Positions 1-64,000 of a stretch of 64,000 bases of DNA are shown one piece after another (the first letter of the stretch is position 1; every line of letters begins with the position of its first letter). Both the position numbers and the translations under genes were made by a program. Below the pieces are notes generated by a model. It saw only the letters and a list, made by a program, of their open reading frames with translations, was not told where the DNA came from and ran no database searches. The stretch is from Microscilla marina ATCC 23134 (lineage in GTDB: Bacteria > Bacteroidota > Bacteroidia > Cytophagales > Microscillaceae): contig NZ_AAWS01000047.1 in NCBI RefSeq assembly GCF_000169175.1, positions 1 through 64,000 on the forward strand, given 5' to 3'.

Positions 1-936
1 CGAGTATTTACTAAGGCGTTTGGCACGTACCCGATAATAATACCTTGTTTTGAAGTCCAACCCAGTAACTTTATGTGAGTTGCCTAATACCTCCTTACTT
101 TGATAGCCTACCACAAAGTTGCTAAAGCTGGCGTCGGTAGCCACATCCAGCACATATATATTAATGTCTGGTTGTGCTTGCCAGTGGGCGGTAAACTCAA
201 ATGCTTTGTGGTCGCTCATAGCGTTGGCAATGGGAGCAGGCAATAAGCCAGTCACTGTAGCAATGGTATTGGAATACTCAGATATTGCTCCCAGCCCTTG
301 GGCTCTTACCCGGTAATAATAAGTAGTGCTGGCGTTAAGCGACTGTAGGTCTACAAAGTTGTCGATAACTGCCAGGTTGTTGTAAGTGGGCAAAATTTGA
401 CTAAAGCCCGGATCAAGTGCCACATCTACCAAATACGAGGCAGCATTGGCTACTGGTTGCCAATTGGCCTTAAACCCCCCACTTTCTACATTAGTGGCTA
501 CCGTGGCTACTGGAGCCGCCAGATTAATTGTATTGACAATGACCACTTTAGAATAGTTAGACCTGGTTTCGTTGTTGAGTGCCCTTATCCTGTAATAATA
601 TTTTTTGTTAGCATCGAGATTGACCACTACTAAACGATTGGCACTTACGTTTAAGTTGTTGTATTTGGGCAATATACGCTCAAAGAAAGGGTCAGTTGAC
701 ACGTCTATTTGGTAGGAACTTGCCTCAGGCATTGCTTTCCAGTTGGCTATAAAGCTCGTATACCCTATCTCGGTAGCGGGTAGCGATTCGGGGCTGGGCA
801 AAACAGTGGTAAACACTGATAAAGTATTTGAGTATTCCGACAATGAGTTGGATTGTTTCACCCTTACTCTGTAAAAATATTGTTTGTTTACAGTGACATT
901 GCTGATGAGTAAATGAGTGTCTGCCACTATTTCGTG
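1..936 (-). pseudogene. FN3-repeat lipoprotein, downstream part (split by IS)
   Basis: This is the continuation, after the insertion sequence, of the gene that starts at 2677; it runs off the left edge of the window. Its minus-strand translation is a string of fibronectin type III repeats with the recurring YYYRVRA strand, and it aligns unit by unit with the intact 730-residue paralogue at 36642-38834. Joining codons across the insertion (removing the IS and one target copy) gives GHEIVADTHLL, matching GHEVAADTHLL of the paralogue in frame. So the insertion is the only visible lesion here. The ancestral product would be an outer-membrane or surface lipoprotein with five or more FN3 units. The 3' end is outside the window, so its C-terminal domain cannot be seen. 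Confidence 0.85.
927..936. repeat. Target-site duplication, left copy
   Basis: CTATTTCGTG occurs here and again at 2155-2164, directly flanking the insertion sequence. The exact direct repeat can be stretched to 12 bp (926-937 and 2154-2165), but 10 bp is the size that leaves near-symmetrical IS ends and lies in the 8-10 bp range known for ISAs1-family elements. Confidence 0.85.
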
Positions 937-946
937 CAGGGCTTTC

Positions 947-2064
947 TTATAAAAACCCAATGGTCTTCAACCAGTTTAATAATAAGTTAAAATCATCCTG
1001 AAAAAGCTCTATTTGGGCGATATAACTTTTCATTGTTTTCTTTTTTAAAATTTTGATAGCCAGTGTCCTAAGCTCAGCCAAGGTCATTTGAACTGTCTTT
1101 TTTTTGACTTTAGTTGATCTTCGTTCAATGTCACATCTCTGATGTGGTTATTGACCTCGACACTCCAATGATTTCTTACTGCATCAAATATTCCCTCTTT
1201 TGCTGTTTCATTAGAGATGTAATAACTCACTTCTCTACTTATTTTCGCGTTTTTTTGATTGATGCGGGTTCTTTGAACTTTTACTAGTCTTTTAAAAGCT
1301 GTATTATCCCAACGTGGATCAAAACCCTGCTTACTTACATCATACAACCAATATTTTCTTTGCTCAACTCTCCCATGGTTGAAGTCAAAAGTCGTTTTTT
1401 GGTCAATAGGAGGCAATGCACAGTCAGTCATGTGAGCAAGCAATGTTGGCTGGTTTTCTTTAAGCCCAATCAAAAAAACACCTCCCGCCTTGGTAATCAT
1501 CTCAGTAGTGCTAGGACAAAGGTGTAAAGCGTCCAAAGTGATTTTTTGACTCGCCAGGTCATCCTTGGAAAGTAAAGCACGTAAAGTAGGTATTTCACTT
1601 TCTTTTTGCCCATCGTAGTAATTTTGGGCAATCGCTTCTCCTGAATGATGGTGCACTATTTGAACCACGGCTTGTCCTCGTTTTTTGCCTGACTCAATGC
1701 TTCCACGCAACTCCTTGCCATCACCACTAAACCATTGCTTTTCCTGAGAGTCCAAACGAAAACCATAATGCGTAAATAACAAGTAATCAAAGACTTCCAC
1801 ATCTACCTTTTGTAGTAAAACAGGTAGGTGAGAACGAGAAACTACTGTGGTTTCTGGTATATCTAAAAAAGCACATAGTGCCGAGTTGGTATTGACCATG
1901 CTACGATGAATACTTGAGAGAACGCCATCTCGTTTGCGGAGTATACCTAATAACACGCCTAATAAAACAAAAGCTAGATTATGTATTTTGCCACGAGTAT
2001 CTCTAAGATCTAATGCTGCACAATTTTGCATTTCTTCGTAAAAACTTCGTCCTTTGAATAACAT
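947..2064 (-). CDS. ISAs1-family transposase, needs -1 frameshift
   Basis: The zero frame (1084-2064) gives 326 residues. The N-terminus (LRDTRGKIHNLAFVLLGVLLGILRKRDG) is the DDE_Tnp_1-associated domain, followed by the DDE catalytic parts: GDGKELRGS (first Asp), ITLDALH (second Asp) and HWSVEVNNHIRDV (Glu). It stops early at NEDQLKSKKRQFK. In the -1 frame the sequence continues as TVQMTLAELRTLAIKIL... to ...LNWLKTIGFL and ends at 947 inside the left inverted repeat, giving about 372 residues, the usual family length. The frame change falls in a run of eight A on the coding strand (1098-1105), readable as the slippery heptamer A-AAA-AAA. It may be programmed or transcriptional slippage, a disabling indel, or a sequencing error. 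Confidence 0.85.
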
Positions 2065-2135
2065 GAGAGTAAGGGTTGGTTGTAATTGAGGTTGTGTCGT
2101 AACTCCAATTTTACAACTTTTTTCTTTACTCTCAT

Positions 2136-2154
2136 TTTTTATAAGAAAGCCCTA
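2136..2154 (-). repeat. IS right terminal inverted repeat
   Basis: Reverse complement reads TAGGGCTTTCTTATAAAAA and pairs with 937-955 over 18 of 19 positions. It lies just upstream of the transposase start and so may overlap its promoter. Confidence 0.85.
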
Positions 2155-2677
2155 CTATTTCGTGCCCTTGGTAACCTTCTACAAACCTGGTAAAGCTTTC
2201 GTCGGTAGCCACATCCAATACATAAGCAGTTACAATAGGCATTTTTTTCCAGTGCAGGCGAAAACCAGTGGCTGAGATTTCGGTGGCTGGGTATACCAGT
2301 GGGCGACCTAATGCCTTGGTGGTAACAGTGATCACGTTAGAGTTTTGAGAGGTTTGATTAGATATATTTGCTCTCACCCGGTAGTAATAAGTGGTATTGG
2401 CTTCCAGGTTATTGAGTTGAACAGCTAGTTCGGAAACTCTTTTGGCGTGGTAACCAGGGGCAAACTGAGTAAAATCCTTATCAAGTGCCAGGTCTATTTC
2501 ATAGCTTCCTGCCCCTGTTACTTTTTTCCAGTGTGCTGTAAAGCTCACTACCTCTACTTTACTGGCTTCTGTAGCCATTGGCGATGGCAGAATAAACTCT
2601 TTCTCAAACAAAGAACAACTATAGAATAAGCTACTAATGATAAGTATTAATAAATTTACTTTGATACCTTGATGCAT
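2155..2677 (-). pseudogene. FN3-repeat lipoprotein, N-terminal part (split by IS)
   Basis: The N-terminus begins MHQGIKVNLLILIISSLFYSC-SLFEKE: a hydrophobic signal peptide ending in a cysteine, as in lipoproteins. It is almost the same as the start of the paralogue at 38834 (...SSLLYSC-SLFEKE). One full FN3 repeat and most of a second follow, with EANTTYYYRVRAN and the GYQGHE strand. The reading frame runs into the insertion sequence and stops after a few IS-coded residues. With the 1-936 part it makes one gene interrupted after about residue 171. The truncated product may still be exported, but it would carry fewer than two FN3 units. Confidence 0.85.
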
Positions 2678-3173
2678 TTGATCTTATATTTTATAAAAAA
2701 CAGACAGACACTAAGCGTAGCTATTTGCAGGGTTTGAATTGGCTTGCCCAGAAAACTGAAGGTAGATGGATAGCTTTGTGTGGGCTGGTCAAAAGATCGG
2801 CGCAAATTTACAGTGTTCTCAGGTTTTTTTTCCCATACTTGTTTGCCACCAGCCTAATAGCAAATAAGTGTGGGTGTTTTTTTTGTAATATATCAATAGA
2901 ATTGTAAAGTAATGAAAGGGAGAACCTTAAAAAATAGCCAAATATATGCTACCTCAGGCTGGGCTTTGTAACCTTTAGGGTGATTTCATCGCTTAGCCAA
3001 AACAGGTTGAAGTCTGATTGTGAGTTGATTAAAATGTTTTTTGATAGAAGCACGGCGCCCACTTTTATCTCTCAAAACTTTTTTATTGATGAATCAGGCA
3101 TGTTAGTAATATTTATGAGTGAAAAAATCAGGTGTTGCCCACTAGTACTCTAGCTTCTAAGTAGGTAAAGTAA

Positions 3174-3260
3174 CAATTTGGCTAAATTTTGTTCTTTGAC
3201 GATCTTTAAAAATTGAGCATAGCCATAGCTACGCGATATTTTTTAAGAGAAGTCAAAGGG
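3174..3260. repeat. Dispersed hairpin repeat, copy H1
   Basis: An outer 7-bp stem CTTTGAC (3194-3200) / GTCAAAG (3252-3258) encloses an A-rich arm, the core gcatagc-cata-gctacgc (3217-3234), and the matching T-rich arm. It shares the blocks tgttct..gacgat and gcatagcca..gct with copies H2 (9988-10105) and H3 (15749-15866). It is the most diverged of the three. Confidence 0.6.
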
Positions 3261-3666
3261 CAAAGGAAGCGAAATAGTGCTTTACATATTTAGTGTCTGG
3301 AGTACTAGAAACCTGAGTTGCAAATGATTGTCTGATAGCAAAATGTTACAATTTAACTTTTTACAATGAACTATTTGATGGGGGTGAGGGGCAAGTATGG
3401 CTAGTTTGCTAAAGACAGGGTAGCTTTGCAAGACAACCAGTTTTTAGGCGATTGCCTAACAAAACTTAAGTGGCAGTTTATTGGTTAGGCTAACAAATAA
3501 TATACTTAATTATGTAAGCTTGCTATTTAAATATTAAGTAATGAGGTGTTTTAGATTGTTTTTATTTTGAAAAAAGCCTTGTGTGCGTGTTTGATACTAT
3601 GCTGACTATTTTTTGTCTGTAGGTATAAAGCCCTTTTGCAAAGCTGTGAAAACTAAAATCTCTGAT

Positions 3667-3674
3667 TATATTTG
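3667..3674 (+). promoter_or_regulatory. Possible -7 box upstream of metZ
   Basis: TATATTTG matches the Bacteroidota -7 consensus TAnnTTTG about 80 bp before the chosen start. The nearest upstream TTG (3636-3638) is 28 bp away, wider than the usual 17-23, so the -33 part is poor. Confidence 0.3.
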
Positions 3675-3755
3675 ATTTTAAGGAAGTGTTATGCGTGCTT
3701 TCAAAGTGCATTTGTAACCTTCCCGCATTCTTTAATAATACTAACACGAATATCA

Positions 3756-4958
3756 ATGCAAGATAACTCAGAACACTTTGAAACCAACGCTATTCGTACC
3801 CAGGTCACGCGTTCGGGAGAGCGCGAACACTCTGCGCCCATTTATGCTACCTCAAGCTTTGTGTTTAACGATGCCGAACACGCCCGTGCTTTGTTTGCCA
3901 ACGAACAAGAAGGCAATATTTATTCGCGCTACTCAAACCCCAATAACGACGAGTTTGTCCAGAAAATGTGTTTGCTGGAGGGCACCGAAGACGGAATCGC
4001 GCTTGCCTCTGGTATGGCGGCTATGTTTTTGAGCATGGCGTCTTTTCTTAAGGCGGGCGACCACGTGCTGGCTTGTCGCTCGTTGTTTGGGTCTACTCAC
4101 CAAATCATTACTCAGGTTTTTCCACGTTGGGGCATTAGCCATACATATGTAGACATAGACAAACCCGATAGCTGGGAAACTGCCGTACAAGACAACACCA
4201 AGGTATTATTTATAGAAACTCCTTCAAACCCTGCCTTAGATATTATAGACCTGGAGTGGGCAGGTAAACTTGCCAAAAAACATGAGTTGTTGTATATAGT
4301 AGACAATTGTTTTGCTACCCCTTATTTACAAACCCCAGTTCAGTTTGGAGCAGACGTAGTAACGCATTCTGCTACTAAGTTTATAGATGGGCAAGGACGC
4401 ACCATTGGGGGCATTGTATTGGGTACAAAAGCAGCCATAGAAGAAGTACGTTTTATGGCACGCCACACTGGACCAGCCCTGTCGCCTTTCAATGGTTGGA
4501 TATTGTCTAAAAGTTTGGAGACGCTGTCTATCAGAATGGAAAAACATTGCGATAACGCCCTGAAACTGGCGCAATATTTAGAAAAACACGAAGAAGTAAG
4601 TTTTGTGAAATACCCATTTTTACCTTCTCACCCTCAGTATGACCTGGCCAAAAAGCAAATGCGTTTGGGAGGTGGTTTGGTGAGTTTTGAGGTAAAAGGA
4701 GGCGTAAATCGAGGGCGTGACTTTCTCAATGCTTTGCAAATGATTTCGTTTACGGCCAACCTGGGCGATACGCGTACTATAGCCACTCACCCGGCGTCTA
4801 CTACCCACTCTAAGCTCAGCGACGAAGAAAGAATGGCAGTAGGTATTAGCCCTGGTCTTATTCGCATTTCTACCGGGCTTGAGCACATTGACGACATTAT
4901 TGCCGATATCGAACAGGCCATTCGTGCATCGGTGCCAGCCACACAAATACAGGGGTAG
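3756..4958 (+). CDS. metZ: O-succinylhomoserine sulfhydrylase-like PLP enzyme
   Basis: A 400-residue Cys/Met-metabolism PLP enzyme (cystathionine gamma-synthase/MetZ family). It would make homocysteine from an activated homoserine and sulfide in methionine synthesis in the cytosol. Visible motifs are EHSAPIYATSSF, the PLP-phosphate region LASGMAAM, VDNCFATPYLQTP with the PLP-ring Asp, and the Schiff-base lysine K208 in SATKFIDGQGR. The last is typical of sulfhydrylases of the MetZ type, which favours MetZ over cystathionine gamma-synthase or gamma-lyase. The ATG at 3756 is chosen because residues before it (back to 3672) look non-coding and MQDNSEHFETNAIR is a normal start. queE follows 202 bp later on the same strand. 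Activation with acetyl rather than succinyl cannot be excluded. Confidence 0.85.
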   Translation: MQDNSEHFETNAIRTQVTRSGEREHSAPIYATSSFVFNDAEHARALFANEQEGNIYSRYSNPNNDEFVQKMCLLEGTEDGIALASGMAAMFLSMASFLKAGDHVLACRSLFGSTHQIITQVFPRWGISHTYVDIDKPDSWETAVQDNTKVLFIETPSNPALDIIDLEWAGKLAKKHELLYIVDNCFATPYLQTPVQFGADVVTHSATKFIDGQGRTIGGIVLGTKAAIEEVRFMARHTGPALSPFNGWILSKSLETLSIRMEKHCDNALKLAQYLEKHEEVSFVKYPFLPSHPQYDLAKKQMRLGGGLVSFEVKGGVNRGRDFLNALQMISFTANLGDTRTIATHPASTTHSKLSDEERMAVGISPGLIRISTGLEHIDDIIADIEQAIRASVPATQIQG

Positions 4959-5160
4959 GCAAGCAACAAGTGCTTGGTACATTCTTAGCGTTTGTTGCCT
5001 GTTTGGGTTTTTGTCTAAACACATTGTTGGTTTCAATCATAAGCACTGGAAAGTACTACTCGAAGCCTTTATGTTGCATTTGAGTATTTATTGATTTTTG
5101 GGTGCAGGTGCTGGTGAATAGCTACCCCCAGTACCTAGCCCCTAGTACCTTATACCTTAT

Positions 5161-5913
5161 ATGAAGATTGCCAAGTTTAACGGAAAAGGAGAGATATTTT
5201 ACACCATACAAGGCGAGGGTAAAAGCTTGGGTAAACCCACGGTTTTTATCAGAAGCTCATTGTGCAACCTGCATTGTATTTGGTGCGATACTGACTATAC
5301 CTGGAACTGGAAAAACACACCCTACCCGCATGTGTTTGACCAAACGCCGGGTTATGAAAAATACGATAAAAAAGAGCAGATTGTAGAGCTAAGTACGGCA
5401 CAAATTATTGAAGAGATAGCGCCGTATGCTTGCAAAAACCTGGTGCTGACCGGCGGAGAACCGTTGCTGCAGCAAAAAGCGTGGGTAGAGTTAATGGCTC
5501 AATTACGCAAGAAAGACGCAGGGTATTGGTTTGAGGTAGAAACTAACGGTACTTTGTTGCCTTCCAGCGAATTTGACGCTTTGATTGATCAATACAACGT
5601 ATCACCAAAGTTGGAAAACTCTAATAACTCAATGAAAATCAGGGAAAAACCTGAGGCATACGCTTTTTTTAGGCAAAGCCCCAAGGCTTGGTTTAAGTTT
5701 GTGATTGCCCAACAAGCTGACCTTGAGGAGGTGTTAGAATTGATAAAAAAGTATGATTTGCCCTCCCACAAGGTATACCTGATGCCTGAAGGCACTACCC
5801 CCGAACAGCTCAAGAGCAAACAATCGTGGTTAGTAGAACAGTGCAAGCAATATGGGTTTCATTACACCGATCGGCTGCACATTCATATTTATGGCAGCAA
5901 ACGTGGCGTGTAG
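5161..5913 (+). CDS. queE: 7-carboxy-7-deazaguanine synthase
   Basis: A 250-residue radical-SAM enzyme of the queuosine/deazapurine pathway that turns 6-carboxytetrahydropterin into 7-carboxy-7-deazaguanine. The N-terminus MKIAKFNGKGEIFYTIQGEGKSLGKPTVFIR carries the family's QGEG element. The 4Fe-4S motif is C35-x3-C39-x2-C42 (CNLHCIWC) and the SAM-binding GGEP sits at 98-101. The C-terminus (DRLHIHIYGSKRGV) is typical. The C-x3-C-x2-C spacing and the WCDTDYTW context fit a full-length QueE. No other queuosine gene is nearby. The gene converges on the LRR gene with a 6-bp gap, leaving no room for a terminator between them. Confidence 0.93.
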   Translation: MKIAKFNGKGEIFYTIQGEGKSLGKPTVFIRSSLCNLHCIWCDTDYTWNWKNTPYPHVFDQTPGYEKYDKKEQIVELSTAQIIEEIAPYACKNLVLTGGEPLLQQKAWVELMAQLRKKDAGYWFEVETNGTLLPSSEFDALIDQYNVSPKLENSNNSMKIREKPEAYAFFRQSPKAWFKFVIAQQADLEEVLELIKKYDLPSHKVYLMPEGTTPEQLKSKQSWLVEQCKQYGFHYTDRLHIHIYGSKRGV

Positions 5914-5919
5914 AGTTAT

Positions 5920-6636
5920 TTAACGAAAGCGCACATAAGTATTGGGTAAATGACGGTTTATTTTTTTAATTTCTTCGTGAGAGAAGTAATTCCCATAAAG
6001 GGTTATTTTTTTGAGGCGGGGCAGGCTGTATATTTCCTGAGGGAGTTGCGTAAGCTCATTATTGCTAAAACCCAGGTATTCAAGGCTTTGTAATTGAGCA
6101 AACTCCTGAGGAAGCGAAGTAATACGGTTGTTGCTTAAGCCAATGTATTGCAACTTGGTGAGATTGCCTATTTCGGGTGGCAACGTAGTTAATTGGTTGC
6201 CACTGAGTTTAAGCTCTTCGAGCTGGGTTAGCTTGCCTATAGTAGCAGGTAGCGAAGCAAATAAGTTTTCGCTTACATTGATCTCGCGGAGCTGGGTAAG
6301 TTGGGCTATTTCAGGCGGAAAGTCAGTTAACTGATTGTACTCAAGGTAAAGTTCACGTAGATTTTTGAGGTGTACAATGCTTGCCGGAATCTCTTTGAGT
6401 TCACAGTCCTCCCAGTCCAGACTTGGGATGTTAGCAACAATATCTAAAAAGCCATGCTCCAGGCATAATAATACTTTTTTTCCGGTCGATAGCATTTTAT
6501 AAAGCTCAGGTGGCACCCCATTGCCCTTCAGTATAAAAAAGGCTAGTTCTATGTTTGCCTCGTCACGACTGTTGAGAAACTGTTTGATGCGCTGGATATA
6601 AACTTCAGAATATTGACTCCCTTGTTTAACTTCCAT
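5920..6636 (-). CDS. Short LRR protein with a conserved N-terminal domain
   Basis: A 238-residue protein with no signal peptide. Residues about 12-60 form a small helical domain (RIKQFLNSRDEANIELAFFILKGN.. LLCLEHGF) that recurs at the start of the larger LRR protein at 7437. Six 23-residue LRRs follow (pattern LxxLxxLxLxxNxLTxLPxEIxxL, about residues 90-220). The C-terminal cap HEEIKKINRHLPNTYVRFR also resembles the end of the larger protein. The repeats match the SDS22/plant-like bacterial class, usually a protein-binding scaffold. No enzymatic domain is seen and the partner is unknown. It is divergent from the second LRR gene, with a dispersed repeat in between. Confidence 0.85.
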   Translation of the reverse strand: MEVKQGSQYSEVYIQRIKQFLNSRDEANIELAFFILKGNGVPPELYKMLSTGKKVLLCLEHGFLDIVANIPSLDWEDCELKEIPASIVHLKNLRELYLEYNQLTDFPPEIAQLTQLREINVSENLFASLPATIGKLTQLEELKLSGNQLTTLPPEIGNLTKLQYIGLSNNRITSLPQEFAQLQSLEYLGFSNNELTQLPQEIYSLPRLKKITLYGNYFSHEEIKKINRHLPNTYVRFR

Positions 6637-6722
6637 TCTTTTATGATAATTTAATGTTTTTTTTGAGCGTATAGTTGAATTTTACTGTCAGAGGGCACCT
6701 TTTAAACTCCAATTATAAATAC

Positions 6723-7055
6723 TTAGGAACGTGTTCAAAATAGGTGTCCAGATTTTGGTTAAAGGCTCAAAGCTGACTGCGGCATTTAGCCTTTGGCAGA
6801 GCTCGGCAAAGCGAAGCTTTAGCCATCGGTTTTTGCGGGCAAGGCAACATCCGGGGGATGTTGAGCCAGACCGTGGGACGGTACCACGGACAATAAAAAT
6901 AACAAAAGGCAGTAATGAGAACCACAGAACGAAGTTCAAGCTCTGCGAAGCTAATTTATTCTAAACCGGACAGCTTCAAAGTCCCGATTTCTTATCGGGG
7001 TTATTGTTGAGGGCTATGCCCGAAATCCCGTTTACGGGGCGAACATGTTCCTTAA
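6723..7055. repeat. Dispersed element M, copy A, with terminal inverted repeats
   Basis: About 333 bp bounded by TTAGGAACGTGTTC (left) and GAACATGTTCCTTAA (right), which are near-perfect inverted repeats. The right-hand 137 bp (6919-7055) is almost identical to 16161-16299. Inside are short hairpins such as cccgat-ttctt-atcggg. No transposase is encoded, so it resembles a MITE or other non-autonomous element. A clear target-site duplication could not be assigned. The remaining gap (7056-7436) is AT-rich with no gene. Confidence 0.75.
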
Positions 7056-7436
7056 TACTAAGGCAGAACAAATTAATCAGTTTACACACACTCTCTTATA
7101 TAATAAAAACCAAATAAAACGGTGGATAGTATACCTGTACAGGGAATAGGGTGTACCTAGAACCTATTTTCTAGAACCTTGTACTTGTAATAGGGTAAAA
7201 CCTAACTCCTAGCCCCCATAACCCCTATACTATCAATATAGGCTTTATGGTCAAATATCCAATTTATTTTTGTGATTGTCAGTTCAAAGGGTTTTAAAAA
7301 ATTGTTATTTTGGAAAAACTGTGTCATTACTTGCTCAAACTTTTTTTGTGAACGATCTGGTTGTTAGAATTAATCTGTTAATTTTACCAGAGAAGCAATA
7401 TTGATCAGCAAGCATACACAATCGCGTGTATTTATA

Positions 7437-9281
7437 ATGATTACCAATTTTATGGACAAAGACTTTATCGAAAACATCAAAGGACATCTCGAAAGCAGTG
7501 AAAGGTTTAATAATGAGCTTGCCTTTCAGATTTTATCGGGAATGGAACCAATGCCTGGAGAATTAAAAACTTATTTGACTGGTACCAGCGACAAATTGCT
7601 GCTTTGTCTTGAGCATGGGTTTATGGAAGTGCTGGAAGACATCAAAGAGATTGAGTTGGCAGGGCAGGACTTTACAGAAAAACCTGAGGTATTGCAAAAT
7701 ATTGAGCGGATGTTTGGGCTCGAAAAAATAAATCTGAGCAGTAATTTTTTGAGCACTATCCCTTTTGGACTTACCCACCTGCGCAACCTTAAGGTACTCA
7801 ACCTTTACCAAAACCGCCTGGGCAAATTGCCCGATGCAGTGCTCAACTTGCGTAACCTTGAGGTGCTTAACCTTGGTAAAAACGGGTTTCATCGTTTCCC
7901 TGATCACTTCGATAAGCTCACAAGTCTTAAGTCTTTGGATTTGGGCGATAATTTTTTGACTGAAATTCCCCCAGAAGTAGGCAACTTGACCCTGCTCGAA
8001 GAACTCAATGTAAGTGTGAATCAGATCAAACACTTGCCGCCCGAACTGGGCAGGCTTTCGGCGCTTAAGTGGCTCAAAATACAGCAAAACCAAATAGTAG
8101 AACTGCCCGAAACTTTTGATCAGCTCGAAAACCTGGAAGAACTGCGCCTGGAGCGTAATAAGTTTACTCAATTTCCGGCAGCATTGCTTAAGCTACCCAA
8201 GCTCAAAAAGCTGTATATCTTTGACAACGAAATAGAGGCATTGCCCCCTGAAGTTAGCCAAATGACCACCCTGGAGCATTTGCAAATGTCGGGCAACCAG
8301 CTCAAAAGCCTGCCCTCAGAAATAGGCAGCCTGCCCCAACTAAAAATTGCGTACCTGGAGTACAACGAAATTGCCGAGCTGCCCCCTGAAATTAGCCAGC
8401 TGGAAAACCTGGAATACCTCTCGCTGGAGCACAATAAGCTCACTGGTTTGCCCCAAGGCTTAGAAAAGCTTGAAAAACTAGAATTTTTGCATTTACATCA
8501 CAACAACTTGACAGAGTTGCCCGCCTCTATAGCACAAATGAAAGGGCTCAAAGAATTGGATGTACGCAATAACGAAGGGCTTGACCTGGCAAATGTGTTT
8601 AAAAGTCTGGAGCATATAGAAACGGTACACGTACAAGCCAAGCAATTTAGCAGTATTCCTGTGGACGCTGATCACTGGCAGTATTTGCCGTTTTTGACTT
8701 TAGATCAGCAGGGGCTGACCCAACTACCCAAAGCCCTGGAGCAAACGGTGTTGTTGACTGACTTAAGCATGGGTGATAATGAACTCACTACTTTACCCGA
8801 AACCCTGGGCAATCTTGTAAAACTGGAAAGATTTAATGTGCAAAAGAATAAGTTGGGTAAACTGCCCGATGCCTTGGGCAATTGCAAGGCGATGAAGTGG
8901 TTGCACGTGGGTAGCAATGCATTGACTGAATTGCCAACGGTGATAGGAGAGTTAGAAGACTTGCAAGAGGTGTATTTAGACAACAACCAGTTGATGGCAT
9001 TGCCCAAAGAGATAAAAGATTTAAAGAAATTGATGGTAGTTAACCTTGCCAATAATCAACTGACAACCTTGCCTACCGAGATAACCGAGATACCCTATAT
9101 TCAGTATTTGTACCTCAACAACAACCAATTGACCGATTTGCCAGAGGGGATAGAAAATTGGGTAGTATTACAGGAACTTAACCTGAAGGGCAACCCTATG
9201 TCAGAAGCTACTCAACAAAAAATACGTGAAAAGCTGCCCCGAACCCGGATTGCTTTTGGTGAAGGAACAGACCAAAAATAA
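7437..9281 (+). CDS. Large LRR protein with a conserved N-terminal domain
   Basis: A protein of about 614 residues. After a short N-terminal helical domain shared with the LRR protein at 5920-6636 (NNELAFQILSGMEPMPGELKTYL.. KLLLCLEHGF), about 22 consecutive LRRs of 23 residues fill almost all of the chain. Two units in the middle (LDVRNNEGLDLANVFKSL and VHVQAKQFSSIPVDADHW) are degenerate and could mark a break or bend in the solenoid. It ends with a cap like its neighbour's (QQKIREKLPRTRIAFG). No signal peptide, kinase, GTPase or TIR domain is visible. The frame is open from a TTG at 7401, but ATG 7437 (MITNFMDKDF) or 7452 are better starts. Probably a cytoplasmic protein-interaction scaffold; its target is unknown. 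Confidence 0.85.
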   Translation: MITNFMDKDFIENIKGHLESSERFNNELAFQILSGMEPMPGELKTYLTGTSDKLLLCLEHGFMEVLEDIKEIELAGQDFTEKPEVLQNIERMFGLEKINLSSNFLSTIPFGLTHLRNLKVLNLYQNRLGKLPDAVLNLRNLEVLNLGKNGFHRFPDHFDKLTSLKSLDLGDNFLTEIPPEVGNLTLLEELNVSVNQIKHLPPELGRLSALKWLKIQQNQIVELPETFDQLENLEELRLERNKFTQFPAALLKLPKLKKLYIFDNEIEALPPEVSQMTTLEHLQMSGNQLKSLPSEIGSLPQLKIAYLEYNEIAELPPEISQLENLEYLSLEHNKLTGLPQGLEKLEKLEFLHLHHNNLTELPASIAQMKGLKELDVRNNEGLDLANVFKSLEHIETVHVQAKQFSSIPVDADHWQYLPFLTLDQQGLTQLPKALEQTVLLTDLSMGDNELTTLPETLGNLVKLERFNVQKNKLGKLPDALGNCKAMKWLHVGSNALTELPTVIGELEDLQEVYLDNNQLMALPKEIKDLKKLMVVNLANNQLTTLPTEITEIPYIQYLYLNNNQLTDLPEGIENWVVLQELNLKGNPMSEATQQKIREKLPRTRIAFGEGTDQK

Positions 9282-9317
9282 CTTTTAGTTGAGAATTAGG
9301 GAATATCATACAAACAA

Positions 9318-9352
9318 GCCCGTCTTTACTTGAAAGCATTGATGGGTTTTTT
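9318..9352 (+). terminator. Likely rho-independent terminator after LRR gene
   Basis: Stem GCCCGTC (9318-9324) / GATGGGT (9341-9347), seven pairs with two G-T wobbles, followed by a run of T. It lies 37 bp past the LRR stop. Confidence 0.55.
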
Positions 9353-9376
9353 AATGGTCTATACGTCCAGTGTGCT

Positions 9377-9952
9377 TTAGAGGTTATTTTTCATTCGTCG
9401 ACTTACTTTTTGTTGTATTTTCTCTATACATCGGTCAAGCATCGACTCAACTGAAATGGTACCAGTACTATATACAGGACAATCGGAGTAAGGGGAGTAG
9501 TCTTCGTAGATGCTTTCTTTGGCTACATTACAAAAATCCCATTTTTTGATCAATTGCCCGTTTTTGTGAAGAGCAAACGCTACATCAAGTCTTACTTTTT
9601 CGCGTGATACGGTAACAATGCCGCAGTCTTCGGGGCAGCGAATGGCAGTACCTGTTTTTTGTTCAAAGCGTATGCTGCGAATTGTTAACTTAAATGGAGT
9701 ATTGACAAAAAGCCCTCCTTGTACCTCTACCCGGTTTTCTTGCATAAGTGTGGTGAGCTTACTTTCAACATAAGTCTTGGTATCGACCCGGTTCCAGTTG
9801 TTGAGGTAGTTGCCACTGTCAAAAGAAACAGCCACAGATGTTTGATCTAAAAAAAGAGGGGTTTCAACAGGTAGTTGTACTTTGCCACAACTGCTCACTA
9901 GAGGAAACAAAAGGCATAGCCATACCATTGATAAAAAAGAGTGGTTTTTCAT
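9377..9952 (-). CDS. Hypothetical lipoprotein, 191 aa
   Basis: I do not recognise the family. The start MKNHSFLSMVWLCLLFPLVSSC-GK is a lipoprotein signal peptide with the modified Cys at position 22. The mature part is about 170 residues, largely beta-strand-like (e.g. PFKLTIRSIRFEQKTGTAIR), with later cysteines in RCPEDCGIVTV, KKWDFCNVAKES and YSDCPVY that could form disulfides in the envelope. The acidic NVAKESIYEDYSPYSDCPVYSTGTISVESMLDRCIEKIQQKVSRRM end is predicted helical. It converges on the large LRR gene. Copy H2 of the hairpin repeat begins 36 bp upstream of its start. Confidence 0.7.
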   Translation of the reverse strand: MKNHSFLSMVWLCLLFPLVSSCGKVQLPVETPLFLDQTSVAVSFDSGNYLNNWNRVDTKTYVESKLTTLMQENRVEVQGGLFVNTPFKLTIRSIRFEQKTGTAIRCPEDCGIVTVSREKVRLDVAFALHKNGQLIKKWDFCNVAKESIYEDYSPYSDCPVYSTGTISVESMLDRCIEKIQQKVSRRMKNNL

Positions 9953-9987
9953 TTTATCGAGAGGTTAGTAAAACGGAAAAAATAAAA

Positions 9988-10105
9988 TGAGCCAAATATG
10001 GTGCAATATTTTAGTTTCAGGCGATTGAAAAAATATTTGCATAGCCAAAGCTATGGACATATTTTTTCAAGAAGTCTGGGGCTATAAGATTAGTCAAATG
10101 GCTCA
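9988..10105. repeat. Dispersed hairpin repeat, copy H2
   Basis: Terminal TGAGCC (9988-9993) pairs with GGCTCA (10100-10105). Inside, a 12-bp perfect stem (10025-10036 with 10059-10070) surrounds the core CATAGC-caaa-GCTATG (10040-10055). It is the same architecture as H3 at 15749-15866, with different bases in the long arm but pairing preserved. Confidence 0.7.
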
Positions 10106-10214
10106 GGTTATTTTAGTAGTTTTACTTATTTCACAAAAAAATTGATAAAAAAGTGGGCTACCCAGAACTTGTCAGCCTATACGCCATATCATTAGTTCTG
10201 TGTTTCAATAGGGC

Positions 10215-10247
10215 AAAAAAAACACCTGATGTGTTGAGTATCAGGTG
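10215..10247 (-). terminator. Rho-independent terminator of the RRM gene
   Basis: On the minus strand CACCTGAT (10247-10240) and its complement ATCAGGTG (10230-10223) form an 8-bp stem followed by eight T (10222-10215). It lies about 57 bp past the RRM stop. Confidence 0.85.
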
Positions 10248-10303
10248 CCATAGAAATGGAGATAATAATGTATGTGATAGTGAGGGTTGCACTACAACTG
10301 GTT

Positions 10304-10651
10304 TTAGTACCCGTTGTTGTAGCCTCCGCCTCGGTTATAGCCACCACCGTAGCCTCCGCCCCGGTTGTAGCCACCACCACCACCGCTAAATGCGCGATTG
10401 TTGTGCTGCTCACGAGGGCGAGCTTTTTTTACTACAATGTTTCTTCCTTCAAAATCACTTTCGTTCAAAGCATTGATTGCTTCAACTCCTTCTTCTTCGT
10501 TAGGCATTTCTACGAACCCAAAACGGCGAGACATCCCCGTATCGCGGTCATAAATTACTTTAGCTGATTCAACTTCTCCAAAGGGTTGAAATAGAGAATG
10601 TAAGGATTCGTTGGTGGTTTCGTCACTCAACTTAGCCACAAAAATATTCAT
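10304..10651 (-). CDS. Glycine-rich RRM RNA-binding protein
   Basis: A 115-residue single-RRM protein. RNP2 is IFVAKL (residues 3-8) and RNP1 is RRFGFVEM (42-49), both with the aromatic residues that stack on RNA. After the RRM (to about residue 80) comes a low-complexity tail of GGGYNRGGGY-type repeats. This is the bacterial glycine-rich RRM family, common in cyanobacteria and Bacteroidota and often cold- or stress-induced; the molecular role is usually RNA chaperoning. It is monocistronic, with a well-matched promoter at 10773-10802 and a strong terminator. The leader of about 115 nt is long for this organism and may be regulatory. Confidence 0.93.
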   Translation of the reverse strand: MNIFVAKLSDETTNESLHSLFQPFGEVESAKVIYDRDTGMSRRFGFVEMPNEEEGVEAINALNESDFEGRNIVVKKARPREQHNNRAFSGGGGGYNRGGGYGGGYNRGGGYNNGY

Positions 10652-10772
10652 GATAAAAAAAATTAAAAAAAAATAATAAACGTAAGAAATTGGTAAATGA
10701 TTATCAGGTGTAGATATAAATAGCTAAAGGCAAGATATATTCATTGGTTGATAGTTAAGTACCAATATTTGA

Positions 10773-10802
10773 CAAATATAACAAAAAACCAGACCTCTGC
10801 AA
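10773..10802 (-). promoter_or_regulatory. Bacteroidota-type promoter of the RRM gene
   Basis: On the minus strand TTG (10802-10800), a 19-bp spacer and TATATTTG (10780-10773) match the -33/-7 consensus exactly. Transcription would start near 10766, giving a leader of about 115 nt. Confidence 0.7.
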
Positions 10803-11343
10803 GAAAAGTGAAGATTTATTGTTTTTTTGTAATAGCTGAAAAAACCTCTTATAAGTATTTGATAATCAGGGTTGAGCCAAATATTCAGCTGTAGATAGTT
10901 TTCTTAAAGCATTTACTATTATACTGAGCAAATAACAAGCGATGAATAAAGGCTCTTTTTATAATGTGAGTAGCAAAAAATATAAAAGTTAGATGTAATA
11001 AAATGCCTTCGATGTGTATAAAAATAGGAATTATAATACTATTATCTTTATTTTAATACAATATACTGGCCTGCTATTTGATTCAGCTAGAACAATCAAT
11101 GTAAAGCATATAAAATACTTTTCTTACACCCCTCAAAATAGTCAACGCACTGATTGTCCAGCCATTTAAGCTACATTAAATACACCCGTATTTATACGTG
11201 TTTTTAGTGATAAGTCCCAATTGTTTTTAGGTATAAATACTCATTTGAATTTGGGTTGATTTAGGTAAACTCCTAAAGGCGCTTGCCGTTGAACCTACTA
11301 TGCAAACCTCAACTTGCATACCTTTTTCCAACTTTGATCAATT
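10803..11343. other. AT-rich intergenic region with two small palindromes
   Basis: No credible gene in 540 bp. Two inverted repeats precede the small gene: TAAATAC-accc-GTATTTA (11177-11194) and TATGCAA-acctcaac-TTGCATA (11299-11320, 24 bp before the start). They may be operators or leader hairpins. No good -33/-7 pair was found. Confidence 0.4.
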
Positions 11344-11598
11344 ATGACTATGACAGCTAAAACAATCAGCCGTAAATCCCTTGTTGAAAATTTATTACCC
11401 GAAATTATTGTACAAAGAACATTGAGTCAATTGCCCTTAGAACTAAAAAATCTATACCTCGCCAAACAAGCAGAAGGCGTAGAAGTAAGCATTGGACTTG
11501 ATATGCAACTTGGCTTTTATATGTTAGAACAAGCCAACCTGTTTCAAGCAGATTTGCTTTGGTGTGAAAACCAAAGTCGCAAAGTAGTGGCAGCTTAA
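11344..11598 (+). CDS. Small orphan protein, 84 aa
   Basis: Not recognised. MTMTAKTISRKSLVENLLPEIIVQRTLSQLPLELKNLYLAKQAEGVEVSIGLDMQLGFYMLEQANLFQADLLWCENQSRKVVAA is soluble, predicted mostly helical, with no signal peptide and a single Cys near the end. The gene is isolated, preceded by more than 500 bp of AT-rich DNA with two palindromes, and followed by a very clear terminator at 11671. This supports a real, separately regulated transcript. Its frame and codon use look like genuine coding sequence. Confidence 0.65.
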   Translation: MTMTAKTISRKSLVENLLPEIIVQRTLSQLPLELKNLYLAKQAEGVEVSIGLDMQLGFYMLEQANLFQADLLWCENQSRKVVAA

Positions 11599-11670
11599 GC
11601 CCTACTTGTTACAAATACTATCAAAATATTCACCTTGTAAATAGCTATACTATATTTTTTAAATGATAGT

Positions 11671-11703
11671 ACCTCCTCAAAGCAACTTGGGGAGGTTTTT
11701 TTA
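11671..11703 (+). terminator. Strong rho-independent terminator
   Basis: Stem ACCTCCTCAA (11671-11680) / TTGGGGAGGT (11687-11696), ten pairs with one wobble and a 6-nt loop, followed by seven or more T. It ends the 84-aa gene and also lies just before the end of the convergent gene at 11720. Confidence 0.9.
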
Positions 11704-11719
11704 TATGTACTAGAGTGGT

Positions 11720-13159
11720 TTAATACCTTGGAATTTCGTTCAGGCGATTCCTTATGTTTTTGATGTTGACCTTTTTCTGGTAATCTTTTTTTACCTGTTC
11801 AAACTGTTGATTGAGTTTCTTTATTTTGGTTTGAATTTTTGCGGGGTTTTTACTCAATTTATATGCATTGGTCAATATAATCACGATGTTTTTGTGGTAC
11901 TCTTCCAGGGCAGTCAAATATTCCGATGAAATCTGCTCTATTTCTCCTGTAATAAACTCTATTTTGTTGCGGGCAAGTATCGAATAGCCCACCCGGTCAT
12001 CTCTTACAATGATGTGATAGCTTATTTGATTTGAGTTTGAACTGACATAGCTCTTTTCAATCTTTTCTATATGTCGCATCACCTGACTATAGGTGTAGTA
12101 TTGATCTATAATATCATTGAGTGATTTATCTTTGAGCGTATTCATGTTTTGTGCATTGTACAACGTAGCCACCATCTCTTTGACAAACTCATTGGTAAGC
12201 TTGCGCAAAGCTTCTGTTTTTACTTTCAGATTTTCGTTGGTTACTGCCAACACCTTGTTCAAAGCCGAGAGGTTGTCATAGTGTTCTACATATTTACGCA
12301 AACCTTCATGAAAGCTTTTCAAATCTCCTGCACTTACTCCTTTGTGGTTTACCACGGTATTATTTACCAGGTTGGCTACCGAATAAATAGAGTTTACGGC
12401 AGGCACCGAAGATACCAATGATTGGGTGATGGGGTTACGTAAAATAGTGGAAACAACTCCTAAAAAGCGGTTCTTTTTGCGGCGCCTAAACCTTCTAAGT
12501 TTGCCTACCACTTGCTGGTTAATCAAGCCTACAATCTCGGTTTCCAGCGAAAACCCCAGTTCATTGTTTTGAGGATTATTCAGGCTGTTAATGGCATTGG
12601 CGTAGTCGGTAAACACCAGCGAAGCTTCCAGCCCATTGAGCCCGTTATTGAAGGCATAAATAAAATTTGCCGTAGTTTTTATACTTCTTATATTGGTTGT
12701 ATAGCGGTTTTTGGCATCCAGCAAATCTTTTATTTTAATATCTTTGATCGCTTTTACCCCTACATTTACCTCTTGCCGCAAGGTATTGTGTCTTTTATAA
12801 ATGCTGTTCAGCGAATCTCTCAATTCTTTACTCATTTGTTGGGTTTGGGCAAGGCCTTCTTTGCTTTTTTTGATGTTTACATTTACATTATTTAGTCTTT
12901 GCGCATTTTGTTGCGAGGTTTTTTGAATATTTAAAAATTGTTGATAAAGCAAGGCCAACGAATCTGACAAGACTTTGATGCGTGCCTGATCGGAGGTTGT
13001 TTTTTTTACATCAGGTGGGAAGGGGTTACCTCCTCCAGCCTTGATAGAGTCTCCCTTGGTGGGGAGAGGTGCTTGCTTTTTTGTAGAATCCTGTTGCGCC
13101 TGGGCTATAGTTCCGCATAATATCAAGGCAACAAATAAGAAGATTTTGACCATGTTCAT
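11720..13159 (-). CDS. Secreted coiled-coil protein, 479 aa
   Basis: Family not recognised. The signal peptide MNMVKIFLFVALILCGTIAQA-QQ is cut by signal peptidase I. Residues about 55-150 are a long heptad-like helix (LSDSLALLYQQFLNIQKTSQQNAQRLNNVNVNIKKSKEGLAQTQQMSKELRDSLNSIYKRHNTL). A central hydrophobic stretch (about 235-275, VVSTILRNPITQSLVSSVPAVNSIYSVANLVNN) could be membrane-active or buried. More helical coil follows (280-390 and 430-475), including LDKSLNDIIDQYYTYSQVMRHIEKIEKSY. The shape recalls alpha-helical pore-forming toxins and other periplasmic coiled-coil proteins, but no motif proves this. It is monocistronic, on the same strand as the sulfur island but 265 bp away from it. 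Confidence 0.7.
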   Translation of the reverse strand: MNMVKIFLFVALILCGTIAQAQQDSTKKQAPLPTKGDSIKAGGGNPFPPDVKKTTSDQARIKVLSDSLALLYQQFLNIQKTSQQNAQRLNNVNVNIKKSKEGLAQTQQMSKELRDSLNSIYKRHNTLRQEVNVGVKAIKDIKIKDLLDAKNRYTTNIRSIKTTANFIYAFNNGLNGLEASLVFTDYANAINSLNNPQNNELGFSLETEIVGLINQQVVGKLRRFRRRKKNRFLGVVSTILRNPITQSLVSSVPAVNSIYSVANLVNNTVVNHKGVSAGDLKSFHEGLRKYVEHYDNLSALNKVLAVTNENLKVKTEALRKLTNEFVKEMVATLYNAQNMNTLKDKSLNDIIDQYYTYSQVMRHIEKIEKSYVSSNSNQISYHIIVRDDRVGYSILARNKIEFITGEIEQISSEYLTALEEYHKNIVIILTNAYKLSKNPAKIQTKIKKLNQQFEQVKKDYQKKVNIKNIRNRLNEIPRY

Positions 13160-13424
13160 TCCTGAGATTTAGTTGTGTGATTGCTACAGCAAATTATGCC
13201 AGAAATACCATATATACAAATAGCGCTTTCTTATAAAACCAGAGAATATAAAAACGGCAGGTTATTTTTGGAATACTACAGAGCAAAGCCCAGATACAAT
13301 GCTGCGCCTGGATACTTGAGGGCTTGCCTGCTTGAGTTTTCAATAGTTCAACCATAAAGCATGGGCGCAACCACCCTTTGAGCCAATGACAAGGATAAAA
13401 GGCCTACTTCCAAGACTAAAAAAG

Positions 13425-13847
13425 CTAATGTGGCAATTTGTTGCGGAACAAGCCGTAAACATAAGTACCCAATAGTGCACTTGCCAACACCACTAGTATT
13501 ACCCCAAAACCGTGTCCAATGAGCACATACAATGGTCCGGGGCAGGCACCAGTCATCGCCCAGCCCAATCCAAACAAAACTCCTCCAATAAGGTAACGGG
13601 GAATTGATTTTTTCTTGTCATTGAAGGCAATAGGCTGCCCTTGAATAGAGCGTAGGCGGAACCTCTTGATCAGAAAAGTAGCCAACATACCCAGTGCTAC
13701 CGCTGAGCCTATGATACCATACATGTGGAATGATTGAAAACGGAACATTTCCTGGATACGATACCACGAAATTACTTCCGCCTTAGTCATGATAATACCA
13801 AACAGTATTCCGGCAAAAATATACTTAATCGTTTTCATTTTAATCAA
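13425..13847 (-). CDS. YeeE/YedE-family sulfur permease, small half
   Basis: A 140-residue membrane protein with about four helices (KYIFAGILFGIIMTKAEV, MYGIIGSAVALGMLATFLI, YLIGGVLFGLGWAMTG, YVLIGHGFGVILVVLASALLGTYVYGLF). The family signature GACPGP is present with C102. In YeeE/TsuA-type proteins conserved cysteines pass thiosulfate or other sulfur species through the membrane. It is half of a split permease; the partner is directly upstream at 13894 with a 46-bp gap, so both are probably co-transcribed. Similar pairs (PmpA/PmpB) are found beside persulfide dioxygenase and BigR/ArsR genes in other bacteria, which matches this island. An alternative start is 13838 (MKTIKY). Confidence 0.85.
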   Translation of the reverse strand: MIKMKTIKYIFAGILFGIIMTKAEVISWYRIQEMFRFQSFHMYGIIGSAVALGMLATFLIKRFRLRSIQGQPIAFNDKKKSIPRYLIGGVLFGLGWAMTGACPGPLYVLIGHGFGVILVVLASALLGTYVYGLFRNKLPH

Positions 13848-13893
13848 ACATTTGTTTGTATGTTCATTATTTCATTTATAAAGGCAAAAAAAA

Positions 13894-14493
13894 TCAAAGT
13901 TGCAAAATAAGTGGCAAGAGGTAATGTGTCATGAGTAACCCTCCAACAAAAAAACCAATGACCGCAATGAGCGAAGGAAGCTGTAGGTTTGATAAGCCAC
14001 TGATGGCGTGCCCCGATGTACAACCCCCTGCATAGCGAGCCCCAAAACCGATGAGAAAGCCTCCAAGTACCAATACCACCATTCCTTTGAGTGAAAAGAG
14101 TGCCTGCCAGCCAAACAAATCTGCGGGTGCTAACCCGGAGACATCTTGTACCCCCATTTTTTGCAAATCTTGTACTGTGTCTGGTGACACACTCACGGTA
14201 GGGTGCATCAAAAACTGGCTGGCAATCATACCACCCACTATCGCCCCTATTACAAACAATATATTCCAGCGGTCGGCTTTCCAGTTATAATGAAAAAAAC
14301 TCGTCTTTTTTCCAGCACCCAATGCAGCACAGGTAGTGCGCAAAGTAGCCGATACGCCAAACGATTTGCCAAAAAACAGCAGCGCAATGGCCACCAATGC
14401 GAGCAGTGGTCCGGCAATGTACCACGCCCAGGGTTGTTTAATTAGTTCTAACACAATTTGGTTGTTTTGATTGTAAAACCACGAATTTTTCAA
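13894..14493 (-). CDS. YeeE/YedE-family sulfur permease, large half
   Basis: A 199-residue protein with about five membrane helices ([78 protein letters not shown] and one re-entrant region). The hallmark [12 protein letters not shown] has C158, and a second conserved-looking cysteine is C55 in LRTTCAALG. It would act with the smaller half to move a reduced sulfur compound (thiosulfate is best known for the family) across the inner membrane. The gene leads the pair, with about 300 bp upstream before usp. Confidence 0.88.
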
Positions 14494-14796
14494 TTATAAA
14501 CTGACTGTTTCGTACAATACTCCGCAGTGATTTTAGTCAAGGTTGATAGCTGATTAACTTTGTTAAGCTCGCCAGAGGCTTGTTTATTAGTTGATGATGA
14601 ATTTAACAACTATTTAACTGCGTGTTTAGGCATACAACCTGAACCCTTTTAAAAATAAAGCAAGCACAAAAATTTATATAATTCACTGACTTACAGATAT
14701 TAACAGGGTAAACATTTACTCGAATCCGCTATGGACTATGGACTAAATGCTACGGACTATTGTTCGTACACTTGTAATTGAAAAATTCGTAATTAC
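14494..14796. other. Intergenic region, 303 bp
   Basis: AT-rich, with short local repeats (ctatggactatggact near 14730 and aattcgtaattac near 14785). No gene, terminator or clear promoter seen. Confidence 0.4.
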
Positions 14797-15627
14797 TTAG
14801 TTTAATTTAAAAGTCAATATGGGCTTGTACATATGGTTTACCAGGTTTTCAGAAATACTCCCCTTGATCAAATGATCCCAACCAGTACGCCCATGGGTAC
14901 CCATCGTAATTAAGTCTATAGAATGCTCGTGGGCAAAATAAAATACCCCTTCTTCAATTTTGCTGCTGCTCTCTACGTGAAACTCTACATTTTCCAGCTG
15001 ATTAAGTTCGGTAAACTTTTCCATCTGTTGAAACACCTCACGGTTAGTTTCTTTCCCCTTTTCTATTTTTAATAAGTGAATTTGCGCCTCAAATGCTTTT
15101 TGTAAGGTTTTTAATGCGGTTAAGTTTTCTATCTTTGGCTCTTTAAAATCATTGACCAGCAAAATCTTCTCAACCTCCCAATCGGGTTTATCACATTTGA
15201 TCGTAAGTACCGGAACAGGAGAGTACCTTACTACCTTTTCGGCGTTAGAGCCCACAAACATTTCTTTCCAACCTGACGCCCCACTGGTGCCCATTACCAC
15301 CAAGTCCATAGCATTGACGTTAACATACTCCACTATGTCGTCTATCATATTGCCAAACTTTACCACTACATGTACTTTTACTTTAGCGTCTTTGAGCCAT
15401 TCTTTAATTTTAGCTTCATTCTCCATACGCTCCTTCTCAAACTTGGTCATGTCATAATCCTGGCAATTGAGCATGTTGCCTTTGTCGTCAAAATAAGCAT
15501 CGCCAGGAGCAGGCAATACCTTCAAGGCGTGTATTTCGGCACCAAGCGAAGTTGCTATTTTTTCAGCCGTATGAAGGGCGTACTCCGATAATTCAGAAAA
15601 GTCAGTAGGTATCAATATCTTTTTCAT
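14797..15627 (-). CDS. Tandem universal stress protein (UspA)
   Basis: A 276-residue cytosolic protein made of two Usp domains (1-145 and about 150-276). Domain 1 starts MKKILIPTDFSELSEYAL and has the ATP-binding loop GTSGASGWKEMFVGSNAEKV (G-x2-G-x9-G-S/N). Domain 2 starts EKILLVNDFKEP and has GTHGRTGWDHLIKGSISENLV, also close to the ATP-loop consensus. Such proteins support survival under starvation, redox or energy stress; the exact role here is unknown. It sits inside the sulfur island on the same strand, so a link to sulfide stress is plausible but only inferred from position. Hairpin repeat H3 lies about 120 bp upstream. Confidence 0.92.
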   Translation of the reverse strand: MKKILIPTDFSELSEYALHTAEKIATSLGAEIHALKVLPAPGDAYFDDKGNMLNCQDYDMTKFEKERMENEAKIKEWLKDAKVKVHVVVKFGNMIDDIVEYVNVNAMDLVVMGTSGASGWKEMFVGSNAEKVVRYSPVPVLTIKCDKPDWEVEKILLVNDFKEPKIENLTALKTLQKAFEAQIHLLKIEKGKETNREVFQQMEKFTELNQLENVEFHVESSSKIEEGVFYFAHEHSIDLITMGTHGRTGWDHLIKGSISENLVNHMYKPILTFKLN

Positions 15628-15748
15628 ACTATATAAGATTCAGTTCACTAAAATTTTTCTTCAAATTTGCCTGATCCTTCCATTTTTTGCTATGATTATT
15701 GTCATAAATGGACACTTGAAACTACGAATGATCTGGAAAAAATAAGAT

Positions 15749-15866
15749 GTGCCAATTCAAGAAAATATATTGTTCTCAGACGATTCAAAAAAAACGGTGC
15801 ATAGCCAAAGCTATGAAGCTTTTTTTTTGAGAAGAATGAGGGCAATAGATACACTTTAATGGCTCA
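15749..15866. repeat. Dispersed hairpin repeat, copy H3
   Basis: Ends TGTGCC.. / ..GGCTCA; inner arm TCAAAAAAAA (15785-15794) pairs with TTTTTTTTGA (15821-15830) around the core CATAGC-caaa-GCTATG (15800-15815), which is identical to that in H2. The arm sequences differ from H2 but remain complementary. Confidence 0.7.
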
Positions 15867-16000
15867 AATTATTTATGAAAGATCACGAGCATTATTTTGT
15901 TTATATCCATAAAAAAACACAACCTTATCTTACTATGCCCTATACACTCTTTGCCAGGTAAAAACCCTTGAAAAAAGTGTGTGACTTGTGGGTTTTCAGT

Positions 16001-16299
16001 TTAGGAACATGTTCAAAATACGTGTCGAGATTGAGGGCGTATACTCGAGGCTGGCTGAGGCATTTTTTGCAGGCGTAGCCATAGCTACGGCGAAAACCGA
16101 TGGCTGCAGCCCTGCTGCGCCGAACTCTGCCAAAGGCTAAAAGTAACGAAAGTCAGTAAAGAGAACCGCAGAACGAAGTTCAAGCTCTGCGAAGCTAATA
16201 TGTTCTAAACCGGACAGCTTCAAAGTCCCGATTTCTTATCGGGGTTATTGTTGAGGGCTACGCCCGAAATCCCGTTTACGGGGCGATCACGTTCCTTAG
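16001..16299. repeat. Dispersed element M, copy B
   Basis: About 299 bp starting TTAGGAACATGTTC and ending ATCACGTTCCTTA, with its right-hand 139 bp nearly identical to copy A at 6919-7055. A reversed fragment of the same element (tagcttcgcagagct) follows at about 16397-16420, so the locus is a composite. No protein is encoded. The surrounding gap (15867-16691) holds further cccgat/atcggg hairpins but no gene. Confidence 0.75.
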
Positions 16300-16691
16300 T
16301 GCTAAATATTCGTGCTCACGCAATGGACGTATCTGGAGGCTATGCTGACATCCCGCTTGCGGGGCGCCTAGTGCACTGGAAACTAAATTCCTACTACATT
16401 AGCTTCGCAGAGCTCGCCACAGCAGAGCTGCCCCGATGAAATGAATCGGGATTTAGAAATAGGCTCGGTTATTCGGAGTCTTTAGCCCACTGACTTTACT
16501 TAAAAAAAACTTGCGTAGCTCCGGTTCCGATATGCATCGGAATTGTAAACTAACTCTGCGCGATTTTTTAAGTGCGTCAGAAAACAAAACTCATCCCAAA
16601 TAATAGCGCATTTACTTAATGTTTAAGGTACTAGTCCCTAAAACCCTACCCCTGTCGTTTAGTAAAACAAAACACTATTTTTTATACTCTT

Positions 16692-17000
16692 CTAAAGAGC
16701 TTCATTCCAAGCCATTATACCACCAGCAAGATTATACAACTTGGTAAAACCCATTTCAGCCATCAGTGCGCAAGCCTTGCCGCTTCGGTTACCACTTCGG
16801 CAATACACCAAATAGGTTTTCTCCTTGTCGAGTTCAGCTATTTTGCTGGCAAAGTCAGGTTGCATAATGTCAATTAGTTGGTGGTTGGGCACACTGCCAT
16901 CTTCCAATTCTATGGGCGAGCGTACGTCTAGTATGACAGCGTCAGGCTCTTGAGCTATTTTGTGTTTAAATTCAGCAACGTCGATGTTTTGAAAACTCAT
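16692..17000 (-). CDS. Single-domain rhodanese
   Basis: A 102-residue cytosolic sulfurtransferase. It shows the rhodanese fold pattern VILDVRSPIELEDGSVPNHQLIDI and the active-site loop CRSGNRS with persulfide-forming C67, then AGGIMAWNEAL. Being short, it likely passes sulfur between partners. It lies 160 bp downstream of the persulfide dioxygenase fusion on the same strand. With the YeeE pair it fits sulfide/persulfide to thiosulfate handling. Confidence 0.93.
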   Translation of the reverse strand: MSFQNIDVAEFKHKIAQEPDAVILDVRSPIELEDGSVPNHQLIDIMQPDFASKIAELDKEKTYLVYCRSGNRSGKACALMAEMGFTKLYNLAGGIMAWNEAL

Positions 17001-17160
17001 AATTTGTATAACTAAAAAAGCTTTTTTTTAAAAATCAATAAATTTGAAAACCTCGCTTATCTTGCCCCTTCAAAGCTGTCTCATAATTACTGGTGAAACA
17101 GCCTTAAAAGAACAATGAGGTAAATAAAACTCCTTTACCCAAATTTTGGTAAACACGTGC

Positions 17161-18567
17161 TTATGACAGGGTAGAAGGACAAACATATTCAGTTTTGGCA
17201 ATGTCTGTTTTGGCAATTTCTCTAAATCCACCTTTTACTTCTATTACATTGGGGTAACCATGCTTCTTTAAAATAGATGAAGTAATCATAGAGCGGTACC
17301 CCCCGGCACAATGTATATAATAGGTAGCTTCTTTGTCAAGATCGTTTAAGTGCCCATTGATAAAGTCTAAAGGAAAGTTTTGTGCATCTACAATACGTTC
17401 CGATTGGTACTCAGTAGGTTTGCGTACATCCAAAATATTGATATTCCCACTTTTATTCAATGTGGCCAGTTCTGTTGCTTCAATAGATTTGATCTGGTCT
17501 ACTGGCTTATTGGCAGTCTGCCAGGCGTCAAACCCTCCTTTAAGGTAGCCAATGGCGTTGTCATACCCCACCCTTGCCAGGCGTAATACGGTTTCTTTCT
17601 CTTTACCTTTGGGTGCCACCAGCATGATGGGTTCATTGAGGTTTTTGATGAGTGTACCCACCCATACCGCAAAAGTACCTTCCAGTCCTATGTTGATGGC
17701 ACCTGGTACAAAACCTTTGTTAAATATTTGCTCGTGGCGTGTATCCAAAATCACCACTCCTTCACTTTTTTTGGTTTCAAACTCTTCAATACTCAATGCT
17801 TTCATACCTCGTCCGAGCACCTCGTCTACCTCTTCATACCCTTGTTTGTTCAACATTACATTTTTGGCAAAGTATTGAGGAGGAGGCAATATACCATCGG
17901 TTACCTCTTTCACAAACTCCTCCTTGGTCATATCAGCGCGTAAGGCGTAGTTGGTCTTCTTTTGATTGCCCAGAGAGTCAAAAGTTTCATCGCTCATGTT
18001 TTTGCCACAGGCCGAACCTGCCCCGTGTCCAGGGTAAACAATTACATCATCTGCCAAAGGCATAATCTTGTGGCGTAGTGAATTAAACAGCATGCCCGCC
18101 AAATCTTCTTTGGTCAAATCAGACTTTACGGCAAGATCGGGGCGTCCTACGTCGCCAATAAACAAGGTGTCGCCCGAAAAAATAGCGTGGTGCTTGCCTT
18201 CCTCATCAATGAGCAAATAAGTAGTAGACTCCAGCGTATGGCCAGGGGTATGTAAAGCCTTTATTTTTACTTTACCTATTTCAAACACATCTCCGTCCTG
18301 AGCAGAGTATATGTCATAGCTTGTTTTTGCTTCTGGTCCAAACACAATCGTAGCCCCTGTTTTTTTGGCAAGATCTACATGCCCCGACACAAAATCGGCG
18401 TGAAAGTGGGTTTCAAAAATATATTTAAGAGTAGCACCATGTTGAGCCACTTTGCGGGTATAAGGTTCAGTTTCGCGCAAGGGGTCAATAATAGCTGCTT
18501 CTCCGTTAGACTCAATGTAGTAGGCAGCTTCTGCCAAACAACCTGTATATATTTGTTCTACCTTCAT
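17161..18567 (-). CDS. CstB-like persulfide dioxygenase-rhodanese fusion
   Basis: A 468-residue three-part enzyme. Residues 1-250 are a metallo-beta-lactamase-fold (ETHE1/Blh-type) persulfide dioxygenase with HFHADFVSGH (H54, H56, D58, H63), LHTPGHT and FSGDTLFIGDVGRPDL. Residues about 260-355 are a rhodanese-like domain (VVILDTRHEQIFNKG) whose active-site loop reads VAPKGKEKE with no cysteine, so it is a pseudo-rhodanese. Residues about 365-455 are an active rhodanese with C420 in CAGGYRS. This order (dioxygenase, dead rhodanese, live rhodanese) is that of staphylococcal CstB, which makes thiosulfate from low-molecular-weight persulfides and sulfite. It would act in the cytosol, with the YeeE proteins moving the product. 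The ArsR gene lies upstream on the same strand. Confidence 0.9.
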   Translation of the reverse strand: MKVEQIYTGCLAEAAYYIESNGEAAIIDPLRETEPYTRKVAQHGATLKYIFETHFHADFVSGHVDLAKKTGATIVFGPEAKTSYDIYSAQDGDVFEIGKVKIKALHTPGHTLESTTYLLIDEEGKHHAIFSGDTLFIGDVGRPDLAVKSDLTKEDLAGMLFNSLRHKIMPLADDVIVYPGHGAGSACGKNMSDETFDSLGNQKKTNYALRADMTKEEFVKEVTDGILPPPQYFAKNVMLNKQGYEEVDEVLGRGMKALSIEEFETKKSEGVVILDTRHEQIFNKGFVPGAINIGLEGTFAVWVGTLIKNLNEPIMLVAPKGKEKETVLRLARVGYDNAIGYLKGGFDAWQTANKPVDQIKSIEATELATLNKSGNINILDVRKPTEYQSERIVDAQNFPLDFINGHLNDLDKEATYYIHCAGGYRSMITSSILKKHGYPNVIEVKGGFREIAKTDIAKTEYVCPSTLS

Positions 18568-18885
18568 GTTGTTACTTTTTTAATAATGTTAGTTAAAATA
18601 CTTTTAAATTATAGGCTGGGTAACAAGCGCTTAAAAAACGTGACTGATAACTAATTGATTGATGTAGGACAAGGATTTACTAGCCATTGTCTAAAAATAT
18701 CATCGTTACAAAAATACGGTGTAATTCAGTGTTACTTCAAAAAAACAATGATAAATCTAATTTTGCCTCATCAAATGAATATATGTTAATTTATTGTTTT
18801 GTTTTTCTAAAAAAAACTCGGATATAGGGTGAGCAAAAGCTTGCAACGCTTTATCCGAAAGTTTTTGCAAAAAGTAGGGGAGCTT
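18568..18885. other. Intergenic region between arsR and the dioxygenase fusion
   Basis: 318 bp, AT-rich. A partial match to the arsR operator half-site (tgaatatatgtt, about 18776-18787) is present, but no full palindrome or -33/-7 pair was found. Confidence 0.4.
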
Positions 18886-19191
18886 TTATATAAAACTACA
18901 CTTCTCCATACAATCAAAAATATTGGTAATGTGATCATCAACCAGTGCATAGTAAATATTTTTACCTTCCCGATTGGCTCTCAGCACTCCTTTATCCTTC
19001 ATTTTAATCAAATGATGTGACAGTAACGATTGTTCAGTTTGGGTTTTTTCCTTTAAGTCTGAAACTGTTAACCTGCCGTGGTTTTGTAATACTTCCAAAA
19101 TGCTTAACCTTACCGGGTGGGCAATTGTTTTGAGCACTTCGGCTACTCGTTCCAGTTTTTCTGCGCTGATGTTACGTTTAGTTGTTGTCAT
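18886..19191 (-). CDS. ArsR-family transcriptional repressor
   Basis: A 101-residue winged-helix regulator. AEVLKTIAHPVRLSILEVL and the recognition helix TEQSLLSHHLIKMKDKGVL, then the wing REGKNIYYALVDDHI, are diagnostic. It has only two cysteines, C94 and C98, in the C-terminal helix (DCMEKC). The sulfide sensors BigR and SqrR use one Cys in an early helix and one at the end, so this protein lacks the classical pair; a C-x3-C pair could sense persulfide by a local disulfide/polysulfide or bind metal. Its own promoter contains a perfect palindrome (19247-19266), so autoregulation is likely. Position points to control of the sulfur island. Confidence 0.88.
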   Translation of the reverse strand: MTTTKRNISAEKLERVAEVLKTIAHPVRLSILEVLQNHGRLTVSDLKEKTQTEQSLLSHHLIKMKDKGVLRANREGKNIYYALVDDHITNIFDCMEKCSFI

Positions 19192-19241
19192 ACTTTTTCT
19201 AAATTTAATTACCTTACTATAGATGCCTTGATATTGTAACG

Positions 19242-19272
19242 CAAATATATGAACATATTTTCATATAATCAA
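19242..19272 (-). promoter_or_regulatory. arsR promoter with embedded operator
   Basis: On the minus strand TTG (19272-19270), a 20-bp spacer and TATATTTG (19249-19242) match the Bacteroidota -33/-7 promoter. The spacer holds the perfect inverted repeat ATATGAA-N6-TTCATAT (19247-19266), very like SmtB/ArsR-family operators. A repressor bound there would block the promoter directly. Confidence 0.75.
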
Positions 19273-19771
19273 ATCCTAACCTTTAACTTTTGGCAAGCTA
19301 TGAAAAATCAATGAATTTGATGCCTTACAAGCGAGTATATCCTTATAATATTTACATTTCAGCATTTTTTTGTTACAAAAACTTACATCAAAATCAGTAG
19401 TTAAATATTTTGACTATTTATGTTTAATTGGGGTAAAATGGCGTGATAATAACTTAAAAGCCAATTTTGAACTGTTTTGGCACGAAAAAATATGTTTTTC
19501 CCTGTTAAAACACAGCTTCGGTTTTGAAAATAGGCTTAAACCTTTCACGTGTGATATTACCATTTTGAATACATTTTGGCTGAAAACCGTATACAGTAAC
19601 AAACACTACCCTACCTACAACTTATTAATCACGCATTTATAAATAATTATATAAACACTGGATGTTTATATAATACCATATAAAATACTAACCACGCCTG
19701 TACAAATTAACATACTACTACTACATTTTACATAAGTTTAAATATAGGATACTTTAACTATTATTAATTTC
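19273..19771. other. Intergenic region between arsR and the giant surface gene
   Basis: About 500 bp, strongly AT-rich, no credible gene. It must carry the promoter of the giant gene; the nearest candidate, TAAGTTTA at 19733-19740, is one base off the -7 consensus and has no good -33. Confidence 0.4.
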
Positions 19772-22700
19772 ATGTCAAAAATTACGAACGTACTTCTTGT
19801 AAGCTGGGTGTTTGTACTGGCTTGTGCATTGACTACCCAAGCACAAACTGTTGCTACCTGGAACCCACCCTCTGCTGGGTCAACATCAGGAGGTTTTTAT
19901 TCTGACCTCAAAGAGTTTAATTGGCTTGATCCTGCTAACTGGTCTTGGACTGTGGGTGGAGCAGGAGCCGACCCTACAAATCCTGCGGTACCTGATAATG
20001 GGATACCAGACGAAAACACCGAGGTGATAATTCCGGCTGGAACACCTGTGTGTTGGATTCCGGAAGACTACACCAATTATTGTATCGACAAAACTACTAC
20101 CCCGGCAAGCCCTACCGTGGGCAATGCCCCATGCGCAGGCAACTTTGAAGCTGTTACCCGCCCTACTTGTAAAAAAATCACTTTGAACGGTGGATTATAC
20201 AATCAAGCTAGTTTGAACAACAACAACGATACTAAATCGCTGTATGTAAAAGACGTAAATGGTACTTCCGACGGAGACTTTATTATTGCTAGTGGAGGGG
20301 TTTACCTTTCCGAAGCTTTTGTTACTCAAGTAGAAGGCAACTTTGACCTTCAGGCAGGGGGGCATTTGGTAGTGTATAACAGTGACAACAGCATTCAGGT
20401 AAGTCGGGACCTCACCATCAATGGTAACATTACCAAGCAAGCCCTAATCACTGGGCGAACCCTTACTTTTGACTTCAGAGGTAAAGAAAGTTCCATCATT
20501 AATGGAAACCACCTCACCAACCGCATATCTACTGCTCAGGCGAATGTAGCACCTTACATGAACTTTACTCATTATTATACTTATGGAGCTATAGACAACC
20601 TCATCATTAGCAAAATAAAAAATGACCCTTTGAATACGGCTGCGGCTGATCCTACGGTGAGTAACCACGCCAGCTTTCCTATTTTGGTAGGAGTAATGGA
20701 CAACGCGGGTACTGGGTTAACAATTGGTGGTTCGGGAAATGTAACCATTAATGGAGGTGCCTTGATAGTAAAAAACGTGACCGCCGGAGGGTTCAATCTG
20801 GGGGCAAGCACCTTTAACGGAGTAGATAACTGGAATTGGGATATTCCGGCTTCAGACATTAACGTAAGAGGTAAAATATTTATTGCCAATGCCAATGTAG
20901 GTACAGGTACTTATACGGGGTCTAGCCTTGACCTGACTGGAGGTTCGAGCGACCCCCGGTCTATTTGTATGCATTTGGGGGGCAACTTTGAGGACTTAAA
21001 CATTGTAGAGCCATCGGGTAGCAATGGGGTTCGCAATGGTTTTTATATCAATGGATCGAGAGTGAGCTCTCGTCAAGACAGAAGACCTACTGTAGTGTTT
21101 AATGGGGTAGGAGATCAAGACATTCGTGGAATCAACGGAGTAGGGACTACTTTCTGGCTTCGTGACTATAACGACAACCCTACCGAGGGCATAGGCATTG
21201 CTTTTCCAGAAGTAATTATTAATAAAGCTGCTGATAAAAAAGTATCCATCAACGCCAGTTCTAACTTGCGTATTTTTGGCGATTTACGTTTGTTGTCAGG
21301 TATTTTTGATGTCAATGGGCGTACCTTTCTTTTTGGCGACCGTTCGGAAGCTAACCAATATCATGGGCAAACCAATGCCAATGGTGACGAAATTAATATT
21401 TATGGAACATTGAATGCGCCTGCCGGATCGGTGATAAAAATGAACACAGGTAAGCAACACCGAGGTACTATTATGCGGGTGCGTGAAGGTGGTTTACTCA
21501 AAATCATGGGTACTGCCAATAATACCAATATCTTAATTCGTGATGGTAGGGTAGGTACCTATTACAGAGTAGGTGTATATGGAGGAGGCAAGGCGGCAGT
21601 AGTCAATACATTTATTCAACAGCAAGCTGGGCGTTCCAACGACTTTGGGTTAAGTGGCACCAACTATGCCACAGATGCCAGCGGCAGTGCGGGAGGTAAT
21701 AATAGTGTAGGGGGATTTAAAACTTACTTTAACGCGTCATTGCTTCATTTCAAAGAAAACGTACTTACAGGAGAACTTGAGTTGGTAGACATGAACAACC
21801 CTACCTTCTCTAACGAAAACCCTACTACTTACGATGCTGACTATAGTAGCTTTAGCTATTGTGGCTTTGCCGGAATGGGGGGAAGTGGCGCCCACCTGAC
21901 CATTAATACCGGGCAGAAAATGAGGATTTTAAACACAGGTTTTGGAGGTAATGGAGGGAATACTGCCAGAAATATTGTCAACAACAATACCAGTGGATTG
22001 GTTATCACAGTACAAAACTCTTCGGGACAAGCCGGAGGAGTAAATGGAGAAAGCAAAGATGGTGGATCGGCTGATGATAAGGTAGTATGGGTAAGCCCTA
22101 CGCCTGTGTATTGGTGGGGACCACCTGTAGCCAGAGGTTATGACCAACAATGGGATACTGGCTCTAAAGGAAAATCGGGTAGTTATGGTGCATCGGGAGC
22201 AGGTAGTGCCACTTATATTAGTAATGACCCTTATGACAGTTATTATGGAAGCAACCCTACTTTGCCCAATGGCTCAAACACTTATCTATACCACGCGGCA
22301 CTTTGGTCGTCTGCTGATGCCTTAGGTGTATCCAATGTGTGGTCGCTCAACGACCTTGTATGGGAACCTTTACCTACTGGGGTAGTGCCCGGAACCGCCG
22401 GAAACGAAGATTATACTGCTTATATTTTGGCAAGAGCTACCCGAAGTTGTTATGTAGATGGAGACTATACTTTGGATGGAAGTATTTATGTACATCATAA
22501 TGGAGCCAACAATGGGGTGACCCGCCAAAGTAGAAGGGTATTATACTTTGACAATACCACCCCCCACACAATGATAGTAAAAGGAGAAATTCAAAACTCT
22601 TCTTATAGTCGCGATGGACGCATTTATGGAGGACAAGCAACTGTACAAGTGGGTAGAGACCTTTTTACTCAGTTTGCTTATTTTTACCCACAAACTTCGC

Positions 22701-25700
22701 ATTTTATTTTCAATGGAACTTCATCGCAGGAAATACGCATAGGAACCAACTCTTTTTATAACCTGACCATCAATAAAGCCTCTGGTAGTGCCCGTATACA
22801 GGGAATTGGAGGGATAAGTGGTGCCAACAAAAACACCTTGGTAGTACGCAAAGATTTTGTGTTACAATCGGGTGAAGTAGCCTTGGTATCGTCTACACCT
22901 ATGTTGGTGATGGGTGATTTTATTCAAACGAGTGGGCATTTCAAGTTTATCAAGTCTCCGGTAAACATTCAGGGAAACCTGAACATATCTGGTGGAACCA
23001 ACGACGATGGTGGTACAAGTACAGCAGCATTGATTTTTACGCCCAGCGATAATACTACCCGTACGATCAAAACCAGTGGGTTGAAGTTTAGCAACATCTA
23101 CTTTAACAAGAAAATTTACAAAAGTGGTAAAGTGGGACATGGCAGTGATACCAACCCCTTTGGAACCACCTCAAACAAAGATATCAAAGGCGAAAAAGCC
23201 AAAAACGAACCCAGTGATGTGGTATACCAGGTCACAGATGACCTGGAGTCACTCAACGGCATAGAAATAGATGAAAACCGTATTTTAGAGGTTGTAGGAG
23301 GTAAAAAAATCATCAGTGCCGATATGATCATCCGCAACAAAGGGCAGTTGATTACAGGAACCGCCACTCAGATTCAGGTAAAATCAGGCGGAAAGTTGCA
23401 CATACAAGACGGAGGTTTTATGCAATTGATGGGGTCTTTCTCAGAGTATACCAAGCTTACTCATGACCCTTCTAGTTCTGGTACTTATAAGTTTGATGTA
23501 GATGGTACCCTCAAAGCCCGTTACTTTTTGCTGGAGTACATGGACAAAGACGGGGTAAACATAGATGCCAACGCCAAAATATTGAGCCCTGGTACTATAG
23601 TACAAGGTGGAGGAGGAGAAAACTACTCTAATTCGCCAGATGTAACTATAGCTGGAGGTGGTGGTTTGGGGGCTACCGCCAGTGCCACAGTAGCCACTAG
23701 TATTACTAAAATAGACTTGGCCGATGGTGGATTGGGCTACTTGACCAACCCCACGGTAACCATTACTGGAGCAGCTACTACCCCGGCTACTGCTACAGCA
23801 AGCATTGCAGGTGGTGTAACAGGCATATATATTACCAACCCTGGCGGTGGTTATAGCGAAATGCCCACCGTGGCTTTTACAAATGGTGCAGGCGTAAGTG
23901 CAGTAGGCAAAGTGACCGGAAGTTTGGATGTGCTAAATATTACCAATGCGGGTAGTGGATATACTACTGCACCTGAAGTATCTTTGGTAGATGTTTCGGG
24001 GGCTACCTTGGTAGCAGGTACTGCTACAGCCACCATTACCGGGTCGGTCACGGCAATAAGCATAGACAATGCAGGAGCAGGTTATGCCACTTTTCCTACG
24101 GCTACTATAGACAATACCGCCACCAATGGCACCGGATTGGCAGTAACTCTGAAAGGAAGTGTTACTGGTATTACAAACCTGGTAGGAGGGTCGGGTTATT
24201 CTTCGGCCACGGCTACTATCAGTGCCCCAGGCGGAGGAGGAACTACTGCTACTGCCACTGTAAATATATCGGCAGGCTCGCTTACCGAAATGACAGTAAC
24301 CGCAGGAGGAACCAGTTATCTGTCAAGCGGCAATGGTACCTTTGAGGTATTGATTAGCGGAGGATCAGGTACAGGTGCTACTGCCACTGCCAGTGTATTG
24401 AATGGAGAAATTTATGAAATAGAAATTACCAATGAAGGAACAGGGTATGCCAGTGCCGATGTATTAACCCTTGATTTTGCTACCAATGGAGGGGGAGGGT
24501 CAGGTGCCACTGCTACCTATACTATAATAAGTGCCGGAAGCATTACCGGGCTTACGTTTACCAATAGTGGTTCAGGTTATACCTCTATACCCACGATTAC
24601 CCTTTCGGGTGATGGCAGCGGTGCCAGTGCAGACGCTACATTGAGCATAACCGAGGTAGACATTACCAGCGGAGGGTCAGGGTATAACAGCACGCCTACC
24701 ATTGCTCTTGATGATCCTACTACTATAGAAGGGGTAACTACTGAGCTGACCCCCGTAATCTCAGGAACAGTTACTGCCCTTACTATAGGTTCTGAGGGGT
24801 CGGGTTACGAAAAAGCTCCTTTGGTATACATTGCTTCTCCTGCTGCCAACGCTGACGCAACAGTGGCGGGGGGTACTATTACCGGGGTGACCATTACTTC
24901 GGGTGGCTCAGGTTATACTTCGGCTCCTTCGGTTACTTTTGTAGACCCTAATGGTACCGGAACTGGCGCTACCGGAACCGCCACTATAGTCAATGGAGTG
25001 GTGACTGCAATTAACATTACCAGTACTGGTAACAATACTTACTCTGACTTGACCAGGGTAATCATAGGCACCCCGGCTGGTCTGACCAACGCCATTGGCG
25101 AAGCCAAACTAAAGGTGACTCGTGGAATAATGTCGAACCCTGGTACTAACTACACGGGTGGTTTTGACTTGATTTTTACAGGGGGAACCCCTACCGTAGC
25201 TGCTACGGCAAAAGCTACGCTAAGTGTAACTTCTATTAGCTTGACCAATCCTGGTGATGGTTACACTGCTGCACCTACAATTACACTGGGTGCACCCGAT
25301 GCGCCAGTAAGCTTTCCAGGAGGAGTGGGCGATGCAGTTACAGCTACTGCAAGCGCAGCTACCATTGGTAGTATCAGTAGTTTTACTGTAACTAACAATG
25401 GCACTGGATATACAAATACCCCTTTTGTGATTATAAAAGATGCTACTGGACGTGGTGCCGAAGGGCAAGCAATACTTGGAGCTACTACCATTGATAGGGT
25501 GCTGGTATTGGATGGGGGTAAAAACTATACAGCAACCCCCACAGTAACCATTACTGGTGGAGGCGGTACCGGAGCCACGGCTACGGCTGCTATTTCAAGT
25601 GGTGAAGTAACCAATGTGGTCATTAACAATGGAGGCTCGGGTTATGGAGCTCCGCCTACTATTACCTTTACAGGAGGAGGCGGTACTGGTGCTACTGCCG

Positions 25701-28700
25701 AGGCAGTAGTAATTGGAGGCAAAGTAGTAAGTATAGGAATGGTAAACTATGGGTCGGGTTATACCTCAGCCCCTACCATTACCATCTCTGGTGGAGGTGG
25801 TACCGGAGCCACGGCTACTGCCGAAATAGGCGGAAGGGTGATCAGTGTGACACTAACGAATCCTGGATCAGGCTATACCGGAACTCCTGCTGTGGAGTTT
25901 AGTGGGGGAGGAGCTACCGCTATCAGTGCCATAGCCGCTGCTTATCTTACGCCTACCACATTGGTTGATATAGTACCTACTACTTCTAAGGTGTACCCAG
26001 TAGCAACTTTTAGTGACGCAATTTTTACCAATGCTACCGAAGATGGTAGTACGTTTATTACTTTTCCGCAAGAGTACAGTGTATACCGCAATGGGTCAAA
26101 TGACTATAGTACCACAGATGCCTTACCCGCCAATGTGACCCATGACTATAGTACTTCACCAGCAGTAGATACGATTTATAATGCGGTGTTCCCAAGTAAT
26201 CCTGACCCTATTCTGACTTTTACCAACGCACCAAGTAATGTAAAGCGGACTGGAACCTCTAATGACCCCCGAAACCGAGTGGTATTTAAAGACGCCATTG
26301 GTACTTTTTCAGGGGAGGATTTTGACAGTGAAAACACCATTGCTGATAACAATGACAATAGTTTAGGTATCAATCCTTTTGGGATAAAAACTGACAGTAT
26401 GATATTGTGGAGAGAGCCTAATGTAGTGCGTTGGGATGGAGGATTGACTGGCGCCGGAACGGCCTGGAATGACCCGACCAACTGGCGCCCTGACCGGGTA
26501 CCCGGACCAGGTGACTTTGTGATTATCGACCACCGATTGTTGTTCTTGCAGTGGAACTTGCTCAAAGGACCACCCGATGTGATTTCGCCTTCAAACTTTG
26601 TGGTAGATATGAACCTAAGCTCTAATACCAACCCTATTACCTGTAGAAGTTTGACGATAGAGACCTTGTTGCCCGAACCCAATGATGGCTCACAACGCAA
26701 CCCGATTACTATTGAGGTAAATCAACCGCTGACGGTGTTGGAAAACCTGACCATTTCGAAAGATGCCACGGTAAAAGTAATGAACAATACCGCTACCATC
26801 AGCGTAGGAGGAAGCTGGAGTAATGAGGGGACTTTTGAACATGGCAATGGTACAGTAAAGTTTAATCAACCTTTTACAAGGGTAATCAAGGCAATTACCT
26901 CGTCGGTAAGTTTTGACCCTAACACTCAGATAGGGATACCAGCTGCCAACCTGAATGCTTTTTATAACTTAGAGATTGAGGACGGTACCACTGACTTGAA
27001 CTCTTATATAAGGGTAGAAAACGACTTGACAATTAAGAATACCAATACCAAGTTGAGGTCGTCAAACAACCCGATTGAGCTATGGGGTAACTGGCAAAAC
27101 GAAGGAACGTTTTCGCCTGACAATGGTACCGTGTACTTTGGGTCTAACCTTACTCAAACTATAGGCACAGGGTACCGTACGGAGGCCACCGCTACCGCAG
27201 CGCTCACTGGCGATGCGGTAAGTAGTACATTTACCATTACCAACCCTGGCGATAAATATGCCCAGACTCCTATAGTAATGATAGAAGGAGGGGGAGGCAC
27301 CGGAGCCACTGCTACAGCTACTATTAATGGCGATGGGCAACTCACTGGCATTACTTTAGACACGCCAGGCTCAGGGTATACCTCAGCACCTACGGTAAGG
27401 CTGGTAGCTCCCGAAACTGAGAAGTTTTTTAATATGACGGTGAGTAAGATTGTTAACAATGTGGTGACCAAAAACCGGATTGAAATTCAAGATGCAGGAG
27501 CACTGTCTTTGAGGGAGCAAAAAGTGATTTCGAGCGAAAATGCCGAAGTAATACTGGGGCTAAATGCTACCTGGACCAGAGTAAATGGCTATGTAGACGG
27601 ACCAGTAGGGAGTGTATACAACTCCGCCTCTTCTTTGACGTCTAAGTCATATCCAGTAGGCAAGGGTGATGTATACCCTGGTGATAATAACGGGGTAAGG
27701 CTTGATATTCAATTGACGGCTACCCCAGATGCGCCTACTTCATCGGTGATGTACATAGTAGAGCAGTTTGAGAGCGCGGCAGTAGATGGACGAACGTTTC
27801 CGCCTGATCCGAGCGATAATATAAACTACTTGTCACGCAGTAGACATTGGAAAGTCCGTCAGGCACGTTACCCAAATATCAACTCGGCTTTCCCTACCGT
27901 TTTAGGAGCAGAAGTAAACTTTAGCAAGGCTGTCATTGGTTTGCCCTTTAGTGGCGCCAACGAACGGGCTGACGATCAAATAGCAGCTTTGTTGGCGGCG
28001 AACCCTGGTTTGCCATTGGGTACCATGGTCAATGACTTGTTATTGTCGCAGCTAGATGAACTCAGGATATTGAAAGATCCTGGTTTGACTGGACCAGCCA
28101 ATGCTACTAACAATGCGAAGGGTTTGTTGGCCGAAACCCCTACTTTGGACACTAACGGAGAGCGCTGGAGCAATATAGGTGGTGGAGTAAACGACATTAC
28201 CAATTTTAGTATAGGAGCTGCTACCCTGGTGTCTAATGAGTTTACCAGCTTGGGTACCGGAACTTTTACCCTTGGTTGGAACTATACCGCATTGCCCATT
28301 AACTTGTTGTCGTTTGAGGCCAAATTGATCAAAAACAATCAAGTAAAACTTGATTGGGTGGCTCAAAATGAAGAAGAAGTCAAGCAATACAATGTAGAGC
28401 GAAGTACAGATGGGGTAAATTTTAAAACCATAGGTACAATCAAAGCAAGCGAGAGTGAGCAAAGTACCCAGAAGTACGAAATGATAGACCCATCGCCCGA
28501 AATAGGGCTTAACTATTATCGCATTCGTCAGGTGCAAGCGCACGAGTCTTCGCGTCGTTCGCGGATGGTAGAGGTAAAAGTAGCCGTGGCACGCAAGATG
28601 GAGGTATACCCCAACCCTGCCACCAAAACTGAAGATCTACAGGTGTTGGTGCCTGCCGATGCTGGCGACAAGGTAGCGGTGAGTATACTGGATATTCAAG

Positions 28701-28852
28701 GAACCCAAATGTACAATAAAGTCTATGCTGACTTTGCCGGGGCTCCGGTTACCTTTCCTCATTTGCAATTGCCCAAAGGCATATACATTATCAAGGTGAC
28801 CATCAACGATGGGGCTGGAGGAGTGAAAGAGCAACGGATTGTGATTCAGTAA
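19772..28852 (+). CDS. Giant T9SS-secreted repeat protein, 3026 aa
   Basis: Signal peptide MSKITNVLLVSWVFVLACALTTQA-Q. Residues about 30-1270 look like a long right-handed beta-rich region (repeated GGxLxVxGDLxLxxG and IxGNLNISGG phrases, as in beta-helix adhesins). Residues about 1273-2056 are some 20 units of about 38 residues of the type ITNxGSGYTSAPTVTITGGGGTGATATA. Two more units occur near 2463-2549. A second beta-rich stretch follows, then LPINLLSFEAKLIKNNQVKLDWVAQNEEEVKQYNVERS..., a domain common just before T9SS tails. The last ~80 residues (VYPNPATKTEDLQVLVP... GIYIIKVTIND... RIVIQ) are a type A sorting domain. It is probably a cell-surface adhesin or matrix protein, exported by Sec and then T9SS. 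No catalytic motif was seen. Confidence 0.9.
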   Translation: MSKITNVLLVSWVFVLACALTTQAQTVATWNPPSAGSTSGGFYSDLKEFNWLDPANWSWTVGGAGADPTNPAVPDNGIPDENTEVIIPAGTPVCWIPEDYTNYCIDKTTTPASPTVGNAPCAGNFEAVTRPTCKKITLNGGLYNQASLNNNNDTKSLYVKDVNGTSDGDFIIASGGVYLSEAFVTQVEGNFDLQAGGHLVVYNSDNSIQVSRDLTINGNITKQALITGRTLTFDFRGKESSIINGNHLTNRISTAQANVAPYMNFTHYYTYGAIDNLIISKIKNDPLNTAAADPTVSNHASFPILVGVMDNAGTGLTIGGSGNVTINGGALIVKNVTAGGFNLGASTFNGVDNWNWDIPASDINVRGKIFIANANVGTGTYTGSSLDLTGGSSDPRSICMHLGGNFEDLNIVEPSGSNGVRNGFYINGSRVSSRQDRRPTVVFNGVGDQDIRGINGVGTTFWLRDYNDNPTEGIGIAFPEVIINKAADKKVSINASSNLRIFGDLRLLSGIFDVNGRTFLFGDRSEANQYHGQTNANGDEINIYGTLNAPAGSVIKMNTGKQHRGTIMRVREGGLLKIMGTANNTNILIRDGRVGTYYRVGVYGGGKAAVVNTFIQQQAGRSNDFGLSGTNYATDASGSAGGNNSVGGFKTYFNASLLHFKENVLTGELELVDMNNPTFSNENPTTYDADYSSFSYCGFAGMGGSGAHLTINTGQKMRILNTGFGGNGGNTARNIVNNNTSGLVITVQNSSGQAGGVNGESKDGGSADDKVVWVSPTPVYWWGPPVARGYDQQWDTGSKGKSGSYGASGAGSATYISNDPYDSYYGSNPTLPNGSNTYLYHAALWSSADALGVSNVWSLNDLVWEPLPTGVVPGTAGNEDYTAYILARATRSCYVDGDYTLDGSIYVHHNGANNGVTRQSRRVLYFDNTTPHTMIVKGEIQNSSYSRDGRIYGGQATVQVGRDLFTQFAYFYPQTSHFIFNGTSSQEIRIGTNSFYNLTINKASGSARIQGIGGISGANKNTLVVRKDFVLQSGEVALVSSTPMLVMGDFIQTSGHFKFIKSPVNIQGNLNISGGTNDDGGTSTAALIFTPSDNTTRTIKTSGLKFSNIYFNKKIYKSGKVGHGSDTNPFGTTSNKDIKGEKAKNEPSDVVYQVTDDLESLNGIEIDENRILEVVGGKKIISADMIIRNKGQLITGTATQIQVKSGGKLHIQDGGFMQLMGSFSEYTKLTHDPSSSGTYKFDVDGTLKARYFLLEYMDKDGVNIDANAKILSPGTIVQGGGGENYSNSPDVTIAGGGGLGATASATVATSITKIDLADGGLGYLTNPTVTITGAATTPATATASIAGGVTGIYITNPGGGYSEMPTVAFTNGAGVSAVGKVTGSLDVLNITNAGSGYTTAPEVSLVDVSGATLVAGTATATITGSVTAISIDNAGAGYATFPTATIDNTATNGTGLAVTLKGSVTGITNLVGGSGYSSATATISAPGGGGTTATATVNISAGSLTEMTVTAGGTSYLSSGNGTFEVLISGGSGTGATATASVLNGEIYEIEITNEGTGYASADVLTLDFATNGGGGSGATATYTIISAGSITGLTFTNSGSGYTSIPTITLSGDGSGASADATLSITEVDITSGGSGYNSTPTIALDDPTTIEGVTTELTPVISGTVTALTIGSEGSGYEKAPLVYIASPAANADATVAGGTITGVTITSGGSGYTSAPSVTFVDPNGTGTGATGTATIVNGVVTAINITSTGNNTYSDLTRVIIGTPAGLTNAIGEAKLKVTRGIMSNPGTNYTGGFDLIFTGGTPTVAATAKATLSVTSISLTNPGDGYTAAPTITLGAPDAPVSFPGGVGDAVTATASAATIGSISSFTVTNNGTGYTNTPFVIIKDATGRGAEGQAILGATTIDRVLVLDGGKNYTATPTVTITGGGGTGATATAAISSGEVTNVVINNGGSGYGAPPTITFTGGGGTGATAEAVVIGGKVVSIGMVNYGSGYTSAPTITISGGGGTGATATAEIGGRVISVTLTNPGSGYTGTPAVEFSGGGATAISAIAAAYLTPTTLVDIVPTTSKVYPVATFSDAIFTNATEDGSTFITFPQEYSVYRNGSNDYSTTDALPANVTHDYSTSPAVDTIYNAVFPSNPDPILTFTNAPSNVKRTGTSNDPRNRVVFKDAIGTFSGEDFDSENTIADNNDNSLGINPFGIKTDSMILWREPNVVRWDGGLTGAGTAWNDPTNWRPDRVPGPGDFVIIDHRLLFLQWNLLKGPPDVISPSNFVVDMNLSSNTNPITCRSLTIETLLPEPNDGSQRNPITIEVNQPLTVLENLTISKDATVKVMNNTATISVGGSWSNEGTFEHGNGTVKFNQPFTRVIKAITSSVSFDPNTQIGIPAANLNAFYNLEIEDGTTDLNSYIRVENDLTIKNTNTKLRSSNNPIELWGNWQNEGTFSPDNGTVYFGSNLTQTIGTGYRTEATATAALTGDAVSSTFTITNPGDKYAQTPIVMIEGGGGTGATATATINGDGQLTGITLDTPGSGYTSAPTVRLVAPETEKFFNMTVSKIVNNVVTKNRIEIQDAGALSLREQKVISSENAEVILGLNATWTRVNGYVDGPVGSVYNSASSLTSKSYPVGKGDVYPGDNNGVRLDIQLTATPDAPTSSVMYIVEQFESAAVDGRTFPPDPSDNINYLSRSRHWKVRQARYPNINSAFPTVLGAEVNFSKAVIGLPFSGANERADDQIAALLAANPGLPLGTMVNDLLLSQLDELRILKDPGLTGPANATNNAKGLLAETPTLDTNGERWSNIGGGVNDITNFSIGAATLVSNEFTSLGTGTFTLGWNYTALPINLLSFEAKLIKNNQVKLDWVAQNEEEVKQYNVERSTDGVNFKTIGTIKASESEQSTQKYEMIDPSPEIGLNYYRIRQVQAHESSRRSRMVEVKVAVARKMEVYPNPATKTEDLQVLVPADAGDKVAVSILDIQGTQMYNKVYADFAGAPVTFPHLQLPKGIYIIKVTINDGAGGVKEQRIVIQ
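23590..25945 (+). repeat. About 20 in-frame Gly/Thr-rich repeats in the giant gene
   Basis: Units of 35-45 codons share GxGYxxxPxVxIxGGGGTGATATA. The most regular copies are at the end (25490-25900), where neighbouring units share long identical stretches. Earlier units are longer and more varied (VDP, DDP and IASP insertions). This gradient suggests recent expansion at the 3' end. No cysteine is present in the block. Confidence 0.85.
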
Positions 28853-28872
28853 AAAAACTGATTTTTGGAATG

Positions 28873-28912
28873 AAAACGCGTCTTCTTCTTGATAAGAGGG
28901 CGCGTTTTTCTT
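28873..28912 (+). terminator. Terminator after the giant gene
   Basis: Stem AAAACGCG (28873-28880) / CGCGTTTT (28901-28908) with a partly paired tct/aga interior, followed by T. It lies 20 bp past the stop. Confidence 0.75.
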
Positions 28913-29060
28913 TGGTAGTACCGTCATCGCCTCAGATCGTGTCTCGACGAGCTGATCGAAGCTTTGAAAAAGCATTGTTCCCAGGCTCTGTGACGGGGCG
29001 ATTTAGCTTTGCTGAGCACCGACATTCATCGGTATCTAAGGACTCGTAAACTCGGTTGTA

Positions 29061-30867
29061 GAGATACAAACCAAGGCGAAAAAAAAAGTAGTTAGTCCAA
29101 CCTGATAGGATTCTAAAAAATCTGATCAGGTTTTCAGGGACAACTCAAGCCAAAAATAGCCTCCTCGTGTTGGCATTAAGGCTTCAGTCTGATCATTCCA
29201 AGCCACATACCTACCCAAAAACTTGTACACCAGTCGTTTTTCAAAGTCTTAGGTTAGCATTGCTCAGGTCACCCTGCGGTAAGACCTTCGCGGGAGGTAA
29301 TTGTTTAAGTTGAATTTGGAGATACAAACCAAGGCGAAAAAAAAAGTAGTTAGTCCAACCTGATAGGATTCTAAAAAATCTGATCAGGTTTTCAGGGACA
29401 ACTCAAGCCAAAAATAGCCTCCTCGTGTTGGCATTAAGGCTTCAGTCTGATCATTCCAAGCCACATACCTACCCAAAAACTTGTACACCAGTCGTTTTTC
29501 AAAGTCTTAGGTTAGCATTGCTCAGGTCACCCTGCGGTAAGACCTTCGCGGGAGGTAATTGTTTAAGTTGAATTTGGAGATACAAACCGAGGCGAAAAAA
29601 AAAGTAGTTAGTCCAACCTGATAGGATTCTAAAAAATCTGATCAGGTTTTCAGGGACAACTCAAGCCAAAAATAGCCTCCTCGTGTTGGCATTAAGGCTT
29701 CAGTCTGATCATTCCAAGCCACATACCTACCCAAAAACTTGTACACCAGTCGTTTTTCAAAGTCTTAGGTTAGCATTGCTCAGGTCACCCTGCGGTAAGA
29801 CCTTCGCGGGAGGTAATTGTTTAAGTTGAATTTGGAGATACAAACCGAGGCGAAAAAAAAAAGTAGTTAGTCCAACCTGATAGGATTCTAAAAAATCTGA
29901 TCAGGTTTTCAGGGACAACTCAAGCCAAAAATAGCCTCCTCGTGTTGGCATTAAGGCTTCAGTCTGATCATTCCAAGCCACATACCTACCCAAAAACTTG
30001 TACACCAGTCGTTTTTCAAAGTCTTAGGTTAGCATTGCTCAGGTCACCCTGCGGTAAGACCTTCGCGGGAGGTAATTGTTTAAGTTGAATTTGGAGATAC
30101 AAACCGAGGCGAAAAAAAAAGTAGTTAGTCCAACCTGACAGGATTCTAAAAAACCTGATCAGGTTTTCAGGGACAACTCAAGCCAAAAATAGCCTCCTCG
30201 TGTTGGCATTAAGGCTTCAGTCTGATCATTCCAAGCCACATACCTACCCAAAAACTTGTACACCAGTCGTTTTTCAAAGTCTTAGGTTAGCATTGCTCAG
30301 GTCACCCTGCGGTAAGACCTTCGCGGGAGGTAATTGTTTAAGTTGAATTTGGAGATACAAACCGAGGCGAAAAAAAAAGTAGTTAGTCCAACCTGACAGG
30401 ATTCTAAAAAACCTGATCAGGTTTTCAGGGACAACGCAAGCCAAAAATAGCCTCCTCGTGTTGGTATTAAGGCTTCAGTCTGATCATTCCAAGTCACATA
30501 CCTACCCAAAAACTTGTACACCAGTCGTTTTTCAAAGTTTTAGGTTAACATTGCTCAGGTCACCCTGCGGTAAGACCTTCGCGGGAGGTAATTGTTTAAG
30601 TTGAATTTGGAGATACAAACCGAGGCGAAAAAAAAAGTAGTTAGTCCAACCTGACAGGATTCTAAAAAACCTGATCAGGTTTTCAGGGACAACGCAAGCC
30701 AAAAATAGCCTCCTCGTGTTGGTATTAAGGCTTCAGTCTGATCATTCCAAGTCACATACCTACCCAAAAACTTGTACACCAGTCGTTTTTCAAAGTTTTA
30801 GGTTAACATTGCTCAGGTCACCCTGCGGTAAGACCTTCGCGGGAGGTAATTGTTTAAGTTGAATTTG
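29061..30867. repeat. Seven tandem 258-bp units (non-coding array)
   Basis: Units start at 29061, 29319, 29577, 29835, 30094, 30352 and 30610 (period 258; unit 4 is 259 because of one extra A in its A-run). Identity between units is very high. Each holds a hairpin (AACCTGAt..AGG / CCTG..ATCAGGTT) and a second weak stem (CCCTGCG..CGCGGG). Variants form a staircase: a change near base 9 separates units 1-2 from 3-7; two hairpin changes mark units 5-7; five further changes mark units 6-7, which are identical to each other. No ORF spans the units and no protein signal is present. Confidence 0.95.
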
Positions 30868-31100
30868 CTTGGATGGACACACACCAGTTTCAACCTGGCA
30901 GGATTCTATGACAACGCTAAAAAATCTGGTCAGGTTTTCAGAGAGTTGTCGACCTACAAAGTTGTCGTCCAAAGTGTTGCTATTAAAGCACTAACCAAAC
31001 CAACACTTGCCTTTTAAGTTTCGAACTAAATTACTCAGGTCATTATTCGGTAAAAATCCTCGTTAGGGGACAGACTCGGTGTAAGGACCGACGACTTGTC
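30868..31100. repeat. Decayed eighth unit of the 258-bp array
   Basis: Recognisable blocks of the unit remain in order: aacctggcaggattct, tctggtcaggttttcag, acaacgc, ttactcaggtcat..cggtaa and tcctcg..aggg. It is heavily changed and has an insertion in the hairpin loop. It lies between the array and the xdh promoter. Confidence 0.7.
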
Positions 31101-31150
31101 GCTTGAAGCTTTTTGCTCCTATGAGGGCACTTAACTAAAAATCTTTATTT

Positions 31151-31183
31151 TTTTGAATTTAGAGACTGCTTTACGTAATTTTG
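31151..31183 (+). promoter_or_regulatory. Promoter of the xdh operon
   Basis: TTTTG (31151-31155), a 20-bp spacer and TAATTTTG (31176-31183) match the Bacteroidota -33/-7 consensus. Transcription would begin about 70 nt before xdhA. Confidence 0.75.
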
Positions 31184-31262
31184 TAGGTTATACCAGGGCA
31201 TTCACCCTAAGTTTTGCGCCGAACCCTTTTTGACAAAAAACACAGGATCAGAAAAATACTAC

Positions 31263-32681
31263 ATGATAGAATTTATATTAAACGACACCTCTATAGCTAC
31301 CCCCGCAGCTGTAGGGATTCCATTGCTCGATTTTATCCGTTACCAGCAGCACCTGTCGGGTACCAAGATAGGCTGCCGCGAAGGTGATTGCGGGGCTTGT
31401 ACAGTGTTGGTAGGCACCCTGCACAACGATGGTATGCACTACCAGTCTATGACCTCCTGCATTACACCATTGGGCAACGCTCAAGGCAAACACATAGTAA
31501 CTGTAGAAGGGCTCAATCTACCCCAGGGACAGCTCAATCAGGTGCAACAGGCAATGGTAGACGAAGGGGGCACCCAGTGTGGTTTTTGTACTGCGGGTTT
31601 TGTGGTTTCTCTGGGTGGCCATTGCCTGAGCCATCAATCTTCAGATTATTCAAAGGCGTTGGCAGCAGTAGATGGCAATATATGCCGTTGTACTGGTTAT
31701 AAATCTATCGAGAGGGCTATTCATACCATTGACGAAAAGCTTCAGGCAAAAACAGCGGGTCAGTCTTTGGGCTGGTTGGTGGCGCAAGGTTTTCTGCCTG
31801 CCTATTTTACCGACATTGCCAACCGCATGCAAGGCTTAAGTTTGCCTGAACCCCCTATCACACAATCTACCGATCTTGATGGGCACTACATAGGTGGGGG
31901 CACCGATTTGTATGTGCAAAAGCCTGAAGAAATGATGCGTTCAAACTTATATTTGATGTTTGACCAAGAGGCATTAAACAAGATTGAGGTCAAGCATGAA
32001 CGCTGCTATATAGGGGCGGCAAGCTCGGTTTCAGATGTTTGGCAGTCAGAGATAATGCAAGCCCACTTTCCACGGCTAAGCCAATACCTTAAGCTGGTAT
32101 CGTCTACCCAAATACGCAACATGGGCACCATAGCGGGCAACTTGGTCAATGCCTCACCCATTGGCGATTTGAGCATTTTTTTGCTTGCCCTCAATGCTAC
32201 TCTGGTGTTAAAACACCAAGACCAAACCCGCGAAGTGCCATTGCGCGATTTTTATAAAGGGTACAAAATCCTGGACAAGCAACCCACAGAGTATGTCATA
32301 AGTATTTATTTTGACTTGCCCACTGCCCATACAGCTTTCAATTTTGAGAAAGTAAGCAAGCGTACTCACCTTGACATTGCCAGTGTAAACGCGGCAATAC
32401 AGCTCAAAACCGAAGGAATGTTGATCAAAGAAGCCCACTTGTCGGCAGGAGGGGTAGCCCCTGTTCCTCTTTATTTGGCGAAAGCCGCCCAATACCTGAA
32501 GGGCAAAACCCTGAGTGCTGAAGTAGTAAAAGAAGCAGCTAGAATAGCCAATGATGAGGTAGCCCCTATCAGCGATGTGCGTGGTACGGCTACCTACAAA
32601 CGCTTATTGTTGCGCCAACTGATTTATGCGCATTTTATCACCATTTTTGAAGGTACTTTAACCCTGGAGGATTTAGTATGA
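31263..32681 (+). CDS. xdhA: Xanthine dehydrogenase, FeS/FAD subunit
   Basis: A 472-residue subunit carrying electrons from the molybdenum site to FAD/NAD. The N-terminal ferredoxin-type [2Fe-2S] cluster uses C38, C43, C46 and C66 (CREGDCGAC). The second helical [2Fe-2S] domain uses C106, C109, C141 and C143 (QCGFC.. CRCTGY). The FAD-binding domain starts near residue 205 (HYIGGGTDLYVQ), with RNMGTIAGNLVNASPIGD around the flavin, and the CO-dehydrogenase flavoprotein C-terminal domain follows. It is full length for a fused FeS/FAD XdhA. ATG 31263 is preferred over the upstream TTG at 31230. It overlaps xdhB by 4 bp (ATGA), indicating translational coupling. It serves purine catabolism (hypoxanthine to xanthine to urate). 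Confidence 0.95.
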   Translation: MIEFILNDTSIATPAAVGIPLLDFIRYQQHLSGTKIGCREGDCGACTVLVGTLHNDGMHYQSMTSCITPLGNAQGKHIVTVEGLNLPQGQLNQVQQAMVDEGGTQCGFCTAGFVVSLGGHCLSHQSSDYSKALAAVDGNICRCTGYKSIERAIHTIDEKLQAKTAGQSLGWLVAQGFLPAYFTDIANRMQGLSLPEPPITQSTDLDGHYIGGGTDLYVQKPEEMMRSNLYLMFDQEALNKIEVKHERCYIGAASSVSDVWQSEIMQAHFPRLSQYLKLVSSTQIRNMGTIAGNLVNASPIGDLSIFLLALNATLVLKHQDQTREVPLRDFYKGYKILDKQPTEYVISIYFDLPTAHTAFNFEKVSKRTHLDIASVNAAIQLKTEGMLIKEAHLSAGGVAPVPLYLAKAAQYLKGKTLSAEVVKEAARIANDEVAPISDVRGTATYKRLLLRQLIYAHFITIFEGTLTLEDLV

Positions 32682-34957
32682 AGCAGGAACAAACCCACAA
32701 AAGCTTGAAAAACATTGACTCGCACGGCCATGTAAGGGGAGAGTCGATATATGTAGACGACATTGCTGTACAACAAGGTACTTTGTATGGGGCAGTGTAT
32801 GATGCCCCAGTAGCCCACGGACACCTCAAGCATATAAACGTGCGCAAAGCCAAAGCCTTGCCGGGGGTAGTAGCGGTGTTTACAGCTGCCGATGTACCAG
32901 GCGAAAACCAGATTGGAGGCATCATTCCCGATGAGCCCTTGTTTGCCGATAAGGAGGTACACTTTTGGGGGCAACCCATTGCTTTTGTCGTGGCACAAAC
33001 CGAAGACATTGCCCGCGAAGCCGCCCAATTGATTGAAGCCGAAATAACCCCCCTTCCGGTAATCACTGATCCGCGTGAAGCAAAAGAAAAGGGAGAATTG
33101 ATCGCCCCTCCGCGTACTTTTGTGCTGGGCGATACTGCCACTGCCTGGCAAGCTTGCCCACATGTGTACAGCGGGCAGGCAAGCACCAATGGACAAGAAC
33201 ATTTGTACATAGAAACCCAAGGGGCGTATGCTTGCCCTGCGGAGAATGGTAATATTAAAATTCATTCGTCGACCCAGGGACCCACTGCGGTGCAAAAAAC
33301 AGCCGCCAGAGTGCTGGGTTTGCCTATGCATGCTATAGAGGTAGATGTAACCCGACTGGGGGGCGGTTTTGGGGGCAAAGAAGACCAGGCTACGCCGTGG
33401 GCGGTAATGGTGGCGTTGGCGGTATACCACCTTAAGCGTCCGGTAAAATATATATTACACCGCATGGACGACATGCGTATGACGGGCAAGCGCAATCCTT
33501 ATACCTCTGATTTTAAGATAGGACTAGATGCAAACCTGAAGATCATCGCGTATGAAGCTACTTTTTACCAAAATGCCGGGGCTGCCGCCGATTTGTCGCC
33601 CGCAGTGCTGGAGCGCACCCTTTTTCATTGCACCAATAGCTACTATGTGCCCAATGTAACTGCTACTGCCTATAGTTGTCGCACCAATTTGCCGCCCAAT
33701 ACTGCTTTTAGGGGCTTTGGCGGACCACAGGGGATGTTTGTGATAGAAGCCGCTATAGCCAAAGCTGCCCAGGCATTGGGGGTGCCTGCGGCCGATATTC
33801 AACAAAAAAACTTGCTACAAGCAGGAGATAGCTTCCCTTACGGGCAAAAAGCAGAAAACCCTGAAGCAGTAAGTTCGTGGAGTGCGGCTACCCGCAAGTA
33901 TGCTTTAGATCATATTGCCCAACAAACAAATGCGTTTAACGCTGTCAACGCTCACTATAAAAAAGGTTATGCGTTGATGCCTATCTGTTTTGGTATTTCT
34001 TTTACCAAAACCTTGATGAATCAGGCGCGGGCTTTGGTACACATCTACCACGACGGCAGCGTAGGCGTAAGCACTGGCGCAGTAGAAATGGGGCAGGGAG
34101 TAAACACCAAAATGCTACAGGTAGCCGCCCAGGTTTTTTCTATTGCCAACGAGCGCATCAAACTCGAAACTACCAATACCACCCGTGTGGCAAATACATC
34201 GCCTTCGGCAGCCAGTGCTACCGCCGACTTGAACGGGAAAGCATTAGAGATTGCTTGTCGCAAATTGCTGGAGCGCCTAAAAGTAGTAGCCGCAGAAGAG
34301 CTGGCCATTGCCAATGTCACAGATGTTACAATTAACAATGGTTGGGTGCACGCCAAAGGGCAAAAAACCGAACTTGATTGGAACACATTGGTACTGCAGG
34401 CGTTTCTGAAAAGGGTAAGCCTGAGCGAGGTAGGACACTACGCTACGCCACGCATTCATTTTGACCAAAGCAAAGAAAAAGGACACCCCTTTGCTTACCA
34501 TGTATACGGCACGGCAATAACTGAAGTAACTGTAGACTGTATAAGAGGCACTTATGAGTTTGACGCTGTGAAAATTGTACACGACTTTGGGGCAAGCATG
34601 AACACCATTGTTGACAAAGGACAAATTGAGGGTGGTTTGGTACAGGGCATTGGTTGGATGACCCTGGAAGAGCTGGAATACAACAAGCAGGGCAAACTGT
34701 TGTCCAATGCTTTGTCTACTTACAAAGTACCCGATATTTACTCAGTGCCCAAAGATATACAGGTGGAGTTTTTGGCAGCTGAAGGCAGCAATTTGGCCAT
34801 TTTTAAATCCAAGGCGGTGGGGGAGCCTCCGTTGATGTATGGCATTGGCGCTTACTTTGCTATTTTGAATGCAGTAAGGGCTTTTAACCCGCAGGTAACC
34901 CCTGCATTTGATGCGCCTTTTACACCCGAAAAAGTGTTAACTGCCTTGTATGAATAA
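32678..34957 (+). CDS. xdhB: Xanthine dehydrogenase, molybdenum subunit
   Basis: A 759-residue large subunit with the aldehyde oxidase/xanthine dehydrogenase a/b hammerhead domain (SLKNIDSHGHVRGESIYVDDI) and the molybdopterin-binding domains. Motifs are LGGGFGGKEDQ, NTAFRGFGGPQGM, VSTGAVEMGQGVNTKM and the catalytic glutamate E716 in KAVGEPPLMYG. It binds the Mo-molybdopterin cofactor and hydroxylates purines in the cytosol. It is joined to xdhA by ATGA and overlaps the next gene by 8 bp. Maturation would need XdhC (35594) and a MocA-like enzyme (49533). Confidence 0.95.
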   Translation: MKQEQTHKSLKNIDSHGHVRGESIYVDDIAVQQGTLYGAVYDAPVAHGHLKHINVRKAKALPGVVAVFTAADVPGENQIGGIIPDEPLFADKEVHFWGQPIAFVVAQTEDIAREAAQLIEAEITPLPVITDPREAKEKGELIAPPRTFVLGDTATAWQACPHVYSGQASTNGQEHLYIETQGAYACPAENGNIKIHSSTQGPTAVQKTAARVLGLPMHAIEVDVTRLGGGFGGKEDQATPWAVMVALAVYHLKRPVKYILHRMDDMRMTGKRNPYTSDFKIGLDANLKIIAYEATFYQNAGAAADLSPAVLERTLFHCTNSYYVPNVTATAYSCRTNLPPNTAFRGFGGPQGMFVIEAAIAKAAQALGVPAADIQQKNLLQAGDSFPYGQKAENPEAVSSWSAATRKYALDHIAQQTNAFNAVNAHYKKGYALMPICFGISFTKTLMNQARALVHIYHDGSVGVSTGAVEMGQGVNTKMLQVAAQVFSIANERIKLETTNTTRVANTSPSAASATADLNGKALEIACRKLLERLKVVAAEELAIANVTDVTINNGWVHAKGQKTELDWNTLVLQAFLKRVSLSEVGHYATPRIHFDQSKEKGHPFAYHVYGTAITEVTVDCIRGTYEFDAVKIVHDFGASMNTIVDKGQIEGGLVQGIGWMTLEELEYNKQGKLLSNALSTYKVPDIYSVPKDIQVEFLAAEGSNLAIFKSKAVGEPPLMYGIGAYFAILNAVRAFNPQVTPAFDAPFTPEKVLTALYE

Positions 34958-35453
34958 CTTGCAAAAAAGATTTGAATATACCCCTCAAAACATTGCACGA
35001 GGGGCAATAGTGTATGCCTTGGGCGATTGTATAGCGGCATTTATTTTAGGAGAGTTTGCCTGGCTACGCCTGTTGGGGATGATGCTGGTGGGGGCAACTT
35101 TGTATGCTTTTGAAATTCCTAATTATTTTCGTTGGATCGCCCGCAAGGTAGGCAACGATTCCAGCCTGAAGGCGTCGTTTCAACGCACCGCGCTCGCTTT
35201 GCTCTACTTTAACCCCTTGTGGATTGCCCGACACCTGGTGCTTATCAAGCTGGTGAGCGGGAATGCTCACTTGGTAGGGGGGCATTTGCTTGGCATTGCT
35301 TTTTGGTCGTTCATAGTCAATATACCCGTATCGATAGTGGCCAATTATGTGATCCAAAACAAAATACCGTTGCAGTGGCGTTTTTTGGCAAGTGCTATAT
35401 TTTCGGGGCTTATGGCAGTATATTATGCTTTGAGCGAGCTGTTTTTTCAATAA
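34950..35453 (+). CDS. Small membrane protein coupled to xdhB
   Basis: A 167-residue protein with four predicted membrane helices (IVYALGDCIAAFILGEF, LRLLGMMLVGATLYAFEI, LLGIAFWSFIVNIPVSIVANYVI, FLASAIFSGLMAVYYALSELFF). Its start lies inside the xdhB end (8-bp overlap), so it is almost certainly translated with it. The layout (GD near the first helix, a P-N..W turn after the second, and N-P....N..I...R.......W/Y at the end) loosely recalls Mpv17/PMP22-type proteins, but the match is weak. Possible roles are purine or urate passage, or anchoring the enzyme; neither is shown by the sequence. Family otherwise not recognised. Confidence 0.75.
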   Translation: MNNLQKRFEYTPQNIARGAIVYALGDCIAAFILGEFAWLRLLGMMLVGATLYAFEIPNYFRWIARKVGNDSSLKASFQRTALALLYFNPLWIARHLVLIKLVSGNAHLVGGHLLGIAFWSFIVNIPVSIVANYVIQNKIPLQWRFLASAIFSGLMAVYYALSELFFQ

Positions 35454-35491
35454 GTGACCCAAAACTCCTACGGCAGGGTTTGTGTTTTTAT

Positions 35492-35506
35492 TATATTTGC
35501 AAATAT
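35492..35506 (+). promoter_or_regulatory. Possible xdhC promoter with palindrome
   Basis: TATATTTG (35492-35499) fits the -7 box and overlaps the perfect 14-bp palindrome ATATTTGCAAATAT (35493-35506). No TTG occurs at the proper distance, so a -33 is lacking and an activator or another role is possible. Confidence 0.4.
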
Positions 35507-35593
35507 GATATTAAACAGGAAATATTCAATTAACCCCGACAACCGGGCAAAAACACTGGTCGCTGAGTAACGGTTGAAATTAAATGACACCCC

Positions 35594-36532
35594 ATGAACA
35601 TTTGGCAGTTTATCAATACACAACTAGAGCAATACACCCCAGTAATGCTGCTGTATGTAGTAGAAAGCAAGGGAAGTAGCCCAGGCAGGCAAGGGTTTAG
35701 CATTGCGGTAACGCAAAAAGCCCTGCAAGGCTCTATAGGTGGGGGCATTATGGAGCACAAGCTTGTAGAGTGGGCGCGTGATTTGCTGCAAAAGCAGCCA
35801 TACGAGGTACAGCTCAAGCGGCAGGTACACCGCAAAAGCGAACAAAAAGACCAGTCGGGGATGATATGCTCAGGCGAACAAACAATTGCTTTTATCCCCT
35901 TGGTGTCTAAAGATTTGCCAGTGGTCCAACAAGTGCTCAATGCAGCCTCAGGGCTGTTGAAACTGTCGCCCCAGGGATTGGGGTTTCAGACGAAAGCCCC
36001 CGCCTTGCCACGTTATCAGTACTTTGAGGCTACTCACCAGGAGTGGAGCTTTGCAGAACAAATTGGGGTGCAAAACAATGTATACATAGTAGGAGGGGGG
36101 CATGTAGGGCTGGCGTTTTCTCAGGTAATGGCAAACCTCGATTTTCGTATTCATATTTACGACAATCGCCCCGGTTTGAATACAATGGAGGCAAATCATT
36201 ATGCTCATTACAAGCGGGTACTACCTTACGACCAATTGGGCGAAGCTATTCCAGCCGGAGCAAACCACTATGCAGTGGTCATGACCTTTGGCTACCGCAG
36301 CGATGATATAGCTATTCGGCAGTTGTTGGGCAAGCCCCTGAAGTACCTGGGGCTGATGGGTAGCCAGGCTAAGATAGACCAGTTGTTGGCAAATTTGAGA
36401 AAAGATGGTTTCCCCGAAGAGCAAATCAAAAAAGTACACACGCCTATAGGCATACCTATTCGCAGCAAAACCCCCGCAGAGATTGCCATTAGCATTGCTG
36501 CTGAAATTATTGCCGTAAAAAATACTGAGTAA
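35594..36532 (+). CDS. xdhC: XdhC family molybdenum-cofactor insertion protein
   Basis: A 312-residue protein. The N-terminal XdhC/CoxI domain (residues 10-90) reads VVESKGSSPGRQG and SIGGGIMEHKLVE. The C-terminal XdhC Rossmann domain begins near residue 158 (NNVYIVGGGHVGLAFSQVM) and includes VVMTFGYRSDDIAIRQLL and KYLGLMGSQAKIDQLL. Members bind and sulfurate Mo-cofactor and insert it into xanthine dehydrogenase. The place directly after xdhAB confirms the role. It is separated by 140 bp from the membrane gene, with its own -7-like box, and is followed by a strong terminator. Confidence 0.95.
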   Translation: MNIWQFINTQLEQYTPVMLLYVVESKGSSPGRQGFSIAVTQKALQGSIGGGIMEHKLVEWARDLLQKQPYEVQLKRQVHRKSEQKDQSGMICSGEQTIAFIPLVSKDLPVVQQVLNAASGLLKLSPQGLGFQTKAPALPRYQYFEATHQEWSFAEQIGVQNNVYIVGGGHVGLAFSQVMANLDFRIHIYDNRPGLNTMEANHYAHYKRVLPYDQLGEAIPAGANHYAVVMTFGYRSDDIAIRQLLGKPLKYLGLMGSQAKIDQLLANLRKDGFPEEQIKKVHTPIGIPIRSKTPAEIAISIAAEIIAVKNTE

Positions 36533-36577
36533 GGGAAGGGTACTGGACCGAAAGGAACAAAAAGGGATGGCTAAGAA

Positions 36578-36617
36578 ACAAAAAATGGAAGCAAGGTGAG
36601 TTGCTTCCATTTTTTGT
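36578..36617. terminator. Bidirectional terminator, xdhC / FN3 gene
   Basis: A perfect 17-bp stem (36578-36594 with 36601-36617), loop GGTGAG, flanked by A6 and T6. It serves xdhC on the plus strand and the FN3 lipoprotein on the minus strand. Confidence 0.93.
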
Positions 36618-36641
36618 TAATATTGATAGGGTCAATGTTCA

Positions 36642-38834
36642 TTAGAAACCACAACCCTGCATAGTATAAGTTGCCGAGAAATACCCTTGTTGGTTTTCTG
36701 CTACATCTTTGCTATTGAGGCTAAATATAAATACTTCGGTACTACTATAGATGGATTCGCTTTGGATATTATGAATCGGTAAAAAACCTCTAAATTCATT
36801 GTCTTCCGGCCATGATGCTTCATTGGTCCATTGGTCACGATTGGTACCTATAAAAAAGCATAAGTCAGGGTTAAACAAAGCCAACGGGCTTAAGCCACCT
36901 ATATAATTGTATGTTCTAAATGAACTCCCAAACCTGTTTACGGTAATTACATTACCTTCGGCATCCCTTATATAAGTAAAATTAGCTTCTACCGAAGTTT
37001 TTGTCGGGTTGCCATAGATAATCCATGAGTTACGTTGTCCTTGTGCATCATACCCAAATTCCCATAATTCCATAAATGTCCCAGCGCTATTTTGTTGCTC
37101 TATAGATTGAAGCAGCCCACCACTGTATGTATAAATATGCTGTGTAAGCAGGCTACCATTATAATGCTGGTTTACGCTTTTGATGGTGCCGTCTGCGTTA
37201 TAATCAACCCGAAACCTGACATCAGCGCTTCTGTTATGGTAGTGAATCTCTGACAAGCGGTTTTGTGCATCATAACTAAAAGTTTGACTTCGGTTGCTGG
37301 TAGAACTACCCGTAAAGTAGTCTATCTTGGCAAGCTTACAAGTATTGCCAATGCACGGGCTTACTTCTACCACATTGGAGTAAGCCGATTCTTTGCCAAA
37401 ACGTTGAGCGCGTAAGCGGTAATAGTAGGTCGTTTTAAAATCTAAACCTCCTATTGTATGCGAGGTGCCAGTCACCTCTTTGTTTTGATATCCTGCTACA
37501 AAATTAGTAAAAGAAGCATCAGTGGCTACGTCTAATAAGTATACCGTAATATCGGCCTGTGCTGCCCAGTTGGCGGTAAACTCAAATGCCTTTTGGCTGC
37601 TGGCGGCATTGGCTACAGGGGCGGGCAATAAACCAGTGTTGGCTGTAATCACATTTGAGTTGTCAGACACTGCGTTGAGCCCTTGTGCCCTTACCCGGTA
37701 ATAATATGTAGTACTGGCGTTGAGCGAAGTTACGTCTATATAATTGTCGATCACCGCCAGGTTGTTGTACGCTGGCAATATTTGGCTAAATCCTGGATCA
37801 AGTGCCACATCCAACAAGTACGACGAAGCATTGGTCACTGTTTGCCAGTTGGCTCTAAACCCTCCGCTTTCTATATTGTTGGCAGCAGTGGCCACCGGAG
37901 CAGCCAGGTTGCTGGTATTTACTGTAATTACCTTTGAGTAATTAGACCTGGTTTCGCTGTTAAGCGCCCTTACCCGGTAATAGTATGTTTGGTTGGCGTC
38001 AAGGTTAATGATCACTAAGCGATTGGCGGTCAAGTTCAAGTTGTTGTATTTGGGCAAGATGCTTTCAAACAATGGGTCAGTGGCTACATCTAATTGATAA
38101 GAATCAGCTTCAGGCATTGCCTTCCAATTGGCTACAAAACTTGTATATTCTATCTCGGAGGCAGGCAAAGATTCGGGACTGGGCAAAGTAGTAGTAAACA
38201 CTGATGTAGTATTAGAATAATCAGACAATGAATTAGATTGTTTCACCCTTACTCTATAAAAATATTGCTTGTTTACAGTGACATTGCTTATCAGTAAATG
38301 AGTATCAGCTGCTACTTCGTGCCCTTGGTAGCCATCAATAAATTTTGTAAAAGCTTCGTCAAGTGCTACATCCAGCAAATAAGCGGTTACAATGGGCATT
38401 TTTTTCCAGTGTACCCTAAAGCCAGTGGCCGAAACCTCAGTAGCAGGGTATACTGTGGGGTGGTCTAATGCCTCGGTAGTGACGGCTATTGCATTGGAGT
38501 TTTGAGAGATTTGACTGGATATGTTGGCCCTTACCCGGTAATAATAAGTAGTGTTGGCTTCTAAATTATCAATGGTGAGTCCTGCTTCTACAATTTTTTT
38601 TGCCTGATAGCCGTCTACAAACTGACTGAAATCTTCGTCAAGTGCCAGGTCTATTTCGTAACTGCCTGCACCAGTAACTTTGTTCCATTGTGCTGTAAAC
38701 CCAATCACCCCTATATTTTCTGCTTCGGCAGCTATAGGTACGGGGAGAATAAACTCTTTTTCGAATAAAGAACAACTATAGAGTAAGCTACTTGTGATAA
38801 ATAATAATAAACTAAGTTTAGCGATTTTAAACAT
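36642..38834 (-). CDS. FN3-repeat lipoprotein with RHS-like C-terminus
   Basis: A 730-residue lipoprotein. The signal peptide ends LLYSC (Cys 21). Five FN3 domains of about 93 residues follow (roughly 30-490), each ending in a YYYRVRA/YFYRVRV strand. After a CIGNTCK linker comes a region with YD/RHS-type strands (FSYDAQNRLSEIHYHN, VDYNADGTIKSVNQHYNG, FGYDAQGQRNSW) and a C-terminal part ending TYTMQGCGF. It is the intact paralogue of the IS-split gene at 1-2677; both lie on the same strand. It is probably anchored in the outer membrane and exposed. Function is likely adhesion or carbohydrate/protein binding, unproven. Confidence 0.85.
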   Translation of the reverse strand: MFKIAKLSLLLFITSSLLYSCSLFEKEFILPVPIAAEAENIGVIGFTAQWNKVTGAGSYEIDLALDEDFSQFVDGYQAKKIVEAGLTIDNLEANTTYYYRVRANISSQISQNSNAIAVTTEALDHPTVYPATEVSATGFRVHWKKMPIVTAYLLDVALDEAFTKFIDGYQGHEVAADTHLLISNVTVNKQYFYRVRVKQSNSLSDYSNTTSVFTTTLPSPESLPASEIEYTSFVANWKAMPEADSYQLDVATDPLFESILPKYNNLNLTANRLVIINLDANQTYYYRVRALNSETRSNYSKVITVNTSNLAAPVATAANNIESGGFRANWQTVTNASSYLLDVALDPGFSQILPAYNNLAVIDNYIDVTSLNASTTYYYRVRAQGLNAVSDNSNVITANTGLLPAPVANAASSQKAFEFTANWAAQADITVYLLDVATDASFTNFVAGYQNKEVTGTSHTIGGLDFKTTYYYRLRAQRFGKESAYSNVVEVSPCIGNTCKLAKIDYFTGSSTSNRSQTFSYDAQNRLSEIHYHNRSADVRFRVDYNADGTIKSVNQHYNGSLLTQHIYTYSGGLLQSIEQQNSAGTFMELWEFGYDAQGQRNSWIIYGNPTKTSVEANFTYIRDAEGNVITVNRFGSSFRTYNYIGGLSPLALFNPDLCFFIGTNRDQWTNEASWPEDNEFRGFLPIHNIQSESIYSSTEVFIFSLNSKDVAENQQGYFSATYTMQGCGF

Positions 38835-39515
38835 ATTTGACTTTGTAGTTTTTGTACACTGAATAGAAAGGAACTTTGTTAGGAATTGCCCTTGCTTTTG
38901 AATTGATGTATTATTGTATTTGAAACCTGATAAAATAGTTCGTTGAAGCTGGTTTGACTGAAGGCATGAAAGTGCTTATTTGTATAAAATACATACAAAT
39001 TTACACTCTTCATGGGTTTTTATCAGGATATGTGACCTTCTATTTACTACTTGAGAATTGGACAAAAAGACTTTTTCTTGTAATATATAAACCAAATTAT
39101 TACACAATGGCTGGCTGAAGTTCAATATAAACAAGGGGTTTATCCGAGTGGGTAAAACAATGATGGGCTTGCCACTGGTCGCGTAAGGCAAATATTAGAG
39201 TAAGTGTATACAGTTGATTATGAAGAGCTTATAGGGGTATAACGCCTTTGGTGATATTTAAATAAACCTTGAGCTATTTGTTGTCGGGCTCGCTCAAAAG
39301 CTGATTATGCCCTCTTCAGGCATGCTCGTAATATTTATACTAAAAAAAATGCAAGTCGTATACGTAAAAAAGCTGAATTAGGATGATTTTTAAACCACTT
39401 TCACGATTTTTTCATGAAAAAATACTAAAAGAGCCTAAAGTGAGGCTTTTTCAACCCTCGATACTTGGGCAGATGTAGGCAACCAGATAACGGCTTTCTG
39501 GGTTAAACATTCTGC
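38835..39515. other. Intergenic region, 680 bp
   Basis: No credible gene. The short minus frame at 38976-39191 lacks protein character. A bidirectional hairpin terminator is at 39428-39451. Confidence 0.45.
39428..39451 (-). terminator. Probable terminator after the SpoIIE-type gene
   Basis: Stem AAAGAGCCT / AGGCTTTTT (nine pairs, one wobble) with loop AAAGTG, with A/T runs on both sides. It lies 65 bp past the phosphatase stop. Confidence 0.55.
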
Positions 39516-41450
39516 TTAAAGGCTAATCCCCAGCACGGTAATATCGTCCCGTTGGGGTTCGGTACCCATGTGCTCATACATATCGCTTTGGAGTGCCTCT
39601 TGTTGCTCTAGCATTGTTTTTTCTTTGTGGCTATCTATTACCTTCACAAAACGTTTTTTAGTGTATTTTTTACGTGCCTGGTTGTGTTGGTCAAGCAAAC
39701 CATCGGTAGTAAAATAAAGATTGGTTCCTGGTTCAAGCAATAGTTCGTGGTCTTGAAAAGCATCTTTATGCAAAGGCTTGCGTCCTCCTATAGAGCGCCG
39801 GGTTCCTTTAATTTCGCGTAGTTCATTCTCCTGGACATAAAAAAGCGAGTTTTTGGCACCAGCAAAAGTAACCTTAAAAGAGTTTTGGGGAAGGTTTTGC
39901 TGTACTTGCTCTAGCAATACCGCCATATTTTCCAGGTTTTCGGGCAAATCTTTGTCAGCCTCTTCCGCTGCCTTTTCTATCATCAACAGGCTCAAGTCCA
40001 TGCCGTCGTTGTTTAGGTTTTGGTCTTGACGCAAGGCGAGGTGTATTTCTTTGTCGAGTTGTTCCAGTACTTGTGCTGGAGCAAAGGTTTTGTGTTGAAT
40101 AATGATTTCGTTGAGTAAAATAGTACCAATCATACTCATAAAACCACCTGGCACCCCGTGCCCAGTGCAATCTACTACCGCCAAAAACAACTTTTTCTTG
40201 CGTTTGCCTATCCAGTAAAAATCGCCCGAAACCACGTGCATAGGTGAGTAAATGACAAAGTTTTCGGGAAAATAGGCTTGTATTTCCTCTTCGGTGGGCA
40301 AAATAGCTCCCTGAATTTTGCGGGCGTAGTTAATGCTGTTCAACAACAAGTCGCGCTTACGCTTAATTTCTTCCGAACTTTTTTTGACCTTATCAATGCT
40401 GGAATGCATCTTTTTTAGCATCAAGTGAAAGTCTTTCGACAAACGCCCTATCTCGTCGTTGGTTTTTACCTTCTCAAAGGCTACCTCTTTCGAGAAATCA
40501 TTTTGAATAATGGTATGGATAGAGCGCGACAAACGATGAATGGGGCGGCTCAAAATGCGGGTAAGAAAGAACGCCAAAAACACCATCACTCCCACGCCCA
40601 GCATCATTACTGTAGACAGCAACCACTTATTTTGGCTTTTGAGCACCTTGGCACGGGCGCGAATGTGTTGGTTAAAATTCAATATCACCTGATCCAACGC
40701 TCCCGAAACCTCTATCAACCTTACTTTAATGCCTGTTTTGTCATTTAAACCAATGACCTGATCGGTTTTTACCAATTCTTCAAAAGTATGGGCGTAATTG
40801 TTGAGCGCCACCAATAACTCCTGGCGCTGGTTACGTTGTGCGATGTTTTGCTCAATATCTGCCTTGAGCAGTTGCACAGCAGTATCCATTTTTGTGGTAT
40901 AACGCAGGTCACGCCTAATGATAAAATCCTTTTCATGACGGCGTATCATCAATATTTTGGCAAGGTCGAGCGGTTGTTGGTGGGCTTCTATATAATGAAT
41001 GTGTTTGCGCATTTTGCCTACCAGTCCGTAGTCTTTAAACCCCCGATACTTGGTTTCCTTCACTATTTTTTCAAACAATACCTCATATTGATTAAACAAG
41101 CGAGTGAGCGAGTCAACCCTGCTTCCAGCGTATAAGCCTTGGGTGCGCTTGAGGGTGTCAAGGTTGTGGCGAATATGTTCAATGGTTTTGCGGTGACCAG
41201 CCAGGTAGGTGCTTTGTCCTGTTTTGTAGAACAGGGGGTTGATGGTTTCGTTTTCATAAAACCCTTTTTCCAACTTATTAGTCGCTTGCATGTCTCTATT
41301 TACCTCGGCAAGCTTATCCAGCAGGGCGTTTATTCGTGCTTCTTTTATATCAAACCATATATTTATTAAAGAAATAAACAGGATAATGACCAAAAAGAAA
41401 AAGAAAGAGGCAAGCATCTTGGCTCTTATAGTATTGAAGTGTGACAACAT
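39516..41450 (-). CDS. Membrane sensor with HAMP and SpoIIE-type phosphatase
   Basis: 644 residues. Helix 1 (about 12-32, LASFFFFLVIILFISLINIWF) and helix 2 (about 272-295, TVMMLGVGVMVFLAFFLTRIL) bracket a helical periplasmic sensor domain. HAMP follows (SRPIHRLSRSIHTIIQNDF...EIGRLSKDF), then a coiled stretch (SIDKVKKSSEEIKRKRDLLLNSINYARKIQGAILPTEEEI). The PP2C/SpoIIE domain (about 400-644) has metal-binding aspartates in VVSGDFYW and VVDCTGHGVPGGFMS, and ends TDGLLDQHN...QRDDITVLGISL. It should dephosphorylate a Ser/Thr-phosphorylated anti-sigma-antagonist-type protein in response to an envelope signal; no target gene is adjacent. Many Bacteroidota carry this RsbU-like layout. Confidence 0.92.
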   Translation of the reverse strand: MLSHFNTIRAKMLASFFFFLVIILFISLINIWFDIKEARINALLDKLAEVNRDMQATNKLEKGFYENETINPLFYKTGQSTYLAGHRKTIEHIRHNLDTLKRTQGLYAGSRVDSLTRLFNQYEVLFEKIVKETKYRGFKDYGLVGKMRKHIHYIEAHQQPLDLAKILMIRRHEKDFIIRRDLRYTTKMDTAVQLLKADIEQNIAQRNQRQELLVALNNYAHTFEELVKTDQVIGLNDKTGIKVRLIEVSGALDQVILNFNQHIRARAKVLKSQNKWLLSTVMMLGVGVMVFLAFFLTRILSRPIHRLSRSIHTIIQNDFSKEVAFEKVKTNDEIGRLSKDFHLMLKKMHSSIDKVKKSSEEIKRKRDLLLNSINYARKIQGAILPTEEEIQAYFPENFVIYSPMHVVSGDFYWIGKRKKKLFLAVVDCTGHGVPGGFMSMIGTILLNEIIIQHKTFAPAQVLEQLDKEIHLALRQDQNLNNDGMDLSLLMIEKAAEEADKDLPENLENMAVLLEQVQQNLPQNSFKVTFAGAKNSLFYVQENELREIKGTRRSIGGRKPLHKDAFQDHELLLEPGTNLYFTTDGLLDQHNQARKKYTKKRFVKVIDSHKEKTMLEQQEALQSDMYEHMGTEPQRDDITVLGISL

Positions 41451-41750
41451 TGGTCAATTAATTTATATACTTTATGTATCAGTTTTTCGTTCTTCTGTGC
41501 CACAAAAATACAACCTTATTTTGGCTAAATCTGCACAATCTCCCATTCTTCATATTATCTTAATACTATACATGGTCAAAACGCTATGTCCCCTTGCCAA
41601 AGTACTATTTAAAACCGAGTGTTTTTGCTCTCTTTCTGTGGGTGATTTATTAAATTAACAAGGCTAAAAAAACGTATCGCCTAAATTCTACAGCGGTTTA
41701 TCAAACACAATAAACTTGTGATGAGGCGGTGTTGAGTTTTCTCAAGCTAG

Positions 41751-42155
41751 ATGGAAACAAAACACCCCGTTCATTCATTTTTCAAAGCTTCTGAAATCTG
41801 GAATAAATCAAAAGCTATGGATTTAGAGGGAGACAAGGAAATAGAATACAATACCATCAACTTGCCCATAATGGATGTCAAAGTATTGAATCAAAATAAC
41901 GTAAGACTAATGAGCAATCTAAAAAAAAGAGGAGCTTCGCTTTTGGCTACTCTTGATAAGGGTACCCGTTTCAGGATTTTAAATCATAGTAACTTTTTCA
42001 AAAGAAAATACAGTAGAAATCCAAATGTTAATCCAAATCAAATGCGCGTTGAAATAGTAGATGGGGAACACACAGGTAAAAGTAGATTTATTAATGCAAC
42101 CACATTATTACTAGATGAGCGTACTGCTTGGCGCAATCAACAAAAGAAAAAATGA
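41751..42155 (+). CDS. Hypothetical protein, possible SH3-like domain
   Basis: 134 residues, no signal peptide, basic C-terminus ending KKK. The middle and end (VKVLNQNNVRLMSNLKKRGASLLATLDKGTRFRILNHS... MRVEIVDGEHTGKSRFINATTLLLDE) look like a small beta barrel of the SH3-like type, as in 'GTxVxVL...DGxxTGKxGWI' proteins. Family not recognised. It overlaps the next gene by 4 bp (ATGA) and so forms a unit with it. The pair is visibly more AT-rich than the genes around it, which suggests acquisition. Confidence 0.6.
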   Translation: METKHPVHSFFKASEIWNKSKAMDLEGDKEIEYNTINLPIMDVKVLNQNNVRLMSNLKKRGASLLATLDKGTRFRILNHSNFFKRKYSRNPNVNPNQMRVEIVDGEHTGKSRFINATTLLLDERTAWRNQQKKK

Positions 42156-43387
42156 TGCAACGACAATTAATTTTATTTTTAGTTCTTGTAAACCTTGGGG
42201 CTTTCTCTACTATAGCTACTGCTCAATACAATAGTAAAAAAATAGCAGGCTATATAAAAGAATATAAAGATCATGGCTTTGTTTTTTCTCCTGATAGTAT
42301 TTGGAATGGATATTCTATAAATCGTGATTTATTAAAAATTATTGTACATCCTAAAATTAGCGATCAGGCTAAATTGTACATTGACTTAAAAATCTCAAAC
42401 AAACTGCATGGCACATCATACCTTACAAAAAAAATGAAGGAGATACTCTCTGAACTCTATGCTAAAGCATTACATAGAGCTTGTCAAGAGCCTTGGGTTA
42501 TGATTAACAACTATGAATTTGGGTCTTGGGGATATATTAATGAGCGCTTTCTATGGCCTGGCCCAGGAGCGCGAATTGGGCAACTTGGTAAAACAATGAT
42601 AAAAGCATTATATCCTTTGTTAGACAATGATTGCCTGATTCAATTGAACTCTTCTTATACCCGCAGAAATTTAAAGGTACGAGTCAAAGACTATGCAGCA
42701 TATTATATAAGCCATCTACAAGGAAATCCACTTCTTTTAGGAAAGTACAAATCTTTTGCAAAGAGGGATTTATTAATTCTTCAACTAAAAAAAACACTGC
42801 CAAAAATACTTCTAAAGTCAAAAGAAGAGCTATTGGCTGACTTTATTATTAAAAAAAAACATGAGAATGATTTGTCAAAGTCAATAAAGGATAGCTTGTG
42901 GAAAAAACATAATAAAACTCTATTAACAATTATTACTCACCCAGAAATTGATGATCAAATAAAACTTTATGTAGACTTAATCATCGAAAATCGTCAACTT
43001 AAGCTTACTGCCTTTGACAAACAAGCGAAACGAGAACTTGCTCGCTTATATGCCAAAGCATTGAAAATGACAGGTTATTATCCTCAATGGTTTTACAGTT
43101 CTGGCAATTCTTGGGCATTCATTGCCAGTGGTCATGTTGGACTTGGTCCTGGCGCACGAGTGATGCAACTAGGAAAAATCATCATCCCAGAACTCACTGG
43201 TTTGTTAGATGATAATTGTATTATTTATTCTCGTCGAGATGCTTACTATTTCAGGTTTAGAGTAAAAGATTATGCTGCATTCCTTATCGCTCGGATCAAA
43301 AAAATCCCATTGTTTTTAAATAAGTATAAATCTCCAAAAAAACGAGATGAATTGATAAAAAAACTGAAGGATCAATTAAGTAGGTAA
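42152..43387 (+). CDS. Secreted protein with an internally duplicated domain
   Basis: About 411 residues. Signal peptide MMQRQLILFLVLVNLGAFSTIATA-Q. The mature protein is two copies of a ~170-residue domain. Shared blocks are the HPxIxDQxKLYxDL segment, LYAKAL, the signature GPGARxxQLGK, LLDxxCxI, RVKDYAAxxI and KYKSxxKRDxLI. I recognise no family. The copies have diverged to well under half identity, so the duplication is old. The start overlaps the stop of the upstream gene (ATGA), and ATG 42155 is an equally possible start. The AT-rich composition and the pairing of an unsignalled small protein with a secreted partner recall effector/immunity or toxin modules, but no catalytic motif supports that. 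Confidence 0.7.
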   Translation: MMQRQLILFLVLVNLGAFSTIATAQYNSKKIAGYIKEYKDHGFVFSPDSIWNGYSINRDLLKIIVHPKISDQAKLYIDLKISNKLHGTSYLTKKMKEILSELYAKALHRACQEPWVMINNYEFGSWGYINERFLWPGPGARIGQLGKTMIKALYPLLDNDCLIQLNSSYTRRNLKVRVKDYAAYYISHLQGNPLLLGKYKSFAKRDLLILQLKKTLPKILLKSKEELLADFIIKKKHENDLSKSIKDSLWKKHNKTLLTIITHPEIDDQIKLYVDLIIENRQLKLTAFDKQAKRELARLYAKALKMTGYYPQWFYSSGNSWAFIASGHVGLGPGARVMQLGKIIIPELTGLLDDNCIIYSRRDAYYFRFRVKDYAAFLIARIKKIPLFLNKYKSPKKRDELIKKLKDQLSR

Positions 43388-43758
43388 CTTCTCTAGACTA
43401 AAATTGATGAATACTGGAAAGTTCACTTTCTCTTAAAAAAAACTGTACTGGGCATCTTTGTGTTTAATTTTTCTTTCAGATAGTAACTTTCACGTGAGAG
43501 TATCTATTGTTTACAATTTGCCTCCCGAAGTACAACGCCTAGTAGACAAAGGGCTGTTAATAATAGTAAGGTGACCAACTAAAAACACCCCGCTCAAAAT
43601 AAAATTGAACGGGGTATTTTGCTATCGGCTAAAGCGCGCCAATGCTGTTTCTTAAGTAAGTATGTAACTTATAAACCCCACTAAAAATCAACGTGCTATA
43701 AAACTGGTAACAGGCTTTAAAGGCTAACAGTTGTAGAAGCTACTGACTCCCGACTAAC
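43388..43758. other. Intergenic region, 371 bp
   Basis: Holds a terminator at 43587-43620. A short plus frame (about 43497-43574) reads like the end of a protein but has no upstream gene. Nothing else seen. Confidence 0.4.
43587..43620. terminator. Bidirectional terminator
   Basis: Stem ACCCCGCTCAA (43587-43597) / TTGAACGGGGT (43605-43615), 11 pairs with one mismatch or wobble, flanked by A5 and followed by ATTTT. It could end the AT-rich pair (+) and lutB (-). Confidence 0.75.
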
Positions 43759-45180
43759 CTACTTCTTCTTCGTTTGCTTCGCCTCTTTTTTAGTGGCTTT
43801 TGCCAAATCTTTTTGTCGTTCTTTCCAGAGTTGGTTAAATGACTTAGGGGCTACTTCTATGTCTTCGCGACGCTTGCCCCAGGTCTTTTTGAAAAAGCGC
43901 CTAAAAAAGGCATTTTTCATGTGAGCACTGCCCAGGTTCATCCGACTGCGTTTTTTCATTCCTATCTTCCAAAGCCTAAAGCTAATACGCTCGCTGCGGG
44001 GCGCTAGTTTTTGCTTGGTACTTTCGTGCCTATTGAGTAACAACTGTTTGGGAATGTCTATTTTTACCGGGCACACTGAAGCACAAGCCCCGCACAACGA
44101 ACTGGCATAACTCAAATGTTTGAATTTTTCCATTCCGGCAAGGTTAGGCGTGATGATTGACCCAATAGGGCCACTGTAAGTAGTATTATAGGTGTGCCCT
44201 CCAATGTTTTTGTATACCGGGCAAGCGTTCAGGCAAGCCCCACAGCGGATACAATTTAAGCCCTGGCGTTTCTCGGCGTCAGCCAGCAGTTTGGTTCGTC
44301 CATTGTCCAGCAATACCACATACATTTCGTCCGGGCCGTCGGTTTCATCTTCTTGACGAGGTCCGCTCACAATGCTATTATACACCGTCAGGCGTTGCCC
44401 AGTACCACTCGTAGAGAGCAACGACCAAAACAAGTCGAGGTCTTGCATAGTAGGTATCACTTTCTCTATGCCCACAATGGCTATGTGCACCTTAGGAAAA
44501 GTAACCGATAAACGAGCGTTGCCTTCGTTTTCGGTAATGGCTACTCCACCCACATCAGCCACCAGGAAATTGCCCCCAGTAATACCAATCTCTGCCTCGG
44601 TGTACTTTTCGCGCAACAGTCGTCGGGCTGTGAGGGTAAGTTCTACCGCGTCATCGGTTTTGGGGGTGTGCAGTTTGGCGTGAAATATATCAGAAATATC
44701 TTCTTTGGACAGGTGCATGGCAGGCGTTACAATATGATAAGGTTTTTGCCCGGCAAGTTGTACAATGTATTCGCCCAGATCAGTTTCTACTACTTCTACA
44801 TGGTTTTTTTCCAAAAACTCATTCAAATGAATTTCTTCGGTAGTCATCGACTTAGACTTTACCACCATTTTGGCCTCGTTTGCCTTAAAAATCTTGTCGA
44901 TTTCCTGCAGGGCTTGTTGGTGGTTTTCTGCCCAAATTACCTTTCCTCCTTTGGCAGTAAAGTTTTTTTCAAACTCAAGCAAGTGAGTATCCAGACTGTC
45001 TATGGTCTGGGTTTTTATGTAAGCAGCCCGGCTGCGTGCCAGGTCGTGATCGTCGTATTGAGTCAACCCTTTGTCTACCGAGGTATGGTAGCGACCCATA
45101 TTAAAACTAATCGTGTTTCTATGTCGTATATCGAAAGCCTTTTTTTCGGCTGCGTCTTTAAAATCTTGTTCCAGACTCAT
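43759..45180 (-). CDS. lutB: LutB-type LUD/4Fe-4S protein
   Basis: 473 residues from the ATG at 45180 (MSLEQDFKDAA); an upstream in-frame ATG at 45207 is less likely. The LUD domain (residues about 60-300) contains KSMTTEEIHLNEFLE and GGNFLVADVGGVAITENEGN. The ferredoxin part has CIRCGACLNACPVY and SLCGACASVCPVKIDIP, eight-iron style. In the LutABC system this protein helps oxidise L-lactate to pyruvate through FeS electron transfer. lutA and lutC are not in this window, so they may lie elsewhere or the protein may serve another dehydrogenase. The C-terminus is basic (KKEAKQTKKK). Confidence 0.9.
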   Translation of the reverse strand: MSLEQDFKDAAEKKAFDIRHRNTISFNMGRYHTSVDKGLTQYDDHDLARSRAAYIKTQTIDSLDTHLLEFEKNFTAKGGKVIWAENHQQALQEIDKIFKANEAKMVVKSKSMTTEEIHLNEFLEKNHVEVVETDLGEYIVQLAGQKPYHIVTPAMHLSKEDISDIFHAKLHTPKTDDAVELTLTARRLLREKYTEAEIGITGGNFLVADVGGVAITENEGNARLSVTFPKVHIAIVGIEKVIPTMQDLDLFWSLLSTSGTGQRLTVYNSIVSGPRQEDETDGPDEMYVVLLDNGRTKLLADAEKRQGLNCIRCGACLNACPVYKNIGGHTYNTTYSGPIGSIITPNLAGMEKFKHLSYASSLCGACASVCPVKIDIPKQLLLNRHESTKQKLAPRSERISFRLWKIGMKKRSRMNLGSAHMKNAFFRRFFKKTWGKRREDIEVAPKSFNQLWKERQKDLAKATKKEAKQTKKK

Positions 45181-45619
45181 AATTTTAGTGGCAATGTATG
45201 AATACAATAGTCCACGGCTCTCCGTCGATGGTCGATAGCCGTTTTGCGAGTATAAGCACCTGTAAGTACATTGAAAAATAGTAAGTTATATACTTCAGGG
45301 TAGTACTATTCATTTTTTAGCTTGTTTGCCCAAAAGCCCCAAACCCCTCTTTCATGAGGTAAGAATGCATATTGTTTGGCTCATTTGACCTAATAGACAT
45401 AAAAAGCGTTGGAGTATTGTGAATAACAAACTTACTACTAAAAAGTTATAAATGCCAATGGTAGGGAGCTCTGTGAAGCTAAAAGCTAATTATGAGTTAA
45501 ACAATTACGAACCGACCGAAGGGAGCTCTGCGTAAGCTAATTACGAGTTTTTCAATTACGAATGGGCGCGAAGCGCAGTCAAAACTATGGGTTGCCAACT
45601 TCTAACTAATTCGCAAATA

Positions 45620-45870
45620 TGATAATTTAAGGCTAAAGGCTCCATACAAACAGTTAAACAAAGGCTAAAAGCTAAAGGCTCATCGTAGCTAAAGGCTAAA
45701 GCTCATCATAGCTCAAGAAAAAGCTAAAAGCTCCCTAAAAACAGCCAAAAAAAAGCTAAAGGCTAAAAGCTCATCATAGCTCAAGAAAAGGCTAAAGGCT
45801 AAAAGCTCCCTACAAACAGCCAAAAAAAAGCTAAAGGCTAAAAGCCAATCAAAGCTCAAAGAAAAAGCAA
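45620..45870. repeat. Low-complexity gctaaa tandem repeats (75-bp period)
   Basis: Repeats of aaaggctaaaagctc and catcatagctcaagaaaa; the block ctccctaaaaacagcc (about 45731) recurs as ctccctacaaacagcc (about 45806), a 75-bp period. The rest of the gap (45181-45619) has degenerate gggagctctgngaagct and attacgaat motifs like those in other gaps. No gene. Confidence 0.75.
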
Positions 45871-45937
45871 ATCTGAGTATTGACTGATAACTTCCAGGCT
45901 TTTTGCTTATGTTGTGTAGGTGGCTTAATTTTACACC

Positions 45938-46972
45938 ATGGAAAAGTACAGAGAAATATTGCTGGTATTGAGCAGTTTGGGAGTGTTAGAAAGTGTTTTT
46001 TTTGGGTTATACCTACTTACTATCCAAGGCGAACGCAAACTAGCCAACCGACTCTTATCTATCCTTATTTTTGCCCTTGCCCTACGCATTGGCAAGTCTG
46101 TTTTGCTCTACTTTTCCGACGATTTGCCCGATCATATCCGCAACTTTGGGCTGGGCGCCAAACTTGCCATAGGTCCTGCCTTGTATCTATACGTAAGGTC
46201 ATTTATCGAACAACAGGGCTTTCGCTGGAGGAGTGTTTATTTACTACATTTTGTGCCTTTTTTTATCTATGCCCTCATTGCTGCTTACGTTTCCAATCAT
46301 ACTGCTTTTGCCCCTTATCGTTTTATACTGCTCCAGTTTTTTATATACCTTGTTCTTTCATTTGGACGTTGGCATCAAGCCCTCCAATCATCGTCACTGC
46401 ATCCACATGAGCTTCGTTGGGTCCGTAACCTTGCCTTGGGTATATTCTTGGTTTGGTTGTCTTATACTTTGCATTATATCAGGGTATTGCCCTATTATAT
46501 CACGGGTGCTTTGATGTACTCCATAGTGGTATATGGGCTTATTTATGTGGCGCTCAAGCGCAATAGCCTGTTTGTAGCAATACCTGCTCCGGAAAAATAT
46601 AAAAACTCTAAAATTGCTCAAGACAAATCGCAAGACTTGCTGGAACAGATTCTTGCGTTTTTCGATTCTGAACAACCCTTTTTAGACCCAGGGCTTACCC
46701 TCGATAAGGTAGCAAAGAAACTCCATTTGGCTCCTCGTACCGTATCACAGGTAATCAACGAACAACGTCAACAAAACTTTTCTGACTTTATCAACACCTA
46801 TCGTATTGGTCAAGCCCAGGTACTGCTTCGCGATGCCCAATACCACCAACATACCATTGCCAGCATAGCCTACGAGAGCGGTTTCAATTCCTTGTCAGCA
46901 TTTAATACCGCCTTCAAAAAAAACACCCAAACCACTCCTTCAGTTTTTCGGAAATTAGCAAAAAATGGCTAA
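45938..46972 (+). CDS. Membrane-anchored AraC-family regulator
   Basis: 344 residues. About seven N-terminal hydrophobic helices (residues 5-205; LLVLSSLGVLESVFFGLYLLTI ... MYSIVVYGLIYVAL) are followed by a linker and an AraC-type double helix-turn-helix (about 245-340; LTLDKVAKKLHLAPRTVSQVINEQ, then HTIASIAYESGFNSLSAFNTAFKKNTQTTPSVFRK). This layout occurs often in Bacteroidota and lets a membrane sensor bind DNA directly. Its target may be the convergent GH92 gene or unlinked genes. The stop is 6 bp from the end of the GH92 gene. Confidence 0.9.
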   Translation: MEKYREILLVLSSLGVLESVFFGLYLLTIQGERKLANRLLSILIFALALRIGKSVLLYFSDDLPDHIRNFGLGAKLAIGPALYLYVRSFIEQQGFRWRSVYLLHFVPFFIYALIAAYVSNHTAFAPYRFILLQFFIYLVLSFGRWHQALQSSSLHPHELRWVRNLALGIFLVWLSYTLHYIRVLPYYITGALMYSIVVYGLIYVALKRNSLFVAIPAPEKYKNSKIAQDKSQDLLEQILAFFDSEQPFLDPGLTLDKVAKKLHLAPRTVSQVINEQRQQNFSDFINTYRIGQAQVLLRDAQYHQHTIASIAYESGFNSLSAFNTAFKKNTQTTPSVFRKLAKNG

Positions 46973-46978
46973 GTACCA

Positions 46979-49363
46979 TCAATTTAGTTTAGGCTGCTTG
47001 CCCATGGTAAATACAATTTTCCCCCCGTTTACAATATCACTATGGGTCAGGTAGTTGCGCTTGATCTTTTGATCATTCACTTTTACCCCTTGTACATATA
47101 CATTCTCGGCACTTTGGTTTTCGGCCACAATGACCAGTTGCTTCCCATTTTCCAGTTGTAAAGTAGCTTTTTTTACTAAGGGACTACCAATAGCGTATTG
47201 GTCAGATCCCGGACATACCGGATAAAACCCCAGCGAGCTAAATACATACCAGGCAGACATTTGCCCGGCATCGTCGTTGCCACATAAGCCATCTACTTCA
47301 TTGCTATACATGGTACGCATAATATTACGCACCCTTGCCTGTGTTTTCCAAGGCTGATTAGTCCAGTTATACAAATAAGGAATATGGTGTCCGGGCTCGT
47401 TGCCGTGTACATAGTTGCCAATGATTCCGTCGCGGGTAATGTCTTCATTTTTTGCAATGTACTTGTCATCTATGGGCATAGTAAACAACGAATCAAGTCG
47501 TTGGCTGAATTTGTCTTTGCCACCCATCATTTCTATCATCTGGTCAATTTTATGAGGTACATACAACCCATAGTTCCAGGCGTTGCCCTCAATAAAACCT
47601 TGCCCGTGAGTGTCCATTGGGTCAAACGCTGATTTCCATTCGCCGTTGGCCAGTTTGGGACGCATAAAACCCACCTTAGGATCATATACGTTTTGGTAGT
47701 TTTTCGAACGTTGCAGGTAACGTACAGCCGTAGCGGTATCTTTTGCTGCTTGCGCTACCTGAGCTATGCACCAGTCGTTGTAGGCATACTCCAGAGTTTT
47801 CGACACCGACGAACTACTTTTATCTTCAGGAACATAATGGAGCTTCATATAGTCACCTATTCCATCAAAATATGTGCGGGTAGAGGTGCTTATACAAGCT
47901 TCCAAGGCAAGTTTTTTGTCAAAGTCGCCCACCTTTTTAGCTATAGCGTCTGCTATGACCGAGGTAGCATGGTAGCCAATCATACACCAGTTTTCATTGC
48001 CATAATGGCTCCAGATGGGCAGCATTCGGTGTACACTTTGCTCATAATGCGCCAACATTGACTTGATCATGTCATTGTTGCGTTGAGGGTGCAAAATATT
48101 AAACAAAGGGTGCAAAGCCCGGTAGGTGTCCCACAGCGAAAAAATGGTATAATTGGTAAAATCTCTCGATCGGTGTATTTCCTGGTCGAGCCCCATATAA
48201 GCCCCATCTATATCTTCAAAAACCACTGGACTAAGCATGGTGTGGTACATCGCCGTATAAAAAGTTTCTTTATCGGCAGGAGTCAGCATTTCTACTTGAA
48301 CCTTGCCCAATTCCTCGTTCCATTTTTCCTGAGTTTCGGCTTTAGCTTTGTCAAAATCCCAGTGAAGCAATTCCACTTTGATGTTTTTGAGTGCCCCTTG
48401 GGTACCTGTTGCTGACAAAGCAAACTTTACCTTGATTTTTTCGTTGGCTTGGGTTTCAAAGTTAAAGTATGCCCTTAGGTTGCGCCCTGCCATTTCCGGA
48501 AAATTCTCTTCTTCGTTAAACCTGCGATAAAAACCTCCATATTGTTTACGATCATATTTTTTGTGTCCATAGCTCTTAAAAGGCTTAGAAAACTGCATAG
48601 CAAAATACAACTTCTTGTTGCGTGCCCAGCCCGTAGTTTGGCGGTAGCCTGTCACAGTAGAATCGTTTTCTACCCGCACAAAAGTCCACACATTTTTATC
48701 GGGAAAGTTGTAAATATTGTACACCAAGTCAAGAATAATATGTGCACTGTCGCTCTTAGGGAAAGTATATTGGTGAAAACCCACCCGCTCACTTGCCGTG
48801 AGTTCTGCCTTGATGTTGTAATTGTCTAATTGCACCGTATAATAGCCTGGTTCGGCTTTTTCGGTAGCGTGTGAAAACCGCGAGTGCCAACCTGGTGTTA
48901 CCTTGCCGCTGTCTGTTTTGCCTGGCTCTAGGTGCAATGCTCCAGTAGTAGGCATCACCAAAAAATCGCCCAAATCTGAGTGACCTGTGCCGCTGAAATG
49001 CGTATGAGCAAAGCCAAAAATGGTAGAGTCTGCGTACTGATAACCAGAGCAATAACGATAAGCCTCGCGGTTGTACTTACCATCAGGCTGTAGGTAAGGC
49101 TGTATGTTGGTTTCAGGGCTCAACTGTACCATGCCAAAAGGTGCAGTAGCTCCTGGAAAGGTATGCCCCATGTTTTTGGTGCCCACCAAAGGGCGAACAT
49201 ACTGTAGCAATCCAGTTGCTTGGTCTTTATTTGATTGGGGTGTTTGAGTGTCCGGCGTGCCTGGTTTATTGGCAGGTTGGCAAGCTGTAAATGCAGTGAT
49301 TATTCCCCAAAGCAGGCATATAAAAGTGTAATTGAAGTGTTTCATTGATTTTTTGATGGTCAT
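46979..49363 (-). CDS. GH92 alpha-mannosidase lipoprotein
   Basis: 794 residues. The signal peptide ends ITAFTAC (a lipoprotein Cys); the start may be at 49345 (MKHFNYTF) rather than 49363. The family 92 glycosidase shows YVRPLVGTKNMGHTFPGATAPFGMVQLSPET, FSGTGHSDLGDFLVMP, the GNEPGHHIPYLYN motif and GNDDAGQMSAWYVFSSLGFYPVCPGSDQYAIGSP. These are calcium-dependent exo-alpha-mannosidases (usually alpha-1,2) that trim N-glycan-like or yeast mannan chains at the cell surface or in the periplasm. No SusC/D pair is beside it, so it is not in a classical utilisation locus here. Confidence 0.95.
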   Translation of the reverse strand: MTIKKSMKHFNYTFICLLWGIITAFTACQPANKPGTPDTQTPQSNKDQATGLLQYVRPLVGTKNMGHTFPGATAPFGMVQLSPETNIQPYLQPDGKYNREAYRYCSGYQYADSTIFGFAHTHFSGTGHSDLGDFLVMPTTGALHLEPGKTDSGKVTPGWHSRFSHATEKAEPGYYTVQLDNYNIKAELTASERVGFHQYTFPKSDSAHIILDLVYNIYNFPDKNVWTFVRVENDSTVTGYRQTTGWARNKKLYFAMQFSKPFKSYGHKKYDRKQYGGFYRRFNEEENFPEMAGRNLRAYFNFETQANEKIKVKFALSATGTQGALKNIKVELLHWDFDKAKAETQEKWNEELGKVQVEMLTPADKETFYTAMYHTMLSPVVFEDIDGAYMGLDQEIHRSRDFTNYTIFSLWDTYRALHPLFNILHPQRNNDMIKSMLAHYEQSVHRMLPIWSHYGNENWCMIGYHATSVIADAIAKKVGDFDKKLALEACISTSTRTYFDGIGDYMKLHYVPEDKSSSSVSKTLEYAYNDWCIAQVAQAAKDTATAVRYLQRSKNYQNVYDPKVGFMRPKLANGEWKSAFDPMDTHGQGFIEGNAWNYGLYVPHKIDQMIEMMGGKDKFSQRLDSLFTMPIDDKYIAKNEDITRDGIIGNYVHGNEPGHHIPYLYNWTNQPWKTQARVRNIMRTMYSNEVDGLCGNDDAGQMSAWYVFSSLGFYPVCPGSDQYAIGSPLVKKATLQLENGKQLVIVAENQSAENVYVQGVKVNDQKIKRNYLTHSDIVNGGKIVFTMGKQPKLN

Positions 49364-49532
49364 TCAAGTTGCAATTGTGTAAATACCAGCACCCAATATA
49401 GAGAAGACACAGGTAAGTTCAAAAAAGAATAGGTGAGTTAGCTTATGGTAAACAACATATTGTGAGGCTAAGTAAAGCTACAAAACTTCTTTAGTCGCAG
49501 GTTACTGATAGAAAAAAATGTCATTTTATTAA

Positions 49533-50156
49533 TTAGCCTCCGTTATCCATAATCATCGCCTTGATTTGCTCAAAATCTTTGGGGGTATCAGCGTCAAAAG
49601 CAGCCATTGGTAAATCAAAATAAGTCAATTGATCTAAGTGCTGCTTCATCACCTTTTTTGCTCCAGTTTTTCCTTTTAGCTGTAACAAGTGTTTAAACAT
49701 GGCGCGTTCAAATATGGCAGGTACCCCAAACGTACCGCTATAAGCGCTTGTGATTATAGGAGGAGCTTTTTGCTGGTATAAGTCAAGCATCTCATGCAGT
49801 TTTTCTGCACTCACCAAAGGTTGGTCGGCAAGTAAAACCATGGTGGCTTTCGCCGAAGGGTTTATCTCCAGTATTTTGTTCATGCCTGTGGCAATAGAGC
49901 TTCCCATGCCACTTTCCCAATCTTTGTTTACTACCGCGTGTACCCCTTTACCAAAAGTACTCACCAACGGCTGGGTTTGGGCAAGGTATGCTCCCAATAC
50001 CACTACTACCGAGGCGGTGGGCAAGGTAGTAGCTTTTGCCAAACAAATCTCCAGTAAACTTTGTCCCTGGAGTTTAAGCAACTGCTTGGCTTGTCCCATA
50101 CGGCTTGCTTTACCCGCGGCCAATATCATAATATCTAATTGAGGCTTTGTTTTCAT
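49533..50156 (-). CDS. mocA: MocA-like molybdenum cofactor cytidylyltransferase
   Basis: 207 residues. NTP-transferase fold with LAAGKASRMGQAKQLLKLQGQSLLE (LAAGxSxRMGxxK), GSSIATGM, LLADQPLV and the end FDADTPKDFEQIK. Such enzymes add CMP to molybdopterin to make MCD, or act as MobA-like nucleotidyltransferases for Mo enzymes. The xdhABC operon in this window (13 kb away) is the obvious client. It is a separate transcription unit, divergent from the HutD/Ves gene with a gap of about 300 bp. Confidence 0.88.
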   Translation of the reverse strand: MKTKPQLDIMILAAGKASRMGQAKQLLKLQGQSLLEICLAKATTLPTASVVVVLGAYLAQTQPLVSTFGKGVHAVVNKDWESGMGSSIATGMNKILEINPSAKATMVLLADQPLVSAEKLHEMLDLYQQKAPPIITSAYSGTFGVPAIFERAMFKHLLQLKGKTGAKKVMKQHLDQLTYFDLPMAAFDADTPKDFEQIKAMIMDNGG

Positions 50157-50454
50157 GATAAGTTTTTTTGTTTAAAGTGCCCAAAGGTTGTAGCTGCTCT
50201 TATACTGATCCATATTGGTACTTTCTTGTGTTTGTAGCTGCTGTGGCTCGAAAAATGGTTTTGTTCTAAAGTACTGTTGACCAAGACTCAGCTAAGCTAT
50301 TCGAACATTGGCAAAAGTTTATAGACTCAAAAACTACTCATTCTGCCAGTGAGTCGCGAACAATTTACGCACAAAAGCTTTTTTCTGCTTTAAAAAATCC
50401 TACTTTAGTAAATTTGACAGAAATAAGAATTTTGATTAACATTGAAAAACAAAA
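50157..50454. other. Intergenic region with weak promoter-like box
   Basis: TAAATTTG at 50409-50416 fits a -7 box for the HutD gene, without a good -33. An open but startless frame runs from about 50266 to 50467 (see rejected list). Confidence 0.35.
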
Positions 50455-51048
50455 ATGCATAGTTCAATGAGCACTACCATTCTTACTGCAGAAAGTTTTC
50501 ACGAGACTCAATGGGCAGGGGGTACTACCACCGAGTTTTTTATTTACCCCAGAACAGCGGTTTACAATCAACTCAACTTTAGCTTTAGGCTAAGTGCAGC
50601 TACTGTACAAGCAGAAACCTCTGAGTTTACCTCGTTGCCTGATGTTTCGCGGACACTAATGGTGCTCGATGGCACTATGACCCTTACCCACGAAGGTCAA
50701 CACACCAGTCAGTTAAATAAATTTGACACTGATGTTTTTGAGGGAGGTTGGAAAACTACTTCAACGGGGCAATGTACCGATTTTAATTTAATGACAATGG
50801 GCGATGCTCAAGGTACGCTTGAGGGGTGGGCAATTGATAAAAGTCAAATCATAGATTACCCTCTTAAGACCTCCTCCAGTTGGTTTTTTATGTATGTATA
50901 TGTGGGCAAGGTGAGTATTTACATCAACAACGAAAAGCATACAGTAAACCAAGGCGATGTATTGGTGCTCGAAACCCCCAGCCTGATCAGTTTGCAGGTA
51001 AAGGGTCGCCAGGACAGCGAAGTAGTTTTCTGTCATATTCAGGCTTAA
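50455..51048 (+). CDS. HutD/Ves-family cupin protein
   Basis: About 197 residues (or 193 from ATG 50467). The N-terminus matches the HutD/Ves fold: TILTAESFHETQWAGGTTTEFFIYP, FSFRLSAATVQAETSEFTSLPDVSRTLMVLDGTMTL. A second cupin half follows (VGKVSIYINNEKHTVNQGDVLVLETPS). HutD is linked to histidine use but its biochemical role is not established. No hut genes are nearby. The CDF gene follows 37 bp later on the same strand and may share its transcript. Confidence 0.85.
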   Translation: MHSSMSTTILTAESFHETQWAGGTTTEFFIYPRTAVYNQLNFSFRLSAATVQAETSEFTSLPDVSRTLMVLDGTMTLTHEGQHTSQLNKFDTDVFEGGWKTTSTGQCTDFNLMTMGDAQGTLEGWAIDKSQIIDYPLKTSSSWFFMYVYVGKVSIYINNEKHTVNQGDVLVLETPSLISLQVKGRQDSEVVFCHIQA

Positions 51049-51085
51049 TATTTGTCTTTACAGGTAAGCCATAACCCCACTATAT

Positions 51086-51988
51086 ATGAACAACGAACAA
51101 GTTGCTATCAAAACCATTTATTTAAGCATAGCAGGCAACACTTTGTTGGCAATTGTTAAGTGGGTAACCGGGTATTTTGGGCACTCTTATGCACTCATTG
51201 CCGATGGTATTGAGTCTACCAGCGATATTTTTGCTTCGTTGCTGGTTTTATTTGGTCTGCAATACGCCAATCGTCCAGCCGACGAGAATCACCCTTATGG
51301 GCATGGACGTGCCGAGCCACTCATTACTTTTGTTGTAGTGCTGTTTCTGGTAGGCTCTGCCGTGGTCATTGCCTATAGCAGTATTCGCAATATTTATACT
51401 CCCCACCAACTCCCCAGCCCTTACACCCTCATTGTATTGGGTGCCATCATTGCTTTCAAAGAAACCCTCTACCGCATCGCCAGTCGCAAGGCAAAAGAAG
51501 TTAACAGCTCCTCGCTCAGGGCAGATGCCTGGCATCATCGCAGCGATGCCATTACCTCAGTGGCCGCTTTCATTGGTATTTCGGTGGCTTTGTTGTTGGG
51601 TAAAAACTACGAAACTGCTGACGACTGGGCAGCTCTATTTGCTTCTGGGCTTATTTTGTACAATAGTTACCTTATATTTAGACCTGCCCTGGGCGAAGTC
51701 ATGGACGAACATTTGTACGATCCTGTGCTGCAGCAAGTAAGAGAAGTAGCGCAAGAAGTAGAAGGAGTGCTGGACACCGAGAAATGCCTGATAAGGAAAA
51801 TGGGGCTGAAGTTTTATGTAGACTTACACACCATTGTAGACGCTGAAATTACGGTGAGGCAGGGGCACGAAATAGCCCATAAGCTCAAAGATACTCTCAA
51901 AGCAAAAATACCCGAACTTGCCGATGTACTCATTCATATTGAGCCTTATATAGAGGAGGTAAAACGTGCAAAAGAACAAGAAGAGTAG
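51086..51988 (+). CDS. Cation diffusion facilitator (FieF-like)
   Basis: 300 residues, six membrane helices. Metal-site motifs are ADGIESTSDIFAS in helix 2 and DAWHHRSDAITS in helix 5, and the loop HPYGHGRAEPL is typical. A cytosolic C-terminal dimer domain (about 205-295; EVEGVLDTEKCLIRKMGLKFYVDLHTIVDAEITVRQGHEIAHKLKDTL) carries the usual histidines. It exports Zn(II), Fe(II) or Cd(II) using the proton gradient. The first Asp of the usual D-x3-D in helix 2 is present (ADGIESTSD). Confidence 0.93.
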   Translation: MNNEQVAIKTIYLSIAGNTLLAIVKWVTGYFGHSYALIADGIESTSDIFASLLVLFGLQYANRPADENHPYGHGRAEPLITFVVVLFLVGSAVVIAYSSIRNIYTPHQLPSPYTLIVLGAIIAFKETLYRIASRKAKEVNSSSLRADAWHHRSDAITSVAAFIGISVALLLGKNYETADDWAALFASGLILYNSYLIFRPALGEVMDEHLYDPVLQQVREVAQEVEGVLDTEKCLIRKMGLKFYVDLHTIVDAEITVRQGHEIAHKLKDTLKAKIPELADVLIHIEPYIEEVKRAKEQEE

Positions 51989-52055
51989 ACTTAAGCAGTT
52001 ATGAATGGTTTTGTCCGATTTGTAATTACTTAAGTTACTTCACCACTTTGTTTTA

Positions 52056-52098
52056 CAAAAAAAGGCAACTATAGCGTTGTAAAGTGCTATAATTGCCT
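52056..52098 (-). terminator. Terminator of the desaturase gene
   Basis: A 13-bp stem (52063-52075 with 52086-52098, one mismatch), followed on the minus strand by about seven T. It lies 31 bp past the stop. Confidence 0.85.
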
Positions 52099-52128
52099 CT
52101 AGGCCTTGACAAGCTTCTGTAAGTCTTA

Positions 52129-52959
52129 TCAACTTGCCACCGTTTCTTTTGGTTTTTCTTGTGCTTTGGTTACTTTTTCGGGCACCAGCCTGACAATATG
52201 CAAGGCATTGAGCACTTTGATGACCACAAAAGTAGGGTCTATCTCGTGCCATTTAACCCCAAAGTTGGCCCGACTACCGTTGGCATGGTGGTTGTTGTGG
52301 TAGCCTTCGCCCATCATAAATACATCAAGTGGCATAATATTATGGGCAGTGTCTTGTACCTCAAAGTTACGGTAGCCATGCTTATGCGCAATCCAGTTGA
52401 TAATCACTCCATGAAAGGGGCCCATAATAAAGTGGATAGGTAAGAATAAGTACATCCACCAATACTCAGCAAATACTACGTAGAAAGCAATATAAGACAG
52501 TCCCCATAAAACACGACTGATCCAATTGTTGCCCCAACTGTCGAACCAATGCCATTTAGGCAAGTCTTTCACAAATCGATCTTCCAGATCAACGCGTTTC
52601 TGGTAAATGTCCATGTATACATTTTTGCTCCGCCACATCATTGCAAAAGGGTTGGCATCGTAAGCTGGTGAGTGAGGGTCGTTTTCAGTATCTGCATAAG
52701 CATGGTGCAAACGGTGCATAGCGCCGTAGGCATAAGGGCTCATATAAGACGATCCCTGCGTAATGTAGGCAAAAATGTAAAAATACTTTTCCCAGAAATT
52801 AGACATCGTAAACATCTTGTGAGCAGCATAACGATGGAGGAAAAAGGTTTGTGAAAACAAGGATAAGTACCAATGGGTAGCTAAAAAAATAAAAATAATC
52901 ATTCCTATAAAGTTTTTCTTGACTTGTAATTTAAGGTAGTTTTTTGATAATTGTTGCAA
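52129..52959 (-). CDS. Acyl-CoA/acyl-lipid fatty acid desaturase
   Basis: 276 residues. The three histidine boxes HRYAAH, HRLHH and HNNHH bind the di-iron site. Four hydrophobic segments (MIIFIFLATHWYLSLFSQTFFL, YFYIFAYITQGSSYMSP, WGLSYIAFYVVFAEYWWMYLFLPIHFIM) place it in the membrane. This pattern is of the stearoyl-CoA (delta-9-like) class and would add a double bond to fatty acids, e.g. for cold adaptation. A promoter-like pair is at 53013-53046 and a strong terminator follows. Confidence 0.93.
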   Translation of the reverse strand: MQQLSKNYLKLQVKKNFIGMIIFIFLATHWYLSLFSQTFFLHRYAAHKMFTMSNFWEKYFYIFAYITQGSSYMSPYAYGAMHRLHHAYADTENDPHSPAYDANPFAMMWRSKNVYMDIYQKRVDLEDRFVKDLPKWHWFDSWGNNWISRVLWGLSYIAFYVVFAEYWWMYLFLPIHFIMGPFHGVIINWIAHKHGYRNFEVQDTAHNIMPLDVFMMGEGYHNNHHANGSRANFGVKWHEIDPTFVVIKVLNALHIVRLVPEKVTKAQEKPKETVAS

Positions 52960-53012
52960 CAGGCATCATTAAAAAAATAACTATCTTAATTATTTGCCAT
53001 CTAATTGATTAT

Positions 53013-53046
53013 CAAAAGTAGGCTATTTTTTAGTATATAGATACAA
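53013..53046 (-). promoter_or_regulatory. Probable promoter of the desaturase gene
   Basis: On the minus strand TTG (53046-53044), a 23-bp spacer and TACTTTTG (53020-53013). The spacer is at the long end of the accepted range. Confidence 0.45.
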
Positions 53047-53075
53047 ACCAACCTTAAAAATATTGAAAAAGTACG

Positions 53076-54497
53076 TTATTTTATGTTGAGCAATTTGCCT
53101 ACCTCCAAACCAAACTGCAAAGACTTTTGTTCTATTTCTTCTAAAGAAAGTTGGGGAAATTTTAGTCGCAAAATGTTTTTCAGGTAATCATTCTGAGGGT
53201 GCGAAAACCGAACAAGGGTTGTGTGATATTTTCGTTTTATAAAATTGTTTACCCAGGCATAAGCAGTGGGCTGTTTGCGTTGTAGTTTTCTCAAATACCT
53301 TACTACCTGCTTGTAAGGCACATTTGCCACCCTTAAGTTACCAAAAGCGGCTTCGGTAGTAGCGCCTTGGGGTATCATCAGGGTAAGCACCTGCACTTGC
53401 CTTTTTACTTTGTTTTTGCGGGTATATTGCGTATAAAATCCGTGCATTCCTACCAAATACAAACTGTCAATATTTACCTTGAGCGTGTCATTTTCTTGTA
53501 TATAAGTCAGGTGTTGTTCAAAGTCTTTTACCTGCATCTTATTGGCCTTTCGGCGAATAAAAGGCGCACTGGTGTGGTAATAAGCTTGTATTTTCTTTGC
53601 TCTAATCCCCTTGATCAAGGCTGCGCTCAAAGAGTATGCCCCTTGATTGTATGCTTTATTGGGGGCTTGCCTTAAGTCTAGAGCCTGCCATAGTGTAGTG
53701 CGCACTTTTCGTTTGCCCACCGGCATAAAATAGGGCTTAAGCCGCAAAGCAGTGTCAGGGTTAAATTGAGGTACTCGCTTGCCATATACTTGAGCGTACA
53801 TTAGATGGTTAAGCGGCAAGGCTACCCGCTGACTACTACCCGGTCCAGCATTACTATACATCAGTTTGCCCGCATACCAATGCCGTTCAAGTGCCTCATG
53901 CATGCCTATTAACTGGCGTTTTTTTAGGGCAGGGTACCAAACAGCCTCCAGTGCTTCAAAGTAATGGGCACGGAGCGACTTTCTAAATCTTCTTTTGAGG
54001 TATTTGCGTACCTGGGTATATTCAAAAGTAGCCATAGGCAGGCTTTTGTTTTGGATAGGGTTGAGATAAAAAATACTCAAATACTCAATTTTTTCATCGA
54101 GTTTACTTCGTGATTCATCAGTATCAATCATCAGTTGCAATTCAACTAAATGCATATCAGCAGGGCTTACCTCTACCGAGTCACCCACTGCACTGTCATA
54201 GTACTTGAGTCGTTGTCGAAAAGCCCCTGGTGTCATTGTGCGGACAGTATGCTTTGGGGTAGCGCGCGCATAGTAATAAGGGGTGATTTTTTTTGCCAAA
54301 ACACCCGCTATGAGCCAGCGCCCCAGCTCTTGCTGGGGCAGCAAGTATGCCTGGTTGCGTGCATCGTTGAGCTGTATTTGATAGTGTGCGCTAATCTTTA
54401 CTTTGTGAGCACTTACAGGGCTAATAATGGGGGTGTTTTGTGCTTTAGCCCAAGTAACTAATAGCATAAGTAGGCTCACTGTCAGTAGTTTTTTCAT
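53076..54497 (-). CDS. Secreted protein, two GldN-like domains
   Basis: 473 residues with a signal peptide (MKKLLTVSLLMLLVTWAKA-Q). The mature protein is two related ~200-residue halves. The second (LWQALDLRQAPNKAYNQGAYSLSAALIKGIRAKKIQAYY ... YLVGMHGFYTQY ... QVQVLTLMIPQG ... KQVVRYLRK ... FIKRKY) resembles GldN, a T9SS/gliding core component with a W..IDLRE.xN..., SL...L..GI..GK and Y..LGI pattern. The first half has the same order (YQIQLNDARNQAYLLPQQELGRWLIAGVLAKKITPYYY ... YLSIFYLNP ... KYLKRRF). Basic residues are frequent. No gldKLM genes are adjacent, so it is probably a GldN-like accessory rather than core GldN. The similarity is read by eye. Confidence 0.6.
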   Translation of the reverse strand: MKKLLTVSLLMLLVTWAKAQNTPIISPVSAHKVKISAHYQIQLNDARNQAYLLPQQELGRWLIAGVLAKKITPYYYARATPKHTVRTMTPGAFRQRLKYYDSAVGDSVEVSPADMHLVELQLMIDTDESRSKLDEKIEYLSIFYLNPIQNKSLPMATFEYTQVRKYLKRRFRKSLRAHYFEALEAVWYPALKKRQLIGMHEALERHWYAGKLMYSNAGPGSSQRVALPLNHLMYAQVYGKRVPQFNPDTALRLKPYFMPVGKRKVRTTLWQALDLRQAPNKAYNQGAYSLSAALIKGIRAKKIQAYYHTSAPFIRRKANKMQVKDFEQHLTYIQENDTLKVNIDSLYLVGMHGFYTQYTRKNKVKRQVQVLTLMIPQGATTEAAFGNLRVANVPYKQVVRYLRKLQRKQPTAYAWVNNFIKRKYHTTLVRFSHPQNDYLKNILRLKFPQLSLEEIEQKSLQFGLEVGKLLNIK

Positions 54498-54945
54498 AGT
54501 ATAATGTTTAAAAAAGTGCTACCACCAGAATATAAGGAATGGTGAGAAATTAAATTACCATTCTTGAGGTAGAGGTTTTGTTTTGAGACGAGGCTATTTT
54601 TTGCGCCCATAGCAGCGCTACGGGCAATCACCGATGGCTACAGCTATGCTGTGCCGAGCTCTGCCAACGGCTAAAAATAACGAAGTATCAAGGCGAAAAA
54701 TCACCTCTCAGAGTGTAAATTTATTTTTGAACAATTCCTAAGAGCTTGTTTAAATTTTCGGTAGGTTCGGTTGAACAACATAAAAGGGCAAAATCGCGTA
54801 AAGTGCCTATTAGGTAACGTTTAACCAAGCGCTAAGCCAAGTTATTCTACCATGGTTATATTTCATAGTTTTTATGCATAAAAAATCCTGCCTGGCTACT
54901 TCGCCAAACAGGATTCTAATATGTTGGTTATTCAGCACATACCAT
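54498..54945. other. Intergenic region with a fragment of element M
   Basis: About 54584-54742 resembles the left half of element M copy B (gaggct..attttttgc, ccgatggctacagc, gctgtgccgagctctgcc, ggctaaaaataacgaa) and ends tgaacaattcctaa, a decayed version of the right terminal repeat. No gene. Confidence 0.6.
54881..54915 (-). terminator. Terminator of the subtilase gene
   Basis: AATCCTG (54884-54890) pairs with CAGGATT (54909-54915), with an inner TGGC/GCCA stem; a T-run follows on the minus strand. It lies about 30 bp past the stop. Confidence 0.85.
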
Positions 54946-57900
54946 TTATCGGACGTGAATAATGACTCGCTTGGTCAATACATCGTCACCCCATTTTATT
55001 TGCAAAATATACACGCCTGGGGGCAAGTGAGGCTGGTTGACTTGTATTGTTTGTGCTCCTTTGTGCTGGGTTTGTTGGTAGTACAACAACTGCCCATGTA
55101 CATTGGTCAGGCGTACCAGGGCTTTGGCAGGTAAGGCAGGCAAAGCTAGTCTAAACATTCCCTCTGAGGGGTTAGGATACAGCTTTATTTGTTTTTTGAG
55201 CCTCTCTGCTACTCCTACTGTAAAACTATTGATGACAGTGAGGTTTTTGGTAGAGATTGTTTTACATCCGTTGGAGTGGGTGGTAGTAAGATTTACCGTG
55301 TAATTGCCTACTGTAGTAAACAACTGGAGTGGGTTGGCTTCTGCCGAAGTATGGCCGTTGCCAAAGTCCCATTGGTAAGCCACTACCGCTGTATTTGTAT
55401 TTTTAAAGCTCAACGTATCATTTACCCCACCTATGTCCAGAGTATCGGTACGGGTCACTATAGCGTCAGTATTGCCGCTACAATCTAGCACTACCAAAGG
55501 TTTAACAAGCGAATGAGTACAGCCAGCGGCAGAAGTTGTAGTAAGCTTGACCTGGTAAGTGCCTGCTGTGCTATAGGTTTGGGCTGAGGGTGCATTGCCA
55601 TTAAAAGTTTGTCCATTGCCAAAGTCCCAGTTCCATTGGTTGGCGCCTGTACTTAAGTCATTCAGACCCACCGTTTCGTTCACCTCTATAGTGTCTTGCG
55701 ATAGAGTAAAACTAGCGGTAGGCTGAACCACATTTACAATGACCTGTTTGGTGGCACTTGCTTCAAGAGAATCTTTGTTTACCACATAAAAAGTATCTGT
55801 CACACTTACATTGTTGACGTTGAGCGAACGCCCGGTATGCAGTGGTAAGCCAGGGGGAGGCGCCGCGTAAAACTCAAAGGTAGTGCCATTAGATGGAGTC
55901 AAAGAGATACTGCTGCCTTGGCATACCGTGGGGTTGCCAAGGTTGGGCAAGGGGGCGGTTTTGGCGATCAAAAACTGCTTTTTCGCGTTATAACTCACCG
56001 TTTTAAGGTCATTTAGGTTATCGGCTACCATCAAGGCAAAAGCCACGGTGCGGGTTTCATTGTGGGCAAGGTTGCTCAGTTGTGCCCCTACTACATGTGA
56101 TACGTCAGCGTTATTGGCGGTATTGTTGGTACTCAAATCAGTGTTCGACAAGGCGGTAAACTTTTCGGAGGTAGTAAAGTCACCACTAATATTGAGCGCG
56201 GCAGATGAATTGCTGATGGCACGGTAGGTAGGCGTTTGGTTTTGGGTAGTAAGCAACTTTATCCCAGCATAAGTGCTGCCATTGTGCACATAACCAAAGC
56301 TACTATCGGCCTCCCAAGCCACCGAATTATCCTGAAAGTCGCCTATGTTCCAATCGGCAAATATGCCTGCATACAAATGGCCGATCATGGCGCCGCTTAC
56401 ATTCCGTAGTTTGTATTCTACAATAATAAAGTGGTTTTTATTGGTACCCCTCCAGGCGCGGGTGCGTTGTTGCACTTCTATATTTATGCGTTCTGTGTTG
56501 TTGGTGATGTCTTCATACACTGTGGTCACATCCTGCAAAGTATCATTATTTATCAAATACTGAATACTCGATTGCGCAGAAGTAAACTTGTCATCACGGG
56601 TAATACTAAAATTAGTTTCAGTGGTTTTTATCCGACTCGATACCTTGCTATTGCTTGTGCCCAACATCAAACCCGCTTCACTCAATATAATTTTCCCTTT
56701 GTAATTGAGCCCCAGGTTAAAAGTAGCCCCAGGATCATCGTAAATTCCGAGTCTGCCTACATCGTTTATACTAAGCTTTAGCTCATTGGCGGTGAGGTTG
56801 ATCATACGATTACCCGAAGCAAAAGTAGGATTGAGGGTTTCGTAAAAAGACAAAGTGTGCAGGGTAGTAGCGCCATCTTTGAAGGTAAGCGTAAAAAACG
56901 CTTTGGTATTGGCAGGGGTGTTGGCCGCTATGCTCAAGCCAAAAGGAGTGGCAAAGTTATCGGTAGTGTTCAAGGTGCCTAATGCCCCTAGTGTAGCAGT
57001 GTTTTGATGAATGCTAACAAAAGCCGAAGTGGTGCTCAATTCTACCTGAAGGTTGGCAGTTGCCGTGAGTTGATTTTTGAAGCTACACACCAACTCGGCG
57101 TTTGTACCTGCTTTGGCAAGCGGATCTTTGAACGAATGGGTAGACAAAGTAACAAATTTGGGGTTTACCTCCGTCAGTGCCTTGTGTATGTCTACCATAC
57201 CCGACCCCAACTTGCCTGTATAGCTACTATTGGCAGCCACATCGTATACCATACTGGCATTTGCTGTAGCGCGTAGGCGGGCTATCACCTGAGCTGCGTT
57301 TAGGCTGGGGTATTGTACCCTTACCAACGCTGCTGCACCAGTGACTATAGGAGCCGAAAACGAAGTGCCGGCAGCATCAATTACTGTATTGCCCTTGGTC
57401 AGTGTTCTTATACTTTGTCCGGGGGCAATCAGCCCTACTTTTTCGTTAAAATCAACCGAGCCCATTTTTTCGTCGGTCTGATTGGAGCCCGTCACGCTCA
57501 GTACGATGCCTTCATAAGAAGCTGGGTACCAATAACGTTCTGTTCCGGTGGTAAAGGTTTCAATATCTTGCCCGGCAGCGGCTACCAGTACCACATCATA
57601 TTTTTCTACAACTGCGGTCAAAAAATCACGTTCAAAGCGACTGGCTTGCCCCGGGCGCCCCCAAGACATATTAATTACTTTAGCTCCGTTGGCGGCAGCT
57701 GTTTGTACGCCCCCAAAAGGGTTGGTCAGTTGCCCTGTGTCGTCGCTTGCTTTTACTGCAATGTATTTACAGTTGTAGCCTATGCCTGCTATATTGAGCG
57801 AATTGTTGGGGGTAGCCGAGGTAATGCCCAATGCCTGAGTACCGTGAGCGTCTTGGGTACCACTATAAGTCAGGTTATTATCACTCGAAAATACGTTACC

Positions 57901-58566
57901 AACATCTATCGCCCCAAAAAAATTGTTAGTCAAATCGCCGTGTGCTGCCGGAATAGTCAAGTCAATCTCAAAACCAAAATCAACTACTCCAATCAACATC
58001 GAGGGTGCTCCTTGTTGTACATCCCAGGCTTGCTTGGCTTTTACCTTGTCCAGGTAATATTGGTTGTTTAGTTCTGGGTCGTTGGGGCTGAGCACTGCCT
58101 TGGTGGAGGGTTTACCTTTGAGCGCTCGAAAATTGGTATACACTGGTTCAGCATAAATTACCCGTGGGTCTTGTCTAAGTTGGCTAATTGCCTGTTCCAG
58201 GTTTATACTTAAAGGTACCAACACTGTATAAATACCCGAAAGTTGTTGCAGGCCATTGCTGGCCAATTCATTTTTGGCAAGTTTATCATCGTTGGCAGTG
58301 GTTTTAGGCAACAATCCATGCGGAAATTTCTCAATTGGCTGAGCCGCCTTGAATTCGGTCAAAACCTGGGGTTGTTGGTAGCTCAAGGTCTGGTTACGCC
58401 CATAGGCAGGGGCTTGGGTAGCTGTAGGTTTTAGTTTGTATACGATCGTGCCAGGCTGGTAGTCTTTGACACTGGTATTGGCAGAAAAACGAAAAGCTCC
58501 TTGTTGGGCATGGGTAGAGAAAGCTATTATAAAAAAACAATAAACAAAATAAATGGTCTGCTTCAT
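54946..58566 (-). CDS. T9SS-secreted subtilisin-like protease with PKD domains
   Basis: 1206 residues. Signal peptide MKQTIYFVYCFFIIAFSTHA-Q and a prodomain (about 21-150). The S8 catalytic domain has D196 (VVDFGFEID), H241 (DAHGTQALG) and S402 (AAGTSFSAP). The oxyanion-hole position, normally Asn in AAGN, reads AAAGQD (Q333). Then come beta domains (about 470-880), PKD domain 1 (about 975-1040, WNWDFGNGQTF), PKD domain 2 (about 1060-1110, YQWDFGNGHTS), and a type A T9SS sorting domain at the end (KLYPNPSEGMFRLALP... GVYILQIKWGDDVLTKRVIIHVR). It is likely exported to the surface or medium and matured by cleavage. The substrate is unknown; the Gln may alter activity. Confidence 0.93.
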   Translation of the reverse strand: MKQTIYFVYCFFIIAFSTHAQQGAFRFSANTSVKDYQPGTIVYKLKPTATQAPAYGRNQTLSYQQPQVLTEFKAAQPIEKFPHGLLPKTTANDDKLAKNELASNGLQQLSGIYTVLVPLSINLEQAISQLRQDPRVIYAEPVYTNFRALKGKPSTKAVLSPNDPELNNQYYLDKVKAKQAWDVQQGAPSMLIGVVDFGFEIDLTIPAAHGDLTNNFFGAIDVGNVFSSDNNLTYSGTQDAHGTQALGITSATPNNSLNIAGIGYNCKYIAVKASDDTGQLTNPFGGVQTAAANGAKVINMSWGRPGQASRFERDFLTAVVEKYDVVLVAAAGQDIETFTTGTERYWYPASYEGIVLSVTGSNQTDEKMGSVDFNEKVGLIAPGQSIRTLTKGNTVIDAAGTSFSAPIVTGAAALVRVQYPSLNAAQVIARLRATANASMVYDVAANSSYTGKLGSGMVDIHKALTEVNPKFVTLSTHSFKDPLAKAGTNAELVCSFKNQLTATANLQVELSTTSAFVSIHQNTATLGALGTLNTTDNFATPFGLSIAANTPANTKAFFTLTFKDGATTLHTLSFYETLNPTFASGNRMINLTANELKLSINDVGRLGIYDDPGATFNLGLNYKGKIILSEAGLMLGTSNSKVSSRIKTTETNFSITRDDKFTSAQSSIQYLINNDTLQDVTTVYEDITNNTERINIEVQQRTRAWRGTNKNHFIIVEYKLRNVSGAMIGHLYAGIFADWNIGDFQDNSVAWEADSSFGYVHNGSTYAGIKLLTTQNQTPTYRAISNSSAALNISGDFTTSEKFTALSNTDLSTNNTANNADVSHVVGAQLSNLAHNETRTVAFALMVADNLNDLKTVSYNAKKQFLIAKTAPLPNLGNPTVCQGSSISLTPSNGTTFEFYAAPPPGLPLHTGRSLNVNNVSVTDTFYVVNKDSLEASATKQVIVNVVQPTASFTLSQDTIEVNETVGLNDLSTGANQWNWDFGNGQTFNGNAPSAQTYSTAGTYQVKLTTTSAAGCTHSLVKPLVVLDCSGNTDAIVTRTDTLDIGGVNDTLSFKNTNTAVVAYQWDFGNGHTSAEANPLQLFTTVGNYTVNLTTTHSNGCKTISTKNLTVINSFTVGVAERLKKQIKLYPNPSEGMFRLALPALPAKALVRLTNVHGQLLYYQQTQHKGAQTIQVNQPHLPPGVYILQIKWGDDVLTKRVIIHVR

Positions 58567-58854
58567 AAGCGGCTTAAAAATTCAACTATGTAACGGACAA
58601 AAAATGATTTTTCTATTTCGGGAATAATCTTCACTATCAATGCTTCGTTAAAAGCGCCATGACTTGACAGCAAATCTCTATCTCCAAATGGATATTTTAT
58701 TTTTCAACCGTTACTATACGTGATTAATTTTATAACTATACGAAATCGATCAGCGACAAGACTCAAGTCGTGGCAGTTTTTTGCTTTATCGCAAGTCTTT
58801 TAGTTTATTAGCGTTAAAATATCTTATTTTTCAACGTTAAACTCCCACAAACTA

Positions 58855-59667
58855 GTGTTCCATACCCTACCCGACGGCTCAAAAATGTACTACGAAGTAC
58901 AGGGCAACCTTGATGCAGACAAAACTTTGGTTTTTTTAGGTGGCTTATCACAGTCTACCATTGCCTGGACCGGTTACCTGCCTTCGCTCAAAGCAAATTA
59001 CCGGATTGTACTGGTTGACCTCATCTTTCAGGGGCAATCTGATGCTCCGGCAGAGGCTCGTTCATTTGAAGACCACGCAAACGATGTAAAACACCTGTTA
59101 GATGCGCTCAAATTTGATAACATTTATCTTATTGGCATTTCGTATGGTGGGGCAGTGAGTCTACGGCTATTGGTCAATTACCCCCAGGCAGTAACCAAAA
59201 GTGTTATTATGGCTTCTTTTGCCCATAAGCCCCCCATGTTCGACGCCTTTGGCGTGTCTTGGTTCAGTGCTTTACAATCTGGAGGCTACCCATTGATGCT
59301 AGATGTGATGTTGCCCGCAGTATTGGGGCGTTCTTATTTTGAGAATCCTTTGATTCCCATAGAGGTAATAAAAAATGGCAGAAGAGATTTACACCTGCCC
59401 ACTACCAACCTAATGAAATTGATGCAGGCAACTGCCGAAAGTGGCGACTACCGAAAGGAGTTGGCTAAAATCAAAGTTCCCGTAAGGGTAATTGTAGGGG
59501 AAGAGGATATTTTGTGTACTCCTGCCATCAATCAGGCAATAGCCGACCATATTCCTACGAGTGATATGAAGCGTATACCCAAAGCTGGTCATACCCTCAA
59601 CCTGGAAGCCATCCCCCAAACTATGAAGTTGATCATCGATTTTGTAGAGAGCGAGGTGGCAGTTTAG
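58855..59667 (+). CDS. Alpha/beta-hydrolase
   Basis: 270 residues starting at GTG (MFHTLPDGSKMYYEVQGN, the normal start pattern of the family; no better ATG). The nucleophile is S96 in GISYGG, the acid is Asp in VGEEDILC, and the base is His in KAGHTLNLE; the oxyanion loop is FLGGLSQS. Fold and size match esterase/lipase/haloperoxidase-like hydrolases. Substrate cannot be told from sequence. It stands alone between the divergent subtilase and the convergent tatC. Confidence 0.9.
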   Translation: MFHTLPDGSKMYYEVQGNLDADKTLVFLGGLSQSTIAWTGYLPSLKANYRIVLVDLIFQGQSDAPAEARSFEDHANDVKHLLDALKFDNIYLIGISYGGAVSLRLLVNYPQAVTKSVIMASFAHKPPMFDAFGVSWFSALQSGGYPLMLDVMLPAVLGRSYFENPLIPIEVIKNGRRDLHLPTTNLMKLMQATAESGDYRKELAKIKVPVRVIVGEEDILCTPAINQAIADHIPTSDMKRIPKAGHTLNLEAIPQTMKLIIDFVESEVAV

Positions 59668-60245
59668 GGGCAAGGCAGCAATAAGCAATTAGCTATAAGC
59701 TGGTCTTTCGCAGTGATTTTTCTGTTTAATTGAAAATAATTACAGTATGGGTTTATGAGTGCGTCAGCTAGATTCAGCCTTAGTTTGTTGCCGTTAAGTT
59801 GAAAATCCCGAACTTGTATTCGGGGAATCTGTGAAACGAAGCCGTAAAACCGAGGCTGCAGCTCTGCTGCGCCGAGCTCTACTTTAGCTAAACAGATCAC
59901 TGTTTGAGCCAGAGGCGAGTTTGAGCTGTTTAGCCGAAAAGGCAGAGCCCCGAATCAAGTTCGGGATTTTAAAACTTGGGCTTCGCCCTGCGGTTCGGCG
60001 TAGTGTAACAGATTTAGGCAAAACAAACTACAGCTGTGGGGTTTAGCCGAAAAGGCAGAGCTCGCCCCAAAGGGGCTTCGGTTTTGGTTACTTTTTCACC
60101 TATAGAAAATCCATGATCCCGAACTTGATTCGGGGAAGTAACGGCTCACAGATATTCGAATCATTGTATTTTATTAGCTTTTTTGAAGATTGGTATAATA
60201 TTTTGTTAAACAAATTTTTAACCTGCGAAAGGTCAGCTATAAGTT
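59668..60245. other. Intergenic repeat-rich region
   Basis: Contains three copies of a short hairpin of type cccgaact-tg-attcgggg (about 59806-59826, 59946-59968 reversed, 60116-60138) and blocks resembling element M (ccgaggctgcagctctgctgcgccgagctc, 59846-59880). No gene. Confidence 0.65.
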
Positions 60246-60284
60246 AAAAATCCTGAAATTTCTCTGTGAAATTTCAGGATTTTT
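60246..60284. terminator. Bidirectional terminator before tatC end
   Basis: A perfect 16-bp stem AAAAATCCTGAAATTT (60246-60261) / AAATTTCAGGATTTTT (60269-60284), loop CTCTGTG. Confidence 0.93.
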
Positions 60285-60306
60285 GACTTTCACTGACTCT
60301 TGGAGT

Positions 60307-61263
60307 CTACCCTTCTTTTACTTCTTCTTTGACCGTTTTTTTCTCTTCCTCTTCGGCAAGCTCTTTTAAGCGTTGGCGTTCTACCCGCACTGCTATCCAA
60401 ATGCCCACCTCGTAAAGGAAAGATAAAGGCATAGCAATAAACACCTGACTAAATATATCGGGGGGAGTAAGTACTGCCGATAAAATCAGAATAATAACCA
60501 CCGAATGACGGCGATGGGCCCGCAAAAATGTAGGAGTGATGAGCCCTACTTTTGCCAAGAAATATACTACTACGGGCAACTGAAACAATATACCACAGGC
60601 GAGTACCAGGGTCATCAGAATAGACACATAAGAGGCTATAGTGATGATGTTTTCAATTTTGGCGTCCAGTTGGTAACTTGTCAAAAACTTGATAGACAAA
60701 GGAGCGATGATATAATAACCAAATAACACGCCTGTCATAAATAAGAAGCTTACATAAAAAGTAGCTCCACGGGCTGCTTTCTGTTCTTTTTTATACAAAC
60801 CAGGCTTGATAAAACGCCAAATTTCCCAGAAAAAATAAGGAAATGCGCAAATAATACCAATGACTATAGACGAGGTGATGTGCATCATAAACTGCCCCGT
60901 CATGGTGACGTTTTGAAACTTAATGGCAAGCGACTTAAAGCAAAGTACCGATGAACCAATCATTTCGCCAAATGCACACAACATTTTGAATGTCCAAAAG
61001 TCGGCTTTAGATGGTCCCAGTATCAATACGCCATAGACAAATTTTTTGGATACAAAGGCTACTATAGTAAACACTGCTACAGCAATAATACCACGGATAA
61101 GGTGCCAGCGAAGCTCTTCGAGATGGTCGACAAACGACATCCCTTCTTCTTCCTCAGGTTCTTCTTCCACTTTAGCTACTTCGGTAGTGGTTTCTTCCTC
61201 TTTTCCGGTGATCAGATCATCTAATTCATCGTCCCCCATCTGATCCAGTGGTTTATTACTCAT
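60307..61263 (-). CDS. tatC: Twin-arginine translocase subunit TatC
   Basis: 318 residues with an acidic N-terminal extension of about 40 residues (EEETTTEVAKVEEEPEEEEG). The core then starts MSFVDHLEELRWHLIRGIIAV, the universal TatC signature. Six membrane helices follow, with FPYFFWEIWRFIKPGLYKKEQKAA and VLTPPDIFSQVFIAMPLSFLYEVG. It recognises RR signal peptides of folded exported proteins. The C-terminal tail is basic/acidic (RVERQRLKELAEEEEKKTVKEEVKEG). No tatA is in the window. Confidence 0.96.
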   Translation of the reverse strand: MSNKPLDQMGDDELDDLITGKEEETTTEVAKVEEEPEEEEGMSFVDHLEELRWHLIRGIIAVAVFTIVAFVSKKFVYGVLILGPSKADFWTFKMLCAFGEMIGSSVLCFKSLAIKFQNVTMTGQFMMHITSSIVIGIICAFPYFFWEIWRFIKPGLYKKEQKAARGATFYVSFLFMTGVLFGYYIIAPLSIKFLTSYQLDAKIENIITIASYVSILMTLVLACGILFQLPVVVYFLAKVGLITPTFLRAHRRHSVVIILILSAVLTPPDIFSQVFIAMPLSFLYEVGIWIAVRVERQRLKELAEEEEKKTVKEEVKEG

Positions 61264-61765
61264 GGTGTTGGCTGTTATGTATAATTTAAGCTACAAGGTA
61301 AAAGTTACGAGCTTCAAGTGACTATTAAGAGTACAGTCAAAGCGCTAATTTTATAAACTGTAACTTACGTTATGTATGTTTCTTTAACTACTCTTAAGCA
61401 ATTCCATCCTTTTGAAACAACAACAAAAGGATGGAATTGATTATTCTACATGCCAAAGTTATAAAAACTCGATGTATAAGTACCGATTTATACAAATCTT
61501 TAACAATTCGACATTGAACAAGTTCATTTATAACTTCATCAAAAGTAAAAAGGTTTGGGTTTATAAAGTTTATGCACCGCTTTGCGCAACCATTTAACAA
61601 TTATAACAATCAGCGAAGCGAACCTATTTATAAATCCCGATTCATCGGGGCAGTTTGCTGTGACGAGCTCACCGTAGGTAAACAATCAAGTAACCACTTT
61701 TTTGGTTAAACCTGCCGTTCAAAGCAGGTCAACACTTGCTACTTGTGCCTAATGGCTTGTTACTA
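61264..61765. other. Intergenic region with a long hairpin
   Basis: Holds a 15-bp hairpin (61400-61438) and a cccgattcatcgggg palindrome near 61638. No gene or tRNA found. Confidence 0.45.
61400..61438. other. Perfect 15-bp stem-loop
   Basis: AATTCCATCCTTTTG (61400-61414) / CAAAAGGATGGAATT (61424-61438), loop of 9. There is no T-run on either strand, so it may be a processing or protein-binding site, or part of a leader of tatC, rather than a terminator. Confidence 0.7.
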
Positions 61766-63067
61766 TTACTCACCCCAGGTAAACAAAGGGTATTGGTTCA
61801 TCCAGTTGTTTACTTCTTGTTTTACTTCTGCAATTTTAGACTCATTTTCGTGGTTCATCAAAACCGTATCAATCAAATCAACGATTTTAGCCATATCAGC
61901 CTCTACCAAGCCACGAGAAGTAACCGCAGGCGTACCTATACGCATCCCCGAAGTAACAAATGGCGACTTATCGTCGAAAGGCACCATATTTTTGTTGATG
62001 GTAATGTCGGCTTTGATCAACGTGTTTTCGGCAATTTTACCGGTCAAATCTTTTGAGCGTAAGTCAATCAACATCAAGTGGTTGTCGGTACCGCCTGAAA
62101 TAATATTGTAGCCTTTTTTTACAAATGCATCTGCCATAGCTACTGCATTTTTGCGCACTTGCTCAATATAAGTTTGGAAACCATCGCTCAATGCTTCTCC
62201 AAAAGCTATAGCTTTGGCAGCAATGACGTGCTCTAAAGGACCACCCTGCGTACCCGGAAAAACACCAGAGTCAAGCAATGAAGACATCATGCGGGTTTTG
62301 CCTTTAGGAGTTTTAATGCCATAAGGATTTTCAAAATCATTGCGCATCATAATCAGACCACCACGAGGACCACGCAAAGTTTTGTGGGTGGTAGTAGTTA
62401 CTACATGGCAGTGCTCCAATGGGTCGTTGAGTAAACCTTTGGCGATTAGCCCGGCGGGGTGCGACACGTCGGCCAATAACAAAGCGCCTATTTTGTCGGC
62501 AATGGCACGCAAACGCGCATAGTCCCAATCGCGGGAATAGGCAGAAGCTCCACAAATGATCAGCTTAGGCTGCTCTTTTACGGCCGTTTGTTCTACTTTG
62601 TCCCAGTCAATCAGCCCGGTTTCTTTTTCTACTCCATAAAACGAAGGTTGGTATATTTTACCCGAAAAGTTTACCGTAGAGCCGTGAGTAAGGTGGCCAC
62701 CGTGCGATAGGTCGAAACCTAAAATCTTGTCGCCTGGGTTCAACATGGCCAAAAATGCCGCTGCGTTGGCTTGGGCGCCAGAGTGAGGCTGTACGTTTGC
62801 CCAGGTTGCCCCAAACAACTCTTTGGCACGGTCAATGGCAAGTTGCTCTATCTGGTCTACCACCTCGCAACCGCCATAATAACGCTTGCCCGGCAAACCT
62901 TCTGCATATTTGTTGGTCAGCACAGTACCCATTGCCTTCATTACCTGCTCAGAAACCAGGTTTTCAGAAGCAATCAGTTCTATACCCTCTAATTGTCGTT
63001 TTTTTTCTGCCCCTATCAGGTCAAACACCTGCTGGTCAGTGATATTAGTCTCAGTCGTCGCTTGCAT
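61766..63067 (-). CDS. glyA: Serine hydroxymethyltransferase
   Basis: 433 residues. PLP enzyme interconverting serine and glycine with tetrahydrofolate in the cytosol. Visible are [37 protein letters not shown], the Schiff-base lysine K229 in [13 protein letters not shown], and [24 protein letters not shown]. Length is typical. It has a promoter-like pair at 63100-63133. The C-terminus ends [10 protein letters not shown]. Confidence 0.97.
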
Positions 63068-63099
63068 CGTTCAATAAATAATGTATGTACTTTAATATT

Positions 63100-63133
63100 C
63101 AAAGATACAAGTAAATAAAATAAACGATTACAA
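63100..63133 (-). promoter_or_regulatory. Probable glyA promoter
   Basis: On the minus strand TTG (63133-63131), 23-bp spacer, TATCTTTG (63107-63100). The spacer is long but acceptable; it lies 33 bp before the start codon. Confidence 0.5.
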
Positions 63134-63881
63134 TCCAACAAAATATTTAATAGAACCTCACCTGTTTTCTCTTAATATCAGTCAATTTTGTATTATTTGA
63201 AAGGGATGGTGAAATTACGAAATTAGTCAATTACGAATTACGACTGTACGAAGTTTTTAAAATCTTTGATATACAGGGGTTTATATCTAAATCAAGGTGC
63301 TAAATGTAGGGGCAATCCCTTGTGGTTGCCCATGCGAAGAGCAAAACCTGAGTGCATAAAACGTCTTTTAAAGGAATAAATGACCTTATTTGAATTCGTT
63401 TTGATTCTGTAAAACATTTATTATCAGTAAATAACAAAACTTCATACACTCCTAATTAAGAATTACGAATGAGGAAACTACGAACCAACTGGGAGCCCAA
63501 GGCTGGCGCACGCGTCCCGCGTGTGTTCCTAACGCACATCAAGTAACTTTAAAAGTTCTTTATTTTTAAATTAAGGTGTTGTTTATTAGTAACTTAAAGC
63601 CTTCAGCTGAAAAGTTAAGTTGACGCCAATGCGTATATCAGGATTTACCCTCTTATAACTACATTTCCGTCTCGCCTGCTCTGGGCTTGCCCCGGAGGGT
63701 TGTGTCTCTATAACCCGATCGGTTTACCCTTTTTTAATAAGAAAGCCTTATATAAAGAAAACTTTGGTAGCTTATTTCTTGACCCCATTTTTTCACTATT
63801 TTAGGGGTAGGGATAAGTTTCATATCTAATGAAAATAGCTATCTCATTGTCAATTGCATGTGTTTTTTTAAGTAAATATCA
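63134..63881. other. Intergenic region, about 750 bp
   Basis: No gene. Contains attacgaat repeats (about 63220-63245 and 63455-63490) as in other gaps, a GC-rich inverted patch (acgcgtcccgcgtgt, 63510), and ataagaaagcc at 63737-63747, which resembles the end of the insertion sequence. Confidence 0.4.
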
Positions 63882-64000
63882 ATGGGTAAATCAGACGAAG
63901 AGTCTAAGGATATGCGTGATTTAATGCTTGTAGCTCGGTGGGTGGTCGCAGGATACTCTCACGATGAAATAGTCACACAAGTTATGTCCAGCCTCAACTG
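63882..64000 (+). CDS. Start of a hypothetical protein (partial)
   Basis: An ATG at 63882 opens a frame of 39 codons to the window end: MGKSDEESKDMRDLMLVARWVVAGYSHDEIVTQVMSSLN. It is predicted helical and soluble, with no signal peptide. Family not recognised; the rest is outside the window. Confidence 0.5.
   Translation, partial: MGKSDEESKDMRDLMLVARWVVAGYSHDEIVTQVMSSLN

Follow-up and report, generated by a model that had tools for sequence, protein, structure and literature searches.

The tandem array and its surroundings

The window, a 64,000-nucleotide stretch of a contig of Microscilla marina (genome G000), contains a tandem array of seven 258-bp units at positions 29061-30867 (+ strand). 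Its neighbors are a gene of 3026 aa that carries a Por secretion tail and a set of genes with xanthine-dehydrogenase-type domains (xdh). Tandem Repeats Finder gives a period of 258 bp, 7.0 copies and 99% matches over this span, and inside it no ORF reaches 100 aa, in agreement with the initial annotation, which described a long, regular and non-coding array of 258-bp units. Alignment of the units places their starts at 29061, 29319, 29577, 29835, 30094, 30352 and 30610 (+); unit 4 has one additional A and is 259 bp long. Whole units are 97-100% alike in pairwise comparison and vary in nine columns. Unit 1 is identical to unit 2, and unit 6 to unit 7, the latter as first described. Unit 5 was correctly recognized as a hybrid: it has the state of units 6-7 at columns 47 and 62, and that of units 1-4 at columns 86-198.

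Composition of the array unit

Read from its sequence, the array unit is a composite in which the end of one dispersed repeat, B (~24 bp), is joined to a second, mosaic dispersed repeat. A longer form of repeat B, ~168 bp, lies at 28917-29084 (+), where query positions 13-180 were matched elsewhere in G000 and in the congener, 'Uncultured Microscilla sp.' (G001). Unit 1 begins with the last ~24 bp of this form (29061-29084), which return at the start of every array unit. Repeat B has at least 46 further matches in G000, the window locus excluded (40 of 258 candidates were scored, making this list a lower bound), and 46 in the congener. The matches in both Microscilla genomes often cover just one of the two halves of B.

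The mosaic repeat consists of hairpin C, hairpin H1, an unproven hairpin H2, a 42-bp core and a tail. In unit 1, hairpin C (AACCTGATAGGATT..AATCTGATCAGGTT), the first of these modules, lies at 29099-29133 (+); it was read in the sequence, is present in folds and is repeated in each unit. The H1 module follows at 29167-29208 (+) and is a decayed form of a hairpin, GTGTTGGTCT..AGACCAACAC, of other loci. The 42-bp core, CATTGCTCAGGTCACCCTGCGGTAAGACCTTCGCGGGAGGTA, occupies 29258-29299 (+), and the cores of units 2-7 start at 29516, 29774, 30033, 30291, 30549 and 30807 (+). A 37-bp stretch of the core occurs 7 times in the window; the number expected from 100 shuffles is 0. A second type of 3' end was seen at L023, L024, L025, L034, L041, L045, L048, L124 and L241: the core stops after GGTAAGA and is followed by GTTTAATTACGAA-like sequence.

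The segment next to xdh had been counted as an eighth, decayed unit of the array. It is instead a neighboring copy of the mosaic repeat, at 30868-31090 (+; aligned part 30891-31053, outer limits set by eye). It resembles the array unit only from unit position 38 to ~222, i.e. from hairpin C to the core, with a local alignment score of 36 against a maximum of 21.5 in 100 shuffles. Because the first ~37 bp, and with them the B-derived start, are missing, this copy is not an array unit. The motif 'acaacgc', which it was thought to share with units 6-7, sits in an 11-bp stretch within a hairpin loop (..GGATTCTATGACAACGCTAAAAAATC..) that has no counterpart in the array units, whereas in units 6-7 it is located 3' of the hairpin. 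The right-hand motif is thus not the state of units 6-7; the two occurrences are coincidental rather than homologous. A loop like that of the right-hand copy is also found at L030 and L046.

Distribution of the core and other tandem arrays

G000 contains 115 copies of the exact core pattern and 0 of the reversed one, and a slightly different pattern finds 18 cores in the congener. The exact pattern is absent from all 394 other genomes drawn from the phylum. BLAST with the array unit against 57 genomes, its own included, gave matches in two, both of this genus (in its own genome 13 of 127 candidates were scored, and 40 of 85 in another search, so that the matches there are a lower bound). A pattern scan of named genomes, which may leave out the window's own records, found eight stretches, all in 'Uncultured Microscilla sp.' The phages and plasmids searched gave no match. 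One viral pattern match (L240) differs from the 22-bp core consensus at 4 positions, gave no BLAST match to any module and was set aside as a chance occurrence. Among the genomes searched, the core-bearing family seems to be confined to this genus. It also appears to be undescribed: no Microscilla paper on these repeats was found in the open-licence literature, which is a weak test.

A weight matrix identifies 150 cores in 36 G000 loci, 1-14 per locus, with several cores at 25 loci and one at 11; this set excludes L049 (a duplicate of L039) and also L241 and L242, both of which carry cores. It takes in 114 of the 115 exact-pattern cores. At 20 of the 36 loci, counting that of the window, Tandem Repeats Finder reports arrays that cover the core; their periods run from 99 to 465 bp. 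Flanking ORFs (at least 110 aa) show no uniform arrangement: among 34 core loci, 11 pairs are divergent, 10 convergent, 8 both against the core and 5 both with it; L039 and L044 have no such ORF on one side. At L034 and L036 an additional long ORF lies between core groups, and ORFs of 116-160 aa lie inside the core span at L029, L032, L033, L039 and L044. At L034 (4469-5656) a DDE_Tnp_1 transposase gene separates two groups of core copies.

Tandem arrays are not limited to core loci. Forty 20-kb stretches of G000 (L160-L199), chosen at round-number positions and not at random, total 800 kb and contain 13 non-coding arrays with a period of at least 60, none with the core, plus four coding arrays. 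Non-coding long-unit arrays thus number ~16 per Mb in this sample. Examples are an array of 8.6 copies of a 169-bp unit at L177:1243-2672 and one of 3.5 copies of a 288-bp unit at L184:10099-11112. Runs of AATTACGAATT-like sequence occur in several of the core-free arrays. The array at L177:13634-13943 has the H1 module, but a core is absent even when 5 mismatches are allowed. In two genomes of the same order, sampled by ten 20-kb stretches each, one array (G018) and none (G042) were found. Twenty 20-kb stretches of the congener (400 kb) gave one array, a figure that is perhaps low because its contigs end in arrays. In the window itself, a tandem region of short units (23-75 bp, AAAGGCTAAAAGCTC-like) lies at 45664-45868, and a 36-bp array at L055:2449-2574 resembles it. 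The 13 core-free arrays and the H1 array without a core led us to reject the core as a general driver of amplification: amplification is independent of the core. Since the 13 sampled arrays are core-free, the tendency to amplify in tandem belongs to this genome at large rather than to this unit.

With one unit taken from each of 47 loci, the first 30 bp of the core are 91% identical (ungapped), compared to 63% for the 110 bp before it (global alignment), which suggests constraint on the core, though the loci were ascertained mostly through the core itself. Such constraint would be expected if the core were a binding site for a host protein of chromosome organization, replication or repair, and arrays were favored for clustering the sites. 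The uniform direction of cores within a locus (both directions in none of 49 loci) is in keeping with this explanation, which we nevertheless consider unlikely. At L241, a locus ascertained through H1 (40 of 77 candidates in its own genome were scored in that search, so that the list is a lower bound), the cores have 2-4 mismatches of 22. Arrays also form at 13 places without a core, and the congener has far fewer exact cores, though its assembly breaks at arrays. A related proposal is that the core is selected as a site that the cell, or some new enzyme, makes use of, and that in Microscilla the amplification of core arrays renews such sites. This would be a bacterial counterpart of fast-evolving satellite DNA, with a conserved site, locus-specific homogenized arrays and turnover between congeners; we regard this, too, as improbable.

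Comparison with the congener

Both flanks of the window array match G001 at 91% identity, but the orthologous site between them holds 713 bp in which only pieces of a size expected by chance resemble the window and no core is present at up to 5 mismatches; the array is absent. The match resumes at window position 31147. Its first 120 bp (31147-31266, +), which extend up to the start region of xdh and probably hold its promoter, are 91% identical. Conservation of these 120 bp at a site that lacks the array means that the array is no long-standing component of the xdh promoter. An element-like repeat, ACTTAAACAAAAATGG..CCTAGTATAC, is found in G000 at L046 (~2268-2480) and in G001 contig C127 (L118), in the region orthologous to the window array.

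At eight other loci common to the two genomes, the core counts in G000 and G001 are 9/2, 3/4, 5/2, 6/2, 7/1, 7/1, 2/1 and 1/1; five of the eight G001 counts are minima, the contig ending there. At 7 of the 13 G001 core loci, one side has no gene before the contig end. The lower numbers in the congener may therefore be partly technical, its assembly being fragmented. Of 19 G000 loci queried by their flanks, nine could be compared, each having its two flanks on a single G001 contig at clear identity, and none of the nine has a core there at up to 5 mismatches in 22; the flanks of the remaining 10 fell on different contigs, matched weakly or had no match. At L157 the G001 counterpart has hairpin C alone. 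At L052 a ~234-bp stretch with one copy, bounded by short imperfect repeats, TTGATA/TTGGTA (identified by eye), is present in G000 and missing in G001. A ~506-bp insertion at L047:2860-3365, with TTAGT at both ends and without the core, is also missing in G001.

Units of one array resemble each other more than they resemble the congener's units at five of the six testable G000 loci. The difference is clearest at two of them: identity within arrays is 0.90 and 0.92 at L022/L123 and 0.74 between species; at L035/L127 the values are 0.90 within and 0.76 between. The exception is L032/L128, where identity between species (0.777) exceeds that within G000 (0.737). On the G001 side, one of three testable loci is homogenized. 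The DNA neighboring the arrays is mostly ~86-97% identical between the congeners.

Dispersal over at least 36 loci, the absence of the core from the nine G001 sites compared by their flanks, and the L052 stretch with its short bounding repeats could be explained if the repeat were a non-autonomous MITE- or REP-like element mobilized by a host transposase, the tandem copies being products of transposition. We doubt this explanation. The ends of the repeat are not constant, as both the periods and the sequence at unit borders vary by locus, and in this comparison of two genomes the L052 difference could be a gain or a loss. A RAYT/IS200 system was considered and rejected: Y1 transposases are present in both genomes (13 matches, two of them overlapping), but of the five modules tested around them, core, H1, C and second 3' end gave nothing, and B gave one weak match (L145).

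Folding of the unit

Hairpin H1 offers some support for a structured RNA. Across loci, 91% of its cells are paired, 15 cells are changed on both sides (4.9 in shuffles; 0 of 500 shuffles as high), and the covariation score is 0.136 (0.074 in shuffles; 0 of 500 as high). The two measures least inflated by relatedness do not exceed chance: pairs changed on both sides number 2 against 1.9 in shuffles (403 of 500 as high), and further pair types 9 against 8.5 (272 of 500 as high). A further pairing variant is seen at L241. With moderate confidence, H1 is kept as a hairpin.

The unit is nonetheless very unlikely to specify a structured RNA that is expressed in repeats. The minus strand of unit 4 does give a better fold than its shuffles, of which 1 in 200 did as well (z -2.5), but the plus strand gives a z of only -1.3, H1 is decayed in the window array, and the H2 pairing proposed by hand is no better than shuffles. 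RNAalifold on 28 units finds structure in the core with no doubly changed pair. Alternative pairings of the core, including a pseudoknot, were judged by eye and set aside. G.T and A.C cells of H1 are equal in number, 9 and 9, and thus no transcribed strand stands out. Rfam gives no match in window 28850-31300 at E up to 1, and none at the gathering score at nine other loci. The suggestion that a protein-binding array or a repeated RNA serves this locus finds no support, in view of the orthologous site without the array, the mixed orientations of flanking ORFs, the lack of an Rfam match and the absence of strand bias; the core may still have some role in the cell at large.

Origin of the array

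An assembly artefact is the least credible explanation. A single contig holds five unit types, distinguished by the nine columns, with unique sequence on both sides, and Tandem Repeats Finder reports arrays that cover the core at a further 19 loci of G000. The contig ends at G001 core loci do indicate that such arrays trouble assembly, and the identical units 1-2 and 6-7 could have been miscounted.

We favor, with a probability of about three in four, the explanation that the array arose by local amplification of intergenic repeat DNA and is a product of copying and recombination without a locus-specific role. The starting state would have been a copy of the mosaic repeat (hairpin C, H1, H2, core and tail) adjoining a copy of repeat B. 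A tandem duplication, presumably illegitimate, would then have cut through B, taking in its last ~24 bp together with the mosaic copy. The left breakpoint lies within repeat B, and the two ends of the duplicated segment have no bases in common on either side of the break; the first step was thus probably illegitimate and the later ones homologous. Unequal homologous exchange and gene conversion could have carried the array to seven units and kept these nearly identical, a case of concerted evolution. We infer from sequence comparison that a duplication took place, that the exchange was of the RecA type and that the array has no role specific to its locus. On the scale of the genus, several repeat families would fill the intergenic DNA, stretches of which duplicate in tandem and then become homogenized.

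Unequal crossing-over or conversion, proposed in the initial annotation, fits the nested variants and the hybrid unit, and core counts do differ between the congeners (as in the 9/2 and 6/2 loci, though copies may be missing from the fragmented G001 assembly). The proposed growth from an old right end finds no support, given that the right-hand copy is no array unit and the left end has the intact junction with B; the order of the units gives no direction of growth. The array locus itself is probably of little consequence. The arrays as a class coincide with contig ends in G001 and differ between the congeners, and could serve as strain markers. They could also provide a natural system for how bacterial minisatellites start and spread.

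Comparison with known repeat systems

In the MIRU-VNTR minisatellites of mycobacteria, related units stand in tandem at numerous scattered loci, and their copy number varies. The Microscilla arrays are similar in all these respects; by description they are set apart by a longer unit, which is a patchwork cut through another dispersed repeat. BOX elements are modular, with an internal part in variable number. They are an intergenic repeat of Streptococcus pneumoniae (PMC3049150). The Microscilla repeat can be likened to them, again by description, as a modular intergenic repeat with a part in variable number, but its period takes in foreign flanking DNA.

The REP/BIME repeats with their RAYT transposases are described as high-copy intergenic hairpin repeats that form mosaics with other repeats (PMC3733652, PMC2817692). 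The Microscilla repeat is likewise high-copy, intergenic, hairpin-containing and mosaic with other repeats. It differs in that none of the 49 loci has cores of alternating orientation and no Y1 transposase gene was found flanked by core, H1 or C modules. A CRISPR array was rejected as well: whole units are nearly identical, and nothing unique lies between the cores.

The closest counterpart is the STAR elements of Staphylococcus. These are interspersed intergenic direct repeats with a short core and recurring spacers at tens of loci; each locus has one to several copies, the locus-specific sequence expands and contracts, the loci differ by species, and the function is given as unknown (PMC3532100). 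The Microscilla repeats correspond to this description in their intergenic direct core repeats and recurring spacers, at 36 G000 loci with 1-14 cores in one direction each. The 14-bp STAR core, with the consensus T(G/A/T)TGTTG(G/T)GGCCC(C/A) (PMC3532100), has no match in the window as TNTGTTGNGGCCC with up to 1 mismatch. The two systems belong to different phyla, and the Microscilla core is unrelated and 42 bp long. Its period, 258 bp here and up to 465 bp elsewhere, includes pieces of several dispersed modules. By the comparisons made, the array is not a BIME, a CRISPR array or a described RNA family; its architecture is that of STAR elements, built around an unrelated core.
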